Source: a virus. From it: a stretch of DNA of 45,321 bases. The stretch lies in IMG/VR virus record IMGVR_UViG_3300009499_000297, positions 1 to 45,321 of that record; one strand, written 5' to 3'. The position numbers and the translations under genes are program-made. How positions within the stretch are numbered: the first letter of the stretch is position 1; every line of letters starts with the position of its first letter. Positions 1 through 45,321 of the stretch are shown one piece after another. Under the pieces are notes generated by a model, which was given only the letters and a program-made list of their open reading frames with translations, was not told the DNA's origin and ran no database searches.

Positions 1-1140
1 ATGCCAAAGACAACACACACGTTACGAGTCCAGAAATTGCGCCAGCGGGCGTTTGTCGAGATCGCAGGCAAACGCATCTATCTCGGCCCGGCTGGTAGCC
101 AGGAAGCCGAGATCAACTACCACCGCGTGCTGCTTGAACACCTCGAGCAAGGGCGGGAACCAACGGCCACGGCCACGGTCTCGTGGTTGTGCGCCGCCTA
201 CTGGCGATGGGCCCAGGGCTACTACGTCAAACCGGACGGCAAGCCCACGTCTCAGCAGGACCACGTCCGCGCTGCCCTGACGAGGCTGCGGGCGCAAGCG
301 GCAGACACGCCAGTAGGACAGTACGGCCCGAAGCGATTGAAGGCCCTGCAGGAGTCCATGGTGGCGGAGGGCCTTGCGCGACGCACGGTGAACCACATGA
401 CATCGGTAGTCCGGGCGGTGTTCAAGTGGGGCGTCAGCGAGGAGTTGGTCGAACCGCAGGTGCATCAGGCGTTGACGGCGGTTGCGGGGCTGCGCCGCGG
501 CCGGTCTGGCGCCCGCGAACCCGACCGGGTCCGGCCCGTGCCTCAAAAGCACATCGAGGCCGTGGGGCCGCATGTCAGCAGCCAGGTGTGGGCTATGGTG
601 CAACTGCAACTGCTCACGGCGGCGCGGCCGGGGGAGATCGTCGCGTTGCGCCCGTGCGACATTGACGCCAGCGGCGCCGTCTGGATCGCCGAGCTCGAGG
701 AGCACAAGACATCCTACAGAGGCGCCGTGCGGACCTTGCACTTCGGGCCCCGGGCGCAGGCCCTACTCCGGCCTTGGCTGCTACGGGCGCCGGAGGCGTA
801 CCTGTTCAGTCCCAGAGAAGCCGAGAGCGTCCGGACTGGACGGGCTCACATGCACCGTCGCCCAGGCCAGCAGCCGAACCCGCGCAAGACCGGGCGCCGG
901 CTCGGGGAGCACTACACGACAAACAGCTACGGCCAGGCCATTGCGCAGGCCTGCAAGAAGGCCGACATTCCAGGATGGACTCCGCATCGGTTGCGGCATA
1001 CGGCGGCCACGCGGGTTCGGAAAGAGCACGGACTCGAGGCGGCCCAGGTCGTGCTCGGGCATGCGACCGCGGACGTTACCCAGGTCTACGCGGAACGGAA
1101 CGAGGCTCTGGCGCGGCGGATCGCGGAGGAGATGGGCTAG
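1..1140 (+). CDS. int: Tyrosine recombinase (phage integrase)
   Basis: This protein of 379 residues catalyses site-specific recombination between phage and host attachment sites. The C-terminal catalytic domain shows the family residues: Arg209 in TAARPGEI, a likely Lys236, the HxxR box at H329/R332 in TPHRLRHTAATR, His354 in LGHATADV and the nucleophile Tyr363 in QVYAERN. Residues 1-60 look like an arm-binding domain and residues about 60-160 like a core-binding SAM-like domain. The ATG is the first base of the window, so the promoter and RBS are not visible. It is the only convincing + strand gene and converges on the end of the late operon. The complete catalytic set suggests an active enzyme. 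Family assignment is very secure; the target site is unknown. Confidence 0.96.
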   Translation: MPKTTHTLRVQKLRQRAFVEIAGKRIYLGPAGSQEAEINYHRVLLEHLEQGREPTATATVSWLCAAYWRWAQGYYVKPDGKPTSQQDHVRAALTRLRAQAADTPVGQYGPKRLKALQESMVAEGLARRTVNHMTSVVRAVFKWGVSEELVEPQVHQALTAVAGLRRGRSGAREPDRVRPVPQKHIEAVGPHVSSQVWAMVQLQLLTAARPGEIVALRPCDIDASGAVWIAELEEHKTSYRGAVRTLHFGPRAQALLRPWLLRAPEAYLFSPREAESVRTGRAHMHRRPGQQPNPRKTGRRLGEHYTTNSYGQAIAQACKKADIPGWTPHRLRHTAATRVRKEHGLEAAQVVLGHATADVTQVYAERNEALARRIAEEMG

Positions 1141-1150
1141 GCGGCAATGT

Positions 1151-1203
1151 CCGTCTTTCAGCCCGTCTTTAAAGATGCCACATCTGTCTTTTGCCCCGTC
1201 TTT
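1151..1203 (+). repeat. Repeated CCGTCTTT boxes behind the integrase, candidate integrase arm sites
   Basis: Four boxes matching CCGTCTTT or CTGTCTTT start at 1151, 1163, 1184 and 1196. They form two pairs, each with 12-bp internal spacing, offset by 33 bp. Short direct repeats beside an integrase gene are typical arm-type binding sites of an attP region, but no attP core can be proven because the partner site is not in the window. Confidence 0.45.
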
Positions 1204-1214
1204 AGGGGCTTCTA
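1192..1214 (+). terminator. Weak hairpin after the integrase gene
   Basis: GCCCC and GGGGC enclose a 7-nt loop GTCTTTA and are followed by TTCTAT on the + strand. The stem is short and the T-tract is poor, so it is at best a weak terminator for the integrase transcript. It overlaps the last CCGTCTTT repeat. Confidence 0.3.
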
Positions 1215-1239
1215 TGGATTTCGGCGTATAGGGGGGGTA

Positions 1240-1449
1240 TCAGGCGACGGCCTCGGTCTTGGCCTGCCGCTCCGGGTCAAACCGCTCGAGCCGTTCGAGT
1301 ATGGCGACCATTTCGCAGCCCGTGTTGTGGATGCCCTGACCGCGGCAACGCGGACACCGGTAGTGCGCGTCGAACTCGAGCTTCTTGATGAACGCCCGGC
1401 AGTCACGGAGTAACCGCGAGTTCGGTTCCTTGTCGTCTCTGTGCTTCAT
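1240..1449 (-). CDS. Small zinc-knuckle-like protein, last gene of late operon
   Basis: A 69-residue hypothetical protein. It has a CxxC pair at C32/C35 in RCPRCRGQG, then H41 and C45, a spacing that could hold one zinc ion and resembles a half DnaJ-type zinc finger. The start at 1449 is chosen because GAGGAG lies 7 nt upstream. An ATG at 1464 is in frame but has its purine tract directly against the codon. The gene overlaps the end of the preceding gene by 47 nt, so it is translationally coupled and is the 3' end of the late transcript. Function is unknown. Confidence 0.6.
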   Translation of the reverse strand: MKHRDDKEPNSRLLRDCRAFIKKLEFDAHYRCPRCRGQGIHNTGCEMVAILERLERFDPERQAKTEAVA

Positions 1450-1795
1450 GTACTTGCTCCTCATCTTCCTCGTCCCAGTAGATCGACCGCTTGGGTTTCC
1501 TCGGGTCCCGGACCTGCCGCTCGAGGCGGCGGTACTGATCCAGCGGTATCGACAAGCGGCGTTTCTCCGACACCATACCAAGGTCTTTCATGGCCCGCAA
1601 GGCATCCGCGTCCGTCTCGGGCGGGTCCAGCACTTCGCCGCCCTGCACCATCCGCTTCGCCAATTCCCGCATGCCACACGCGAAGATCCGACTGCGGTTG
1701 CGCAGCGTCTGAGCCCCGGCGCCGTTCCCGCGTAGCCATAGGCCCACCACCGCAACGTCGCGGGCGTCCACCAGACCTGTCAGCCGGACGTTCAT
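1403..1795 (-). CDS. Hypothetical protein downstream of the polyvalent protein
   Basis: A 130-residue basic and acidic protein with no recognised domain. It begins with an ATGA overlap (1792-1795) with the 2339-residue gene, so its translation is coupled to that gene. The middle is helical and charged (residues 45-90), and the C-terminus holds an acidic WDEEDEEQ patch at about 110. Position at the tail end of the late operon suggests a virion-associated or assembly role, but nothing in the sequence proves it. Confidence 0.6.
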   Translation of the reverse strand: MNVRLTGLVDARDVAVVGLWLRGNGAGAQTLRNRSRIFACGMRELAKRMVQGGEVLDPPETDADALRAMKDLGMVSEKRRLSIPLDQYRRLERQVRDPRKPKRSIYWDEEDEEQVHEAQRRQGTELAVTP

Positions 1796-4700
1796 TTGCG
1801 CCCCCGGACGTACTCTCGCTCGGCACGACTTCCGAAACGCATGGCTTTTTCCTCTGCCGACCCGTAGATGAGCATGTAGGCATTGTCGAAACGGCGGTTG
1901 AACGTGGCCCGGGTGTAGCCCTTCCAGATGATGCCCTGGTCTCGGGCTTCACTCCATGCGGCATTCTTGGCTCGGAGAATCTGGTAGGGTCTGGCGTCCC
2001 GTCCAACTTCCTTCGCGCGCTTCGCAACGATATCTCCGATACCCACGCTCTTGCGGGCTTGCTCCTTGGTAACGACCTCGAGCTCGCGACGCAGGGCGTC
2101 ATCGAGACCCTTTCTGCTGACCCGGACGAACCGGCGCATAAACGGGCCGGCCACCGGAATGTCGAGAATCTTGGCTACGTCACCCTTGATATCGCTCGCT
2201 GTCCCGCGCCGGAATCGGTACAGTTGACCAAAGAGCCGGTTCCATTCTGACTTGCCCAATTCCTTGAGAGCTCGAAGTCCGCCAGCCTCGAACACCGTCT
2301 CGGGTATCATCGTCGACCCGTAGAACGGGTCGTATGGATTCCGGCCAGCCGCGTACTGCAGGAAATCGGCGGCAACTTTGAGAAACGGATTCATGTTTGT
2401 CGTTGAGAAGGGCAGTTGCGCTTGGAGGATGTCACCGAAGTCCTCGGGGCGCGCGTTCTTGCTTTGCTCCAGGGAGGTCCACACGATGTTGCCAACGAGT
2501 TGCCCTACGTGATCGCTCGGCAGCGCGATGTACACCGCCTCGTCGTCTTCCGTCAGGCCCAGGGGGACGATCTGGTAGTTCTCCTTGTCCTGTTGTGGAA
2601 CGCGGTCGAGGACTTTCTTGATCCAGTCCTCCTCATCGTCACGGCCGTAGATATGCCGATAGATGGCCCCGGCCGCTCCAGTGGCTAGCGCATAGCCCAT
2701 CACCTTCGGCAGGATGTCGTACAGGGCGGTCTTGATCAGGTAGCTGCTCCAATTCTCCCGTATGGCCTCGGCCGAGGCCCGCAGGTCCTGAGTCTGCGCG
2801 TTGGAGAACATGAACAGGTTGTTGTAGGCCATCCTCAGTTTTCCACCCGTCAGAAAGTCCGGCGAGCCCCCCCGGTGTCGAACGATGTGCGCTAATTGCT
2901 TTGGACCCATTTGCGGAAACTCAGTCTTGAGATACTTGCCCGATGCGATCTTACTCCATCGTTCCATGAACGCATTGAACCGATTGAGACCACTGAGCGC
3001 CTTGCCCCATGGGCTTGTGGCTTTGTCAGTGCCGAGTGCATAGCTCATGGCCTGGCGTTCGTACTCAGTCTCGAGCCCTTGGCGTTCCAGGGCTTCGTAG
3101 TGCCGGCCCGCGATGAGGGCGTTCTGCCTGTAGAGTTCCCGCACAAGAGGCGTTGATTTGTCCGCGAAAGCGTCCAGGGCGGCGTCTCGGAACGTACCAG
3201 CATAGGTTGCGACCAGCTTGAACGGCATCTTGTGGGCTGGACCTGGCAACTTCTTGCAGGCCGCCCGGAAATCGCGTTGTAGGTTCCATATGCCGAATCC
3301 GGGATTGTAGCTGGTCCATATCGCCCTGAACGGCGCCGCCGAGTACCGCAAGGCTTTTGCGACAAAGGCCGCGCGAATCTGGTCGCGTTCGTACCATTCG
3401 GCAAGCTCGGCAGGAATGTAATGGCCTTCGGCTTTGCCTTGTTTCATGACAATCATCAGCCGGGAATCCCGGTCGGTCGGCTCGACAAACTCCCAGTACT
3501 GCCCGTTCCACTTCTTGGCGGCGTCCTGGGTGTCGCCGGGGAACTCGGACTGGATGAGACCGACCAAGGACCGTTTGCCGTCGTTGACGACAGCGGCCCG
3601 GATCAAGGACAGGTCTTTGAGGAGTGACGCAGTGAAGGAGTCTTCGATATCTTCCAGCGTGCCGATCTGGCGATAGATTCGGGCGCCGGTGTTGCCGCCG
3701 AATGTATCGTCAATGTAGTCCTGGACGTTGAATGTGGCGTAGTTCTCGTTGTCCTTGATGAGTTGCATAAGCTCGTCGCTAACGTAGCCCGAGTGTTCGA
3801 GAATTGGGATGACGTACTCCTGGCGCACCTTAAACCAGTCAGCGGCGGCGGCCTCGACAGCCCGGTACTTCTCCGGGCCGAGCCGATCCCGAAGTTCTGA
3901 GAGCAATTGCTCGGCTTGTTCGCCACGGATGCCGAGCGGGTTGGCCATCCATTTCCGCTCAGTGGCGGCACGGCGCAGACCAAGGAACACACCGAGATCG
4001 CGCATCTCAGCGCCCGCCTGTTCGAGAGGCCCGCTGACGCGCTCCGTAACGTCACGCCACATCTGGGTGCTTGTGCAGTTCAAATGGATTATGTCTTCCG
4101 CCCAGTAGGATGGTCGGTCTTCGGGGTCTATCTCGCGTCCCTGCTTCTCGGCCAGCCGCTCCTTCCGAATGAGCGCTGCATTGTCCACCAGGAGTTCGGA
4201 CGCGAGTTGCGTCATGCGGTCGTGGATGGTCTTACCCTCGCCCCGCTTGCCGGCTACTTCCCCGCGCTTCTGCTCGCCCCGCTCGAGCATGGCGTAATAG
4301 TCGTCGAGGCGACGGCCCTGGACTTGCCCGCCACGGATCTCGTCCTGGATCTCGTTGTACAAGTCGCGGACTTCGGGCTTCTGATCGAGGTAGTTGTGCC
4401 AAGTCTGCCAGAACTTCGGCGCGCGGGTCTTGAGGGCTTCGGGGTTGTTCATGAGTACACTGAAGGCATCAGCGTACAGTTCTTTGCCCTTGTGGCGATA
4501 CTTAGTGTAGTCGCCGTCTGCTGTCGGCTCGAACGGACTCCACCACTGGGACAGGGCCTTGAGTTCTGTCATCAACTCGTCGCGGGTCACAAGACCGCGT
4601 TCTTCGACCTGCTGCTGGACCCACTGACCGTACCGCTCCTTGACCAGCGCCCTGAACTCATCCTTGTCTCGATCACGGCCAAGCTCGGCGCGGACTTCCT

Positions 4701-7700
4701 TCTGGATACGCGACCGGCCCTGGCGGCGCTCTTGGGGAGTAAGGGCCTGCTCTGGCGATTCGGGAGCCGAAGTGATCGCCGTCGCGAGAAAGTTCTTCAG
4801 GCTTTTCATCCGGCCCAGGATGTTGCCCCGCTTCATGGTCTTCTCGGGCAGGAAGTCCACCATATGGCCTATCTCGTGGGCCATTGCACGGTTGGCATAG
4901 GTCGCGTCTTTCTTATAGGCGATGAGGATGTGGCGATGATGGCGGCGGTCGTACTCGCGCTGGACAAGAACCTCGTCGGGGTCAAGGTCCTGGTCTTTGG
5001 CAACGCTCTCCTGATACTTCGAGACATCCTCGTTGGTCGCGCGCTGTTTCAGAACCGTGGACGCGAGCGGCGGCCCGATGAAGATGTCCGCACGGAGTCC
5101 GATGCCGTACTCGCCCCCTTCTTGATGGCGGAACACGCCCAGGGCCGTGCCGTGCATGGCCCGGAGCTTCTTCTTGATCTGCGGCCGCTTCCCCCGGCCA
5201 AGCTCAGTTGCCAGCCGGGTAAGCTCAGGCATTTCGACCACGGCAGCGGTCGGGGCGTTGCTTTGGCCGGGCTGATAGGGCTCGCCCACCGGGCCGGGTT
5301 CGCCAGCGGGACCGCCCTCGGGTGCTACCTGAGCGGTTGCGCGGGTGCCGCCCCGGGCGGCCATTCCTGGTAGTACTTCCTGGACGCCGCGTTCGGTTTC
5401 GATGCCCGTCACTTCCGCAACGAGGTCAGGGAACAAATGCCAATCTCTCCACCGCTCCTGAAGCTGGCGAAGCTGTTGGACCTTGGCCTGGACCGCCACT
5501 GGGTCTTTGACGTCGACCCCAAGGCGCCGGGCTTGCTCGGGCCGTTTGGCGGCTCCCCGGACGGCATTCAGTTGGTCTGAGATTTCGCGCTGGCGCTGTG
5601 AGGCGATCTTGCGCCGCCGTTCCATCTCGTCGTTGATCGAGACATCCTCGCCCAAGAGGTCCATCTGGATCCCGGTAGAGGTGTCGGCCCCCATGGTCAG
5701 GGCGGCACGCACGACGTTCCCCACGTCCTGGGGATGGAGGCCCTCAACGGCTCTGCGAATGCCTTGGGCCTGGGCCTGTTCTTTCTTCGGGGCCGCCTCG
5801 GCTATCGCTGCGGCTTGTTCGGGGGTGATTTGTTCGTTGATGAAGGAAGTGAAGGTGTTTTCGGTCGCACCAAGGGCAATGGATGCGGCTTTCTTCCCCC
5901 GGATGCCTGTGCGAGCAGCAGATGCACGCGCTTCCGCCTCTCCGTGCACTGCTGCTGTGTTTCTGATAAACCTCGCCTGATCATAAATCGTTCCCTTTCC
6001 ATCGGCGATGTTGATTTCGGCCGCGGTAGTTACGGCATCCTGAAGGGTAACGCCATCGGCTTCTCGAAGAACCTGGGCATTATACTCCGAAACGCCTTGC
6101 TCTTGTCCAAAGGCAAACCGATGATGACCGTTGGCGATGATGTATCGTTGGCCTGGTTGTAGGTCGTAGGCGTCGGGATTGGCGGGTTCCCACAGAAGAA
6201 GCAGGCCGCCTTTCAGTTCGTCCCATTCGCCGCGAAGCCGGTCTTCCTCGTTGATGCCCGTGGCGGTATCGTCCATGCGTTTGAACTGCATGGCCTCTGG
6301 CATGACGGCAATCGTCTCACCAGACACGCGCTGTACCCCAACACGAGCGACTTCTGCGGGGGCTGTGGGCGCGCCCGGGGGCTTCTCGATGGGACGGCCA
6401 GGCTCGACGGGGGCTAGAGCCGGGGCGGGCTTCGGCGCGGCCTCTGCGGGCAGTGTCGGCTCGGGCGCCGGCGCGGGTTCGACGGCGGCGGCGGGTGCAG
6501 GCGCAAGGTCGGGGTACTCAGCGAGGACCTCGGTGGGGACGGGCTCGCCGCCTGAAAGAGCGTCAGCAACAATGCCTTTATGGATGTTTATTTTGTCTTG
6601 TTCTGTCAATCCCCAATTCAGGGAAGTGTCTGGTACAGAAGAGAAAAACTCCTCTTGTGTCATCTGCCACGGCTGCTTGGCCTCGGGTGCGGGGGCTCCC
6701 TCTTCGGCCGGCTCTACGGCATGGGGCGGTCTCCTTTCGGTGGCTAACCATGCTTGCAGCATGGGTTCATCTTCTGGATACTGGGCGCGAACTGGCAAGG
6801 ATTGAAGGCCCATTTCTTGAGCGGCAGCAATCCGTGAGTTACCGTCTACGACCACGGGTTTCCCATCTTCATCGAAACCTATGGTCACTTCCTGATGTTT
6901 GCCGACTTCGAGATTGCGTTTGGCCGCTTCAACCCAACTGTCTCCCTTCGGGGGTCTTGCAATGCCCAGTAGTAAGTTGATGGCCGCGGTGGGTGCGGGG
7001 GCTCCCTCTTCGGCAGGCACCGGCTTGCCTTCGGACAAGGCTTGCTTCATGACTTCATCGTAAGAACGATAGCTGCGCAGATCATCTGAACCGAGTCGGT
7101 GCCCCTCGTCATCGTAGAACGCCCAACGTTCATATTCCGGGCGCGTCATCTGCCACGGCTCTTTGGCCGCGGTGGCTGCGGGGGCTGGCGTGACCTCTGG
7201 GGTCGGCTCCGCCTTGAGTGGCGGCGGCGCGGGGACCGGCGTCGGCTCTACCGCTTCCGGCGTCGGCTCCGGCTGCTCCGGCGCGACTTCCCGGCCCGCT
7301 CGAGCGCGATCGCCACGGCCTGCTTCTGCGGGTAGTTCTCCTCGATCAACTTGCGGATATTGGCCGAGATCACGGCCTGGCTGCTGCCCTTCTTCAACGG
7401 CACGGGGGGCCTCCTTTGTCGCCGCTGCTCGTGCGGCGGTTCCCATCGCTCCAGGCAACGCAAATGCGCCAAGCTCGCCTACCATCTGCGCCGCGCTGGG
7501 CGGCTGGTATTCCTCATCCAGTCCTGTACCGGCACGCAGGAACTCAGCGAGACGTTCCTCGCCAAACTCGCCCAGGACACCGTGCCAGCCCGCTTTGCTG
7601 CGGACCTTGTCGAGGAAGCCGGCCACGCCACTGCCAGGGTGTAACTTGAGCCAGTCCTGCATGACGACACGGCGCACTCGACCCAACTGCTTCGCACCAG

Positions 7701-8811
7701 GAAGGTATTTCGCCGCTGCGCCCCCCCGCTCGGACAGGACCTCGACGTACACATCGCCGAGCGCCTTGAGAAGGCTGGGGTCTTCCTCCTGTAGCTGGCG
7801 CTGGAGGTAACTCTCGACAAAACGATGGGGCATTGCCGCTGTCTGGGTTGCCGCACCGGCCGCTGTCCCGATCAGCTTGGCCGCGGCCTTCGTTGCGGCA
7901 CGCTCGCCGGCCTTTCCTGCCGCTTTCAGTAATCCTGTCTCGACACCCTTTTTCACGGGAGTGAAAGCGCCCGACGTGGCCGCAAACTCACCAGCCCATG
8001 CGGGCAACTGCGTAGCGATGGTCCCGAGCCAGTAGGGAACAGTGCCGCCTTCTTGGCCTGCGGCGGCCTTCTGTGCCTCAGACTCCAGGAGTGCCATCTG
8101 CTCGCCTGTAGCTGTTCCAGCTTGGGCTGCCTTGCTGGCCGCGTTGAGGGCCGCGAGACGAAAGACGCTATCCACGCCTGACACGAACGGCACGGGCGTC
8201 AGTGGCCGTTCCAGGAGCGCGCGTCCCACATCTTCGATCTCGGCCCGGCCTGGCTCCTCAGTTCGCGCCACGGCTTTTTCTGCTCGCTGGCGCAATCCCC
8301 CCAGGGCCGCCTGTACCCGCTCGAAGGCGGTAGGTGCCTCTGGGCCGACCAACGGTCCACCGAGGGCTGCTCGACGGGCCGTCTCCTTCATCGTGTCCTC
8401 GACACGCTTCTCGCCAAGATACTGAGCCAGGGCCTGGACTTGCGGCTGCACTGCAAGCGGCTGGGCAGCCGACATGACAGGGGCCTCGGGCACCGCCGTG
8501 GGAGTGGGCACCGGCGCGGGCAATCCCGGACGCCCGGCCCGGGCCGGCAGGTCGCCGGTCCACTGGTACGCGAGGCCCCCCGGTGCCTCTGTGGTCCACG
8601 AAGGACCGGGGACGCCGTAACGGTCGCGGTCTGGCGGGGTCGGCTGGCCCAGCGCGGCCTGGACGCCACGTGCAGCCCCTGAGAGGCGTTGGCCCAGCGA
8701 AGGACCGGGCTCTGGCTCGACCATCCGAACAGGCTTGAAGTCTGTTATGACTCCGGGCCCCTCGGACGGAACCATCCGAACCGGCTTGAAGTCTGTTACA
8801 ACTGCTCCCAT
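1792..8811 (-). CDS. Giant polyvalent protein, putative DNA-ejection (internal virion) protein
   Basis: A 2339-residue multidomain protein of the polyvalent class, thought to enter the host with phage DNA. In order: two copies of a TDFKPVRMV peptide (about 5-14 and 22-31); a Pro/Ala-rich region with helical stretches to about 600; a first ParB-like unit (about 605-690, [12 protein letters not shown]); repeated PWQMT motifs near 552 and 714; a second, DdrB/ParB-like domain (about 820-1090, [12 protein letters not shown]); a zincin-like metallopeptidase motif HEIGH at 1312-1316 in a predicted helix; and a C-terminal region (about 1780-2050) resembling LPD38, with [14 protein letters not shown]. 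It starts at an ATG after GGGAACGG, overlapping the previous gene by 16 nt. Place and size match large internal virion proteins of podoviruses, but I see no lysozyme-like domain. Domain calls are from motif recall. Confidence 0.8.
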
Positions 8812-9821
8812 TTACCGTTCCCGAGATAGCGTGCGCGACGGCCCTCTGCGTCCTCGTAGACTTTGCCGGTCACGTACTCGTCCTGTGTGCCCGTGCCGAG
8901 ACCGAGAATCTGGTTCAATTTGCGCTCGGCGGCCTGTCTCGTGACGTCGTCCTCGCCGTACAGCGCCAAGTCTTTGAGCGCGTTGATTTGCGCCGTGGAC
9001 GCACCCTTCGGCTTCGTACCCCCGGCCGCTGTCCGACCAGTCTTATACCCGCGCATGTATCGCTCACTTCCTTGGAATGCTTCGGCGATACGCGCCAAGA
9101 AACCCGGAACCCCGGTGGGTATCGTCACTCCCGTGATCTCGGCAATCTGATCGGCAGGCACCCCCATGCTTCTTGCAATCTGTGCTGCCTGGACGCGCGA
9201 CAGAGGGCTGAAGGAGGCCATAGAGGGCAGGGCACCGCCAGCCTCCGCCCTTCGAGCCATCGCGCTCCGGTAGTCGATGAGCGACTGCTCTTGCGCAGTC
9301 GGCGGAAGCCCCCGTTTCGCTTCCTCAAGGGCCAAGGCCCTCTCGTTGGCCAGTTCTCCCGTATACTCTCCGGCGAACGCTCGCGCGATAGTCTCCGCCT
9401 CGAGCCGTTGCTGCCATGTGGGCTCCGCCGCCAGCCGTTGCTCGCGCTGGACATCCAAGCCGAGTCGTGCCGTCCCCATCGCCTCACTGGCCGCAGCCCG
9501 GTCCTCCTCCGTCGCCATGCGTCGTCGCGCGATATCTGTCTGGTCGGCGGCGGCGCGCATGTCGGCTACGGACTGGAAATCCTGGGGCCGGAGCGTGGGC
9601 CGGAGCGTGGAAACGGACGGCATGTACGACGTGCTCCTCGGAGGCGCCAGAGCCCGTAGCAACGCCGCCCGTTCCCGCGATGCGCGCTGGGCCGCGATGA
9701 GGTCTGCGATAGACGTGTCGACCGGCGCCTGCGATTGAGAGATCCCGCCCATGGCTTCTCTCAATTGCTGGAGGAAGTCGTCTCGTTGAGAAAGGTCCTC
9801 GGGCGCGAGTATTCCAGGCAT
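8796..9821 (-). CDS. Putative internal virion protein
   Basis: A 341-residue Ala/Arg/Glu-rich protein without a recognised domain. Residues about 75-160 are strongly helical and charged, and the C-terminal 35 residues look like a small beta unit (YVTGKVYEDAEGRRARYLGN). An RBS GGAGG lies 6 nt before the ATG, and TGATG couples it to the gene before. It lies between Gly-rich and giant proteins in the block where T7-like phages encode internal core or ejection proteins. That position is the only basis for the role. Confidence 0.6.
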   Translation of the reverse strand: MPGILAPEDLSQRDDFLQQLREAMGGISQSQAPVDTSIADLIAAQRASRERAALLRALAPPRSTSYMPSVSTLRPTLRPQDFQSVADMRAAADQTDIARRRMATEEDRAAASEAMGTARLGLDVQREQRLAAEPTWQQRLEAETIARAFAGEYTGELANERALALEEAKRGLPPTAQEQSLIDYRSAMARRAEAGGALPSMASFSPLSRVQAAQIARSMGVPADQIAEITGVTIPTGVPGFLARIAEAFQGSERYMRGYKTGRTAAGGTKPKGASTAQINALKDLALYGEDDVTRQAAERKLNQILGLGTGTQDEYVTGKVYEDAEGRRARYLGNGKWEQL

Positions 9822-10450
9822 CAGTATCCTCCCAACAGGCCCAGTCCGAGCAGACTGGACAGTGTGTCTTCTCCGCTCAACAGACCCGTGGTCAAGGCAC
9901 CGTAGGGCGTGCCCCCTGTCAGTCCGCGCGTGATGGCCGCGTTCGTGAGCGGGTTGCTCATCAACTGGCCGATCTTGAACCGGGCTGATGCGGGATTTAC
10001 CGGGCCGAGGTTTCCGCCACCAAGACTACTCATCAGCTTGCCGCCCAGCTTGCCCATCCCGAACGACATGGCGGCGGGGGCCACGTGCTCTTTGAGCGCT
10101 CGCTCGGGTCCGATGAATTTGCCCTCGCCTACCGAACCACCCGCTATGCCGCCTGCCGCGCTTAGGCCGGCTGCCGCTAGGGGCCCAACGCCAGGGATCA
10201 AGCCGAGGGCTGCCCCGGCAAGAGACCCGAGTATGCCTCCCATCTTGCCCTTCTTCTTCTTTTTCTCCTCCTCCTCCTGCTCCTTGAGCATGATCTGGTA
10301 TTCGAGGTTCCGAGCGTACTCGTACCCTGTGTCGGCGACGCTTTTCCCAGCCCCGGTCAGACTCGGGACATTGCCCCCAAGCGCACTACCGAGAGTTCCA
10401 AATGCCGCCCCCATTTGAGGGGCCAAGGCAAGCAATTCGTCTTTTTTCAT
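9821..10450 (-). CDS. Gly/Ala-rich protein with hydrophobic segments, putative ejection protein
   Basis: A 209-residue protein. A short helical N-terminus is followed by a run of Glu and Lys (residues about 63-75), then a Gly/Ala-rich hydrophobic stretch (about 78-110, LAGAALGLIPGVGPLAAAGL), and a second Gly/Leu-rich end (LLGLGLLGGY). Such segments suit a protein that inserts into membrane during DNA entry. The start at 10450 is preferred because AAGGAGA lies 5 nt upstream; an upstream in-frame start at 10477 has none. It overlaps the next gene by TGATG. No family recognised. Confidence 0.6.
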   Translation of the reverse strand: MKKDELLALAPQMGAAFGTLGSALGGNVPSLTGAGKSVADTGYEYARNLEYQIMLKEQEEEEKKKKKGKMGGILGSLAGAALGLIPGVGPLAAAGLSAAGGIAGGSVGEGKFIGPERALKEHVAPAAMSFGMGKLGGKLMSSLGGGNLGPVNPASARFKIGQLMSNPLTNAAITRGLTGGTPYGALTTGLLSGEDTLSSLLGLGLLGGY

Positions 10451-10460
10451 GATGTTCTCC

Positions 10461-11354
10461 TTATGCGAGCGCCGCAAGGCCAGGTATCATGTTGAAGAAG
10501 CTCCCCGCCGCGGTAAGTCCAAGCGATAGGCCGGCCTGCCACTGATCAAGAGGCCGTTGCAACGCAGGCGCGCCGGCGATCACATTCACCGCCTTCACGT
10601 TATCCAGCAGGTTGATGTTCCACATGTCGGCCTGCACGTCCACCTTCAGTTGATTCGCCACAAGGTCGCTATTGGCCGCGATGTTCATTTGAGATAAGCC
10701 CGCTCGTTGCAACACGGCCAGCCGCCCTTGTTCGGTCAAGAACTTCCGCATCCCCTGGACCTCGGACGTGCCGGCCAGGACCGCCTGTGCCCGCTGCGCG
10801 TACCCGGCCAGCGTCACTTTGGCGCGGAAGTCCCGCGAGTTGCGGCCAGACTCGCCCTCGAGGATCGCCATGCCCTGCCACGCTTGCGTGCCGTGCGCGG
10901 CGTTGATGTCGCTCATGCCGGCGAGGAACCGCGCTTGTGCGCGCATGAGCTCGGGCGTGCTCTGCTCCTCGTAGTCGGCCACGATGCTGTCGATATCGTT
11001 GATCCACGAGACCGTCGCGTCGACCCGGGTCGCCACAGCGTCCGCGTCCGCACTCCAGTCAGCCGGAGCGTTCGCGGCCCCGAGCGCATCGTCGTGAACG
11101 GTGAACCGGTCCAGAGCCTCCTCGATGTCCGGGTTTGGATCGTGCAGTTGGACCAGGGCGTATGGGCTGTCGTAGCCCGCGTCCTGCCAGAACCGCTCGA
11201 TCTGCTCCCGCATGTTGTACGTCGGGTAGACCGGCGCCTCGTCAAAGGGATTGGCGCCACCCGTTGCACTTGGCACCGTGTCGCTCCCCGAATACGCGGC
11301 GTACATGTTCTCCAACTCAATCGGAATCGCTGTCCCGCCCCAATCTCCGCCCAT
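10461..11354 (-). CDS. Putative internal virion or ejection protein
   Basis: A 297-residue largely helical protein with no recognised family. The first 80 residues are rich in Tyr, Pro and Asp; residues 100-240 are Ala/Gln-rich helices; the end is hydrophobic (SLGLTAAGSFFNMIPGLAALA). It starts at ATG with GGAGG 6 nt upstream, directly after the GNAT-like gene. The place between nozzle/GNAT and the giant protein matches internal virion proteins of T7-like phages. The role is inferred from context only. Confidence 0.6.
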   Translation of the reverse strand: MGGDWGGTAIPIELENMYAAYSGSDTVPSATGGANPFDEAPVYPTYNMREQIERFWQDAGYDSPYALVQLHDPNPDIEEALDRFTVHDDALGAANAPADWSADADAVATRVDATVSWINDIDSIVADYEEQSTPELMRAQARFLAGMSDINAAHGTQAWQGMAILEGESGRNSRDFRAKVTLAGYAQRAQAVLAGTSEVQGMRKFLTEQGRLAVLQRAGLSQMNIAANSDLVANQLKVDVQADMWNINLLDNVKAVNVIAGAPALQRPLDQWQAGLSLGLTAAGSFFNMIPGLAALA

Positions 11355-11355
11355 G

Positions 11356-11931
11356 TCATACCTCCAGGTGTACTAAGGTGTGGGCCACGTTACCGCCCAA
11401 TTGCTGGGCGATCTCGACTACCCGTTCCACGTTCGTTATTCCCACAATGAACTTGAGTCCACGCTCCCGGGCGTATGCCCGGAGCCGATCTATCGCGACT
11501 GCGGCTAAGCCGGCTGGGACGCCTCGATGACCGTAGACCGCCCAAAGCCACAGGCTCTTGGTCCGGGATCCGAACTCCTCGTAGGCGCCGGTCACGACCA
11601 GTCCATACACGACCGGCACCGGTCCCTCGACCCGCTCGATGCCGAGCCAGCACTGCAACTCACTTTTGACGAGCCGATCCCGGACGCTGACCATGGAGTC
11701 CTCTGATTCCCGGTCCACCAGGGGCGGCATCGAGGCCCGGATAGCCGGGCCGATCCAGCGCCACAACCGCGTCACGTATGCTGGCGGCAGAAGGATGAGC
11801 CGGTAGTCCCTGGTGGCTGCGGTGGTCGCGGTGGCCGCTGTGGCCGCCGAACTACCGCCCTGAGAGGTAGCCGCCTGCGGCACGTTTGTCGGTTTGAGTC
11901 CAATGGACCCGGATGTAGTCAATCTTTCCAT
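11356..11931 (-). CDS. GNAT-fold acetyltransferase-like virion-region protein
   Basis: A protein of up to 191 residues. Residues about 80-190 fit a GNAT fold: a GLVVTGAYEE strand, a WLWAVYGHRG segment, the RGVPAGLAAVAIDRLRAYARERG helix typical of the acetyl-CoA loop, and a terminal LGGNVAHTLVHLEV strand pair. GNAT-like proteins occur at this place, between nozzle and internal proteins, in T7-like phages, where they may be structural. The start is uncertain: ATG 11931 overlaps the previous gene by 80 nt, has a weak RBS and encodes a low-complexity Ala/Thr stretch. A GTG at 11883 or a later ATG is possible. Confidence 0.65.
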   Translation of the reverse strand: MERLTTSGSIGLKPTNVPQAATSQGGSSAATAATATTAATRDYRLILLPPAYVTRLWRWIGPAIRASMPPLVDRESEDSMVSVRDRLVKSELQCWLGIERVEGPVPVVYGLVVTGAYEEFGSRTKSLWLWAVYGHRGVPAGLAAVAIDRLRAYARERGLKFIVGITNVERVVEIAQQLGGNVAHTLVHLEV

Positions 11932-13855
11932 TGCTGCCCCATGTGCCCGTTACTCGAACCCGGAAATCCGTGCCCGATGCGATGGGAAACGCGGACCCTT
12001 CGTCCGTCACCACGACATCGGCTGTCCGGAAGAACGTCGTGGTCTTATTGAATTTGAACTCGACAGACACCTTCAGGCTGGTTACGTCCGTAGCCGCGAT
12101 CTCGATGCTCTTGATGGTCTTGATGGACCGGAGTCCCAGGTCGAAGGTGTCGGTGATGATCTCGAAGTCGTTGTCCACGGCCGCGGCCGGGGCGTACACC
12201 GCCAAGAGCCCCGCCGCCGTATACGACAACTCGGTCGGGAACCGGGTGCTCTTGCCGAAGCCCGTCTTCGTTATCGTCCCACCGCCGCTGCCATCGCTGA
12301 TGTGGAAGTCCCACTGATCCGGGTCGAATGCCACGACGACCTTCGCGTCCGTCAAGCCCGCCAGGAACTCGCTGTAGCCGCGCCGCGTCAGGTTCAGGTC
12401 TGCCGGGATGGTCCAGGCCGTGCCGACGTTGTCCATGAAGGCATGAATGCGATGGTCGCCACCTGCGGCACCACGACTCGCGATGCCCACGTCGGCCAAC
12501 TCGACCGTCCGATAGATGGCGAGCCCGTCTTCCTGCTGCGGCACAACGCCCGTCACGCCGTTGTCGCCGTACACTACGAACCCATTGCCCAACGGTCTGA
12601 TCGCCCGGGTGCTGCCCTGCCACGGCATAGGGATGAAGCCAATGGCGCCGGCCTTGATCCGGTCGATGTACAGGTACTTGAGCGTATCGACCTCGGTCTG
12701 GCCCGGCAGGCCCAACATGGCCATCTCAGGCACAAACGGGTCGTAGAAGTCCCCGCCGCCGAGGTCGCTGTACATGAGCATGTTCGGCCCCATCACGAGG
12801 TCTTGGTAGGTCATGATGTCCTGGGGCGAGTGCTCGATCCATGCGGTCCAGATGTCGAGCCAGTCGTCGTCCGAGAAGTAGCTCGTGTTTGCGGGAATGC
12901 CGCCCAGCAGCAGCCGGTTGCCAAAATTGCAGATAGCCTGCGGGATGATCGGGTAAGCAGCCGCCTCACTGCGCAGGACGTACCACGTCCACCGCCCGTA
13001 TAGATGCAGGTGAGCCACCAGACATGTCCCGTTGGCCAGGAATAGAACGTGCTGGAAATCCGCGATTTGCCACGGACCCGAGCCATTGGGAATGGTCGCG
13101 GTCTTGACTTCCTTCACGCTGACGCTGGTCACGGTTCCATCGAAGTCGGTCGTCGGCACAAGCTCGAAGTTGGCGTTCGTGGTCGCATCGCAGATGATGT
13201 CTTCGGTCCAAGTCTTGTTCTGCGCCCGGGCCGTACCCGCCCCCCCGGCGCCGCCTGTGCCTACCTGGGCTCTCAGGCTCCCGGCCGTCATACCGGAGAT
13301 GGTGAAGACGACGCGGTAGAGATGTCCGTCCTGAAGGACCGCAGCCGGGTTCTGGTCGGCCACGGCCTGTTGGAGCGCGGTGGTTCCGCCAGCGGCCGTA
13401 TGTGCCACGCTGTCATTGGCGTTCGAGTATGTCCAACCGTTCGCCGCCACTCCGTCCGCGAGAGCCGAGCCGCCCGCAGTCCAGTCATTCAGCGGGTCGC
13501 TGTTGTCGTTGAAATCGCCGTTGGCCATGCTCTCGGTCTGTGGAGCCCCGAGGTTGTACAGCGCTTCCGCCGCCCCGGCGTTCCATGTGGTCTCGTCGAT
13601 GACATGAAGGGCGTTCTTGCGGGCCAAGAGCGTCATGTCCTTGGCGCGGATCAACGACGCGCACGGCCATTCCGCCGCCACGTCCGCGATGGCCACGTCC
13701 TGGACGGGCCATGTGATGGGCTCGTGCGGCACGAGTCTCCACTCGGTAGGCCGGGCACCGTCGCACGTCGCCAACACTTCGGCATTCCGTGGGCTTCGCC
13801 GGTCATCCCGGAGCCCGGCACTCAGGGCCTTGTCGATTACGAACGTCTGTCCCAT
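11852..13855 (-). CDS. Tail nozzle-like protein, second paralog
   Basis: A 667-residue beta-rich protein that I interpret as a tail tubular protein B (gp12-like) nozzle subunit. It is a paralog of the gene just before it: both start with an RSPRNAE/HNPRNEP motif, share a LIDEST/VIDETT segment, a RAAAGGD or RGAAGGD motif and end with DYIRxHW. Residues about 108-250 are a separate beta-sandwich module (ANGDFND to GTVTSVSVKEV), inserted at a different place from that in the paralog. The start at 13855 is set by GGAGGGTGAC and a TGACATG junction; the in-frame extension to 13930 overlaps the upstream gene. The propeller-like nozzle call is inference. Confidence 0.7.
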   Translation of the reverse strand: MGQTFVIDKALSAGLRDDRRSPRNAEVLATCDGARPTEWRLVPHEPITWPVQDVAIADVAAEWPCASLIRAKDMTLLARKNALHVIDETTWNAGAAEALYNLGAPQTESMANGDFNDNSDPLNDWTAGGSALADGVAANGWTYSNANDSVAHTAAGGTTALQQAVADQNPAAVLQDGHLYRVVFTISGMTAGSLRAQVGTGGAGGAGTARAQNKTWTEDIICDATTNANFELVPTTDFDGTVTSVSVKEVKTATIPNGSGPWQIADFQHVLFLANGTCLVAHLHLYGRWTWYVLRSEAAAYPIIPQAICNFGNRLLLGGIPANTSYFSDDDWLDIWTAWIEHSPQDIMTYQDLVMGPNMLMYSDLGGGDFYDPFVPEMAMLGLPGQTEVDTLKYLYIDRIKAGAIGFIPMPWQGSTRAIRPLGNGFVVYGDNGVTGVVPQQEDGLAIYRTVELADVGIASRGAAGGDHRIHAFMDNVGTAWTIPADLNLTRRGYSEFLAGLTDAKVVVAFDPDQWDFHISDGSGGGTITKTGFGKSTRFPTELSYTAAGLLAVYAPAAAVDNDFEIITDTFDLGLRSIKTIKSIEIAATDVTSLKVSVEFKFNKTTTFFRTADVVVTDEGSAFPIASGTDFRVRVTGTWGSNGKIDYIRVHWTQTDKRAAGGYLSGR

Positions 13856-13856
13856 G

Positions 13857-15770
13857 TCACCCTCCAAGTAGCTCCCTGACGCTGACCTTGCCGGCCGGAC
13901 GCCAGTGGAACCGGATGTAGTCGATCTCAACAGTCGAATACGCCGCCGCCGTGATGACGAGCCGGAACTCGACCCCGGTCGTCATCGTGTGGGCCACGCC
14001 CTTACCGCGTAGGGTCAGCGGGGCTCCGGGCCGCCAGTCCGTGTCTGCGCGGTCCAACTTGTAGTCGAGCTGGACCGTCATGACATTCGAGCCGCTGCTC
14101 AGGCCGATCTCGATCTCGGTCACCGTCTTCATCGCCCGCGTGCCCATGTCGAGCGTGTCGGTGACAGCACGGAAGTCGCTCCACCGGTCGGAGGCCTCCG
14201 TCACCCCCTGGGCCACGCCGTCGATGACCGCCACGCTGGTCGTGCAGCGCGGTGTCTCGCACCAGCCCGTCTCGGTCAGGCAGTAGCTGTAGATGGTCCC
14301 GCCGCTTGTGCCAGCGACGTGGAACTCGTTTCGGGCGCTGTCGTATGCGACCGTGATGTCGCTGAGGGTCTCGAACCACTCGTGGGCGTCGAGCATGTCC
14401 ACCTTGAGACCTGCACCGATCCGACGCACGTACCCGGCTTTGTCCACGTAGAGCTGGGTGTACTGGTCGCCCCCGGCCGCTGCCCGGCCGTGGATCCCCG
14501 CGTCGGTCAGGCGTTGCTCGCCGAGCGTAGGCGTCGGCTCGACGTGGGGGATGAGCGCCGCGACCCCGTCCTCGCAGTACGCCACCGCCGCCTTATCGAG
14601 CGGCTGAAGACGGACGACCTGGCCCGGCCAGCGCATGGGCACCGCCCCGGTATCGTTCCGCTGAAGCCAGTCGAGGATGAAGGGCTTGTCGAGACCGTAG
14701 CCGTCTCGCAGGATCTCCCGGACTGTCACGTTGTCGATGGATCCGTTGGCCGTCGCGTTGCCGTGGACTTCGATGTCGATGCCGGACCCCGACGCGGTGA
14801 ACTCCTCCCAGTAGTAGCCGTCCGCAGTCCTATGCACGCCCTCGGTTGCGCCGAGCACGACGTAGAACTCGCCGGCCACGTAGTTCTTGACCTCGAAGCC
14901 GACCACATACTTCGTCCCTGCCACAGTCCCGGCCAAGGTCTGTGACACGGACCCGGCACCGCCTGAGATGTCGATCTCGAGGTTTCCGGAGTCCCAACTC
15001 GCCGTGCCAGCGTGTACCCAGGCGGTTGCCACGGCCCCGGCGCCGTCCCGGAAGGTCCGGTTGGTCGGCAACTCGGTGCCGAGCGAGCCGACACCGTACA
15101 AGGCCAACACGGGATACAGCCACCACAACACGTTGCCGCCGAGGATAGAACTCCACCAGACCCACCGCTCTTGATCGGTCGAGCCCAAGAGCGAGATGGA
15201 ATCTGAACGTCTGTTCAGTAGGGCCTCGATGGCTTGCCACTCGCTATTCCAGTACGCGCCGGCTGTGTTGCTGAACCCGGCGAGCAACACACGGTCTCGC
15301 AATTCGCATCCCGCAGCCGCTGTAAACCTGTCCGTGCCTAGTAGCGCATCGCCAATCCAGACGAGGAAGTTGGTGCCGTTCATGAAGAACACGATGCCGT
15401 CGCAATCCACGCACTGCCACGCTCCCCCGCTTGCCGCGAAGGCGTAGGTGTAAGTCGCGTCGGCCAGGTCGAGGACAGTTGGGGCGGCCCCGGTCCATGT
15501 GCTCTCGTCGATGAGGTTGACGTCGGTCTCGGTCAGCAGAAAGGATGTCTGCCGGCATCGGAAGAACTGCGGGAAGGGCAACGCGACAGAAATGCCCGCC
15601 CCGGCCATCCACGCGGCGAGCGGGTTGGGAATGGCCTCGAATGGCACGAGCCCGTATCCGTAAGCCTTCGTGCCACGCAGTTCAACGAACGCCGGCTCAT
15701 TCCGGGGATTGTGTTCGTTGCTACGCAGCCCCCGGCCGAGATTCGCCGCCTCTATCGTCATCGCTTGCAT
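13857..15770 (-). CDS. Tail nozzle-like protein, first paralog
   Basis: A 637-residue beta-rich protein that follows the tail-tube gene, where T7-like phages place gp12. The N-terminal part (1-220) has an LIDESTWTG motif and Trp-rich strands. Residues about 232-353 form a carbohydrate-binding-like beta-sandwich module (NRTFRDG to SIDNVTVRE). The C-terminal part (about 360-637) ends with a segment found also in the next gene (GTRAMKTVTEIEIG and DYIRFHW). The start at 15770 is preceded by AAGGTG at 4-5 nt; the apparent 110-residue extension upstream is another frame of the preceding gene. It overlaps that gene by 50 nt. Structure and role are inferred. Confidence 0.72.
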   Translation of the reverse strand: MQAMTIEAANLGRGLRSNEHNPRNEPAFVELRGTKAYGYGLVPFEAIPNPLAAWMAGAGISVALPFPQFFRCRQTSFLLTETDVNLIDESTWTGAAPTVLDLADATYTYAFAASGGAWQCVDCDGIVFFMNGTNFLVWIGDALLGTDRFTAAAGCELRDRVLLAGFSNTAGAYWNSEWQAIEALLNRRSDSISLLGSTDQERWVWWSSILGGNVLWWLYPVLALYGVGSLGTELPTNRTFRDGAGAVATAWVHAGTASWDSGNLEIDISGGAGSVSQTLAGTVAGTKYVVGFEVKNYVAGEFYVVLGATEGVHRTADGYYWEEFTASGSGIDIEVHGNATANGSIDNVTVREILRDGYGLDKPFILDWLQRNDTGAVPMRWPGQVVRLQPLDKAAVAYCEDGVAALIPHVEPTPTLGEQRLTDAGIHGRAAAGGDQYTQLYVDKAGYVRRIGAGLKVDMLDAHEWFETLSDITVAYDSARNEFHVAGTSGGTIYSYCLTETGWCETPRCTTSVAVIDGVAQGVTEASDRWSDFRAVTDTLDMGTRAMKTVTEIEIGLSSGSNVMTVQLDYKLDRADTDWRPGAPLTLRGKGVAHTMTTGVEFRLVITAAAYSTVEIDYIRFHWRPAGKVSVRELLGG

Positions 15771-16176
15771 CACGCACCTTGCCCGCCTGGAACATGAAAC
15801 TGACCCATACCCACTCGACCTGCGGTTTGACCACTGTGACCAGCAGCTTCTCGCCGGCCGCGACCGAGAACACGCCACGTATCTGTTGCGGCCCTGCCGC
15901 GACCTCGATCCGCTCGATAGGCCCGGTATCCGCCAGAGGCTCGAGCTGCAGGATGGCGGTCTCGTCTGCGCGCAGGCTCTCGATCTCGATCCAGATGTCC
16001 GACACGACGCCGGCCACCGGGAACTGGAATCGCATGACGGGGCCAACGCCGTCATTCTCGGGCTTGGCGCAGTACGTGGACACCGGCGCCGGGGGCGCAA
16101 TCACCCGCTCGACAACCGGGATGGGCTTCTTCGCCCGCTTCTGCCGGAACAGTCCTCGATCCACTGGATGTCGCAT
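15721..16176 (-). CDS. Small beta-rich protein between tail-tube and nozzle genes
   Basis: A 151-residue protein. After a basic N-terminus it has alternating hydrophobic strands (RFQFPVAGVVSDIWIEIESL, GVFSVAAGEKLLVTVV, WVWVSFMFQAGK), as in a jelly-roll or Ig-like fold. An RBS GAGGGG lies close upstream and it begins 2 nt after the tail-tube stop, with the nozzle gene starting inside its 3' end. The tight packing between two tail genes suggests a small tail component or decoration. No family recognised. Confidence 0.62.
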   Translation of the reverse strand: MRHPVDRGLFRQKRAKKPIPVVERVIAPPAPVSTYCAKPENDGVGPVMRFQFPVAGVVSDIWIEIESLRADETAILQLEPLADTGPIERIEVAAGPQQIRGVFSVAAGEKLLVTVVKPQVEWVWVSFMFQAGKVRDASDDDRGGESRPGAA

Positions 16177-16178
16177 GG

Positions 16179-17399
16179 CTATCCCCTCATCTGAAGTTTC
16201 ATCGTGCCGCCACCCAGCCGGTAGATGTCCCCCCTGACCCGGTCTTTTGTCGGACCAAGAAGGGCCTTGTCGAGCTTTCGGCTGAAATTGTCAGCTTCCT
16301 GTTCGTTGGCCAAGGAGAGAGCGATGACATAGCGCGTGGCGAGGATCAAAAGCCGACTGTGCCATATGGTCAGCCAGTTAGTAGCACTCGGGGCTTCCAA
16401 AGGTTCAGGGTAGAATTTCCCCTCAACGTTAATCTTGTACTCGATGTCGGCCGGGGGCAGAAAGATGATATTCCCAGTGTGAAGTCCACCGGGAGCATCC
16501 ATGAGGTAGACTTGCTGGTAGCTGACGCTCCCCTTGAAACCCGGCTGGACGGCCAAGCCCATCACTACTGGATTCTGGGGGAAGTCGAAGTCGAATTGAA
16601 TCCAGCCCGAATCGTCAGGCAAGAATTCGCGAGAGATCTGTGTAATTGCCTCCGCGTCAATCACGACAAAGGCTATGGAGCCTTCAGTGATGTCGGCAAG
16701 GATTTTGACTCGCATCACACCCTCGTAGCCTGCTGCGAGTAGCGCCACCATATCGGGATTCAAAGCCAATGCTTCCTGACCGGGGGTGGTGTAGATGGCG
16801 GATCCGCTACTCATCGGAGCCGCGGCGGTGAACTTGCCGCCCGCAAGGACAAGGTCAGCGGGTAGATCCGTGCTCCAATAGGCATCTACGTTGAAGTCGG
16901 GATCGATCAAGATGGCAATGTCGTCCCAAATGTCACTATCGGGAGAGATGTCGATGTCGTTGTGGGCCCAATCGACGGGCTGTGCGCCATCGATCAGATT
17001 GAATGGCTTACCATAGGTTTCGCGCAGGTAATCCATGGTGCGCCGGTGGGGGAAACTCCAGGTCTGTTCAGTGAAAGCGAGAAACCAAACCTTCCTGGGC
17101 TGTACGAGATTGGGAAGTGAAACCTGAAACATCTCAGGATTCACGTCGCGGACGGCAACCGTAGCTGGCGCGATCCAAGGAGCGCGATCCACGATAACCA
17201 TCTGGGCGCGGTTGATGAAGTCGTCGATGCCATTGTCCACGGTGTAGTCTGGATTGCCGCTGCCGTCTACGCCGATCAGATCGGTCCGACCAGTCTCCTT
17301 CACCACAGCGGTTCGGATGTCAAGCAAGCTCATCGGTCTCACTCCTACGCAGCCGCACAGCGCGACCGCCAGTAAGCAAACTGCCGTCCATTGCCTCAT
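16179..17399 (-). CDS. Tail-tube (T7 gp11-like) protein with possible lipoprotein leader
   Basis: A protein of 406 residues from ATG 17399, or 384 from ATG 17333. The segment MSLLDIRTAVVKETGR followed by a FINRAQ helix is the usual opening of tail tubular protein A in short-tailed phages. The tail-tube fold is interrupted at about 165-300 by a beta-sandwich resembling the modules in other virion genes. Upstream of MSLLD lies an in-frame 22-residue leader with a basic start, hydrophobic core and LCGC, close to a lipobox. Both ATGs have good RBSs: AGAGGAGG 8 nt before 17399 and TAGGAG 8 nt before 17333. It follows the capsid gene. Either start, or both, may be used. Confidence 0.72.
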   Translation of the reverse strand: MRQWTAVCLLAVALCGCVGVRPMSLLDIRTAVVKETGRTDLIGVDGSGNPDYTVDNGIDDFINRAQMVIVDRAPWIAPATVAVRDVNPEMFQVSLPNLVQPRKVWFLAFTEQTWSFPHRRTMDYLRETYGKPFNLIDGAQPVDWAHNDIDISPDSDIWDDIAILIDPDFNVDAYWSTDLPADLVLAGGKFTAAAPMSSGSAIYTTPGQEALALNPDMVALLAAGYEGVMRVKILADITEGSIAFVVIDAEAITQISREFLPDDSGWIQFDFDFPQNPVVMGLAVQPGFKGSVSYQQVYLMDAPGGLHTGNIIFLPPADIEYKINVEGKFYPEPLEAPSATNWLTIWHSRLLILATRYVIALSLANEQEADNFSRKLDKALLGPTKDRVRGDIYRLGGGTMKLQMRG

Positions 17400-17503
17400 G
17401 ACAAGAGCCTCCTCTGGTTGTGGCGCGCCACACATGGGGCTCTAGAAACCCCATGCCGACGCTATGGAATCGGCGCACCGCTGGGTCGGCACGCCGCGTG
17501 GGA

Positions 17504-18811
17504 TTAAACGACGTTGTCTTCGCCAACGCCGGCGAGCACCATGAAATGCTTGGGCGCGCCGAACTCGAGCGTGCCGACCGTCTCGAACTCGTCCAGCCGG
17601 GCGGTCTCGCCCCTCGACTGGCGGTTCGTGCGGAACCGAGTGTCCATGTTCCGGACTGGCCGGAACCGTACCGACTTCGGCCCGACGAAATAGATCATGT
17701 GCCGGAGCGGCGGATGCTGCGAGAACAGCGGATGCGTCTTGAGGCTCAGTTCGCCCTCGGCCGTCACCCAGGTACGAATCTTGATACCGTAGGCTTCCGC
17801 GCGGGTCTCAAGGTTGACCTGACCGAAAATCTCAGCGAGCTGGTTGATGCCGTTCAGGGCACGGCTGCCGCCGAAACCGATCCAGTTCTCGTCTTCGGCG
17901 TACCGGGCGTACTGCTCGGTCATTGCAGCCAACCAGTGTTTGCCGCCGTCCGCATCGGTCCACTTCTTGCCTGAGTAGGCCGCGGCTCGCCGGAAGTCGG
18001 CCATGTAGACGCTACCCGCGTTCTCCTGGACCCACCACCGGATGCCGCCCATGAACATGCGAGGCTGGTTGTTCTCGCCCTGTTCAGTGTGGCGCACGCC
18101 AAACCACGTGGCCTTCTCCATCTCGATACCGTGCAGCTTCTGCGTATCCTTCTTGAGCCGGAGGTATTCCTTCGACCCGTAGCGTGTCCGGACCTGCTGG
18201 GCGAGCTCGGTCAGATAGATCGAGTTCCGGAAGTCCTGGACAAGGTTGTAGTAGCCCTCGGGCTCGTAGGCGATGGCCTTCGGGGTTGGGGCGCCCTGCG
18301 AGTGGCCCGAGCCGATCACGACGATGTAGTCGGCATCTGAGAGGTCCTTGTTGTCCACCGTGTCGTTGTCATCGGCTTCGAGCAGATGGATGCCCAATTT
18401 GCTGTTGACGCCGTTGACCGAAACGGTATCCACAAGCGCGTTGCAGGTGGCCCGGAAATACGTCTGCGAACTGAGTTGCACGACGTGGCCAGGCTTGATT
18501 TCACCTGCGATGGCTGCGGATACCTTGACCCACAACTGCTGACCCACAACGCCGCCAGTGACGTAGGGATTAGCGAGGGCCGCGTCGAGTTTGACATCGC
18601 CAGCGGCGATCACGCCGCCCTGGACCGGAGGCTCCTGGATCCACCAGTGATGCACGTCCGAGTCAATCGGCTCGGTCGGTATCTTGGACAGCATGCCGGT
18701 CAGACTCGTCATGCCGTTCGGCCAGTAATACAAGATCGATTCGCGCCAACTCCCGGGCTTGGCATCCGTCTGCCACGAACCCGAGCCCACCATTCCGAAG
18801 ATATTTCCCAT
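17504..18811 (-). CDS. Major capsid protein, SU10-like HK97 fold
   Basis: A 435-residue protein that should form the icosahedral shell. The pattern matches the SU10/DUF5309 capsid family: a beta-rich first third (WVKVSAAIAGEIKPGHVVQLSS), a long helix-like segment with YNLVQDFRNSIYLTELAQQVRTR, the block KATWFGVRHTEQG, then GGIRWWV and IGFGGSRALNGINQLAEI. It ends in beta strands (KSVRFRPVRNMDTRF). It sits after scaffold and two small head genes and before the tail-tube gene. The start is ATG 18811 with AAGGAAA upstream. An intrinsic terminator lies only 21 nt before the start codon, which is unusual. The call rests on recalled family features and on position. Confidence 0.85.
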   Translation of the reverse strand: MGNIFGMVGSGSWQTDAKPGSWRESILYYWPNGMTSLTGMLSKIPTEPIDSDVHHWWIQEPPVQGGVIAAGDVKLDAALANPYVTGGVVGQQLWVKVSAAIAGEIKPGHVVQLSSQTYFRATCNALVDTVSVNGVNSKLGIHLLEADDNDTVDNKDLSDADYIVVIGSGHSQGAPTPKAIAYEPEGYYNLVQDFRNSIYLTELAQQVRTRYGSKEYLRLKKDTQKLHGIEMEKATWFGVRHTEQGENNQPRMFMGGIRWWVQENAGSVYMADFRRAAAYSGKKWTDADGGKHWLAAMTEQYARYAEDENWIGFGGSRALNGINQLAEIFGQVNLETRAEAYGIKIRTWVTAEGELSLKTHPLFSQHPPLRHMIYFVGPKSVRFRPVRNMDTRFRTNRQSRGETARLDEFETVGTLEFGAPKHFMVLAGVGEDNVV

Positions 18812-18832
18812 CGTTTGTTTCCTTCTGCGGCC

Positions 18833-18876
18833 AAAAACAAAAAAGGCGGCGATGGGCTTGACACCACATCGCCGCC
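18833..18876 (-). terminator. Intrinsic terminator directly before the capsid gene
   Basis: A perfect 10-bp stem (GGCGGCGATG pairing with CATCGCCGCC) encloses a 12-nt loop and is followed on the - strand by TTTTTTGTTTTTGG. This is a textbook rho-independent terminator. It ends 21 nt before the capsid start codon, leaving no room for a promoter, so the capsid must be made from read-through or processed RNA. Confidence 0.88.
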
Positions 18877-18958
18877 ATTTCCGCCGCTCCGGTGGCCGTT
18901 CCAGAACGGTGGCTGTTTCCTCAACTGTCTTGCTGCCTACTGGGCAGCGGTTGTGCTG

Positions 18959-19435
18959 CTAGGCAGCTACGATTTTCGCGCCGTCATCGAGAGGCACGTA
19001 ATGCACCGTCCACTTCACCGATCCGGTGTTGCTCGCCGCGCAGTTCAAGTCGATGGTCCCGTCCTGCACGATGAAGCCGGTCGACTCCGGAAGTACTCCG
19101 ACTCCAATCATCCCGAACAACGCGGTTGCCGCGTTGTAGACCGAGTACAGCGTGCCGACCGCATCAGCCGTAATGTCCAACACGGCGCATAGATCGGTAT
19201 CGGCCCCCAAGGTCGGATTGAACACGACCTTCGTGTTGTTCGCCTGAGTCTCGATGACTGTCGTGACCTCGCCAACAATCGACGTGACGAGACACCGTCC
19301 GCCCGATACCGTGAACAGAGCCGCCTGCGTCGTTTGGGGCAACGTCGCTGTGGCCCGCTCGACCTTCTTGGCCGGGGGCAAAAGGCCCTTCAGGTTGTCG
19401 CGGAAAATCTGGAGTTCCGCATGTTCTCCACCCAT
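18959..19435 (-). CDS. Putative minor head or decoration protein
   Basis: A 158-residue protein with no recognised family. A short helical N-terminus (residues 1-30) leads into repeated beta strands rich in Thr, Val and Ala (AALFTVSGGRCLVTSIVGEVTTVIE, TGFIVQDGTIDLNC, GSVKWTVHYVPL). The start at 19435 is chosen for AAAGGAG 7 nt upstream. It lies between another small beta protein and the capsid gene, separated from the capsid by a terminator. Position supports a head decoration or fiber role. The function is inferred. Confidence 0.6.
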   Translation of the reverse strand: MGGEHAELQIFRDNLKGLLPPAKKVERATATLPQTTQAALFTVSGGRCLVTSIVGEVTTVIETQANNTKVVFNPTLGADTDLCAVLDITADAVGTLYSVYNAATALFGMIGVGVLPESTGFIVQDGTIDLNCAASNTGSVKWTVHYVPLDDGAKIVAA

Positions 19436-19503
19436 AGCTGGGCTCCTTTCGTTCCGGTTGCAGTCCCGGTCCTTGTTTCGGCCCAAGGGCGACCGGTTAC
19501 GGG

Positions 19504-19836
19504 TTAGGTGCTAACGTCCACGAGCACGCGATACTTCTCGCCGTTCGACCACAGCACTGCGTGATCGGCGGCCGCGGTCAGCACGATGTTGCTGATCCCC
19601 GTGCCCGCAATCGTTACAGTGCCCGTGGCGTCGGTGGGCGTCTCGATGTCATACACGTTGCCCTTCGCCTGGGCGACCGGGGGAAGCGTGACCGTGTGCG
19701 TCCCCGATGCCGGGGGCGTGACATCCACGTTTTGTTCGTAGACCGCGAGAGTCGTCGCCCCGGCGACGGTCCCCGTGATGTACTTGTCCTTCGCGCCCTG
19801 CTGGTTCTCGATTGCGCGGTTGAATGCGTTGTCCAT
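19504..19836 (-). CDS. Putative head decoration protein
   Basis: A 110-residue protein. Residues 1-15 form a short helix; the rest is beta-rich with Thr and Val (HTVTLPPVAQAKGNVYDIETP, GTVTIAGTG), resembling small trimeric head-fiber or decoration proteins. Its start has AAGGAG 8 nt upstream. It stands between the scaffold and another beta-rich small protein, a common place for decoration proteins. The function is an inference from fold and place. Confidence 0.6.
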   Translation of the reverse strand: MDNAFNRAIENQQGAKDKYITGTVAGATTLAVYEQNVDVTPPASGTHTVTLPPVAQAKGNVYDIETPTDATGTVTIAGTGISNIVLTAAADHAVLWSNGEKYRVLVDVST

Positions 19837-19894
19837 TCGTTGATCTCCTTCTAAGTTGTGTCTTCGTCAATCCAGAACCCAGGGCGTGCTCGAC

Positions 19895-20875
19895 CTACAC
19901 GTCCTCGAGTTCGGCGATTTCCTCTGCGATACTCTTTGCGTCGCCCACCCTCGGTGGCCGGCGACTTGTGGGATCCGAGGCCAATGTCGGCGGCTGGTCT
20001 CCCGTCGCGTCTGGCCGCTGTATGCGTAACCGCTGGTAGGCGCGGTCTGCCGTGGCCTCGAAACCGTCCGATAAGCTCATCTCGGGGTTCTCTTTCGCGA
20101 TCTCCTCGAAAATCTCCTGAACCTGAGACTTGCTTCCACCCAATGCGGGATGCGCAGCGTAGAACTCCTGCGCCATACTCGAAACCTGCTGTGGGGTCAT
20201 TGCTGGCCGCTCGATGCGCAATCGCTCGTAGGCCCGGTCTGCGGTCGCCTCGAAAACGTCTGTCATCGTCATGTTCGGGTTTTCGGCGAACACCCCCTCG
20301 AAAATCTCGCGAACACGACGCTTGTCGCTGGCCAATGCCGGATGGGTCTGGTAGAACTCCTCGACAGCGGCGTCAGCCTCCTCGTTACGCCTACCGATCT
20401 CGCTCATCGCGCTTGGAATGGCCTTTGAGGTGCGCTCATCGACCATCGCGAGAGTCCGGGCAAGCATCCGGTTCATCACCGTCTTGAAACCTTCCCGGCT
20501 ACTCAGGGCCTCGGCATAGTCATCCTCGGACAGAAAGTCCTCTCCGAGGTCGGGCTCTTGTTCTTGAGGCGCCGGTTGTCCCCCGCGCTCCTGCACTTGC
20601 TGCATGAAGCGCTCGAAATCGTGACGTAACGCGGCATTCTCGCGCCGCAGCTCCTCGATGAGGGCCACGCCGGGCGCAGGCTCAGGCGCAGGCGCAGGCT
20701 CAGGCGCCGGCCCGGCCTCGGGCACCGGCTCGGGCGCCGGCTCGGGCGCTGGTTCCGGGGCCGGTTCAGGGGCCGGCTCGGGCGCCGGTTCAGGCTCGGG
20801 CGCCGGGTCGGGCTCGGGCACCGCCTCATCCATGTCCTCGAACTTCGTCTCGTCAACCGTCTCTGTTTTGGGCAT
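19895..20875 (-). CDS. Putative scaffolding protein with internal duplication
   Basis: A 326-residue acidic protein. Residues about 15-70 are a low-complexity run of EPAPEP repeats; residues 72-95 form a coiled-coil-like helix (LIEELRRENAALRHDFERF). The C-terminal half holds two tandem copies of a unit of about 65 residues, each with EFYxxHPALxxxKxxVxEIFE, ENPxM, EATADRAYxRLRIxRP. Acidic, helical proteins between portal and capsid genes are usually scaffolds. The start at 20875 has AGGAGG about 9 nt upstream and overlaps the previous gene by 23 nt. The internal duplication is clear in the sequence; the scaffold role comes from position. Confidence 0.72.
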   Translation of the reverse strand: MPKTETVDETKFEDMDEAVPEPDPAPEPEPAPEPAPEPAPEPAPEPAPEPVPEAGPAPEPAPAPEPAPGVALIEELRRENAALRHDFERFMQQVQERGGQPAPQEQEPDLGEDFLSEDDYAEALSSREGFKTVMNRMLARTLAMVDERTSKAIPSAMSEIGRRNEEADAAVEEFYQTHPALASDKRRVREIFEGVFAENPNMTMTDVFEATADRAYERLRIERPAMTPQQVSSMAQEFYAAHPALGGSKSQVQEIFEEIAKENPEMSLSDGFEATADRAYQRLRIQRPDATGDQPPTLASDPTSRRPPRVGDAKSIAEEIAELEDV

Positions 20876-21134
20876 CGGTCTTTGCCTCCTCTTTTCGTCG
20901 TTGCTTCAACTGTTCGAGCATCAGGTCCGGCATCAGCTCGAGCCATTTGTTTTCCTTAAAGGCGCCCTGTGCTCGATAGACCGCTACGCCTTCGCTCTCC
21001 ACGATCGTCATGTTGATCAAGTTCCTGCGTTCTTTCAGGAGCCACTGGATCCGTGCCCAGATAGGCCCTTTCCGGAACTCCTCGATCTGGGCCTCATTCA
21101 CTACCGGCCCAGTCGCTGTCTTCGGCGCATCCAT
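20853..21134 (-). CDS. Small protein between portal and scaffold
   Basis: A 93-residue protein with helical segments at about 15-40 (VNEAQIEEFRKGPIWARIQWLLKERRNL) and 65-85, and a charged C-terminus. It is coupled to the portal gene by a TGATG overlap and overlaps the scaffold by 23 nt. Small proteins at this position occur in short-tailed phages, sometimes as head-assembly factors. No family is recognised and the role is open. Confidence 0.6.
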   Translation of the reverse strand: MDAPKTATGPVVNEAQIEEFRKGPIWARIQWLLKERRNLINMTIVESEGVAVYRAQGAFKENKWLELMPDLMLEQLKQRRKEEAKTDAQNRDG

Positions 21135-23089
21135 CAGAAAACGCCTCCATCCGCTATCGCCTGATCAACGGTCGCCAAGTTGCCCGCCTGGGCCTGCGCG
21201 GCGACCTGTTTATCCGGGAGCACCTGGGTGCGTATCCGGAAGTCACCTGCGTGTTGCACCCCCAATTCTCGGCCTATGTGCAGAGCGAGCCGGCCAAGAT
21301 CCGTCTGTGCCGCCACCTGGGGCGTTCGCGACACGATCTCAAACCAGCTCAGTAACCCCTGGACGTTCTGGCCGGCCGGAATGGCTTGATTGTGCGGCAC
21401 GATGTCTCGCGCCACCTGGAACACCTCCGGGTCGACCAGGATGTGATCGTCAACAATGCCGAACTCCTCGCGAAGGACTGTTTCCCAACGGCCCGTAGCC
21501 TCGACATAGGACGACACGCTCATGAATTGCTGGGTGTTGTGGGCGAGCATCATGGCCAAGTCGTACATGCTTTGGATGGCGCCGATCTTGATCGACTTCT
21601 GCAACCGGCCCATGGCTCCGCTTGTTGCCTGATTCACTTCGGTTGCCGTGGGCGACTCGGACTTGTTCTGCATCCGGCCTTCGAGGGTTTCGACGCCCCC
21701 TGTGACCTGCCGCATGATGTCCATGATCACCGCAGCGTGCGTGACGTTGTTGGACGACACGTCGTAGTACTTCAACTGCTCGACCACATCCTTGACGCCC
21801 TGGCCCCAGTAGGCCTCACTGGTCAGAATGATGCGGCCAGCGTCCGGGTCTTCGAGTGATGGAATGTGGACGCGCAGCGGGTCCGCAATGAGCATGTCAT
21901 GTTGGGTCTTCCGGATCCCCCGGACCATGCTGTTGATGAAGAAATCCAGCACGACTTGGCAGCCGTACACGGTTTCCAGCCGGGAGATTGGGGCTACGCT
22001 GAACCCATCCGTATCTGGCGCCAAGACCGCGGCCGGCAGCATCCCGTGGGCGTAACGCAGGTGAGCGAGGCCGGTCAAAACAACGTCGCCAGTGACCTCG
22101 AACATCCAGGTCTCAGGGAAACGGCTCTTGCCGATCCCAAGATCCCGGGGAATGACTTTCGCGCACATCCGGATGCGGTGTGCAGGCGTGGTGTACTGGC
22201 CGGCCGGTTCGTCGGTAATGCCGCTCCGGGTATTCCGACCATGGACGGATTCCTGATAGATGGCGCTGGTGCAGGGTTTAAGCCGTTTGCAGTACTCCGC
22301 ATTGAACGCGCGGCCCATCCGTTCATCTTCGAGCAGGCCAGGCATGTTGTCTGGAATGAGCCAGGAAACGAACTCGCCCCGTTGAACTTCATGAATGGGC
22401 ACGTTCGGATCCGGGAAGTAGAGATAGTCGTCAATGGCGGTCAGACGATTGCCCTCGTACAAGACCTCCTGATGCTCGACCAGCCGCTCCCCAAATCGCA
22501 CCTTGCCCACGAACGGGAACCACCGTTCTATCGGGTCGCGTCGAAGCACGGGCGCCGTTTTGATGTGCCACTCGGGAATGACTGCGCCGAAGCCGTAAGC
22601 GATGGCGCTCCGGAATTGGGTGTACAGGGCCAGGGCGAACTTCTGACGGATCGACTGAAGCTCGATCAGCTTCTCGATCATAATGGCCGCGTACCGATCC
22701 TCGGGGCCCGCGCCGTCGTACTGGAAGATCGGCTCGTTGAGAAGCGCCAACACCCACCTCGTAACCAGCGTCTCCAGAATGGCGTAGGTCATCGGGATGA
22801 CGACGCTCACGGGTTTGCGCTCGTCGTCCGCCTGGATCTCCTGCTCCTCGACATCGTGCGGGATATAGGCCGTCAGGGTGTGATCGATTTTCTGCCAACT
22901 CGGATGCCGCGACTTCATCACGTCGTGGCTTTCCTGCACCCGGTCCATGACGAAAGAGACGAGCTTCTTGGACAACGGACTGGTCGGTCTCAGATCAAGC
23001 CCGTTGGGGTACTTGTACTTGACGTCCACCTCGTGGACGGCTTGTTCGAGCGTCGCACTCTTTTGCCTGTCTGGCAGTCGTACTGGCAC
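21134..23089 (-). CDS. Portal protein
   Basis: A 651-residue protein that should form the twelve-subunit ring for DNA packaging. The opening resembles podovirus portals: a helix around VSFVMDRVQESHDVMKSRHPSWQKIDHTLTAY, then VVIPMTYAILETLVTRWVLALL, followed by WHIKT and the stem/crown region (LETVYGCQVVLDFFINSMVRGIRK). The start is taken as GTG 23089 because TTTGGAGA lies 7 nt upstream. An in-frame ATG at 23161 would read through the terminator hairpin. It follows the large terminase gene and overlaps the small gene downstream by TGATG. Assignment is by position, size and pattern. Confidence 0.82.
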   Translation of the reverse strand: MPVRLPDRQKSATLEQAVHEVDVKYKYPNGLDLRPTSPLSKKLVSFVMDRVQESHDVMKSRHPSWQKIDHTLTAYIPHDVEEQEIQADDERKPVSVVIPMTYAILETLVTRWVLALLNEPIFQYDGAGPEDRYAAIMIEKLIELQSIRQKFALALYTQFRSAIAYGFGAVIPEWHIKTAPVLRRDPIERWFPFVGKVRFGERLVEHQEVLYEGNRLTAIDDYLYFPDPNVPIHEVQRGEFVSWLIPDNMPGLLEDERMGRAFNAEYCKRLKPCTSAIYQESVHGRNTRSGITDEPAGQYTTPAHRIRMCAKVIPRDLGIGKSRFPETWMFEVTGDVVLTGLAHLRYAHGMLPAAVLAPDTDGFSVAPISRLETVYGCQVVLDFFINSMVRGIRKTQHDMLIADPLRVHIPSLEDPDAGRIILTSEAYWGQGVKDVVEQLKYYDVSSNNVTHAAVIMDIMRQVTGGVETLEGRMQNKSESPTATEVNQATSGAMGRLQKSIKIGAIQSMYDLAMMLAHNTQQFMSVSSYVEATGRWETVLREEFGIVDDHILVDPEVFQVARDIVPHNQAIPAGQNVQGLLSWFEIVSRTPQVAAQTDLGRLALHIGRELGVQHAGDFRIRTQVLPDKQVAAQAQAGNLATVDQAIADGGVF

Positions 23090-23113
23090 CCTGTTGTCTC
23101 CAAAGGGGCCACC

Positions 23114-23157
23114 AAAAGAAAAAGGGCTAGATGTGGGATGTGGTCCACATCTAACCC
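23114..23157 (-). terminator. Strong intrinsic terminator between terminase and portal
   Basis: A 13-bp stem with one G:T pair (GGGCTAGATGTGG with CCACATCTAACCC on the + strand) encloses an 8-nt loop. On the - strand it is followed by TTTTTCTTTT. The portal GTG start lies 25 nt beyond, so portal expression requires read-through. Confidence 0.9.
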
Positions 23158-23279
23158 TCAATCAATGGTCTACGCGACGGCGGTTTGGCCTACCGGTCGT
23201 CGCGCGGCCCCTTAAACTGTTCGCGTCCTCGTAACCAATCTCGCCCTGGTGGGCAATTTGCAACACGGGACGCCGGTTA
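23158..23279 (-). other. Structured gap between large terminase and portal
   Basis: No convincing gene lies here. On the - strand a hairpin GCGACG...CGTCGC continues with CGGT/ACCG after a small internal loop at about 23175-23205, just upstream of the terminator. This can form the 3' end of a terminase transcript or a small RNA. An ORF crossing the gap has no RBS and non-protein-like composition. Confidence 0.4.
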
Positions 23280-24977
23280 TCACGCCACCTTCCGGTGCAC
23301 GTGTTGTCTCCGCTCTCTCTGACGCGCCGCCCAGTACTCCTTGGCCTCGGCGGCAACCTGACTGTGCAGGTCGGCTCCATCTCTGGCCCGGACCAGCTTG
23401 ACTCCGCTCTGCTCTTGCTGTTGTCGAAGCCGGTTCAAAGCGGCCTGGGCTCCTAGCCGTCCAAGGCCAAACGCCGGGTTCACCATCAGGCGGTTCTTGA
23501 CGTTCATCCATTGCACGATATTGGCGAAAGCGTCGATGATGTCCCACCGCTTCAGGTTGTCCGGATAGCCGAGCAACTGGGCCTCGAGCTCGCGACAGCA
23601 ACTGCGATTGTGATACACGAGCCCCTTGCGGTAGTAGGGCACCAGGCCGGCCACATGGCCCAGCTTGCGACCGCCCTTAAAGGCGTAGTCGCCGCGCATG
23701 GCCCTGGCCTTCAGCCATACCAGCTCGCCGTACCAGCCCGACATGGCGACGGCGTCCTGGAACGGTTGCCGGATGTATTCCTCGAGCCCGGTGTCCTCGC
23801 ACGCGATGGCCCGGGCGCCGAGCGCCTTGGCCATGTCGATAGCGGCGGCGTACATCTCGTCGGGATACAACGGCTGCGCTATCACGTCCCGCACGTAGAC
23901 CGCGTCCATCATGCGATTGACTCCGACGCCGACGATGGCGGTGTGTGAGTTCTTCCAGTTCCGGGTCTTCGCCGGGTCGATCAGGACGACGCTTTCGACC
24001 TGCGGATTCTTCGTGAGCGCTTCCTCGGTCTCCTCGTAGGGCTTGAACTGGTCATGCGAGAACGCCGGGTCCGCGCTCACGTTCTCCTCGTTCATGAACT
24101 CGCGCCGGAACACGTCCAGCATGCCGGCCTCGTCGTACTCGGCGATGAGCCCGTCGAGTTCCTCTTGACTCATGTAGAGCGGCTCGAGCGTCTGGAAATT
24201 CTCGTCGCACACGCTGAGCTTCACCTGTTTCCAAGTTGATAACCGAAGCAGCCGCGCCAGCAACGAGTCCCGGTGCGTCATGGTGCCGATGTAGACGAAC
24301 TGGTAGTTCTTGTCGTACCGGCTAATCGAGCCCATTACGTCACCGAACCACCACTCGGCAGTCTCCTGGCGCATGTCCTCGTTCTTGAGGTATCGGGGGT
24401 CGTCCAAGTCGTCGCCCAGGAGCCGGTCAGGTCGCGCCTTCTCGTAGCCCGAGCTGCGGATCTGTTGCTTGGCCCCGAGCGGGACCACGTAAGTCCCGAT
24501 GTAGGCCTCGTCATCGTCGTAGGGCAAGTGGGCAAGGTAGCCCGTCTTGGCGAACTGATCGTCTACGTCCTCGATGCGCTGGGTTTTGATGGACCCGTAG
24601 TTGCCCAGGATGGCCGGCGTGCTGAGCAACTTGCGTTTCAATGTCTCGGTCTTGGTAATGGCCACCGGACTCGAGGCCGTCAGGTACGTCAGGAACTGGC
24701 ACCGCTTGTGCAGGATCTGCCGGGCCGCATAAGCCAGAGACACGCAACTGGTCTTGCCCAGGCCGCGCGGGGCCGCAATGACCAGCTTCTTGAACAGCGG
24801 TATCCCGTCCGCGTCGACCGCGTCGACGGCATCGAAGATTTCCCGATGGAACCGGTTCAACGGCGTGAAGAACACGTCCGGGAAAAGCGTGCGCCCGAGC
24901 GCGCCCGAGCACTTGGCGCACTCCAAGAGCGTCTCCGGGTCAAGCCGGAGCGCGCTCGATGTTGCCAGGGCTGCCAT
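23280..24977 (-). CDS. terL: Terminase large subunit
   Basis: A 565-residue packaging motor. The ATPase domain shows Walker A APRGLGKT (about 69-76) and Walker B with catalytic acidic residues in LLGDDLDD (about 186-193). The RNase H-like nuclease domain shows Asp334 in VVLIDPAKT, an ACEDTG motif at about 393-398 and Asp479/Asp482 in RWDIIDAFANIV. The start at 24977 overlaps the stop of the Tat-signal gene as TAATG; an in-frame ATG at 24998 is less likely. Unusually the small subunit lies more than 3.5 kb upstream, with lysis and virion genes between. The family is secure. Confidence 0.95.
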   Translation of the reverse strand: MAALATSSALRLDPETLLECAKCSGALGRTLFPDVFFTPLNRFHREIFDAVDAVDADGIPLFKKLVIAAPRGLGKTSCVSLAYAARQILHKRCQFLTYLTASSPVAITKTETLKRKLLSTPAILGNYGSIKTQRIEDVDDQFAKTGYLAHLPYDDDEAYIGTYVVPLGAKQQIRSSGYEKARPDRLLGDDLDDPRYLKNEDMRQETAEWWFGDVMGSISRYDKNYQFVYIGTMTHRDSLLARLLRLSTWKQVKLSVCDENFQTLEPLYMSQEELDGLIAEYDEAGMLDVFRREFMNEENVSADPAFSHDQFKPYEETEEALTKNPQVESVVLIDPAKTRNWKNSHTAIVGVGVNRMMDAVYVRDVIAQPLYPDEMYAAAIDMAKALGARAIACEDTGLEEYIRQPFQDAVAMSGWYGELVWLKARAMRGDYAFKGGRKLGHVAGLVPYYRKGLVYHNRSCCRELEAQLLGYPDNLKRWDIIDAFANIVQWMNVKNRLMVNPAFGLGRLGAQAALNRLRQQQEQSGVKLVRARDGADLHSQVAAEAKEYWAARQRERRQHVHRKVA

Positions 24978-25264
24978 TACAGTCCCACCAACTCCCATGG
25001 TTCATTCCAGCGGTGAAGGGTTGGAATGCGTGTCCACTTCACATTCATAACCTCAATGTCCACGCGATCCCTCGGCACGTTTTGCGACAACACCAGATCA
25101 ACGCGTCGCCAGTCCTCGAGTAGTGCTGCTCTGCCTGCCTGCTCGTAGGGGTAGGGAACTTCCGACGCGGTCAATGGAGGTCCCGCTGCTACGGCGGCCC
25201 CGACCGGCAATACCGCCAAACCGCACGCCGCCGCTACGCTCTGTAGGAACTCTCTGCGTCTCAT
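24977..25264 (-). CDS. Small exported protein with twin-arginine signal
   Basis: A 95-residue protein with a clear Tat signal peptide: RRREFLQS at residues 2-9, a hydrophobic Ala/Val/Leu/Gly-rich core to about 25, and an Ala-rich cleavage zone near AAVAAGPP. The mature part, about 65 residues, has no recognised domain. It starts with TGATG at the end of the modular virion gene and ends with TAATG into terL. It could act outside the inner membrane during lysis or host take-over. Tat-exported proteins are rare in phages; the signal is plain, the function unknown. Confidence 0.72.
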   Translation of the reverse strand: MRRREFLQSVAAACGLAVLPVGAAVAAGPPLTASEVPYPYEQAGRAALLEDWRRVDLVLSQNVPRDRVDIEVMNVKWTRIPTLHRWNEPWELVGL

Positions 25265-26586
25265 CACTCGTCCGTCTGCTGGAGTTTCACGACCAGCGGA
25301 CCGTCGTCGTTTTCATCTTCGTGGAACACGCTGACGTTGGTCACGTGTCCCTGCCAGACCCCGTCTGACTCGAACTCGAGGTCGAGCCCAGCCGAGGACC
25401 GAAGATGCTGGGTGTACTGGGTTACCGCAACGTCATCAACCCAATATCCGACCGCATCGCCGAGGATGGGTCGAATCTTGCCGGCCGATGTCGCCGCCTC
25501 GAAGTTCAGCCGGTACAGAACATCCGTATCGCACGCATGGGTCATGTCGGCCGTCAACTGCTGGAGCTTCGTCACTGCCGCTATCGCAACGCCATTGTCC
25601 TCCATCCAGTCGTTCGCTGCGTCGTAGACCCAGTTGCCCGCGTAGGTCCAGTGACCATACGTCGCGGGGTCGATGACGAAGCGGCCGTTCGACACGTGTT
25701 CCCACAGGACCGGGGTAATGTAGACCTCCTGAATGGTCCCATCGAAGAGCGCCGCGTCCAACGTGAAGTCCGCGTCGTTCTCGTCGCACGTGATGTACTG
25801 TACCGAAGTGCTCGTGGAGTTGATGACCGAGCCCGCGACCGTTCCTATCTTCGGCGTGATGTCGCCACCCGTCCGGACCACGTTGACCTCGACCCGGTAG
25901 GTCACGCCGTTCACGAACGGATGGTTCAGTTCCCCGTGCCGCTGGACAAGGTTGGTGCTCGTGGTGACCGCAGCAGCCGTGACCCGAATCGTGTCCCCGT
26001 TGTACTCCCAATCCGCGCCGAGGCTCCAGTAATCGGCATTCCCCGTGATGGACGAGTTGTTGAGATGCTCCATGCTGTAAGCGCCGTCGCCAGCGTAGAG
26101 TCCAATGCCAAGCCCCGAATCCAACAGCGCGGCTACCAGAATGTTCTCGTAGACCGGCTGCTCGCCCGTCGAAGCCGTCCACGAAATCCGGACCAGGTCC
26201 CCCGTTCCCCCCGAATACGCCGCCGAGAAGGGCGTCCCGGCATTCGCGTAGAGGTTCATGCGAGTCTGCTGCTCACGTGAGAACATCCCGCATAAGTAGG
26301 TCGAAGGCCGGCCTGGTTGAATCGTGTACGCATACCGGAACGATGCCGCCAGCGCGGCGTCGATCTCGTCGTCGTACTGCTTGAACGGGCCCGCCGCGGC
26401 CGCGCGGCTGTACATCAACTCGCCAGCCAAGTCGTCGATGGGCCAGTCGATGGCGCCCGATCGCCCCGCTGTGTTCTCGGCCCGCTGGACCTGTTGCACG
26501 ATGGATTTCATGGCGATGACGCGACGCGTGACATGATTCAGCGCCTGTTGCCACTCAGCGAGCGATTTGACGGTCTGGTAGGCCAT
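25264..26586 (-). CDS. Modular virion protein with two beta-sandwich modules
   Basis: A 440-residue protein. Residues 1-90 are helical (AEWQQALNHVTRRVIAMKSIVQQVQRAE) and residues 90-175 beta-rich with YTIQPGRPSTYLCGMFSREQ. Then come two copies of a beta-sandwich of about 120 residues: about 180-300, with VQRHGELNHPFVNGVTYRV and GTIQEVYITPV, and 305-430, with NGRFVIDP and GHVTNVSVF. The same module occurs in the tail-tube and nozzle proteins. An RBS GGAGG precedes ATG 26586. It lies between the lysis lipoprotein and the Tat-signal gene. It may be an appendage, spike or receptor-binding part, by analogy to carbohydrate-binding modules. Confidence 0.65.
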   Translation of the reverse strand: MAYQTVKSLAEWQQALNHVTRRVIAMKSIVQQVQRAENTAGRSGAIDWPIDDLAGELMYSRAAAAGPFKQYDDEIDAALAASFRYAYTIQPGRPSTYLCGMFSREQQTRMNLYANAGTPFSAAYSGGTGDLVRISWTASTGEQPVYENILVAALLDSGLGIGLYAGDGAYSMEHLNNSSITGNADYWSLGADWEYNGDTIRVTAAAVTTSTNLVQRHGELNHPFVNGVTYRVEVNVVRTGGDITPKIGTVAGSVINSTSTSVQYITCDENDADFTLDAALFDGTIQEVYITPVLWEHVSNGRFVIDPATYGHWTYAGNWVYDAANDWMEDNGVAIAAVTKLQQLTADMTHACDTDVLYRLNFEAATSAGKIRPILGDAVGYWVDDVAVTQYTQHLRSSAGLDLEFESDGVWQGHVTNVSVFHEDENDDGPLVVKLQQTDE

Positions 26587-26594
26587 CGGTCCTC

Positions 26595-27053
26595 CTACGC
26601 CCCGAAGATGGTGCCGAGCACGAGCTCGAGCAACGGGCTGCTACTGCCCATCAGGTCGAACAGCCGGCCCCACCACGTCGTCAGTTGCTGCCCGCCTTCG
26701 GGCGGTTCGCCGAGGATCACCTTCAGGGTCTCGGGCAACTTCTCGAACACGGCCAGCGCGACATCCCGGTTCGCTTCAATCGACGCCAACAGTGCAGGCG
26801 AAGTGACACCCACGTCGCCGCCAACCAGCAAGTTCCACGGCGTCACGCCCTCTATGGCTTCGCCGGAATACTGGACGCCCCGAGCCACAGCCACGTCGCC
26901 CGTAGCGGAGAAATCCATGTAGAACTCGCCCTCTGCGGACTCCTGGACGTTGATGTCCAGCTTGCTTTTCATCGGATGCGCGTACCACGGACCCGCCATG
27001 GTCGTGCATCCCGTCAGCGCCACCAGACACGCCACAACGATCATCCATCGCAT
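26595..27053 (-). CDS. Lipoprotein in the lysis region
   Basis: A 152-residue lipoprotein. MRWMIVVACLVALTGC has a positive start, hydrophobic core and consensus lipobox LTGC with lipidated Cys16. The mature protein has beta-like segments (SAEGEFYMDFSATGDVAVARG) and a hydrophobic end (LLELVLGTIFGA). The start at 27053 follows GAGGAGG; the longer in-frame ORF is another frame of upstream genes. It comes right after the holin-like gene, so it may be an outer-membrane lysis factor such as an o-spanin, though it is longer than typical o-spanins. Confidence 0.68.
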   Translation of the reverse strand: MRWMIVVACLVALTGCTTMAGPWYAHPMKSKLDINVQESAEGEFYMDFSATGDVAVARGVQYSGEAIEGVTPWNLLVGGDVGVTSPALLASIEANRDVALAVFEKLPETLKVILGEPPEGGQQLTTWWGRLFDLMGSSSPLLELVLGTIFGA

Positions 27054-27073
27054 TGCTCGACCTCCTCTGCCGG

Positions 27074-27271
27074 TCACTTGGCCCCCACGTCCTCGGACGA
27101 CTTGCTGTTGTCCCGAGCGGACACACCCGCAAGCAAGCCGCCCAGGCTCGCCAGAACGATGCCGAGCGCCCGGACCCAGCCTTCCCCGGCCGCCGCCAGT
27201 GGTGTGCCCACCGCGAGCAGTATGCCGCCCAGGGTCGTCTTCCAACTGGTCTTGTGCAGAATGTCAGTCAT
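27074..27271 (-). CDS. Holin-like small membrane protein
   Basis: A 65-residue protein with two hydrophobic segments (about 12-28 and 33-50, TTLGGILLAVGTPLAAA and WVRALGIVLASLGGLLAGV) and a charged C-terminal tail (SARDNSKSSEDVGAK). This size and plan fit a class II holin that permeabilises the inner membrane. The start at 27271 has GAGGAGG 9 nt upstream. It overlaps no gene but follows the other small membrane protein and the lysis enzyme. The lysis role is inferred. Confidence 0.62.
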   Translation of the reverse strand: MTDILHKTSWKTTLGGILLAVGTPLAAAGEGWVRALGIVLASLGGLLAGVSARDNSKSSEDVGAK

Positions 27272-27285
27272 CTCGCTCAACCTCC

Positions 27286-27507
27286 TCACGTGTCCGACTC
27301 GCCCTCGAGCCGGTTCCAAATCCGTTCAAGCTGACGCTCAATGCGCATCAGCGAACTCCCGATGTTAGCCCGGCGTTCGGCACACAGCTTGTCTGTCACC
27401 TGGCCGTTGCCGTTCCGACGCGGCACCAACTTCACTATCGCCGCCGTCACCGGCGCGCTGAATCCCAACACCGCCAGCCCTACGCCCATCATCGAACTGC
27501 CGTCCAT
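27286..27507 (-). CDS. Small membrane protein with C-terminal helix, holin-associated
   Basis: A 73-residue protein with one membrane segment (residues 6-28) and a basic, helical cytoplasm- or periplasm-facing tail (IGSSLMRIERQLERIWNRLEGE). This looks like XhlA-type or i-spanin-type lysis accessory proteins. It is coupled to the lysis enzyme by a TGATG overlap. Position supports a lysis role; the exact class is uncertain. Confidence 0.58.
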   Translation of the reverse strand: MDGSSMMGVGLAVLGFSAPVTAAIVKLVPRRNGNGQVTDKLCAERRANIGSSLMRIERQLERIWNRLEGESDT

Positions 27508-28142
27508 CAGCCGCTCTCGTTCAAGGTGCCGAATCCGCTGATATGCAGCGTAAACGGTTCACTCTCAAAGTACGTCTGTAATTGCACACAGGCATCGCGG
27601 CTCTCAGCCACGGCCTCTTGGCATGTGGCGCCACCGGGCGGTCTGAGACTCGCGTGTGCCTGACCCGGCAGGATGCACCCCCGTGAGTCGCTGTAATTGC
27701 CCACTTCGTTACCCGCCCAGTTGCCGGGATGAAGCAGAATCTCTGACCGACCGGGAACGTCATGCACGAGATACCAGAAACGAAATCCGCCGATGTCCTT
27801 CTCGGTCTCTTCCTTCGTGCAGAGATACGAGCCGGTCGGAATGCATGAGCTATTCACCGCATTCTCGAACCACGGCGGCTCTATCGTCACCAACCGCAAC
27901 GGCGGACCAATCGGATGGCCTGAGTGAATCCGCATGCAGGTTAGGCGGCCCTTCATGCCCTCGTTCGAGCTGTGATAGAACCGCTCCAGCCAAGAGTGGT
28001 TGTCGATCTCTGCAGGCAAGTCGACAGACGAATCCCCGATGTGCGCTATCGCCTCTGGCTCCGCGCCCACCGACGCCAGGAACCGCTCCCACAGCGACAA
28101 CTGGTCCGCACCCAAAGCAAGCAAGGCGTCTCGAGTCGTCAT
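27507..28142 (-). CDS. DUF5675-like / L,D-transpeptidase-like lysis enzyme
   Basis: A 211-residue protein. The region 85-165 resembles the DUF5675 family: IPTGSYLC, VPGRSEILLHPGNW and DSRGCILPG. His138 followed by 14 residues and Ser153-Arg-Gly-Cys156 fits the catalytic signature of YkuD-type L,D-transpeptidases (H-x14-17-[ST]-x-G-C). Such proteins sit in phage lysis cassettes and may cut or modify peptidoglycan. The N-terminal 80 residues are helical and not recognised. GAGGTG lies 7 nt before ATG 28142. No other endolysin candidate is seen, so I propose it as the lysis enzyme. Confidence 0.7.
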   Translation of the reverse strand: MTTRDALLALGADQLSLWERFLASVGAEPEAIAHIGDSSVDLPAEIDNHSWLERFYHSSNEGMKGRLTCMRIHSGHPIGPPLRLVTIEPPWFENAVNSSCIPTGSYLCTKEETEKDIGGFRFWYLVHDVPGRSEILLHPGNWAGNEVGNYSDSRGCILPGQAHASLRPPGGATCQEAVAESRDACVQLQTYFESEPFTLHISGFGTLNESG

Positions 28143-28153
28143 CGCACGTCACC

Positions 28154-28651
28154 TCACAGCGCCCCAAATACCAGCACCCACCGCCCCACAGCACCGCCAC
28201 CGCCTGCCTTCGTCGCACCACTCAAACCCAACCGCAAATGCGAACCGACCGTCAGACTCGCCGTGTTGTAGTCCCAAACCGCCAACGTCGCTGTCGTCGA
28301 ACCGCCCTCCACACCCGAAGGCCAAGCCGCACACGTCAGCAAGTCCGTCGAATACCATTGCGGCTCGTAACCAAAACCCCGGACCATCGTCAACGTCCAA
28401 GTCGTGCCCGCCGCTATCGGCTCATCCGCGTCCGGAACGTGATGCACCAGCTCGAGCTTCCCGCAGACGTGAGGCGCCACACGAGCCGTCGCCACACCCG
28501 AGTTGTCCGCCGTGTACTCCCACGTCACCAACGTCGCACCAGCATGCTGGTCACCGGGTCGAACCGGGTCCAGCGCCCAGCCAAACCCCCAACTCCAAAC
28601 CAGCAACGCCGACACCACGACGACCTGCACTAGGACCCACGACTTACGCAT
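28154..28651 (-). CDS. Secreted or membrane-anchored beta-rich protein
   Basis: A 165-residue protein with an N-terminal signal or anchor (residues 3-25, VLVQVVVVSALLVWSWGF), followed by a beta-rich body with Thr/Val strands (WEYTADNSGVATARVAPHV, WTLTMVRGFGYEP) and a Gly-rich C-terminal end. GGAGG precedes ATG 28651, which lies inside the end of the small terminase gene. The body resembles the beta modules of the virion proteins only loosely. The function is unknown; it lies between the small terminase and the lysis enzyme. Confidence 0.55.
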   Translation of the reverse strand: MRKSWVLVQVVVVSALLVWSWGFGWALDPVRPGDQHAGATLVTWEYTADNSGVATARVAPHVCGKLELVHHVPDADEPIAAGTTWTLTMVRGFGYEPQWYSTDLLTCAAWPSGVEGGSTTATLAVWDYNTASLTVGSHLRLGLSGATKAGGGGAVGRWVLVFGAL

Positions 28652-29198
28652 GAGATACCTCCACAGCAGCCAACTCCTCGGCCACCACGTCAACCACCGC
28701 GGCCACCCGACCTTCCTGTTTCGCCTTGTCCGCCCGCTCGTTTATCTCGTCTATCTCCGCACCCGTCAACGTCACCCCCAACCGAACCTCCTCGCTACGC
28801 TTCACCGCTGGCATCCCACCTCGATCCATCAACGCCATCGACGCACGCAAACGGACTTGATCATCCTCGCCCCCCCGCATGATCTTCTGAGCCGTGTCAA
28901 CGCAGTCCGGCAACAACGCCTTCACACGCAACAACTGCGCTCGAACCGTCTCCTGAATCTCCGGACCCAACTCCGCCAAGGCCGCCTTCACCGCCGGAGC
29001 CCTGCATAAACGCTTCACTAGTTGCGCACTCATGCCCAAGTCTTCCGCTATCTCCTCCGGACTGAATCCCCACGACAGCAACCGAGCCAAGTCCAGGTGG
29101 TGCTCGCGAAGTACGTACAAACCAGGACCCGGCTTCACCAACGCCAATAACCCTGGCTCATGCTCTGTCACGTCACGCTCTGTCGTACCAACTGCCAT
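28644..29198 (-). CDS. terS: Putative terminase small subunit
   Basis: A 184-residue protein and first gene of the late operon. Residues about 38-70 form a helix-turn-helix (LLSWGFSPEEIAEDLGMSAQLVKRLC) as in small terminases that bind pac or cos DNA. Residues 75-135 are helical with ALMDRGGMP and KRSEEVRLGVTLTGAEIDEI, a pattern frequent in phage small terminases. The start at 29198 has only a weak purine stretch upstream. The predicted late promoter lies about 100 bp upstream. The large subunit is encoded far downstream. Other HTH regulators cannot be excluded. Confidence 0.7.
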   Translation of the reverse strand: MAVGTTERDVTEHEPGLLALVKPGPGLYVLREHHLDLARLLSWGFSPEEIAEDLGMSAQLVKRLCRAPAVKAALAELGPEIQETVRAQLLRVKALLPDCVDTAQKIMRGGEDDQVRLRASMALMDRGGMPAVKRSEEVRLGVTLTGAEIDEINERADKAKQEGRVAAVVDVVAEELAAVEVSHA

Positions 29199-29282
29199 TG
29201 AATCACTCTAGCTCCGCCGTCCCAGGCGCCACCATGTGAGCTTGCCGATTGACATGCCATTTTGGAAGCACGCGGGCACAGA

Positions 29283-29298
29283 CTGAACTCCTGTTCAG
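29283..29298. promoter_or_regulatory. LexA-box-like operator at the late promoter start
   Basis: CTGAACTCCTGTTCAG is a dyad with 6-bp arms and a 4-bp centre. It contains GAAC-N4-GTTC, the shape of the Gram-positive-type LexA box. It begins at the predicted transcription start, where a bound repressor would block the late promoter. Binding by LexA is inferred; a phage repressor could also use it. Confidence 0.55.
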
Positions 29299-29304
29299 CC
29301 CCGG

Positions 29305-29333
29305 GCTATAGCACGAACTTCAAAATCTGTCAA
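29305..29333 (-). promoter_or_regulatory. Sigma70-type promoter of the late operon
   Basis: On the - strand a perfect -35 box TTGACA (29333-29328) is followed after exactly 17 bp by TATAGC (29310-29305) as -10 box. The predicted start is near 29298, about 100 bp before the small terminase gene, and reads into the whole late block. Confidence 0.75.
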
Positions 29334-29347
29334 GTCAACATATTGAC
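29334..29347. promoter_or_regulatory. Second dyad next to the -35 box
   Basis: GTCAACATATTGAC has perfect 5-bp arms around CATA and abuts the -35 box at 29333. It differs from the operator at the start site, so it may bind another protein, an activator or the phage HTH regulator. Confidence 0.4.
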
Positions 29348-29771
29348 GATGTGTCCAGATCCAATGCCCTACTATACTACTCGTACACCACACGCAACAT
29401 GCCTCGCCAACAAGACTTATGCCAACCTTCAAGACCTGAAAAAAAAGATGAAATTTATTTTATTCCCGCACAAAACACCTGACATATACAGCAAAAACCC
29501 CGGAATTCTGCGCAAAATCCACGCTGGGGTATGCTGTACTGGGCGATGGGTGGCACCCCCCCCTCCCCCGCCCCCTCGAGGGCGCCAGGGGTGGCGCGAG
29601 TGGCCGGCAGGGGGGGCGAGGGCCTGGCATGGGGTTGAAACGCGGGCGGGGGGCAGGGCGTGTCCGCTATGGGGAGGGCCTAGATGCGGGGGGCACGCGC
29701 AAGTCACATGCTATCAGTCGGTTGCGCGCCTCGCGAACCTGCTACTGCTTGGTTGCCGACCAAGTTGCCAG

Positions 29772-30233
29772 TCAGGCGGGCGGCTCGGGCGGCTCGGCTG
29801 GGCTGTCGTCGGCGCCGGGGCAGGATGCCGGGCCTACGTCTGTGGCACCGTCACTCTCCGCCGTCCCTGGGTGACTCTCAGAGACTGCGCCACTGTCGAT
29901 TTCCAGCCTCTCGATGGCGTCGGCGAGGACTTTGACCCGTCGCAGTAGGCGACCACCAGTCCCACGCCATGTGACCTCGTGTAGCTGGCCGGTGACGATG
30001 ATGGGCGTGCCGCGGCGCAGGTGTCGTCCGATGAACTCGGCCGTAGGTCCCATGCCGGTGACTTGGACGTAGCTGTCTCGGTGGCATGGCTTATTCCCCT
30101 CGAAGCGTCGCGTAGTCGTGCCGAGTTGGAAATCGCAGTATGCCATGCCGGTGTCCGAGTACTTGACGGATGGGTCGTGCGTGCATCGGCCGGCGACGAT
30201 GACGGAGTTGATGTGGGGTACGGTGACGCTCAT
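29772..30233 (-). CDS. ssb: Single-stranded DNA-binding protein
   Basis: A 153-residue OB-fold protein that coats single-stranded DNA. The N-terminal domain shows the SSB pattern INSVIVAGRCTHDPSVKY, MAYCDFQLGTT, DSYVQVTGMGPTAEFIGRHLRRGTPIIVTGQLHEVTW and KVLADAIERLE. The C-terminal tail (about 105-153) is acidic and Pro-rich, ending EPPEPPA instead of the DDDIPF-like tip used to bind host partners. The start at 30233 has AGGAGA 4 nt upstream. It is the last gene of the early operon, just after the initiator gene. Confidence 0.88.
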   Translation of the reverse strand: MSVTVPHINSVIVAGRCTHDPSVKYSDTGMAYCDFQLGTTTRRFEGNKPCHRDSYVQVTGMGPTAEFIGRHLRRGTPIIVTGQLHEVTWRGTGGRLLRRVKVLADAIERLEIDSGAVSESHPGTAESDGATDVGPASCPGADDSPAEPPEPPA

Positions 30234-30259
30234 GGGTTCTCCTACTCCGGCTTCGGGTG

Positions 30260-31408
30260 TTAGTCGGGGAAGTCGGGCCATTTGAGGTTGTGCCGTTTGT
30301 AGATGTCCCTGGCTTTCTCGCCGAGGTACCCTCCAGGGTCACGCAGTGCGCCGAGTCCTTTTGCGGCTCGGATGGCCGGTGACTGGCAGTCCTCGGCGAT
30401 ATGGACCCAGCCAGCCATTTCGCCGATAGGGTCTTGGTCGACGTCAAGCTGTCCGAGCTCGAGTAGGACCTTGTCCCACCAGGGTCTCCATCGGGGCTCG
30501 CGGGTCAGAGACTGGATTCTCTCGGCGAGTGGAGTAGCGGCGGCCATAGCGGCGGCGAGTCTTCTGAGGACTTCTCCGGCTCGTTCGGGGTCGTGTGCCG
30601 CGGGGTCGGGGTCGGGGTCGGGGTCCTCGGGTGTGTGCGTCGCGGTGGGCGTGCCCTGCATGAATGCGAGCGTAGCCGGGTCGAGGTCGGGATGTTCCGA
30701 GTCCGGTCCGGTTCCGGTTCCGGTCCGGTCGGGTTCTCGATATTGAACCGCCAAGTCTGTATTCGTCGGGTCCGGTCCGGGTGCGGGCGCGGGAGGTGTA
30801 GTGACGGGCGTTTGAGGCGGGTGGTCCCTCGCGCGCGCGCGCTCCGGATCCGGACTTGGCTTATTGAGATCGAGCTCGAGATGGAGCTCGAGATCGCGCG
30901 CGCGATTCGCGAAGACCTTGGTAAAGGCTTTCGGTAAGGCTTTGGCAAAGGCTTCCCCTAAGCCTTCGACTAAGGCTTTAACCCGTTGGTAGTGCTTGCG
31001 TTTGAGCTCACAGTCCGGTAGTGTCTGGTCTATCTTGGTCCAGCTTCGGACGACGTTTGGGCTCCCTGGGGGGTTATGGATGATGAACTTCGGGGCCACA
31101 ATAAGACTGGCTTCTTCGTCCACTTCGAGTAAGCCTTTATCAAAGCCTTCCCGAAAGGCTTCCTCTGGAACGCCCAGCTCCCGCGCAAGACCTACGATGG
31201 TCGCGCGCATAGCACCTAGCGAGGTCTGATGTGGATGAGTCAGGACGAATAAGAAGCTGAGTTTTCCTAGGTGAGACAGCTCCCGGAATATCTCATCGCT
31301 CCACACTTGGACGCTGATGCGCCGGTATATCACCTGCGAAGGCCGCGACGCTGGGCTGGCACCGGGCAGGTTCGGCTGCTGCTTATGGTACTGCTGGCTT
31401 CGTTTCAT
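30260..31408 (-). CDS. Replication-initiator-like protein (winged-helix) carrying iterons
   Basis: A 382-residue protein. The N-terminal region (about 25-150, YRRISVQVWSDEIFRELSHLGKLSFLFVLTHPH then MRATIVGLARELG) is the winged-helix type found in phage replication-initiation and replisome-organiser proteins. Residues 150-175 are built of four-residue repeats (KAL/KAF) whose DNA is a set of 12-bp repeats. The middle (about 180-280) is Pro/Asp/Thr-rich and disordered; the C-terminal 100 residues are helical (LRRLAAAMAAATPL, WWDKVLLELGQLD), resembling a helicase-loading region. AAGGAG lies 5 nt before ATG 31408. Next to SSB, it likely starts replication at its own gene. Confidence 0.7.
   Translation of the reverse strand: MKRSQQYHKQQPNLPGASPASRPSQVIYRRISVQVWSDEIFRELSHLGKLSFLFVLTHPHQTSLGAMRATIVGLARELGVPEEAFREGFDKGLLEVDEEASLIVAPKFIIHNPPGSPNVVRSWTKIDQTLPDCELKRKHYQRVKALVEGLGEAFAKALPKAFTKVFANRARDLELHLELDLNKPSPDPERARARDHPPQTPVTTPPAPAPGPDPTNTDLAVQYREPDRTGTGTGPDSEHPDLDPATLAFMQGTPTATHTPEDPDPDPDPAAHDPERAGEVLRRLAAAMAAATPLAERIQSLTREPRWRPWWDKVLLELGQLDVDQDPIGEMAGWVHIAEDCQSPAIRAAKGLGALRDPGGYLGEKARDIYKRHNLKWPDFPD
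30602..30623 (+). other. G-quadruplex motif inside the initiator gene
   Basis: Four GGGG runs separated by TC lie on the + strand, a canonical four-tetrad G-quadruplex pattern. On the coding strand they encode an Asp-Pro repeat. They lie about 300 bp from the iterons. Confidence 0.6.
30923..30979 (+). repeat. Iteron cluster A, putative replication origin
   Basis: Five copies of an AAGGCTT core start at 30923, 30935, 30947, 30959 and 30971, exactly 12 bp apart. Four read TAAGGCTTT or AAAGGCTTT/C on the + strand, and the one at 30959 is inverted (TAAGCCTT). They lie inside the initiator gene, as lambda iterons do in gene O. Confidence 0.65.
31130..31162 (+). repeat. Iteron cluster B, putative replication origin
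   Basis: Three more copies start at 31130 (TAAGCCTTT), 31142 (AAAGCCTTC) and 31154 (AAAGGCTTC), again 12 bp apart and in mixed orientation. They lie 150 bp from cluster A inside the same gene. Confidence 0.6.
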
Positions 31409-31417
31409 CGCTCTCCT

Positions 31418-31531
31418 TCAGTTGCAGCCCGTGGTTCCGTATGCAGCCAAGTCCCGCTTGATGTAGTAGTCGGCGCAGGCCAGCGGGGCGTACTCGAGGG
31501 CTCTGCCGGTGGGCTCATAGATGACTCTCAT
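31418..31531 (-). CDS. Micro-ORF resembling the N-terminus of a phage radical-SAM protein
   Basis: A 37-residue protein with a striking opening, MRVIYEPTGRALEYAPLA, that recalls the first residues of phage SPL-like radical SAM proteins (xIYEPKGRAxEYAxLA). In those a CxxxCxxC cluster motif follows, which is absent here; the protein ends shortly after in KRDLAAYGTTGCN. An ATGA overlap with the preceding gene supports real translation. It may be a truncated remnant or a short stand-alone peptide. Confidence 0.5.
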   Translation of the reverse strand: MRVIYEPTGRALEYAPLACADYYIKRDLAAYGTTGCN

Positions 31532-31974
31532 GGGCGTACCGCATCTTGCAGGGCTGCTACCTCTGCCGGAGTCACCGCTACGTGGTTCCTGTCCGCCTCG
31601 TCCCGCCAATGCGCCGCCCACCATGAGATCGAGCCCACGCAGCACCCCACCCACACTAGACGCCACGGTAGTACCAGGCGCACTTCAAAGCCGCCCACAA
31701 CTCCGATCTTCTCGCCGTAGCCGGAGCCGTAGCCGTAGCCGTCGCCGTCGCCGTCGCCGTAGCCGTAGCCGGAGCCGGAGCCGGAGCCGGAGCCGTAGCC
31801 GGAGCCGGAGCCGGAGCCGGAGCCGTCGCCGTAGCCGGAGCCGTAGCCGTAGCCGTAGCCGTCGCCGTAGCCGTCGCCGTCGCCGTAGCCGGAGCCGGAG
31901 CCGTCGCCGTAGCCGGAGCCGTAGCCGTCGCCGTAGCCGTAGCCGTCGCCGTCGCCGTAGCCGTCATTTTTCAT
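31528..31974 (-). CDS. Gly/Tyr/Asp repeat protein with hydrophobic C-terminal segment
   Basis: A 148-residue protein. Residues about 4-88 consist of alternating GY, GD and GS dipeptides, encoded by a 42-unit hexanucleotide tract. Then follows KIGVVGGFEVRLVLPWRLVWVGCCVGSISWWAA, a hydrophobic Trp-rich stretch that could enter membrane, and a polar end (VTPAEVAALQDAV). The start at 31974 overlaps the end of the preceding gene and has GAGGAA upstream. Low-complexity Gly/Tyr regions can phase-separate or act as elastic linkers; no function is known here. Confidence 0.55.
   Translation of the reverse strand: MKNDGYGDGDGYGYGDGYGSGYGDGSGSGYGDGDGYGDGYGYGYGSGYGDGSGSGSGSGYGSGSGSGSGYGYGDGDGDGYGYGSGYGEKIGVVGGFEVRLVLPWRLVWVGCCVGSISWWAAHWRDEADRNHVAVTPAEVAALQDAVRP
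31714..31965 (-). repeat. Hexanucleotide microsatellite coding for Gly-Tyr/Asp/Ser
   Basis: The 252 bases are 42 units of GCCGTA, GCCGGA or GCCGTC on the + strand. The third and fourth bases are constant while the last two vary among TA, GA and TC, giving Gly plus Tyr, Ser or Asp. Unit changes by slippage keep the reading frame. Confidence 0.9.
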
Positions 31975-32260
31975 CGGGCCATTCCTCAATGATTTTCGCG
32001 GCCTCGTCAGATACGGCCAGCCACTCTTGCCAGACCGTCTCGATGACTTCGTCGACTGTGGCCGTGAGCCGGGTGCTGGTTTTTGGCCCCTTGTGCGCCA
32101 GGCCGAACAGCCCTCCGCACTCACCGCTCCAGTACAAGATCATGCGGGCATTGTGCAGTTTCACAGGCTTGCCCGCCTCGGGCTCAGTATCTACCCTGCC
32201 GTAAACTACACCCCGCCCGTGCTCGCCACAACACAAGATGATCGGCTTTCTGTAGTCCAT
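31964..32260 (-). CDS. DUF6948-like small protein
   Basis: A 98-residue protein that resembles the DUF6948 family common in phages: PIILCCGEHGRGVVYGRV, then ARMILYWSGECGGLFGLAHKGPKTSTRLTATVDEV and EAAKIIEEW. Its role is unknown. The start at 32260 is chosen because GGAG lies 7 nt upstream; an ATG two codons earlier is too near the RBS. It lies between a VRR-NUC nuclease and the repeat protein. Confidence 0.7.
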   Translation of the reverse strand: MDYRKPIILCCGEHGRGVVYGRVDTEPEAGKPVKLHNARMILYWSGECGGLFGLAHKGPKTSTRLTATVDEVIETVWQEWLAVSDEAAKIIEEWPDEK

Positions 32261-32301
32261 TCTCATTCTCCTCTCTCTGCCGCCATGCGGCGTTTTGGGG
32301 C

Positions 32302-32640
32302 TCATGCGTCTTGTATGTCCTCTCGCCCATGTGCCACGATAGCCAGTCCGCCAGCGCGTTGGACGGCGTTGAGGAACCGGCGCTGCTGCGGGGTCGGCCG
32401 CTTGCCGGGCGCCTTACACTCAATGGCTAGGAACTGCGCCAGCGTCGTCCCCAGCATGCTCGCGTCGATGACCCTGGGTATCCAGCCGATGAGGTCCGAC
32501 GAGCCGTTGCAGAGGCCGTAGGCGACCTTCTGGCCGCCCTTGAACTCGGCGATCCCGACGTTGTTCCGGAAGACCCGGGCGCCGGGCCATATCTCGGGTA
32601 TGGCCAGCATGCAGGCTTTGAGTATGTCGCGCTCGAGCAT
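32302..32640 (-). CDS. VRR-NUC domain nuclease
   Basis: A 112-residue stand-alone VRR-NUC enzyme of the PD-(D/E)xK type, which in phages and FAN1 relatives cuts branched DNA. Visible motifs are RNNVG (about 25-29), GSSDLIG with Asp49, the catalytic ECK at 74-76 in FLAIECKAPGKRPT, and Gln85/86 in TPQQRRFL. The length is normal for single-domain phage versions. AAGGAG lies 6 nt before ATG 32640. It probably resolves replication or recombination intermediates before packaging. Confidence 0.85.
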   Translation of the reverse strand: MLERDILKACMLAIPEIWPGARVFRNNVGIAEFKGGQKVAYGLCNGSSDLIGWIPRVIDASMLGTTLAQFLAIECKAPGKRPTPQQRRFLNAVQRAGGLAIVAHGREDIQDA

Positions 32641-32652
32641 GGCGTCTCCTTG

Positions 32653-33012
32653 CTATGGCACCGTGCAGCCAAACAACGTGATGACGGGTCCCTGCCTGTC
32701 GAGCACGCGGACTTCGCGCCGCATGGTCTCGGCCGCGTTGCCCGACGAGTCGGCGACATCGTAGGTCACGGTGTACGTGCCGACTTGGCTGGTGTCGACC
32801 ATGTCCCCGCCGATGGCGACTTGGTCAGTCAGATCCCCGTCGTAGCTGTCCAGGGCTTGGTAGCCGGGCTCGACCCAGGGGCCGGTCCCGACCTCGACGA
32901 CGGTGACGCACGGTTGGGTCTGTGCGCCGATGTAGTCCAGGCTGCTGACGAACACGGCCAACGCAAGGATGCCAGCCAAGAACCACAATCCGTTTCGAGT
33001 ACCTTTGTGCAT
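32653..33012 (-). CDS. Membrane-anchored Ig-like (DUF5011-type) protein
   Basis: A 119-residue protein with an N-terminal membrane segment (9-28, LWFLAGILALAVFVSSL) and an outside-facing Ig-like domain (about 36-105) of DUF5011 type: SYDGDLTDQVAIGGD, VDTSQVGTYTVTYDVADSSGNAAETMRREVRV. The start at 33012 has AAAGGAG upstream and follows the preceding stop as TGACATG. An Ig-like surface protein in the early block is unusual; superinfection exclusion or surface modification are possible roles. The fold call is good, the role unknown. Confidence 0.68.
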   Translation of the reverse strand: MHKGTRNGLWFLAGILALAVFVSSLDYIGAQTQPCVTVVEVGTGPWVEPGYQALDSYDGDLTDQVAIGGDMVDTSQVGTYTVTYDVADSSGNAAETMRREVRVLDRQGPVITLFGCTVP

Positions 33013-33013
33013 G

Positions 33014-33370
33014 TCAGTCTCCTTTCTGTTCCACATTGGTTCCTTCAAGCATGACCGTGCCTGGCTTCGTGGGGCACAGTTCCTCGAGCTTCACGATCTG
33101 CTCGCCTATCTGGTCGATCAGCCTATCCATGTCCTGCCGGATCTTGACCAGTAGCCGTTGCTGTGCCCGGAGCTCGAGCATCACCTTGACCATGAGCTCC
33201 TGGCGTTGCTGCTGCTCGACGAGCAACATATGGGTCGCCATGCCCCTCGAGCGTTGGGAGTACTCGGTCCGCATGCAGCGCCGGCAGAGTTCGTGCCGCA
33301 GGTCTGACCCACGGACTACGGGGAACTCGTCCTCGGGCAACTGCCGCTCGCATTTGGGGCACTCTCTCAT
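33014..33370 (-). CDS. Zinc-ribbon and coiled-coil protein
   Basis: A 118-residue protein. CPKC at 4-7 and CRRC at 29-32 form a four-Cys zinc ribbon in a CxxC-Pro-x-Phe context (PEDEFPVVRG). Residues 50-95 form a coiled coil (EQQQRQELMVKVMLELRAQQRLLVKIRQDMDRLIDQIGEQ). The RBS is weak. It may bind DNA or partner proteins as an oligomer. No family is recognised. Confidence 0.6.
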   Translation of the reverse strand: MRECPKCERQLPEDEFPVVRGSDLRHELCRRCMRTEYSQRSRGMATHMLLVEQQQRQELMVKVMLELRAQQRLLVKIRQDMDRLIDQIGEQIVKLEELCPTKPGTVMLEGTNVEQKGD

Positions 33371-33396
33371 TGCGTAGCCCCGAAGCCAGCGGCGCC

Positions 33397-33681
33397 TTAG
33401 CGCAACCTGGCCACTTCGTTGCTGATGGCTACCAAGTACCCAGTCATCTCCGAAAAGGCATATGCGACTTTCGGAAGAACACCATCGGGCAGCTCAGAAG
33501 AGGGTTCCCGAGTGTTTGGGGGCTCGGAAAGATTTCCCAGCAACACTGACACTGTCTCTCTCACTTTGCCGCAGACTTCCTTCGCGTGCTCTGTACCACG
33601 CAAAGCGTCCTCACAAAGCTGCTGTACTGCAGAGACCGTTGCGGTTTGCGCAGATGCGACTTGCCCTTGCATGCTACTCAT
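33397..33681 (-). CDS. Small helical protein
   Basis: A 94-residue protein, probably helical (SAQTATVSAVQQLCEDALRGTEHAKEVCGKVRETVSVLLGNL), with a Pro-rich middle and a helical end. The start at 33681 follows AAAGGAAG; the longer in-frame ORF is a shadow of the methyltransferase gene. No function is recognised. Confidence 0.55.
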   Translation of the reverse strand: MSSMQGQVASAQTATVSAVQQLCEDALRGTEHAKEVCGKVRETVSVLLGNLSEPPNTREPSSELPDGVLPKVAYAFSEMTGYLVAISNEVARLR

Positions 33682-33739
33682 TTCATCTTCCTTTCTGTCT
33701 TGCCAGCCGGCCCTATGCCGCCTTGGCGTAAGCACTCTC

Positions 33740-34549
33740 TCATCTCGCCCTCGGCCCTTTCCCAGGATAGGGCACAAACCCATCCCTATAGATGTACACC
33801 GGCCCACCGCATCGGCGGTTTGCACCGTTGATGCACCCCCGGACGCCGCCTGCGACCTTGAACCATAGCCACAGTCGCGCCTCGGCATTGTAGATGGAGG
33901 CCACGTAGCCCCATTGGGCCATTAGGAGCGCCATGCTGTGATTCGTGAAGAACGCGCAATGGACCGGCAGCAGATAAAACCACGACGGGTCGCGCGGGAC
34001 TTGCTCGCACACCAGGGTATGGATGCCCAAGACCCCGTCTGGCGAGACCAGCGCGTGGATGGCGTCCAGTTCCTTACGCCGCGTGAGGTGTTCAAATACG
34101 GAGGTCGTGATTACAAAGCCGTAGTAACCGGGCGTAAGGTCGGAGTCGCAGAGGTAGCCCGAAAGCGGCATGTGTCTGTCATACTTGAGCAGCGGTGGGC
34201 AGTCCTGTCCAAGCAGCGCCGAGAGTTTGCTGTCACCGCAGCCGTAGTCGAGCCACGGGGCGCTATCGTTCAAGAGGCCGAGTCGGGTGGCGTCGTCGAG
34301 CACGCGCGCCTGGCTGTGCAGCCGTTCTAGCCATCGCGGATCGTCGGGGTTGGATCCTGTGCCCTGATAGCTTTGGTGATACGCGCGGGTTAGGACCTCG
34401 CGCTCGCCGGGTGTCATTTCTGCGTGGGTTTTTGAAAGGACAAAGCCACAGTTTGGGCAAGCCCAGTAGTCCACCGCGCAGAGGTCATGCACCGTGAACG
34501 TCTTTGAAAAACTGAACGCCATGACGCCGTCACAGATGATGCAGTTCAT
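33740..34549 (-). CDS. Class I SAM-dependent methyltransferase with zinc-ribbon head
   Basis: A 269-residue protein. An N-terminal four-Cys ribbon (C3/C6 and C31/C34) leads into a Rossmann-type methyltransferase: motif I WLDYGCGDS (99-107), an acidic strand end in LLKYDRHMP, and ITTSVFEHLTRRKELDAIHALVSPDGVLGIHT. This layout is typical of C- or O-methyltransferases of sugar or small-molecule pathways (Methyltransf_23-like). It is coupled to the helicase by an ATGA overlap (34546-34549). Its substrate in the phage is unknown; DNA or surface sugars are possible. Confidence 0.78.
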   Translation of the reverse strand: MNCIICDGVMAFSFSKTFTVHDLCAVDYWACPNCGFVLSKTHAEMTPGEREVLTRAYHQSYQGTGSNPDDPRWLERLHSQARVLDDATRLGLLNDSAPWLDYGCGDSKLSALLGQDCPPLLKYDRHMPLSGYLCDSDLTPGYYGFVITTSVFEHLTRRKELDAIHALVSPDGVLGIHTLVCEQVPRDPSWFYLLPVHCAFFTNHSMALLMAQWGYVASIYNAEARLWLWFKVAGGVRGCINGANRRCGGPVYIYRDGFVPYPGKGPRAR

Positions 34550-35922
34550 CCGACCCTCGCGCCTTCGAGCCGGCCCGATGCCCGTCGTCGTTTCCACTGA
34601 TGCCAGGCCCAGCCGGACTTGTACCCTGAGCGTTTGGCGATACCATGCCAGTCCTTGAGCGTCGACGCCGCTTTCATGAGCACTGCCCGCTCCTCGGGCG
34701 TGACAGGCTCGAGCTCGCCCTCTACTTCCTTCGCGGTCTGCTTGCGGGCCTCGACGGGATAGATGAGCCCGCACTCCGGGCACGACAGCGCCCAGGCGTG
34801 TACGAGGTAGCAGGCCGGGCACTGCCTGATCTTGACCTCGGACTCCTCGGGCATGCGCTTCGGGGCGCCGTGCTCGAGGCTCCAGGGCCGGTCCTCGTCG
34901 GGCAGGCCGTGCCGGAAGTAGTTGCCGACATGATCGAGAATGATGGCCCGGTCCTTCCCCGGCGCCGGCCGGAGACAGCGGCCAACCTGCTGCAGATAGA
35001 GACCCGTCGACTTCGTCGGCCGGAGAAGGATGGCCACGACCACGCTTGGGATATCCACGCCTTCCGAGACAAGGTCGCAACTCGTGAGGACGTTCAGCCG
35101 ACCGTCGCCCAGGGCCGCGATACGGTCATCGCGGGTCGCCTGGGGCAAGCTGCCGTCTACGGACTCCGCCCGGAACCCGGCGCCCCGGAACTGGTCGGCC
35201 ACATGCTGGGCATGGGCCACCGACGCGCAAAAAGCGATGGCTGGTAGTCCATTTGCCAAGCGGATGTAGTGCTCGACGGCAGAGCCGGTGATCTCCGAGC
35301 GGTCCAGCAGTTCGGCCAGCTTCTCCCGCTCGAAGTCCCCGCCCCGCGTCCGGAGACCGGTCAGGTCTAGCTTGAGCGGCGGCTTCCAGACCTTGGCCGG
35401 CACAAGAAAGCCACGTCGGATCAGGTCCGAGATATGCGGCCCTTGGATCAGCGTGTCGTACACATGGGCGAGACCCCGGCCGCTGAGCCGGCAAGGTGTG
35501 GCCGTCACTCCGAGGACCCGGGCGCCGGGATGCCGGGCGAGCACCTTGGACCAAGTGCCAGCCACGGCGTGATGGCCCTCGTCGAACACGAGGAAATCCA
35601 CGGGGTCGAGATGCCGACGCACAAGGGTCTGGATCGACGCGACCTGGATCGTCTGACGGGTGACAGGCCGGCCCGGGGCAATGATGCCGTGGGGCACCTC
35701 GAGCTCGGTCAGAGACTGCGAGGCTTGGTGCAGAAGCTCGCGCCGATGGACACAAATGCAGGTCCGTGTGCCCAGGGCAGCCGCCTGCTGGGCGATGTAG
35801 CAGAAAATCCAGGTCTTTCCTCCACCTGTGCTAAGGACATACATCACGGCCTGCCGGCCTTGGGCGAAGGCTTGGCGTATCTCGTCCACGCCGATGTCCT
35901 GGTAGTCGCGGAGGGTGATCAT
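34546..35922 (-). CDS. SF2 DEAD/DEAH-type helicase
   Basis: A 458-residue ATPase/helicase. It starts with a Q-motif-like LRDYQ, then Walker A STGGGKT (31-37), DEGH (114-117), TATP (140-143) and the helicase C motif QQVGRCLRP (about 311-319). A four-Cys zinc ribbon follows (CPAC, CPEC, about 372-388), then a helical C-terminal tail with WHGIAKRSGYKSGWAWHQWKRRRA. The family (RadD/UvsW-like) remodels branched DNA. The ATGA overlap with the previous gene and GAGGA near the ATG fix the start at 35922. As the only helicase here, it may serve replication or recombination. Confidence 0.9.
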   Translation of the reverse strand: MITLRDYQDIGVDEIRQAFAQGRQAVMYVLSTGGGKTWIFCYIAQQAAALGTRTCICVHRRELLHQASQSLTELEVPHGIIAPGRPVTRQTIQVASIQTLVRRHLDPVDFLVFDEGHHAVAGTWSKVLARHPGARVLGVTATPCRLSGRGLAHVYDTLIQGPHISDLIRRGFLVPAKVWKPPLKLDLTGLRTRGGDFEREKLAELLDRSEITGSAVEHYIRLANGLPAIAFCASVAHAQHVADQFRGAGFRAESVDGSLPQATRDDRIAALGDGRLNVLTSCDLVSEGVDIPSVVVAILLRPTKSTGLYLQQVGRCLRPAPGKDRAIILDHVGNYFRHGLPDEDRPWSLEHGAPKRMPEESEVKIRQCPACYLVHAWALSCPECGLIYPVEARKQTAKEVEGELEPVTPEERAVLMKAASTLKDWHGIAKRSGYKSGWAWHQWKRRRASGRLEGARVG

Positions 35923-36209
35923 AAGTCCTCGATGGTCGAATGCTTGTCCAAATACTTGAGGAAGTCCTTGATAGTCCAGGGCCTGCCCCGACACAGGGTC
36001 GCGATAAGCACCTGGAGCGTCCGCATATAGAACGCGATTTCCACTTCGCGTGCATGCTCGAGTACAAGAATCTCGGGCGGGTCGCCGCTCTGGGTGATCC
36101 AGTAACCGTCCTTGTTCAGATCGTGGGCTCCTGTATGGATGGAGTTGGCTATCCGTCGTCGCCGCGTGGTGAAGGTCTGCCGGGCCGCTTCGAGGGCCTC
36201 TGTCGTCAT
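35919..36209 (-). CDS. Small hypothetical protein before the helicase
   Basis: A 96-residue protein, helical, with TLQVLIATLCRGRPWTIKDFLKYLDKHSTIEDL at the end and ILVLEHAREVEIAFYMR before it. The start at 36209 is fixed by the ATGA overlap with the gene before, and the end overlaps the helicase by ATGA. It is in a tightly coupled recombination cluster. No family is recognised. Confidence 0.62.
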   Translation of the reverse strand: MTTEALEAARQTFTTRRRRIANSIHTGAHDLNKDGYWITQSGDPPEILVLEHAREVEIAFYMRTLQVLIATLCRGRPWTIKDFLKYLDKHSTIEDL

Positions 36210-36538
36210 GGCTTCAACATCGCTATCTCGCAGCAAGAGTAGTGGCGCTCAGAGCATTCACGCAGAAACCGCTTTTTCTGCGCGAGTGTCAACAATTCCC
36301 ACGTGACCGCCACCGCTGAGCGCCATGCGCCAATTCGCGTGACCCCACATCCAAGCGATATCTCCTGGCAACTCGCGTCCAATTCATGCGTAGCACGAAT
36401 ACTCCACAGCCTTCTTGCAAACACGTAAGAGCCCTTCACTCGGGAAGGCGGAAAAGGACGCCACCCCCACGCTTGCAATAGCTTGCGTGCCCTCTTGGCA
36501 TCGATCCTGTCGAATTGTAGGCTCGGTGTGTCACTCAT
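36206..36538 (-). CDS. Small basic hypothetical protein
   Basis: A 110-residue basic protein with a helical N-terminus (FDRIDAKRARKLLQAWGW) and a Cys-containing middle (LDASCQEISLGCGVTRIG). The start at 36538 is fixed by the ATGA overlap with the ASCH gene, and its end overlaps the next by ATGA. The function is not recognised. Confidence 0.6.
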   Translation of the reverse strand: MSDTPSLQFDRIDAKRARKLLQAWGWRPFPPSRVKGSYVFARRLWSIRATHELDASCQEISLGCGVTRIGAWRSAVAVTWELLTLAQKKRFLRECSERHYSCCEIAMLKP

Positions 36539-36936
36539 GTCCTCGCCTCCGGCACCGCGTCGAGCGGCACGTTGAACAGTTGCAGCCGGCCCCGGTAGGG
36601 GACCGGGGTATGGAAGGGCGCCGCGTCGCGCACGTACCAGCCGTACTGGCCGGGGTTGTGCCAGTCGCTCGACACAGTACGGTCGCAGGCGAAGACGGTC
36701 ACTTGGCCGACGATGGCGCCGAAGGGGATGGCGTCGTAATCTGGGACGTGAACGCCTCTCCTCTGAAGCCATCTCTGAAGCCGGCGCCAGTCCTCGCGGT
36801 CGTTGGTCTTGCTCGCGTGGATCAATAGCGGCCCGCGATGGTTCGTGTACCACGTCCGGTTCTCCACGTCCTTGAACCCATGCACGAGCAGCCAGGCCCA
36901 TGTGCGGGTCACGGAGAGGGCTTTCATGGTGTCCAT
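36535..36936 (-). CDS. ASCH (PUA-like) domain protein
   Basis: A 133-residue single-domain protein with the ASCH pattern: ALSVTRTWAWLLVHGFKDVENRTWYTNHRGPLLIHASK, then FGAIVGQVTVFACDR and the Trp/Tyr-rich end. ASCH domains bind RNA or modified nucleotides, and some act as nucleases or amidohydrolases. In phages they may act on host RNA or modified bases. The ATG at 36936 or 36927 may be used; neither has a strong RBS. It is coupled to the following gene by ATGA. Confidence 0.82.
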   Translation of the reverse strand: MDTMKALSVTRTWAWLLVHGFKDVENRTWYTNHRGPLLIHASKTNDREDWRRLQRWLQRRGVHVPDYDAIPFGAIVGQVTVFACDRTVSSDWHNPGQYGWYVRDAAPFHTPVPYRGRLQLFNVPLDAVPEART

Positions 36937-36941
36937 CGGGC

Positions 36942-37139
36942 TTAATCTCTTACCTGTTTTGGGTCGCCATACGTGATGTACATTTCAACTTCTACCCAGG
37001 TCGTGTGACCCGTCGCGTCATGGTGACGTGCCGCAACCGCCTGCGCATTTGGACTATACCAATGCGGTAGGCCGCTCGGGCCACCGTGGCATTCCCAGCA
37101 ACCGGCGTGAACGTGTCTGCTAGTCCAGGTTTCTCTCAT
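36942..37139 (-). CDS. Small Cys/His protein
   Basis: A 65-residue protein with CWEC at 14-17, His10 nearby and a HHDATGHTTWVEVE segment at 39-52, as in small single-zinc proteins. ATGA overlap with the preceding micro-ORF (37136-37139) fixes the start. No family is recognised. Confidence 0.58.
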   Translation of the reverse strand: MRETWTSRHVHAGCWECHGGPSGLPHWYSPNAQAVAARHHDATGHTTWVEVEMYITYGDPKQVRD

Positions 37140-37222
37140 CGCGGGGGTAGCACCAAGAGCAAAAGCAGGATTATTGCCGCGCCCATCAACAACCCAAATC
37201 CGAAAGCACCGAGTGTAGTCAT
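37136..37222 (-). CDS. 28-residue single-pass membrane microprotein
   Basis: This tiny gene encodes a hydrophobic helix (GAFGFGLLMGAAIILLLLLVLPPR) after MTTL. It overlaps the methyltransferase by ATGA at its start (37219-37222) and the following gene by ATGA at its end. Both couplings make real translation likely. It may be a membrane regulator or toxin-like peptide; nothing further can be said. Confidence 0.62.
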   Translation of the reverse strand: MTTLGAFGFGLLMGAAIILLLLLVLPPR

Positions 37223-37929
37223 GCCACGTCCCCCAGGTTCCGGCGCGTCATCTCGCAGTAGTCGGTCCGCTTGTCGATACCGAGAAAGCCACGGCCCATC
37301 TTGAGCGCGACAATGCCCGTCGTGCCGCGGCCACAGAAGGGGTCCAAGACCATGTCGCCCGGGTCCGTCGTGGGCTCGATGCACCGGCGCACCAGTTCCT
37401 CGGGGAACTCACAGGGATGCTGCTTGTTGGGGACAGCCGGGATGGACCAGACCGTCGAGTAGCCACAGCCCAGATGCCACTTCCTCGGGCGCCCGAGCAT
37501 GTACACCCGCTCGTCAGACTGCACATACCGCCTCGACCCGCCCCCGGCGCCGCCACGTCGGTCCCAGATGATCTCGCACCAGATCGGGAAATCGCGCAAC
37601 CAGTCCAGCGGATGGTAAATGCAGCCCCGTCGTTTCCAGGCGTACCTGATTTTGTGGGTGTAGAACACGGGACCTGCTGTGACTCGCAAGCATTCAGCCA
37701 CGACCGCCTTTTGCCATTCCTGATACTCGGGCTCGGGCATGGCGTCGTCGTACCAGTGCTCTTTGTTGCGGTCGAACGAGTGGCACCGTGCATTCGGGCC
37801 ACCGCCCGACCACTCGAGCACGCGGTTGTAAGGCGGGCTGGTGACGGTCGCCTCGAAGTAGTTGTCGGACATGCCTTGCAAGATCGGCAGGCAGTCGCCG
37901 CAGATGACTGGATGGGAGGGAGCGGTCAC
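37219..37929 (-). CDS. DNA N4/N6 methyltransferase (beta class)
   Basis: A 236-residue DNA methyltransferase. The catalytic motif TSPPY is near residues 30-34 and the SAM-binding motif DMVLDPFCGRGTT with GIDKRTDYCEMTRRNL is near the C-terminus. This order is typical of beta-class amino-methyltransferases. The start is GTG 37929, with GAGGAG upstream and a GTGA overlap with the previous gene. I see no restriction endonuclease beside it, so it is probably an orphan that protects phage DNA. The recognised site is unknown. Confidence 0.92.
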   Translation of the reverse strand: MTAPSHPVICGDCLPILQGMSDNYFEATVTSPPYNRVLEWSGGGPNARCHSFDRNKEHWYDDAMPEPEYQEWQKAVVAECLRVTAGPVFYTHKIRYAWKRRGCIYHPLDWLRDFPIWCEIIWDRRGGAGGGSRRYVQSDERVYMLGRPRKWHLGCGYSTVWSIPAVPNKQHPCEFPEELVRRCIEPTTDPGDMVLDPFCGRGTTGIVALKMGRGFLGIDKRTDYCEMTRRNLGDVA

Positions 37930-38267
37930 GGCTGGGGCTCCTCGTCGGATGGGCCGTCCAGGAAGGCGCGCGAGTCGTCACAGACATCTTGGGTTTCAAG
38001 CATCTCGCTGTTGTCATGTGCAGTAACCCACCCACGCAGCAACTCGCGGGCGGTGGCCTGCCACGCCCCCAGTTCCGCCACGCGCTGTTCGGCTTTGTTC
38101 GCCCGGTCGTACAGGGCGTGGTAGCATCGGTCGCTGAACTTGCGGCCGTAGAGTTGTTGCAACCGTGCTTCGGCCCCCGCCACCGCGATGGCGCGGAAGA
38201 AGGCCCGCAGTTCGGCGCGCTCGGCGCGTCGCCGTAGGTTGTAGCCATATTCCACTCGGTCCATCAT
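37926..38267 (-). CDS. Helical hypothetical protein
   Basis: A 113-residue protein, helical and Ala/Arg/Glu-rich (RRRAERAELRAFFRAIAVAGAEARLQQLYG, YDRANKAEQRVAELGAWQATA). The start at 38267 is fixed by ATGA overlap with the SbcC-like gene; a GTGA overlap couples it to the methyltransferase. No family is recognised; the coiled segments may be an adaptor. Confidence 0.58.
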   Translation of the reverse strand: MMDRVEYGYNLRRRAERAELRAFFRAIAVAGAEARLQQLYGRKFSDRCYHALYDRANKAEQRVAELGAWQATARELLRGWVTAHDNSEMLETQDVCDDSRAFLDGPSDEEPQP

Positions 38268-40177
38268 GTTGTGACCCCGTTCGCGACCCAGATGACACCC
38301 ACCGGGGCCAGCGCTTCCGACATCATTGCCAGGTCCGGGTCGCCCGGCAGGCCATACGCGGCGGCCAGCCAGATCGTTCCCGCCGCGCACTGGGCCAAGG
38401 TCTCGAACACACGGCCCTTGTGCCGAGCGTCCAGCTTGTCGAGGCCGTCCACCATGACCAGGCCGCCATCGCCGGCGAACCCCATTGCCACGGCGAGTTG
38501 GGCCAGAACGAACTCACCCTCGCTGACCTGGCTGACCGGGATCATCTGTCCCCCGGTCCGGCCCATGAGCACCGTCGCGTCTGTGCCGGTCACCTGGACG
38601 GCCAGTTGGTAGCCGAAGGGCTCGAGCTGCTGATTGCAACGGTCGATGAACAGCCGCTGGCCGTCTGCCCCCAGGGCCTTCTGGATCGCCCCCTTCTCGA
38701 ATGCCGTCACGGCCCACTCGAGCTGCTCGAGCTCGGCTTGATGCTCCGCCAACTCCGCCTGGAGCATGCGACGCTGGTCGACCCGGTGCAACGACTGGAG
38801 GATCAGCCGGCCGGTCGCGATCCGCTCGTCAATGGTGGCGATATCGGCCTGGATCTCGTCTGCTGTGCGCTCGCTGGCGGGCCGCTCGGCCTTCAGGGCC
38901 GCGACCCGGGCCTCCGCCCTTGTGAGATCGCTTTGAGCCTCGCCCAGAGTTTCGCGGGCGGTATCGAGACGGTCGCGCGCGGCCTCCAGGCTACGTTTGC
39001 CTTCCTCGATAGCTCGCTCGCAAGCGACTTTCAGCTTATCGAGCTTGATCTGTTCGGCCCGGGCGGCGTCCGCATCCTTCTGCAACGGCGCGACCATCTT
39101 CGCCTTCGTGACATCGGTCAGCTTCCGATTGCAGTACGGGCAGCGCTCTTGGTCCCCGATCTCGTCCAGCGCGCGTTGCGCCTTTTTCAGGGAGCCTTCG
39201 GCCAAGGCAAGTTGCCCGCGCAACTCCGATTCGCGGTTGCGAGCGTCACTGACCTGCTTGCTCCATTTCTCATACGTCGCGCGGCATTCGCTCTCGGCCC
39301 GGGATTCTTCCGCCTCGCGTGCGCGCGTCAAGTCTACTTCCGCCTGCGCTTGCTTCAAGTCGTTGGCGATGCTGGCCGCACTCCGTTTGCCCTCGCTCGC
39401 CCCGAGTTCACGCTGGAGCTTATCGCGGGTCTCCATGAGCACGTCGAGATGTATGTTGACCTGAGCAAGCGAGTCCGTGGATATGGGTCTGCCCTCGCCG
39501 TCTGCGGGCAAGGTCGCGTCCTGAAGGTCAGCGATTTCCTGTTCGAGCTTTTGGATCTCGTGCTTCAGATCGCGTCGGCACTGCACGACGGAATCTCCGA
39601 TGGCGGCCAGCGCCTCCTGGGTGTCATACGCAAGGCCGCCAGCACGGCAGTAGGAGCCAAACCAGTCCGCGTGCGCCCCGAGCTCGATGGTCAGCTTGTC
39701 CTGGTTGACCTCGGCTCCGCCCAGGCCGGCCAGCAGGTCGCCGACTTCCCGGCATGTCAGATAGGCCCGGGGATTGCCGGCGCACTCGGCAGGCTCGGCT
39801 GGCATGCCTATGATGTCCCACAGGTCAGCCCGGACCTCGCGCGGACTGCCGGCCAATGCGGGCTGGTTCTGTCGCTCGACCGTGAGACCGCTCTCGCGGG
39901 CCGTCGCGGACCATTTGGCGACCATCGGCTGGCCGTGGACCTCGACCCCGAGCTCGACGCTGGCCTGCTTGCCGCGCGGGCCGACCAACTCGGCCACCTT
40001 GAGCGCCTTGCCCCGGTGGTCGTACACGTGGCCCCAGAGGACCGCTTGCACAGCCTGCTGGATCGATGTCTTCCCGGCGCCGGTCAGACCGGTCCAGAAG
40101 ACGCGGGGGGGGAGAGCGGGAATACGGACCTCTCGCAGTCCGCGGAAGTTCTTGATCTGTAGACTGGTTATGCGCAT
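38264..40177 (-). CDS. SbcC/Rad50-like SMC ATPase
   Basis: A 637-residue ATPase of the Rad50/SbcC type. It starts with LQIKNFRGLREVRIPALPPRVFWTGLTGAGKTS, with Walker A at 30-37. Long coiled coils (about 195-345 and 355-490) flank a zinc hook CPYC (346-349). The C-terminal head shows VSEGEFVLAQLA (551-562) as signature-like motif and GGLVMVDGLDKLD (571-583) as a degenerate Walker B. SbcC partners with SbcD, which is not seen; the neighbouring PD-(D/E)xK nuclease may serve instead. AAGGAGG precedes ATG 40177. It probably processes DNA ends or replication forks. Confidence 0.88.
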   Translation of the reverse strand: MRITSLQIKNFRGLREVRIPALPPRVFWTGLTGAGKTSIQQAVQAVLWGHVYDHRGKALKVAELVGPRGKQASVELGVEVHGQPMVAKWSATARESGLTVERQNQPALAGSPREVRADLWDIIGMPAEPAECAGNPRAYLTCREVGDLLAGLGGAEVNQDKLTIELGAHADWFGSYCRAGGLAYDTQEALAAIGDSVVQCRRDLKHEIQKLEQEIADLQDATLPADGEGRPISTDSLAQVNIHLDVLMETRDKLQRELGASEGKRSAASIANDLKQAQAEVDLTRAREAEESRAESECRATYEKWSKQVSDARNRESELRGQLALAEGSLKKAQRALDEIGDQERCPYCNRKLTDVTKAKMVAPLQKDADAARAEQIKLDKLKVACERAIEEGKRSLEAARDRLDTARETLGEAQSDLTRAEARVAALKAERPASERTADEIQADIATIDERIATGRLILQSLHRVDQRRMLQAELAEHQAELEQLEWAVTAFEKGAIQKALGADGQRLFIDRCNQQLEPFGYQLAVQVTGTDATVLMGRTGGQMIPVSQVSEGEFVLAQLAVAMGFAGDGGLVMVDGLDKLDARHKGRVFETLAQCAAGTIWLAAAYGLPGDPDLAMMSEALAPVGVIWVANGVTT

Positions 40178-40186
40178 GGTGCCTCC

Positions 40187-40432
40187 TTATGCCCGCTGGG
40201 GTAGCGGTAGCGGTTTCGGGATCGCGTTGTGCTGCCAACACCAGGCGTGACAAGCCGGGCATAGCTTCACCACGTCGTCATCGCCCCGGAACTGGTTCAC
40301 TTGAACGTCCTGGAGGAAGTAAGGCTTGCCGGAACCGATCCCGACGCCGCACCGATAACAGGAGATTTCCCGCCTTGCGCGACGTTGCTGCTTGCGTGAC
40401 GTGCCAAGTCTCGGATACCTGTCTCTGCTCAT
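40187..40432 (-). CDS. Small zinc-ribbon protein
   Basis: An 81-residue protein with CYRC (25-28) and CPAC (58-61) plus a Cys/His-rich tail (HAWCWQH), giving a four-Cys ribbon. The basic N-terminus (RKQQRRARREI) could bind nucleic acid. Its ATGA overlap with the Cas4/RecB-like nuclease gene suggests that it is coregulated. No family is recognised. Confidence 0.65.
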   Translation of the reverse strand: MSRDRYPRLGTSRKQQRRARREISCYRCGVGIGSGKPYFLQDVQVNQFRGDDDVVKLCPACHAWCWQHNAIPKPLPLPQRA

Positions 40433-41559
40433 GCCTTCTTCCCCTCGAACCGCACGGTCCGCTTGTTGACAGCGACTGCGGCCAGATGCTCGGGGAACGC
40501 CCCGTCCTTCATCAGCTTCTTCACCCGCGTCCCGTCCACATTGAGAAACCGCGACGGGTTTTCGACCTCGTCCAGTATTGCGGCCTCAAGGAAGTTCCCC
40601 ACATTGTCGAACCCGAGGCCCCCGACCGCGTGCTGGCCCCAGCACACATGGTTGTGCGTGACGTTACCGTGCTCCTTGCACCATTCCCGGAGTTGATCTT
40701 TCTCGCGTTTCAGGTGGGCCTCGAGCAGCGAGATGTTCTCGACGGCCTTCTGCGCCCCTTCCGCAGTGCTGATGCCATTCAGGAGGGGCTCGACCTTCGC
40801 GTTGCACACGTGGGCGTACTGGCAGGTGAGGCAGTGAGGACCGGGGGTCGGGGCCAGGGCCGTGTCGGCCTCGATGCGCGCGACCAGTTCCCGGACCTTC
40901 ACGTCGATACGCTCGGCGTCGGGATCGCGGATGTAGATCGTCCGCTTCTGGATGTTGAACCGGGTGAAGTCCAGCACGCATTCGACCTCCTGCACGCCGG
41001 GGTACAGGCCGAACAGGATCCAGGCGTAGACCTCCATCTGCAGATCGTCCACGTCGGTGTTCCAGCCGGTCTTGTAGTCCGTGATGCGTGCGCGCTCGGG
41101 CTCCGGGAACTCCAAGAGGTCGATGACGGCCCGGAACCATACGTCGTCGTCGAACCAGCCGACCTCCTCGAAGGCGCCATTGACGGCGACCTGCATTTCC
41201 GCGTCGGCGAAGGTCTTCAGATCGACCATGTGGCTGTCGAGGAATGGCTGGACCAGATCGCGGTAGACCTCGTCGAAGTCCACGTCGGTCAGCGGGTACG
41301 CCCTCCGCTTGCGTCGGCGTTCGTGCTGCTCGACCTCGAAGGCTTTCCGGGCCAGGGCCGGCGCGGCGTCGAGGTCGGTGGCCCGAGCGTGCTCGACGCA
41401 CCACTTCGTGTACATCTCGTACACGCTGTGCCCGAGACTGCCGGTCAGTAGCGGCTTGGTCTCCTCGGTCGGGGTCCGCTTGCGCTTGTGGCTGTACGCG
41501 AGTGGGCAGGTCCGCCAAAGCCTGATGACTGAGTAGCTGTACTGGTTCGTTTGCTCCAT
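40429..41559 (-). CDS. Cas4/RecB-like PD-(D/E)xK nuclease with Fe-S cysteines
   Basis: A 376-residue nuclease. Motifs of the RecB/Cas4 fold are visible: GSLGHSVYE with His44, WFRAVIDLLEF with Asp147, ITDYKTG with Asp161 and Lys163, and LQMEVYAW with Gln174. Cys18 in RTCPLAY plus Cys243, Cys246 and Cys252 in CLTCQYAHVC fit the one-plus-three cysteines of a [4Fe-4S] cluster, as in Cas4 and AddB. The C-terminal 110 residues are helical. Next to the SbcC-like ATPase and the RDF-like protein it may trim DNA ends for recombination. AGGAA is near ATG 41559. Confidence 0.85.
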   Translation of the reverse strand: MEQTNQYSYSVIRLWRTCPLAYSHKRKRTPTEETKPLLTGSLGHSVYEMYTKWCVEHARATDLDAAPALARKAFEVEQHERRRKRRAYPLTDVDFDEVYRDLVQPFLDSHMVDLKTFADAEMQVAVNGAFEEVGWFDDDVWFRAVIDLLEFPEPERARITDYKTGWNTDVDDLQMEVYAWILFGLYPGVQEVECVLDFTRFNIQKRTIYIRDPDAERIDVKVRELVARIEADTALAPTPGPHCLTCQYAHVCNAKVEPLLNGISTAEGAQKAVENISLLEAHLKREKDQLREWCKEHGNVTHNHVCWGQHAVGGLGFDNVGNFLEAAILDEVENPSRFLNVDGTRVKKLMKDGAFPEHLAAVAVNKRTVRFEGKKA

Positions 41560-41593
41560 GTGTGCTTCCTCGCTTCGTTGGAACGGTTAAGGG

Positions 41594-42733
41594 CTAGAAC
41601 AACGCCTTCTGTCCCGCCTGCCGGCTCGCCGGGGTCGGGACGGGAGCGGCGGGCTGGCTCGTGGGAGCCTGGGCCGGCGCGGTCGCCTTCGGGTCTGCAC
41701 GAGTCCCGCTGCCAGCCCCGCCGCCTTGCTGTGCGATGATCCCGAGGAACTGCTCGGTTGACCATTTGCCCTCGATGGCGCTGGCGACTAACGCTTCCCG
41801 CTTGGCGGGCGGGAAGGCGGCCGCATCCAAGGCCGCAATGACTTCCGGAGTAGGATGCACCGTAGATGGCGGCACATCAGGAGCGCGCGGAGCCTCGGCT
41901 CCCCGGTCCTCCAGGACCTCGCCCGTGTCGGCGTCGACTGTCACGCCCTCGACCTCCGTCGTGGCCGGCGCCGGCAGGCCACGCACTTGGCTGCGGGCAT
42001 ACAGGTCGTCCGGCAACGCCTGAGAGGGTGCCAGGCCAGCCATCCCATCGTAGGCGAGCAACGGACGAAGGGACTCTTGGACCTGCCGGAGTCCGACCGG
42101 AATGACCAAGTGCATCACGTAGATATTTACCGCTTTCTGGTTCTCCGGGTTGGTCGCTTGCTGGCCACGCAGTACCAGATCCACCGGTATCAACGAGATC
42201 CGCCCGGCGATGTTCCGCAAGAGATCGAGGCCGCTGTTCAGATTGACGATGCTGTTGTAGCTCGTGGTCGCAACCTCGATGGTGCCCATCACGGGAAGGT
42301 CCGGAATGAAGAATTGCAGCCGGGCGAGCCGCTTGCAGCCCGGCCTGCCGCCGACGCCGTGGGTTCCGGCGAAGTCGCAACTATCCGGCCCCGGACAGTC
42401 GTCGATGTCTGCGAGGGCACCGTCCTCCGTGCGCCGGACCGCTGTCTCACCGTCGCCTTTGCAGAGCAAGCCGCTGGCGGCGTAGAGGCAGTAGTACTGT
42501 GGGAACACGACCTCGGGGTCTTCGCAGGGGAACGCCACGGTGATCCGCGTGGGCTTGTCGCCGTACAGGGCGACGAAGGGTTCCATCAGCGCCGGGTCGT
42601 CTGGGTCGAAGATGAAGTGGTCCGACTTGGCCGGATACTCCTTGCCGCTTTTCGGCGACACCTTCTTTTCGCCCAGCCGAATCTTGCCAACGCGCAACCA
42701 CCGCCGTTTCTGAGAGAGTCCCTTGATAGGCAT
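41594..42733 (-). CDS. phiC31-gp3-type recombination-directionality-factor-like protein
   Basis: A 379-residue protein of the family named for phiC31 gp3, the factor that makes a serine integrase run in reverse. Shared features: the opening MPIKGLSQKRRWLRVGKIRLGEKK, the YGDKPTRITVAFPCEDPEVVFPQYY block, a four-Cys region (CKGDGETA, CPGPDSC, C in GRPGCKRLARLQF) and TTSYNSIVNLNSGLDLLRN. The C-terminal 130 residues are Pro/Ala-rich and disordered. Here the phage has a tyrosine integrase and no serine integrase is seen, so a replication or recombination role beside the nuclease is more likely. AAAGGAGG precedes ATG 42733. Confidence 0.78.
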   Translation of the reverse strand: MPIKGLSQKRRWLRVGKIRLGEKKVSPKSGKEYPAKSDHFIFDPDDPALMEPFVALYGDKPTRITVAFPCEDPEVVFPQYYCLYAASGLLCKGDGETAVRRTEDGALADIDDCPGPDSCDFAGTHGVGGRPGCKRLARLQFFIPDLPVMGTIEVATTSYNSIVNLNSGLDLLRNIAGRISLIPVDLVLRGQQATNPENQKAVNIYVMHLVIPVGLRQVQESLRPLLAYDGMAGLAPSQALPDDLYARSQVRGLPAPATTEVEGVTVDADTGEVLEDRGAEAPRAPDVPPSTVHPTPEVIAALDAAAFPPAKREALVASAIEGKWSTEQFLGIIAQQGGGAGSGTRADPKATAPAQAPTSQPAAPVPTPASRQAGQKALF

Positions 42734-42831
42734 AGCGCCTCCTTTGTAGGGCGGGCCGGGCCTCCGAGCATCGGGGAAGGAGTGTCCGTGCGGCGGGAGT
42801 GGTCGCGCCGCGCGAGACCCGGCCCGAGAAC

Positions 42832-43035
42832 CTACAGTTTCCCACGGACCAAGATTTCGAGGTCCGCGAGTTCCGACTCGTTGAGTATCTGAAAGCGCGT
42901 ATTGCGCGGGTCCCGGACTTCCTTCAAGAGCGAGGCCAAGGTGCGCTTCGCTCGCATGACGGCTTGCACCGAGTCGATATCCGTGTGCGATGCCACCGCG
43001 CCGCCCCCTCTGATCATCAAGCTCATTCCAGCCAT
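42832..43035 (-). CDS. Small hypothetical protein
   Basis: A 67-residue protein with a helical C-terminal part (MRAKRTLASLLKEVRDPRNTRF, ESELADLEILVRGKL) and a Gly-rich start. AAGGAGG lies 7 nt upstream of ATG 43035. It stands between the DUF1580-like regulator and the RDF-like gene. No family is recognised. Confidence 0.58.
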   Translation of the reverse strand: MAGMSLMIRGGGAVASHTDIDSVQAVMRAKRTLASLLKEVRDPRNTRFQILNESELADLEILVRGKL

Positions 43036-43046
43036 GAGTGCCTCCT

Positions 43047-43364
43047 TCAGAGCCCTTCTGCCGTCAAGTACCGTTCTGCCGCCTGGTCCGCGGCCCGGGC
43101 GTCCGCTCGTGTGCGCGTTCGACCAATCGAGCGAAGCCGTAACGCATCTGACTCCTCAGTCGCGCGCCGTTCCTCGAATCGCAGAACGGCCTCTTTGCTC
43201 GTCATAAGCTGATTGCCGGTGACCCGGATATGCTCGAGCCGGGTCCGGCTCCGGCCTACGCCCTTCACGCACCAGCGCCACATGGTCGCTATGCTGGGCC
43301 GGCCACCCCGGCAAAACCGCGCGGCCTGTGCCAATGGCACAACCTGTTCATCCTTCAATGCCAT
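43047..43364 (-). CDS. DUF1580-like helix-turn-helix protein, excisionase-like
   Basis: A 105-residue protein. VVPLAQAARFCRGGRPSIATMWRWCVKGVG followed by RLEHIRVTGNQLMTSKEAVLRFEERRA is the pattern of DUF1580 proteins: a MerR/Xis-type winged helix with a conserved TxWRW helix and an SxEAxxRF helix. Such proteins act as DNA-bending excisionases or regulators. The start at 43364 has GGAGG 7 nt upstream and lies inside the XRE gene end. With integrase present, an excision role is plausible. Confidence 0.7.
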   Translation of the reverse strand: MALKDEQVVPLAQAARFCRGGRPSIATMWRWCVKGVGRSRTRLEHIRVTGNQLMTSKEAVLRFEERRATEESDALRLRSIGRTRTRADARAADQAAERYLTAEGL

Positions 43365-43584
43365 CGTCCGCCTCCCGTAGCTGCAAATCGAGATCAAGCC
43401 CCAGGGCCGTACACACACTCACGAGAACAGGCACACTGACGGCTCGATCTCCGCTCTCGATGCTCCTGATCGTCCCTGCGCTGTGACCACACATATCGGC
43501 AAGAGCGTCTTGGCTCATTCCGCGACGTATCCGCTCATGGCGGATCGCCTCTCTCACTTCTTCAAGCTGCACGCCTTGCCTCAT
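43348..43584 (-). CDS. XRE-family helix-turn-helix regulator
   Basis: A 78-residue Cro/C1-type protein: VREAIRHERIRRGMSQDALADMCGHSAGTIRSIESGDRAVSVPVLVSVCTALGLDL shows the five-helix XRE domain with the recognition helix near AGTIRSIESG. It has no dimerisation or peptidase domain beyond. The start ATG 43584 has a weak GGGTGCG upstream and overlaps the zinc-ribbon gene. It is a good candidate to bind the dyads at the late promoter. An internal Shine-Dalgarno couples it to the DUF1580-like gene. Confidence 0.85.
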   Translation of the reverse strand: MRQGVQLEEVREAIRHERIRRGMSQDALADMCGHSAGTIRSIESGDRAVSVPVLVSVCTALGLDLDLQLREADDGIEG

Positions 43585-43726
43585 ATCGCACCCGGGCCAG
43601 TCTGAGGGTCGTGGCGTCGAACAAGGACCGCTGACAGTGCCGGCAGATGTAAAGGGGGGGATCGCGGAACTCACCGACTGGCCTGATGTGCCAGCACTGC
43701 AAGCAGATCGCTGTTCTGTATCCCAC
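43562..43726 (-). CDS. 54-residue zinc-ribbon protein with GTG start
   Basis: This small gene starts at GTG 43726, 3 nt after GGAGAGGC, and ends inside the XRE gene start. The protein reads MGYRTAICLQCWHIRPV and PLYICRHCQRSLF; Cys8/Cys11 and Cys29/Cys32 (CxxC pairs) form a zinc ribbon. The two CxxC pairs and protein-like composition in this frame make it convincing despite its size. Role unknown, perhaps regulatory. Confidence 0.62.
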   Translation of the reverse strand: MGYRTAICLQCWHIRPVGEFRDPPLYICRHCQRSLFDATTLRLARVRYEARRAA

Positions 43727-43748
43727 TCGCCTCTCCCGTTTGGGGAGC

Positions 43749-43787
43749 GGCGGCCCTGGGGAAAACGCACAAAAGCCCAGGGCCGCC
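43749..43787 (-). other. Strong 12-bp hairpin upstream of the regulator genes
   Basis: GGCGGCCCTGGG pairs perfectly with CCCAGGGCCGCC around a 15-nt loop. No T-tract follows on either strand, so it is not a classic terminator. It lies 23 nt before the GTG start of the zinc-ribbon gene and may be a leader RNA element. Confidence 0.6.
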
Positions 43788-44257
43788 CGTCAGTGCGGCA
43801 TCGCAGGCCGCAGAGAGTATCTGTGGCGGGCATTCACGCCCCGGCCGGAACACCCGGCCTGCCAGGCACGCGGATAGGTGCAACCAACGGTGCCCGCCAC
43901 ATTTCATATGCCCGCCCATGGACCCTCTGGCCACGCATCGAGGTCGAACTACGGGGCCACCACGGGCGGGTAAAACTGCTGAGCCGTGGCCTGGGCACCC
44001 CACCCAGACTCCTTTCACCACAACGCATCGCAACGCATCGGGGACACTCCGCTGACAGCGTTTCCGCCCGCCTCACCCCTCTAACCGCTAACCATCCCAG
44101 TGCCGAAGCACCGCACGGCTCAGCAATGCCTATTCAACTGTAAGGGGCGCGCGCTAGTCCACGCGCCAGCAGTTCGACGTAAAGCGGTAGCTTTCGCCCT
44201 CACCGGCCCGGGCCGTCGTCAAACGATTTCCCGCGCAACGCGCGCCCTAATGCTGAT
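43788..44257. other. 470-bp stretch without a convincing gene
   Basis: ORFs on both strands here lack a good RBS and protein-like composition. The stretch holds a 10-bp tandem direct repeat (CGATGCGTTG twice on the - strand, 44021-44040) and GC-rich palindromes near 44150 and 44235. It may be the control region for the regulator genes to its left. Confidence 0.5.
44021..44040 (-). repeat. 10-bp tandem repeat upstream of the regulators
   Basis: CGATGCGTTG occurs twice without a gap on the - strand. Short tandem repeats beside small regulator genes can be operator sites, but no promoter boxes are clear nearby. Confidence 0.45.
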
Positions 44258-44515
44258 TCAAATGTCAGGTCCGTCTATCGCTGCGCACAATGCGCGGTGG
44301 ACGAGATGCCATACATGCAGCCGTTGACGGTGCTGCCCGGTTACATGCCCCGAGCGCCATACCTTCTTGATGTTCCGTCCCGACCCCGTCAGGTCCACCT
44401 CGTAGTTTCCGTATTCCTTCGTGCCGGTTCCGTCGTTTGCGATTCGCCCAACGCAAAGCAAACGCTCCTTCTCGGGGTCGCCGTGGGGCCACATGCAGAC
44501 CTTAATAACCAGCAT
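44258..44515 (-). CDS. Small conserved-looking hypothetical protein
   Basis: An 85-residue protein with a compact beta-type start (MLVIKVCMWPHGDPEKERLLCVGRIANDGTGTKEYGNYEV) that resembles hypothetical proteins I recall from other phages and bacteria, then a basic helical end (HVTGQHRQRLHVWHLVHRALCAAI). AAAGGAG lies 8 nt before ATG 44515; GTG 44518 is also possible. It sits between the tRNA and the regulator region. No function is known. Confidence 0.65.
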   Translation of the reverse strand: MLVIKVCMWPHGDPEKERLLCVGRIANDGTGTKEYGNYEVDLTGSGRNIKKVWRSGHVTGQHRQRLHVWHLVHRALCAAIDGPDI

Positions 44516-44529
44516 CACGTGCGCTCCTT

Positions 44530-44606
44530 TGGTAGCAGGGACGGGACTCGAACCCGCGATCTCGGCCTTATGAGGGCCGCGAGATGACCAGCTTCTCTAC
44601 CCTGCG
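44530..44606 (-). tRNA. tRNA with anticodon CAT (tRNA-Met or tRNA-Ile2)
   Basis: A 77-base cloverleaf on the - strand with an encoded CCA end. The D-stem GAGA/TCTC, anticodon stem CGGCC/GGCCG with loop CTCATAA, variable loop AGATC and T-stem with TTCGAGT are all present. The acceptor stem CGCAGGG/CCCTGCT has a C-T mismatch at 1:72, as seen in initiator tRNAs, but the three G:C pairs of initiators are missing from the anticodon stem. It may be elongator Met or, with a modified C34, an Ile tRNA. Its 5' end overlaps the stop codon of the preceding gene by 10 nt. Confidence 0.92.
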
Positions 44607-45025
44607 TCATCGCCCGCCAGCGGCACAGCAGCGACCAACGGCGCGAACGCCACAAGAAGCGCGCGGTCCTTGACCTCGGCGTCCCTCTCCGTTCGGGCCT
44701 GTCGCTGGAGGCGAATTGCGTCGGCGCGGGCCAGCACCATGTCCACCCAGGGACCGTCGTGGAACAGATCGACATGGCGACCATACCCCTGGGCAACATA
44801 GAGAGGATGACCCTCGAGGGTCGCTACGCAGGTCGCCTGCGTGCCCGCCGTCGAACACATAAAGTCAAAGCCCTCAACTACGGCGTGGCCGTTCTGGTGC
44901 GCGTCAACCCAATCGCCTTCTCCATCCACCAAGATGCGGATGTTGCCGTCAAGTTGTACTTCGTTCAGCCGCGCTTCAGCCTGCTCTTTCGCCTTCTCTC
45001 CTGGTCTTGCGTCTGGTCTTGCCAT
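44597..45025 (-). CDS. Hypothetical protein overlapping the tRNA
   Basis: A 142-residue protein. Residues about 10-30 are helical and charged, 30-90 mixed with GHAVVEGFDFMCSTAGTQATCVATLEG, and the C-terminal 50 helical (DMVLARADAIRLQRQARTERDAEVKDRALLVAFAPLVAAVPLAG). GAGGGTG lies just before ATG 45025. Its TAG stop lies inside the tRNA sequence, so tRNA processing cuts the mRNA near the end. No family is recognised. Confidence 0.58.
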   Translation of the reverse strand: MARPDARPGEKAKEQAEARLNEVQLDGNIRILVDGEGDWVDAHQNGHAVVEGFDFMCSTAGTQATCVATLEGHPLYVAQGYGRHVDLFHDGPWVDMVLARADAIRLQRQARTERDAEVKDRALLVAFAPLVAAVPLAGDDAG

Positions 45026-45111
45026 GCCATCACCCTCCCCTGATAAATCGTCGAACGCTACGCCATGTCCGCCAGCGCAGCCAGCAGGCAGAACACCAGC
45101 GCAGGAGTCGG

Positions 45112-45321
45112 TCAGTCATCATCGTCTTCGTCCTCGTCCTCGTCTTCGTCGTCTTCGTCCTCACCGGGCTCGACGTCGTCGTCCTCGGGGCTCTCCTCGG
45201 GGCTCTCGTCGGGCTTCTCCGGCTCCTCGATCAGCGGCATCTGGAGTTCGCTTGCCGTCATCTCGCGTTTCTTGACCACCGCGCCCGTGTCGTTCCGGAA
45301 AGTCTCGACAACCTTGTTCTC
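45112..45321 (-). CDS. Partial acidic protein at the right edge
   Basis: The last 69 residues of a gene that continues beyond the window. They read ENKVVETFRNDTGAVVKKRE and LQMPLIEEPEKPDESPEES, followed by an almost pure Asp/Glu tail to the TGA stop. The acidic tail could be a protein-binding or DNA-mimic end. The beginning of the gene is not visible, so no function can be given. Confidence 0.6.
   Translation of the reverse strand, partial: ENKVVETFRNDTGAVVKKREMTASELQMPLIEEPEKPDESPEESPEDDDVEPGEDEDDEDEDEDEDDDD

Follow-up and report, generated by a model that had tools for sequence, protein, structure and literature searches.

Two 12-bp iteron arrays inside an initiator gene as the probable replication origin of a bacterial virus and its relatives

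Short repeats inside a coding sequence may be kept for the peptide that they encode or for the DNA itself, and the putative replication initiator gene of one uncultured virus raises this question in a sharp form. The window, i.e., the whole stretch of 45,321 nucleotides analysed here (IMG/VR record IMGVR_UViG_3300009499_000297), is a virus record of 45.3 kb in which an integrase gene and a repressor-like gene are present. An initial annotation had described eight AAGGCTT cores in two clusters, five and three, with starts 12 bp apart and mixed orientation, lying in an initiator-like gene beside a single-strand DNA-binding protein (SSB) gene, and had proposed a lambda-O-like origin. The cores and their coordinates were confirmed by motif scan, and all eight lie in the open reading frame (ORF) next to SSB (PF00436). 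The features are as follows.

30260..31408, minus strand: initiator gene, 382 aa, with a predicted N-terminal winged-helix domain, a repeat-bearing linker, a low-complexity tract and a C-terminal part.
29772..30281, minus strand: SSB gene, directly downstream of the initiator gene (PF00436, E 4e-14).
31131..31161, minus strand: iteron cluster 1, three AAGSCTT cores (31131-31137, 31143-31149, 31155-31161), encoding EAFREGFDKGL, residues 82-92.
30924..30978, minus strand: iteron cluster 2, five cores of 7 bp starting at 30924, 30936, 30948, 30960 and 30972, encoding KALVEGLGEAFAKALPKAF.
30912..30919, minus strand: degenerate sixth unit on the 12-bp lattice of cluster 2, coding strand AAGGTCTT; AAGRSTATGCC in the logo of relatives.

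The peptide encoded by cluster 2 falls partly at the end of the DNA-binding domain and partly in the linker. The cores read AAGGCTT or AAGCCTT, their starts are exactly 12 bp apart within each cluster, the last start of one cluster is 159 bp from the first start of the other, and all eight share one codon frame. AAGSCTT occurs 14 times in the whole window (dinucleotide shuffles: mean 2.8, maximum 11). Resampling of synonymous codons in the initiator gene according to the phage's own usage gave 0-5 cores in 20,000 trials. Four of the eight cores use TTA, which makes up 2.1% of the Leu codons of the phage, and four use TTT, which makes up 15.6% of its Phe codons. The core DNA is thus not explained by the peptide repeat, since resampling yields at most five cores and the codon choice runs to TTA and TTT.

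Relatives were located in viral contigs and bacterial genomes by the peptide between the clusters alone (HNxPESPNV alignment), which avoids selection on the iterons. Direct search of the viral contigs with the window protein found no relatives; alignment of the inter-cluster segment succeeded. The protein scan of viral contigs covers the best 80 matches, nearest to one member, and the collection scans may omit records very similar to the window. Relatives in bacterial genomes come, by record titles, from Proteobacteria, Desulfovibrio, Spirochaetes, Nitrospirota, Planctomycetes and others, and contigs of metagenome-assembled genomes (MAGs) among them may be misbinned. One MAG contig binned as an archaeon (Thermoplasmata, JAHFTW010000006.1) has two copies of one initiator gene about 57 kb apart, which may represent a duplicated prophage, an assembly artefact or misbinning.

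Arrays of AAGSCTT with 12-bp period are found in 118 of the 132 distinct homologues in this peptide-selected set. Cores follow the inter-cluster peptide in 127 of these genes and precede it in 111, and 95 have a core pair on the 12-bp lattice in both clusters. Within the gene core density is 4.9/kb, as against 0.19/kb outside, and neighbouring cores are separated by 12 bp (321 gaps) or 24 bp (47), with few other values. The consensus unit is about AAGSCTTYSNSR, nearly a full 12-bp palindrome. Pattern searches of viral contigs point the same way. AAGSCTT(N5) in three copies occurs in at least 120 stretches, and 87 among the matches listed encode the initiator family; those inspected among the rest are fragments or have four-residue repeats in ORFs unrelated to the family. 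The control palindrome GAASTTC, of the same composition, gave 37 stretches, none of them in the family.

The cores are retained in homologues only about 30% identical in protein sequence. In the zone of cluster 1, 251 of 281 [EKQ][AG][FL] tripeptides (89%) are written with the exact core, as against 25 of 431 (6%) in other ORFs. Cluster 1 is nearly always in codon frame 1 (EAFxxAF), and in cluster 2 the identical DNA is read in two frames, with 229 cores in frame 0 (KPSxKPS) and 163 in frame 1. The check proposed in the initial annotation, i.e., whether DNA is kept while protein drifts, has therefore come out in favour of an origin: the cores persist at about 30% identity, against codon bias and across frames. 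The homologues share ancestry, so that P values overstate their independence, and the case rests on the frame changes and the codon choice. Some homologues have degenerate cores only (Citrobacter phage Chris1, Actinobacillus pPE4, E. coli plasmid p727A3-47K). In one Sutterella homologue the ORF ends prematurely; beyond the stop codon, in non-coding DNA, come a degenerate array (AAGTCTT) and a similar box, and then a gene for 266 aa.

A second class of sites occurs in divergent members of the family. Inspection by eye of four genes that have the same tract downstream and lack AAGSCTT showed other cores spaced roughly 12 bp apart. A scan for AACSGTT in three copies gave 81 stretches. Divergent homologues are encoded at 45 of 80 loci, and the two-cluster layout recurs in most of them. 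AAGSCTT alone is present in 118 genes (the unbiased set), AACSGTT alone in 44, and both in none. The AACSGTT cores occupy all three codon frames (50, 70 and 80 in frames 0, 1 and 2). On a protein tree built without the columns of cluster 1, with long branches and few columns, site class changes twice, as against about 32 times in shuffles. Site class thus tracks protein clades, which fits the expectation if the protein reads the site. Repeated switching between the AAG and AAC classes is unsupported, as two changes suffice and a single clade is not rejected by the tree. Klebsiella phage ST13-OXA48phi12.4 (gene 2010-2897) has AAGGGTT/AACSGTT cores in two clusters, several of them 11 bp apart, and a CAGGAR tract; it possibly represents a further site class.

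In most relatives the lattice terminates, according to the logo, in a box, AAGRSTATGCCTAATC, followed by (CAGGAR)n. In the window these elements are degenerate at best, at the positions below.

30903..30911, minus strand: probable remnant of the AATC box, coding strand CGCGAATCG, assigned by its position and by an AATC that agrees with the logo of relatives; weak here.
30862..30906, minus strand: site of the (CAGGAR)n tract of relatives, here occupied by 12-bp GAGATCGAGCTC repeats with flanking CG runs; hairpin-capable (z -2.1).

At least six consecutive NAR trinucleotides are present in 150 of 182 family genes, and at the tract position of the window phage such a tract is absent. The tract is usually translated as EQEQEQ. 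In ten genes it is one base out of frame and gives TGTG or VAVA, and there 89 of 89 Thr, Gly, Ala and Val codons end in A, compared with 145 of 1028 (14%) elsewhere in the same genes. For the Asn of the box, 108 of 110 genes use AAT, vs 674 of 1898 elsewhere, where AAC is preferred. All 76 matches of box plus tract (CCTAATCAGGARCAGGARCAG) in viral contigs fall within family genes. GC content of the relatives' CAGGAR tract is only mildly lower. Successive CAGs lie 6 bp apart in 134 genes and 7 bp apart in 8, which makes a purely trinucleotide reading of the tract insecure. Six loci (L089, L097, L121, L236, L078, and L309) have tracts of 5- or 7-bp period (CAGGAAG, CAGGGAG, GAATCAG) after cluster 2 in place of CAGGAR, so that successive repeats are read in different coding frames. 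Escherichia phages PhiR5_2 and Fraca and Acinetobacter phage YMC/09/02/B1251 have the (CAGGAR)n/EQEQ tract without AAG or AAC arrays; the tract may accordingly be a module common to several initiator types. For the arrays, and in relatives for the box and tract as well, the constraint acts on the DNA; all of these are family-specific and follow the clades of the initiator.

The encoded protein matches phrog_25711 (E 7e-25), with function not known in that library, and phrog_1701 (DnaD-like helicase loader, E 1e-5). Searches of the Pfam and NCBIfam profile libraries found no entry for the family, and a PDB sequence search found no relative. The initial annotation had supposed a winged-helix initiator, and an AlphaFold2 model of the N-terminal domain predicts a winged helix (mean pLDDT 90). 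Fold search with this domain gave a strong match to a phage 'replisome organizer' protein; the best PDB matches were N-terminal domains of plasmid initiators, weak at E 0.13-0.19, including 4pql, 4pta, and 5kbj, which we take to be staphylococcal RepA. A full-length model gave meaningless matches; the N-terminal domain alone did better, and still weakly against the PDB. In the predicted fold, cluster 1 encodes the helix immediately before the beta hairpin (wing). This is the usual place of a recognition helix, and cluster 1 may thus encode the recognition helix of the initiator.

C-terminal parts vary within the family, with DnaA_N in 3 of 53 and DnaT in 2 of 53. The initiator at L111:1975-3138 has a match to the DnaA N-terminal domain (PF11638, E 2e-12), which seems to lie in the C-terminal part of the protein. 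The DnaA N-terminal domain contacts DnaB. DnaB helicase is the next gene in eight of ten relatives scanned, these ten having been chosen from 20 for a clear adjoining ORF, and in a ninth its place is taken by a Toprim protein that matches DnaB_C weakly. In Citrobacter phage Chris1 the annotation calls the homologue replication protein O, with P as its neighbour, and a more distant relative in E. coli phage PhiR5_2 is annotated as O, beside DnaC.

We consider it probable, at roughly 0.87, that the phage's own initiator binds the two 12-bp arrays and that these form the core of a replication origin inside the gene of that initiator. Its N-terminal winged-helix domain would bind the near-palindromic AAGSCTT cores, in units close to the consensus, in both clusters; cluster 1 would sit in the coding sequence of that same domain and cluster 2 mostly in that of the linker. 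The bound initiator would build a nucleoprotein complex across about 240 bp, strands would open downstream of cluster 2, in relatives at the AATC box and then the purine-rich (CAGGAR)n tract, and the variable C-terminal part would recruit the replicative helicase or a helicase loader. Binding by the initiator, strand opening at the tract and replication start at the arrays are steps that we infer from sequence.

The initial annotation had also pointed to a G-quadruplex motif.

30602..30631, plus strand: G4-like motif, the coding strand giving Asp-Pro repeats; incidental.

The motif is present and is not part of the origin, as it is unconserved (7 of 129 relatives vs 9 of 460 control windows). 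GC skew in the window shifts locally near 28-31 kb, which is not decisive and was not used for the origin call. At 31719-31965, about 245 bp of mixed 6-bp repeat (GCCGTA/GCCGTC/GCCGGA) begin about 310 bp upstream of the initiator start codon, and the minus-strand ORF there consists of Gly-Tyr/Asp/Ser repeats.

Among the alternatives, the arrays may bind the initiator or another phage protein mainly for regulation, i.e., autorepression, copy-number handcuffing, partition or incompatibility, and not for strand opening. Plasmid iterons often double as control sites, two separated clusters favour looping, and constraint at the DNA level is compatible with any binding site; however, the sites lie within the gene and not at a promoter, and the conserved box and repeat tract, together with an initiator gene that often precedes DnaB, are origin-like, which makes mainly regulatory sites improbable. 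Still less probable is a folded mRNA element that controls translation of the initiator. Within a single transcript, copies of AAGGCTT can pair with copies of AAGCCTT, but the spacing is exactly 12 bp, the invariant cores are without covarying partners, cluster 1 in relatives is mostly in a single orientation (central base C 227, G 29), and the Sutterella array is untranslated. Selection for an amphipathic peptide repeat (EAFxKAF), with the DNA repeat secondary and perhaps due to repeat expansion, has precedent in the 12-base repeats that encode four-residue repeats of unrelated proteins (33 among the at least 120 pattern loci), but is rejected by the frame changes (the same DNA as KPS, EAF; NGF, ERF, ETV) and by the codon tests, with exact cores in the great majority of cluster 1 tripeptides and TTA used against codon bias.

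The preferred reading of the arrays as an origin has partial counterparts in known systems. It is best read as an origin that would work, by analogy, like those of lambda O or pSK41 Rep; membership in either family is not supported, and the testable features mostly fail. As in ori-lambda, the iterons are central in the initiator gene and adjoin a distinct strand-opening tract (PMC7466680), and the initiator adjoins a helicase-loading function. Lambda has four iterons (six in Stx phages) in one group and an AT-rich tract, whereas the present sites are 7-bp near-palindromes on a 12-bp lattice in two clusters, one of them inside the coding sequence of the DNA-binding domain, and the AT-rich tract is replaced by CAGGAR in relatives and by GAGATCGAGCTC repeats in the window. 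A tblastn search of 50,697 phage records with the window protein (E 1e-3) found only Citrobacter Chris1 and Actinobacillus pPE4, both of the initiator family, and no lambda. The description 'lambda-O-like' holds as an analogy only; no relation was detected, and site, spacing and two-cluster layout differ.

Reps of pSK41 type (RepA_N) have a winged-helix N-terminal domain, boxes in the part of the rep gene that encodes the linker, and a C-terminal part that contacts the replication machinery (PMC5703833). The predicted winged helix, the in-gene sites encoding a linker and the weak fold match resemble this arrangement. pSK41 rep, however, has four boxes in one central group where two clusters are present here, and the Pfam RepA_N profile does not match the window initiator. 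In bacterial oriC the basal unwinding region contains DnaA-trios with consensus 3'-GAT-5' (PMC10201434). The likeness lies in double-strand sites followed by NAR trinucleotides on one strand in most relatives. Unlike DnaA-trios, the main unit of relatives is CAGGAR with 6-bp period, and the 7-bp period of a few genes breaks strict 3-nt phase; moreover, the initiator is not DnaA and the window is without the tract. A strict DnaA-trio reading was downgraded because of the 7-bp period in some relatives and the missing tract in the window. The homologues PHROG 25711, PHROG 1701 and phage 'replisome organizer' proteins come from libraries that state no origin, iterons or mechanism. Phage iterons of the AAGGCTT type were not found described in the open-access literature, where absence is not proof.

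A broader proposal is tentative and, in our judgement, rather unlikely. It would place these origins in a widespread phage superfamily in which the initiator's recognition helix is written in the sites that it binds, so that altering a site alters its reader too. Such a superfamily would have at least two exclusive site classes, AAGSCTT and AACSGTT, and a conserved (CAGGAR)n tract for loading on single-stranded DNA, which would be convergent with the DnaA-trio design of bacterial chromosomes.

Many bacterial viruses appear to carry a replication origin inside the initiator gene, and the type appears widespread and largely undescribed. The arrays offer a route from sequence alone to the origins of uncultured phages in their hundreds, as well as of prophages across several bacterial phyla, and they name a role for a protein family missing from Pfam and NCBIfam. 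Because sites are kept where the encoded protein changes, this origin type is testable. Natural pairs of initiator and site with two exclusive specificities may be used to study the recognition and opening of an origin by a winged-helix initiator, and a binding site that overlaps the coding sequence of the DNA-binding domain would be a clean case of one stretch of DNA under two simultaneous constraints.
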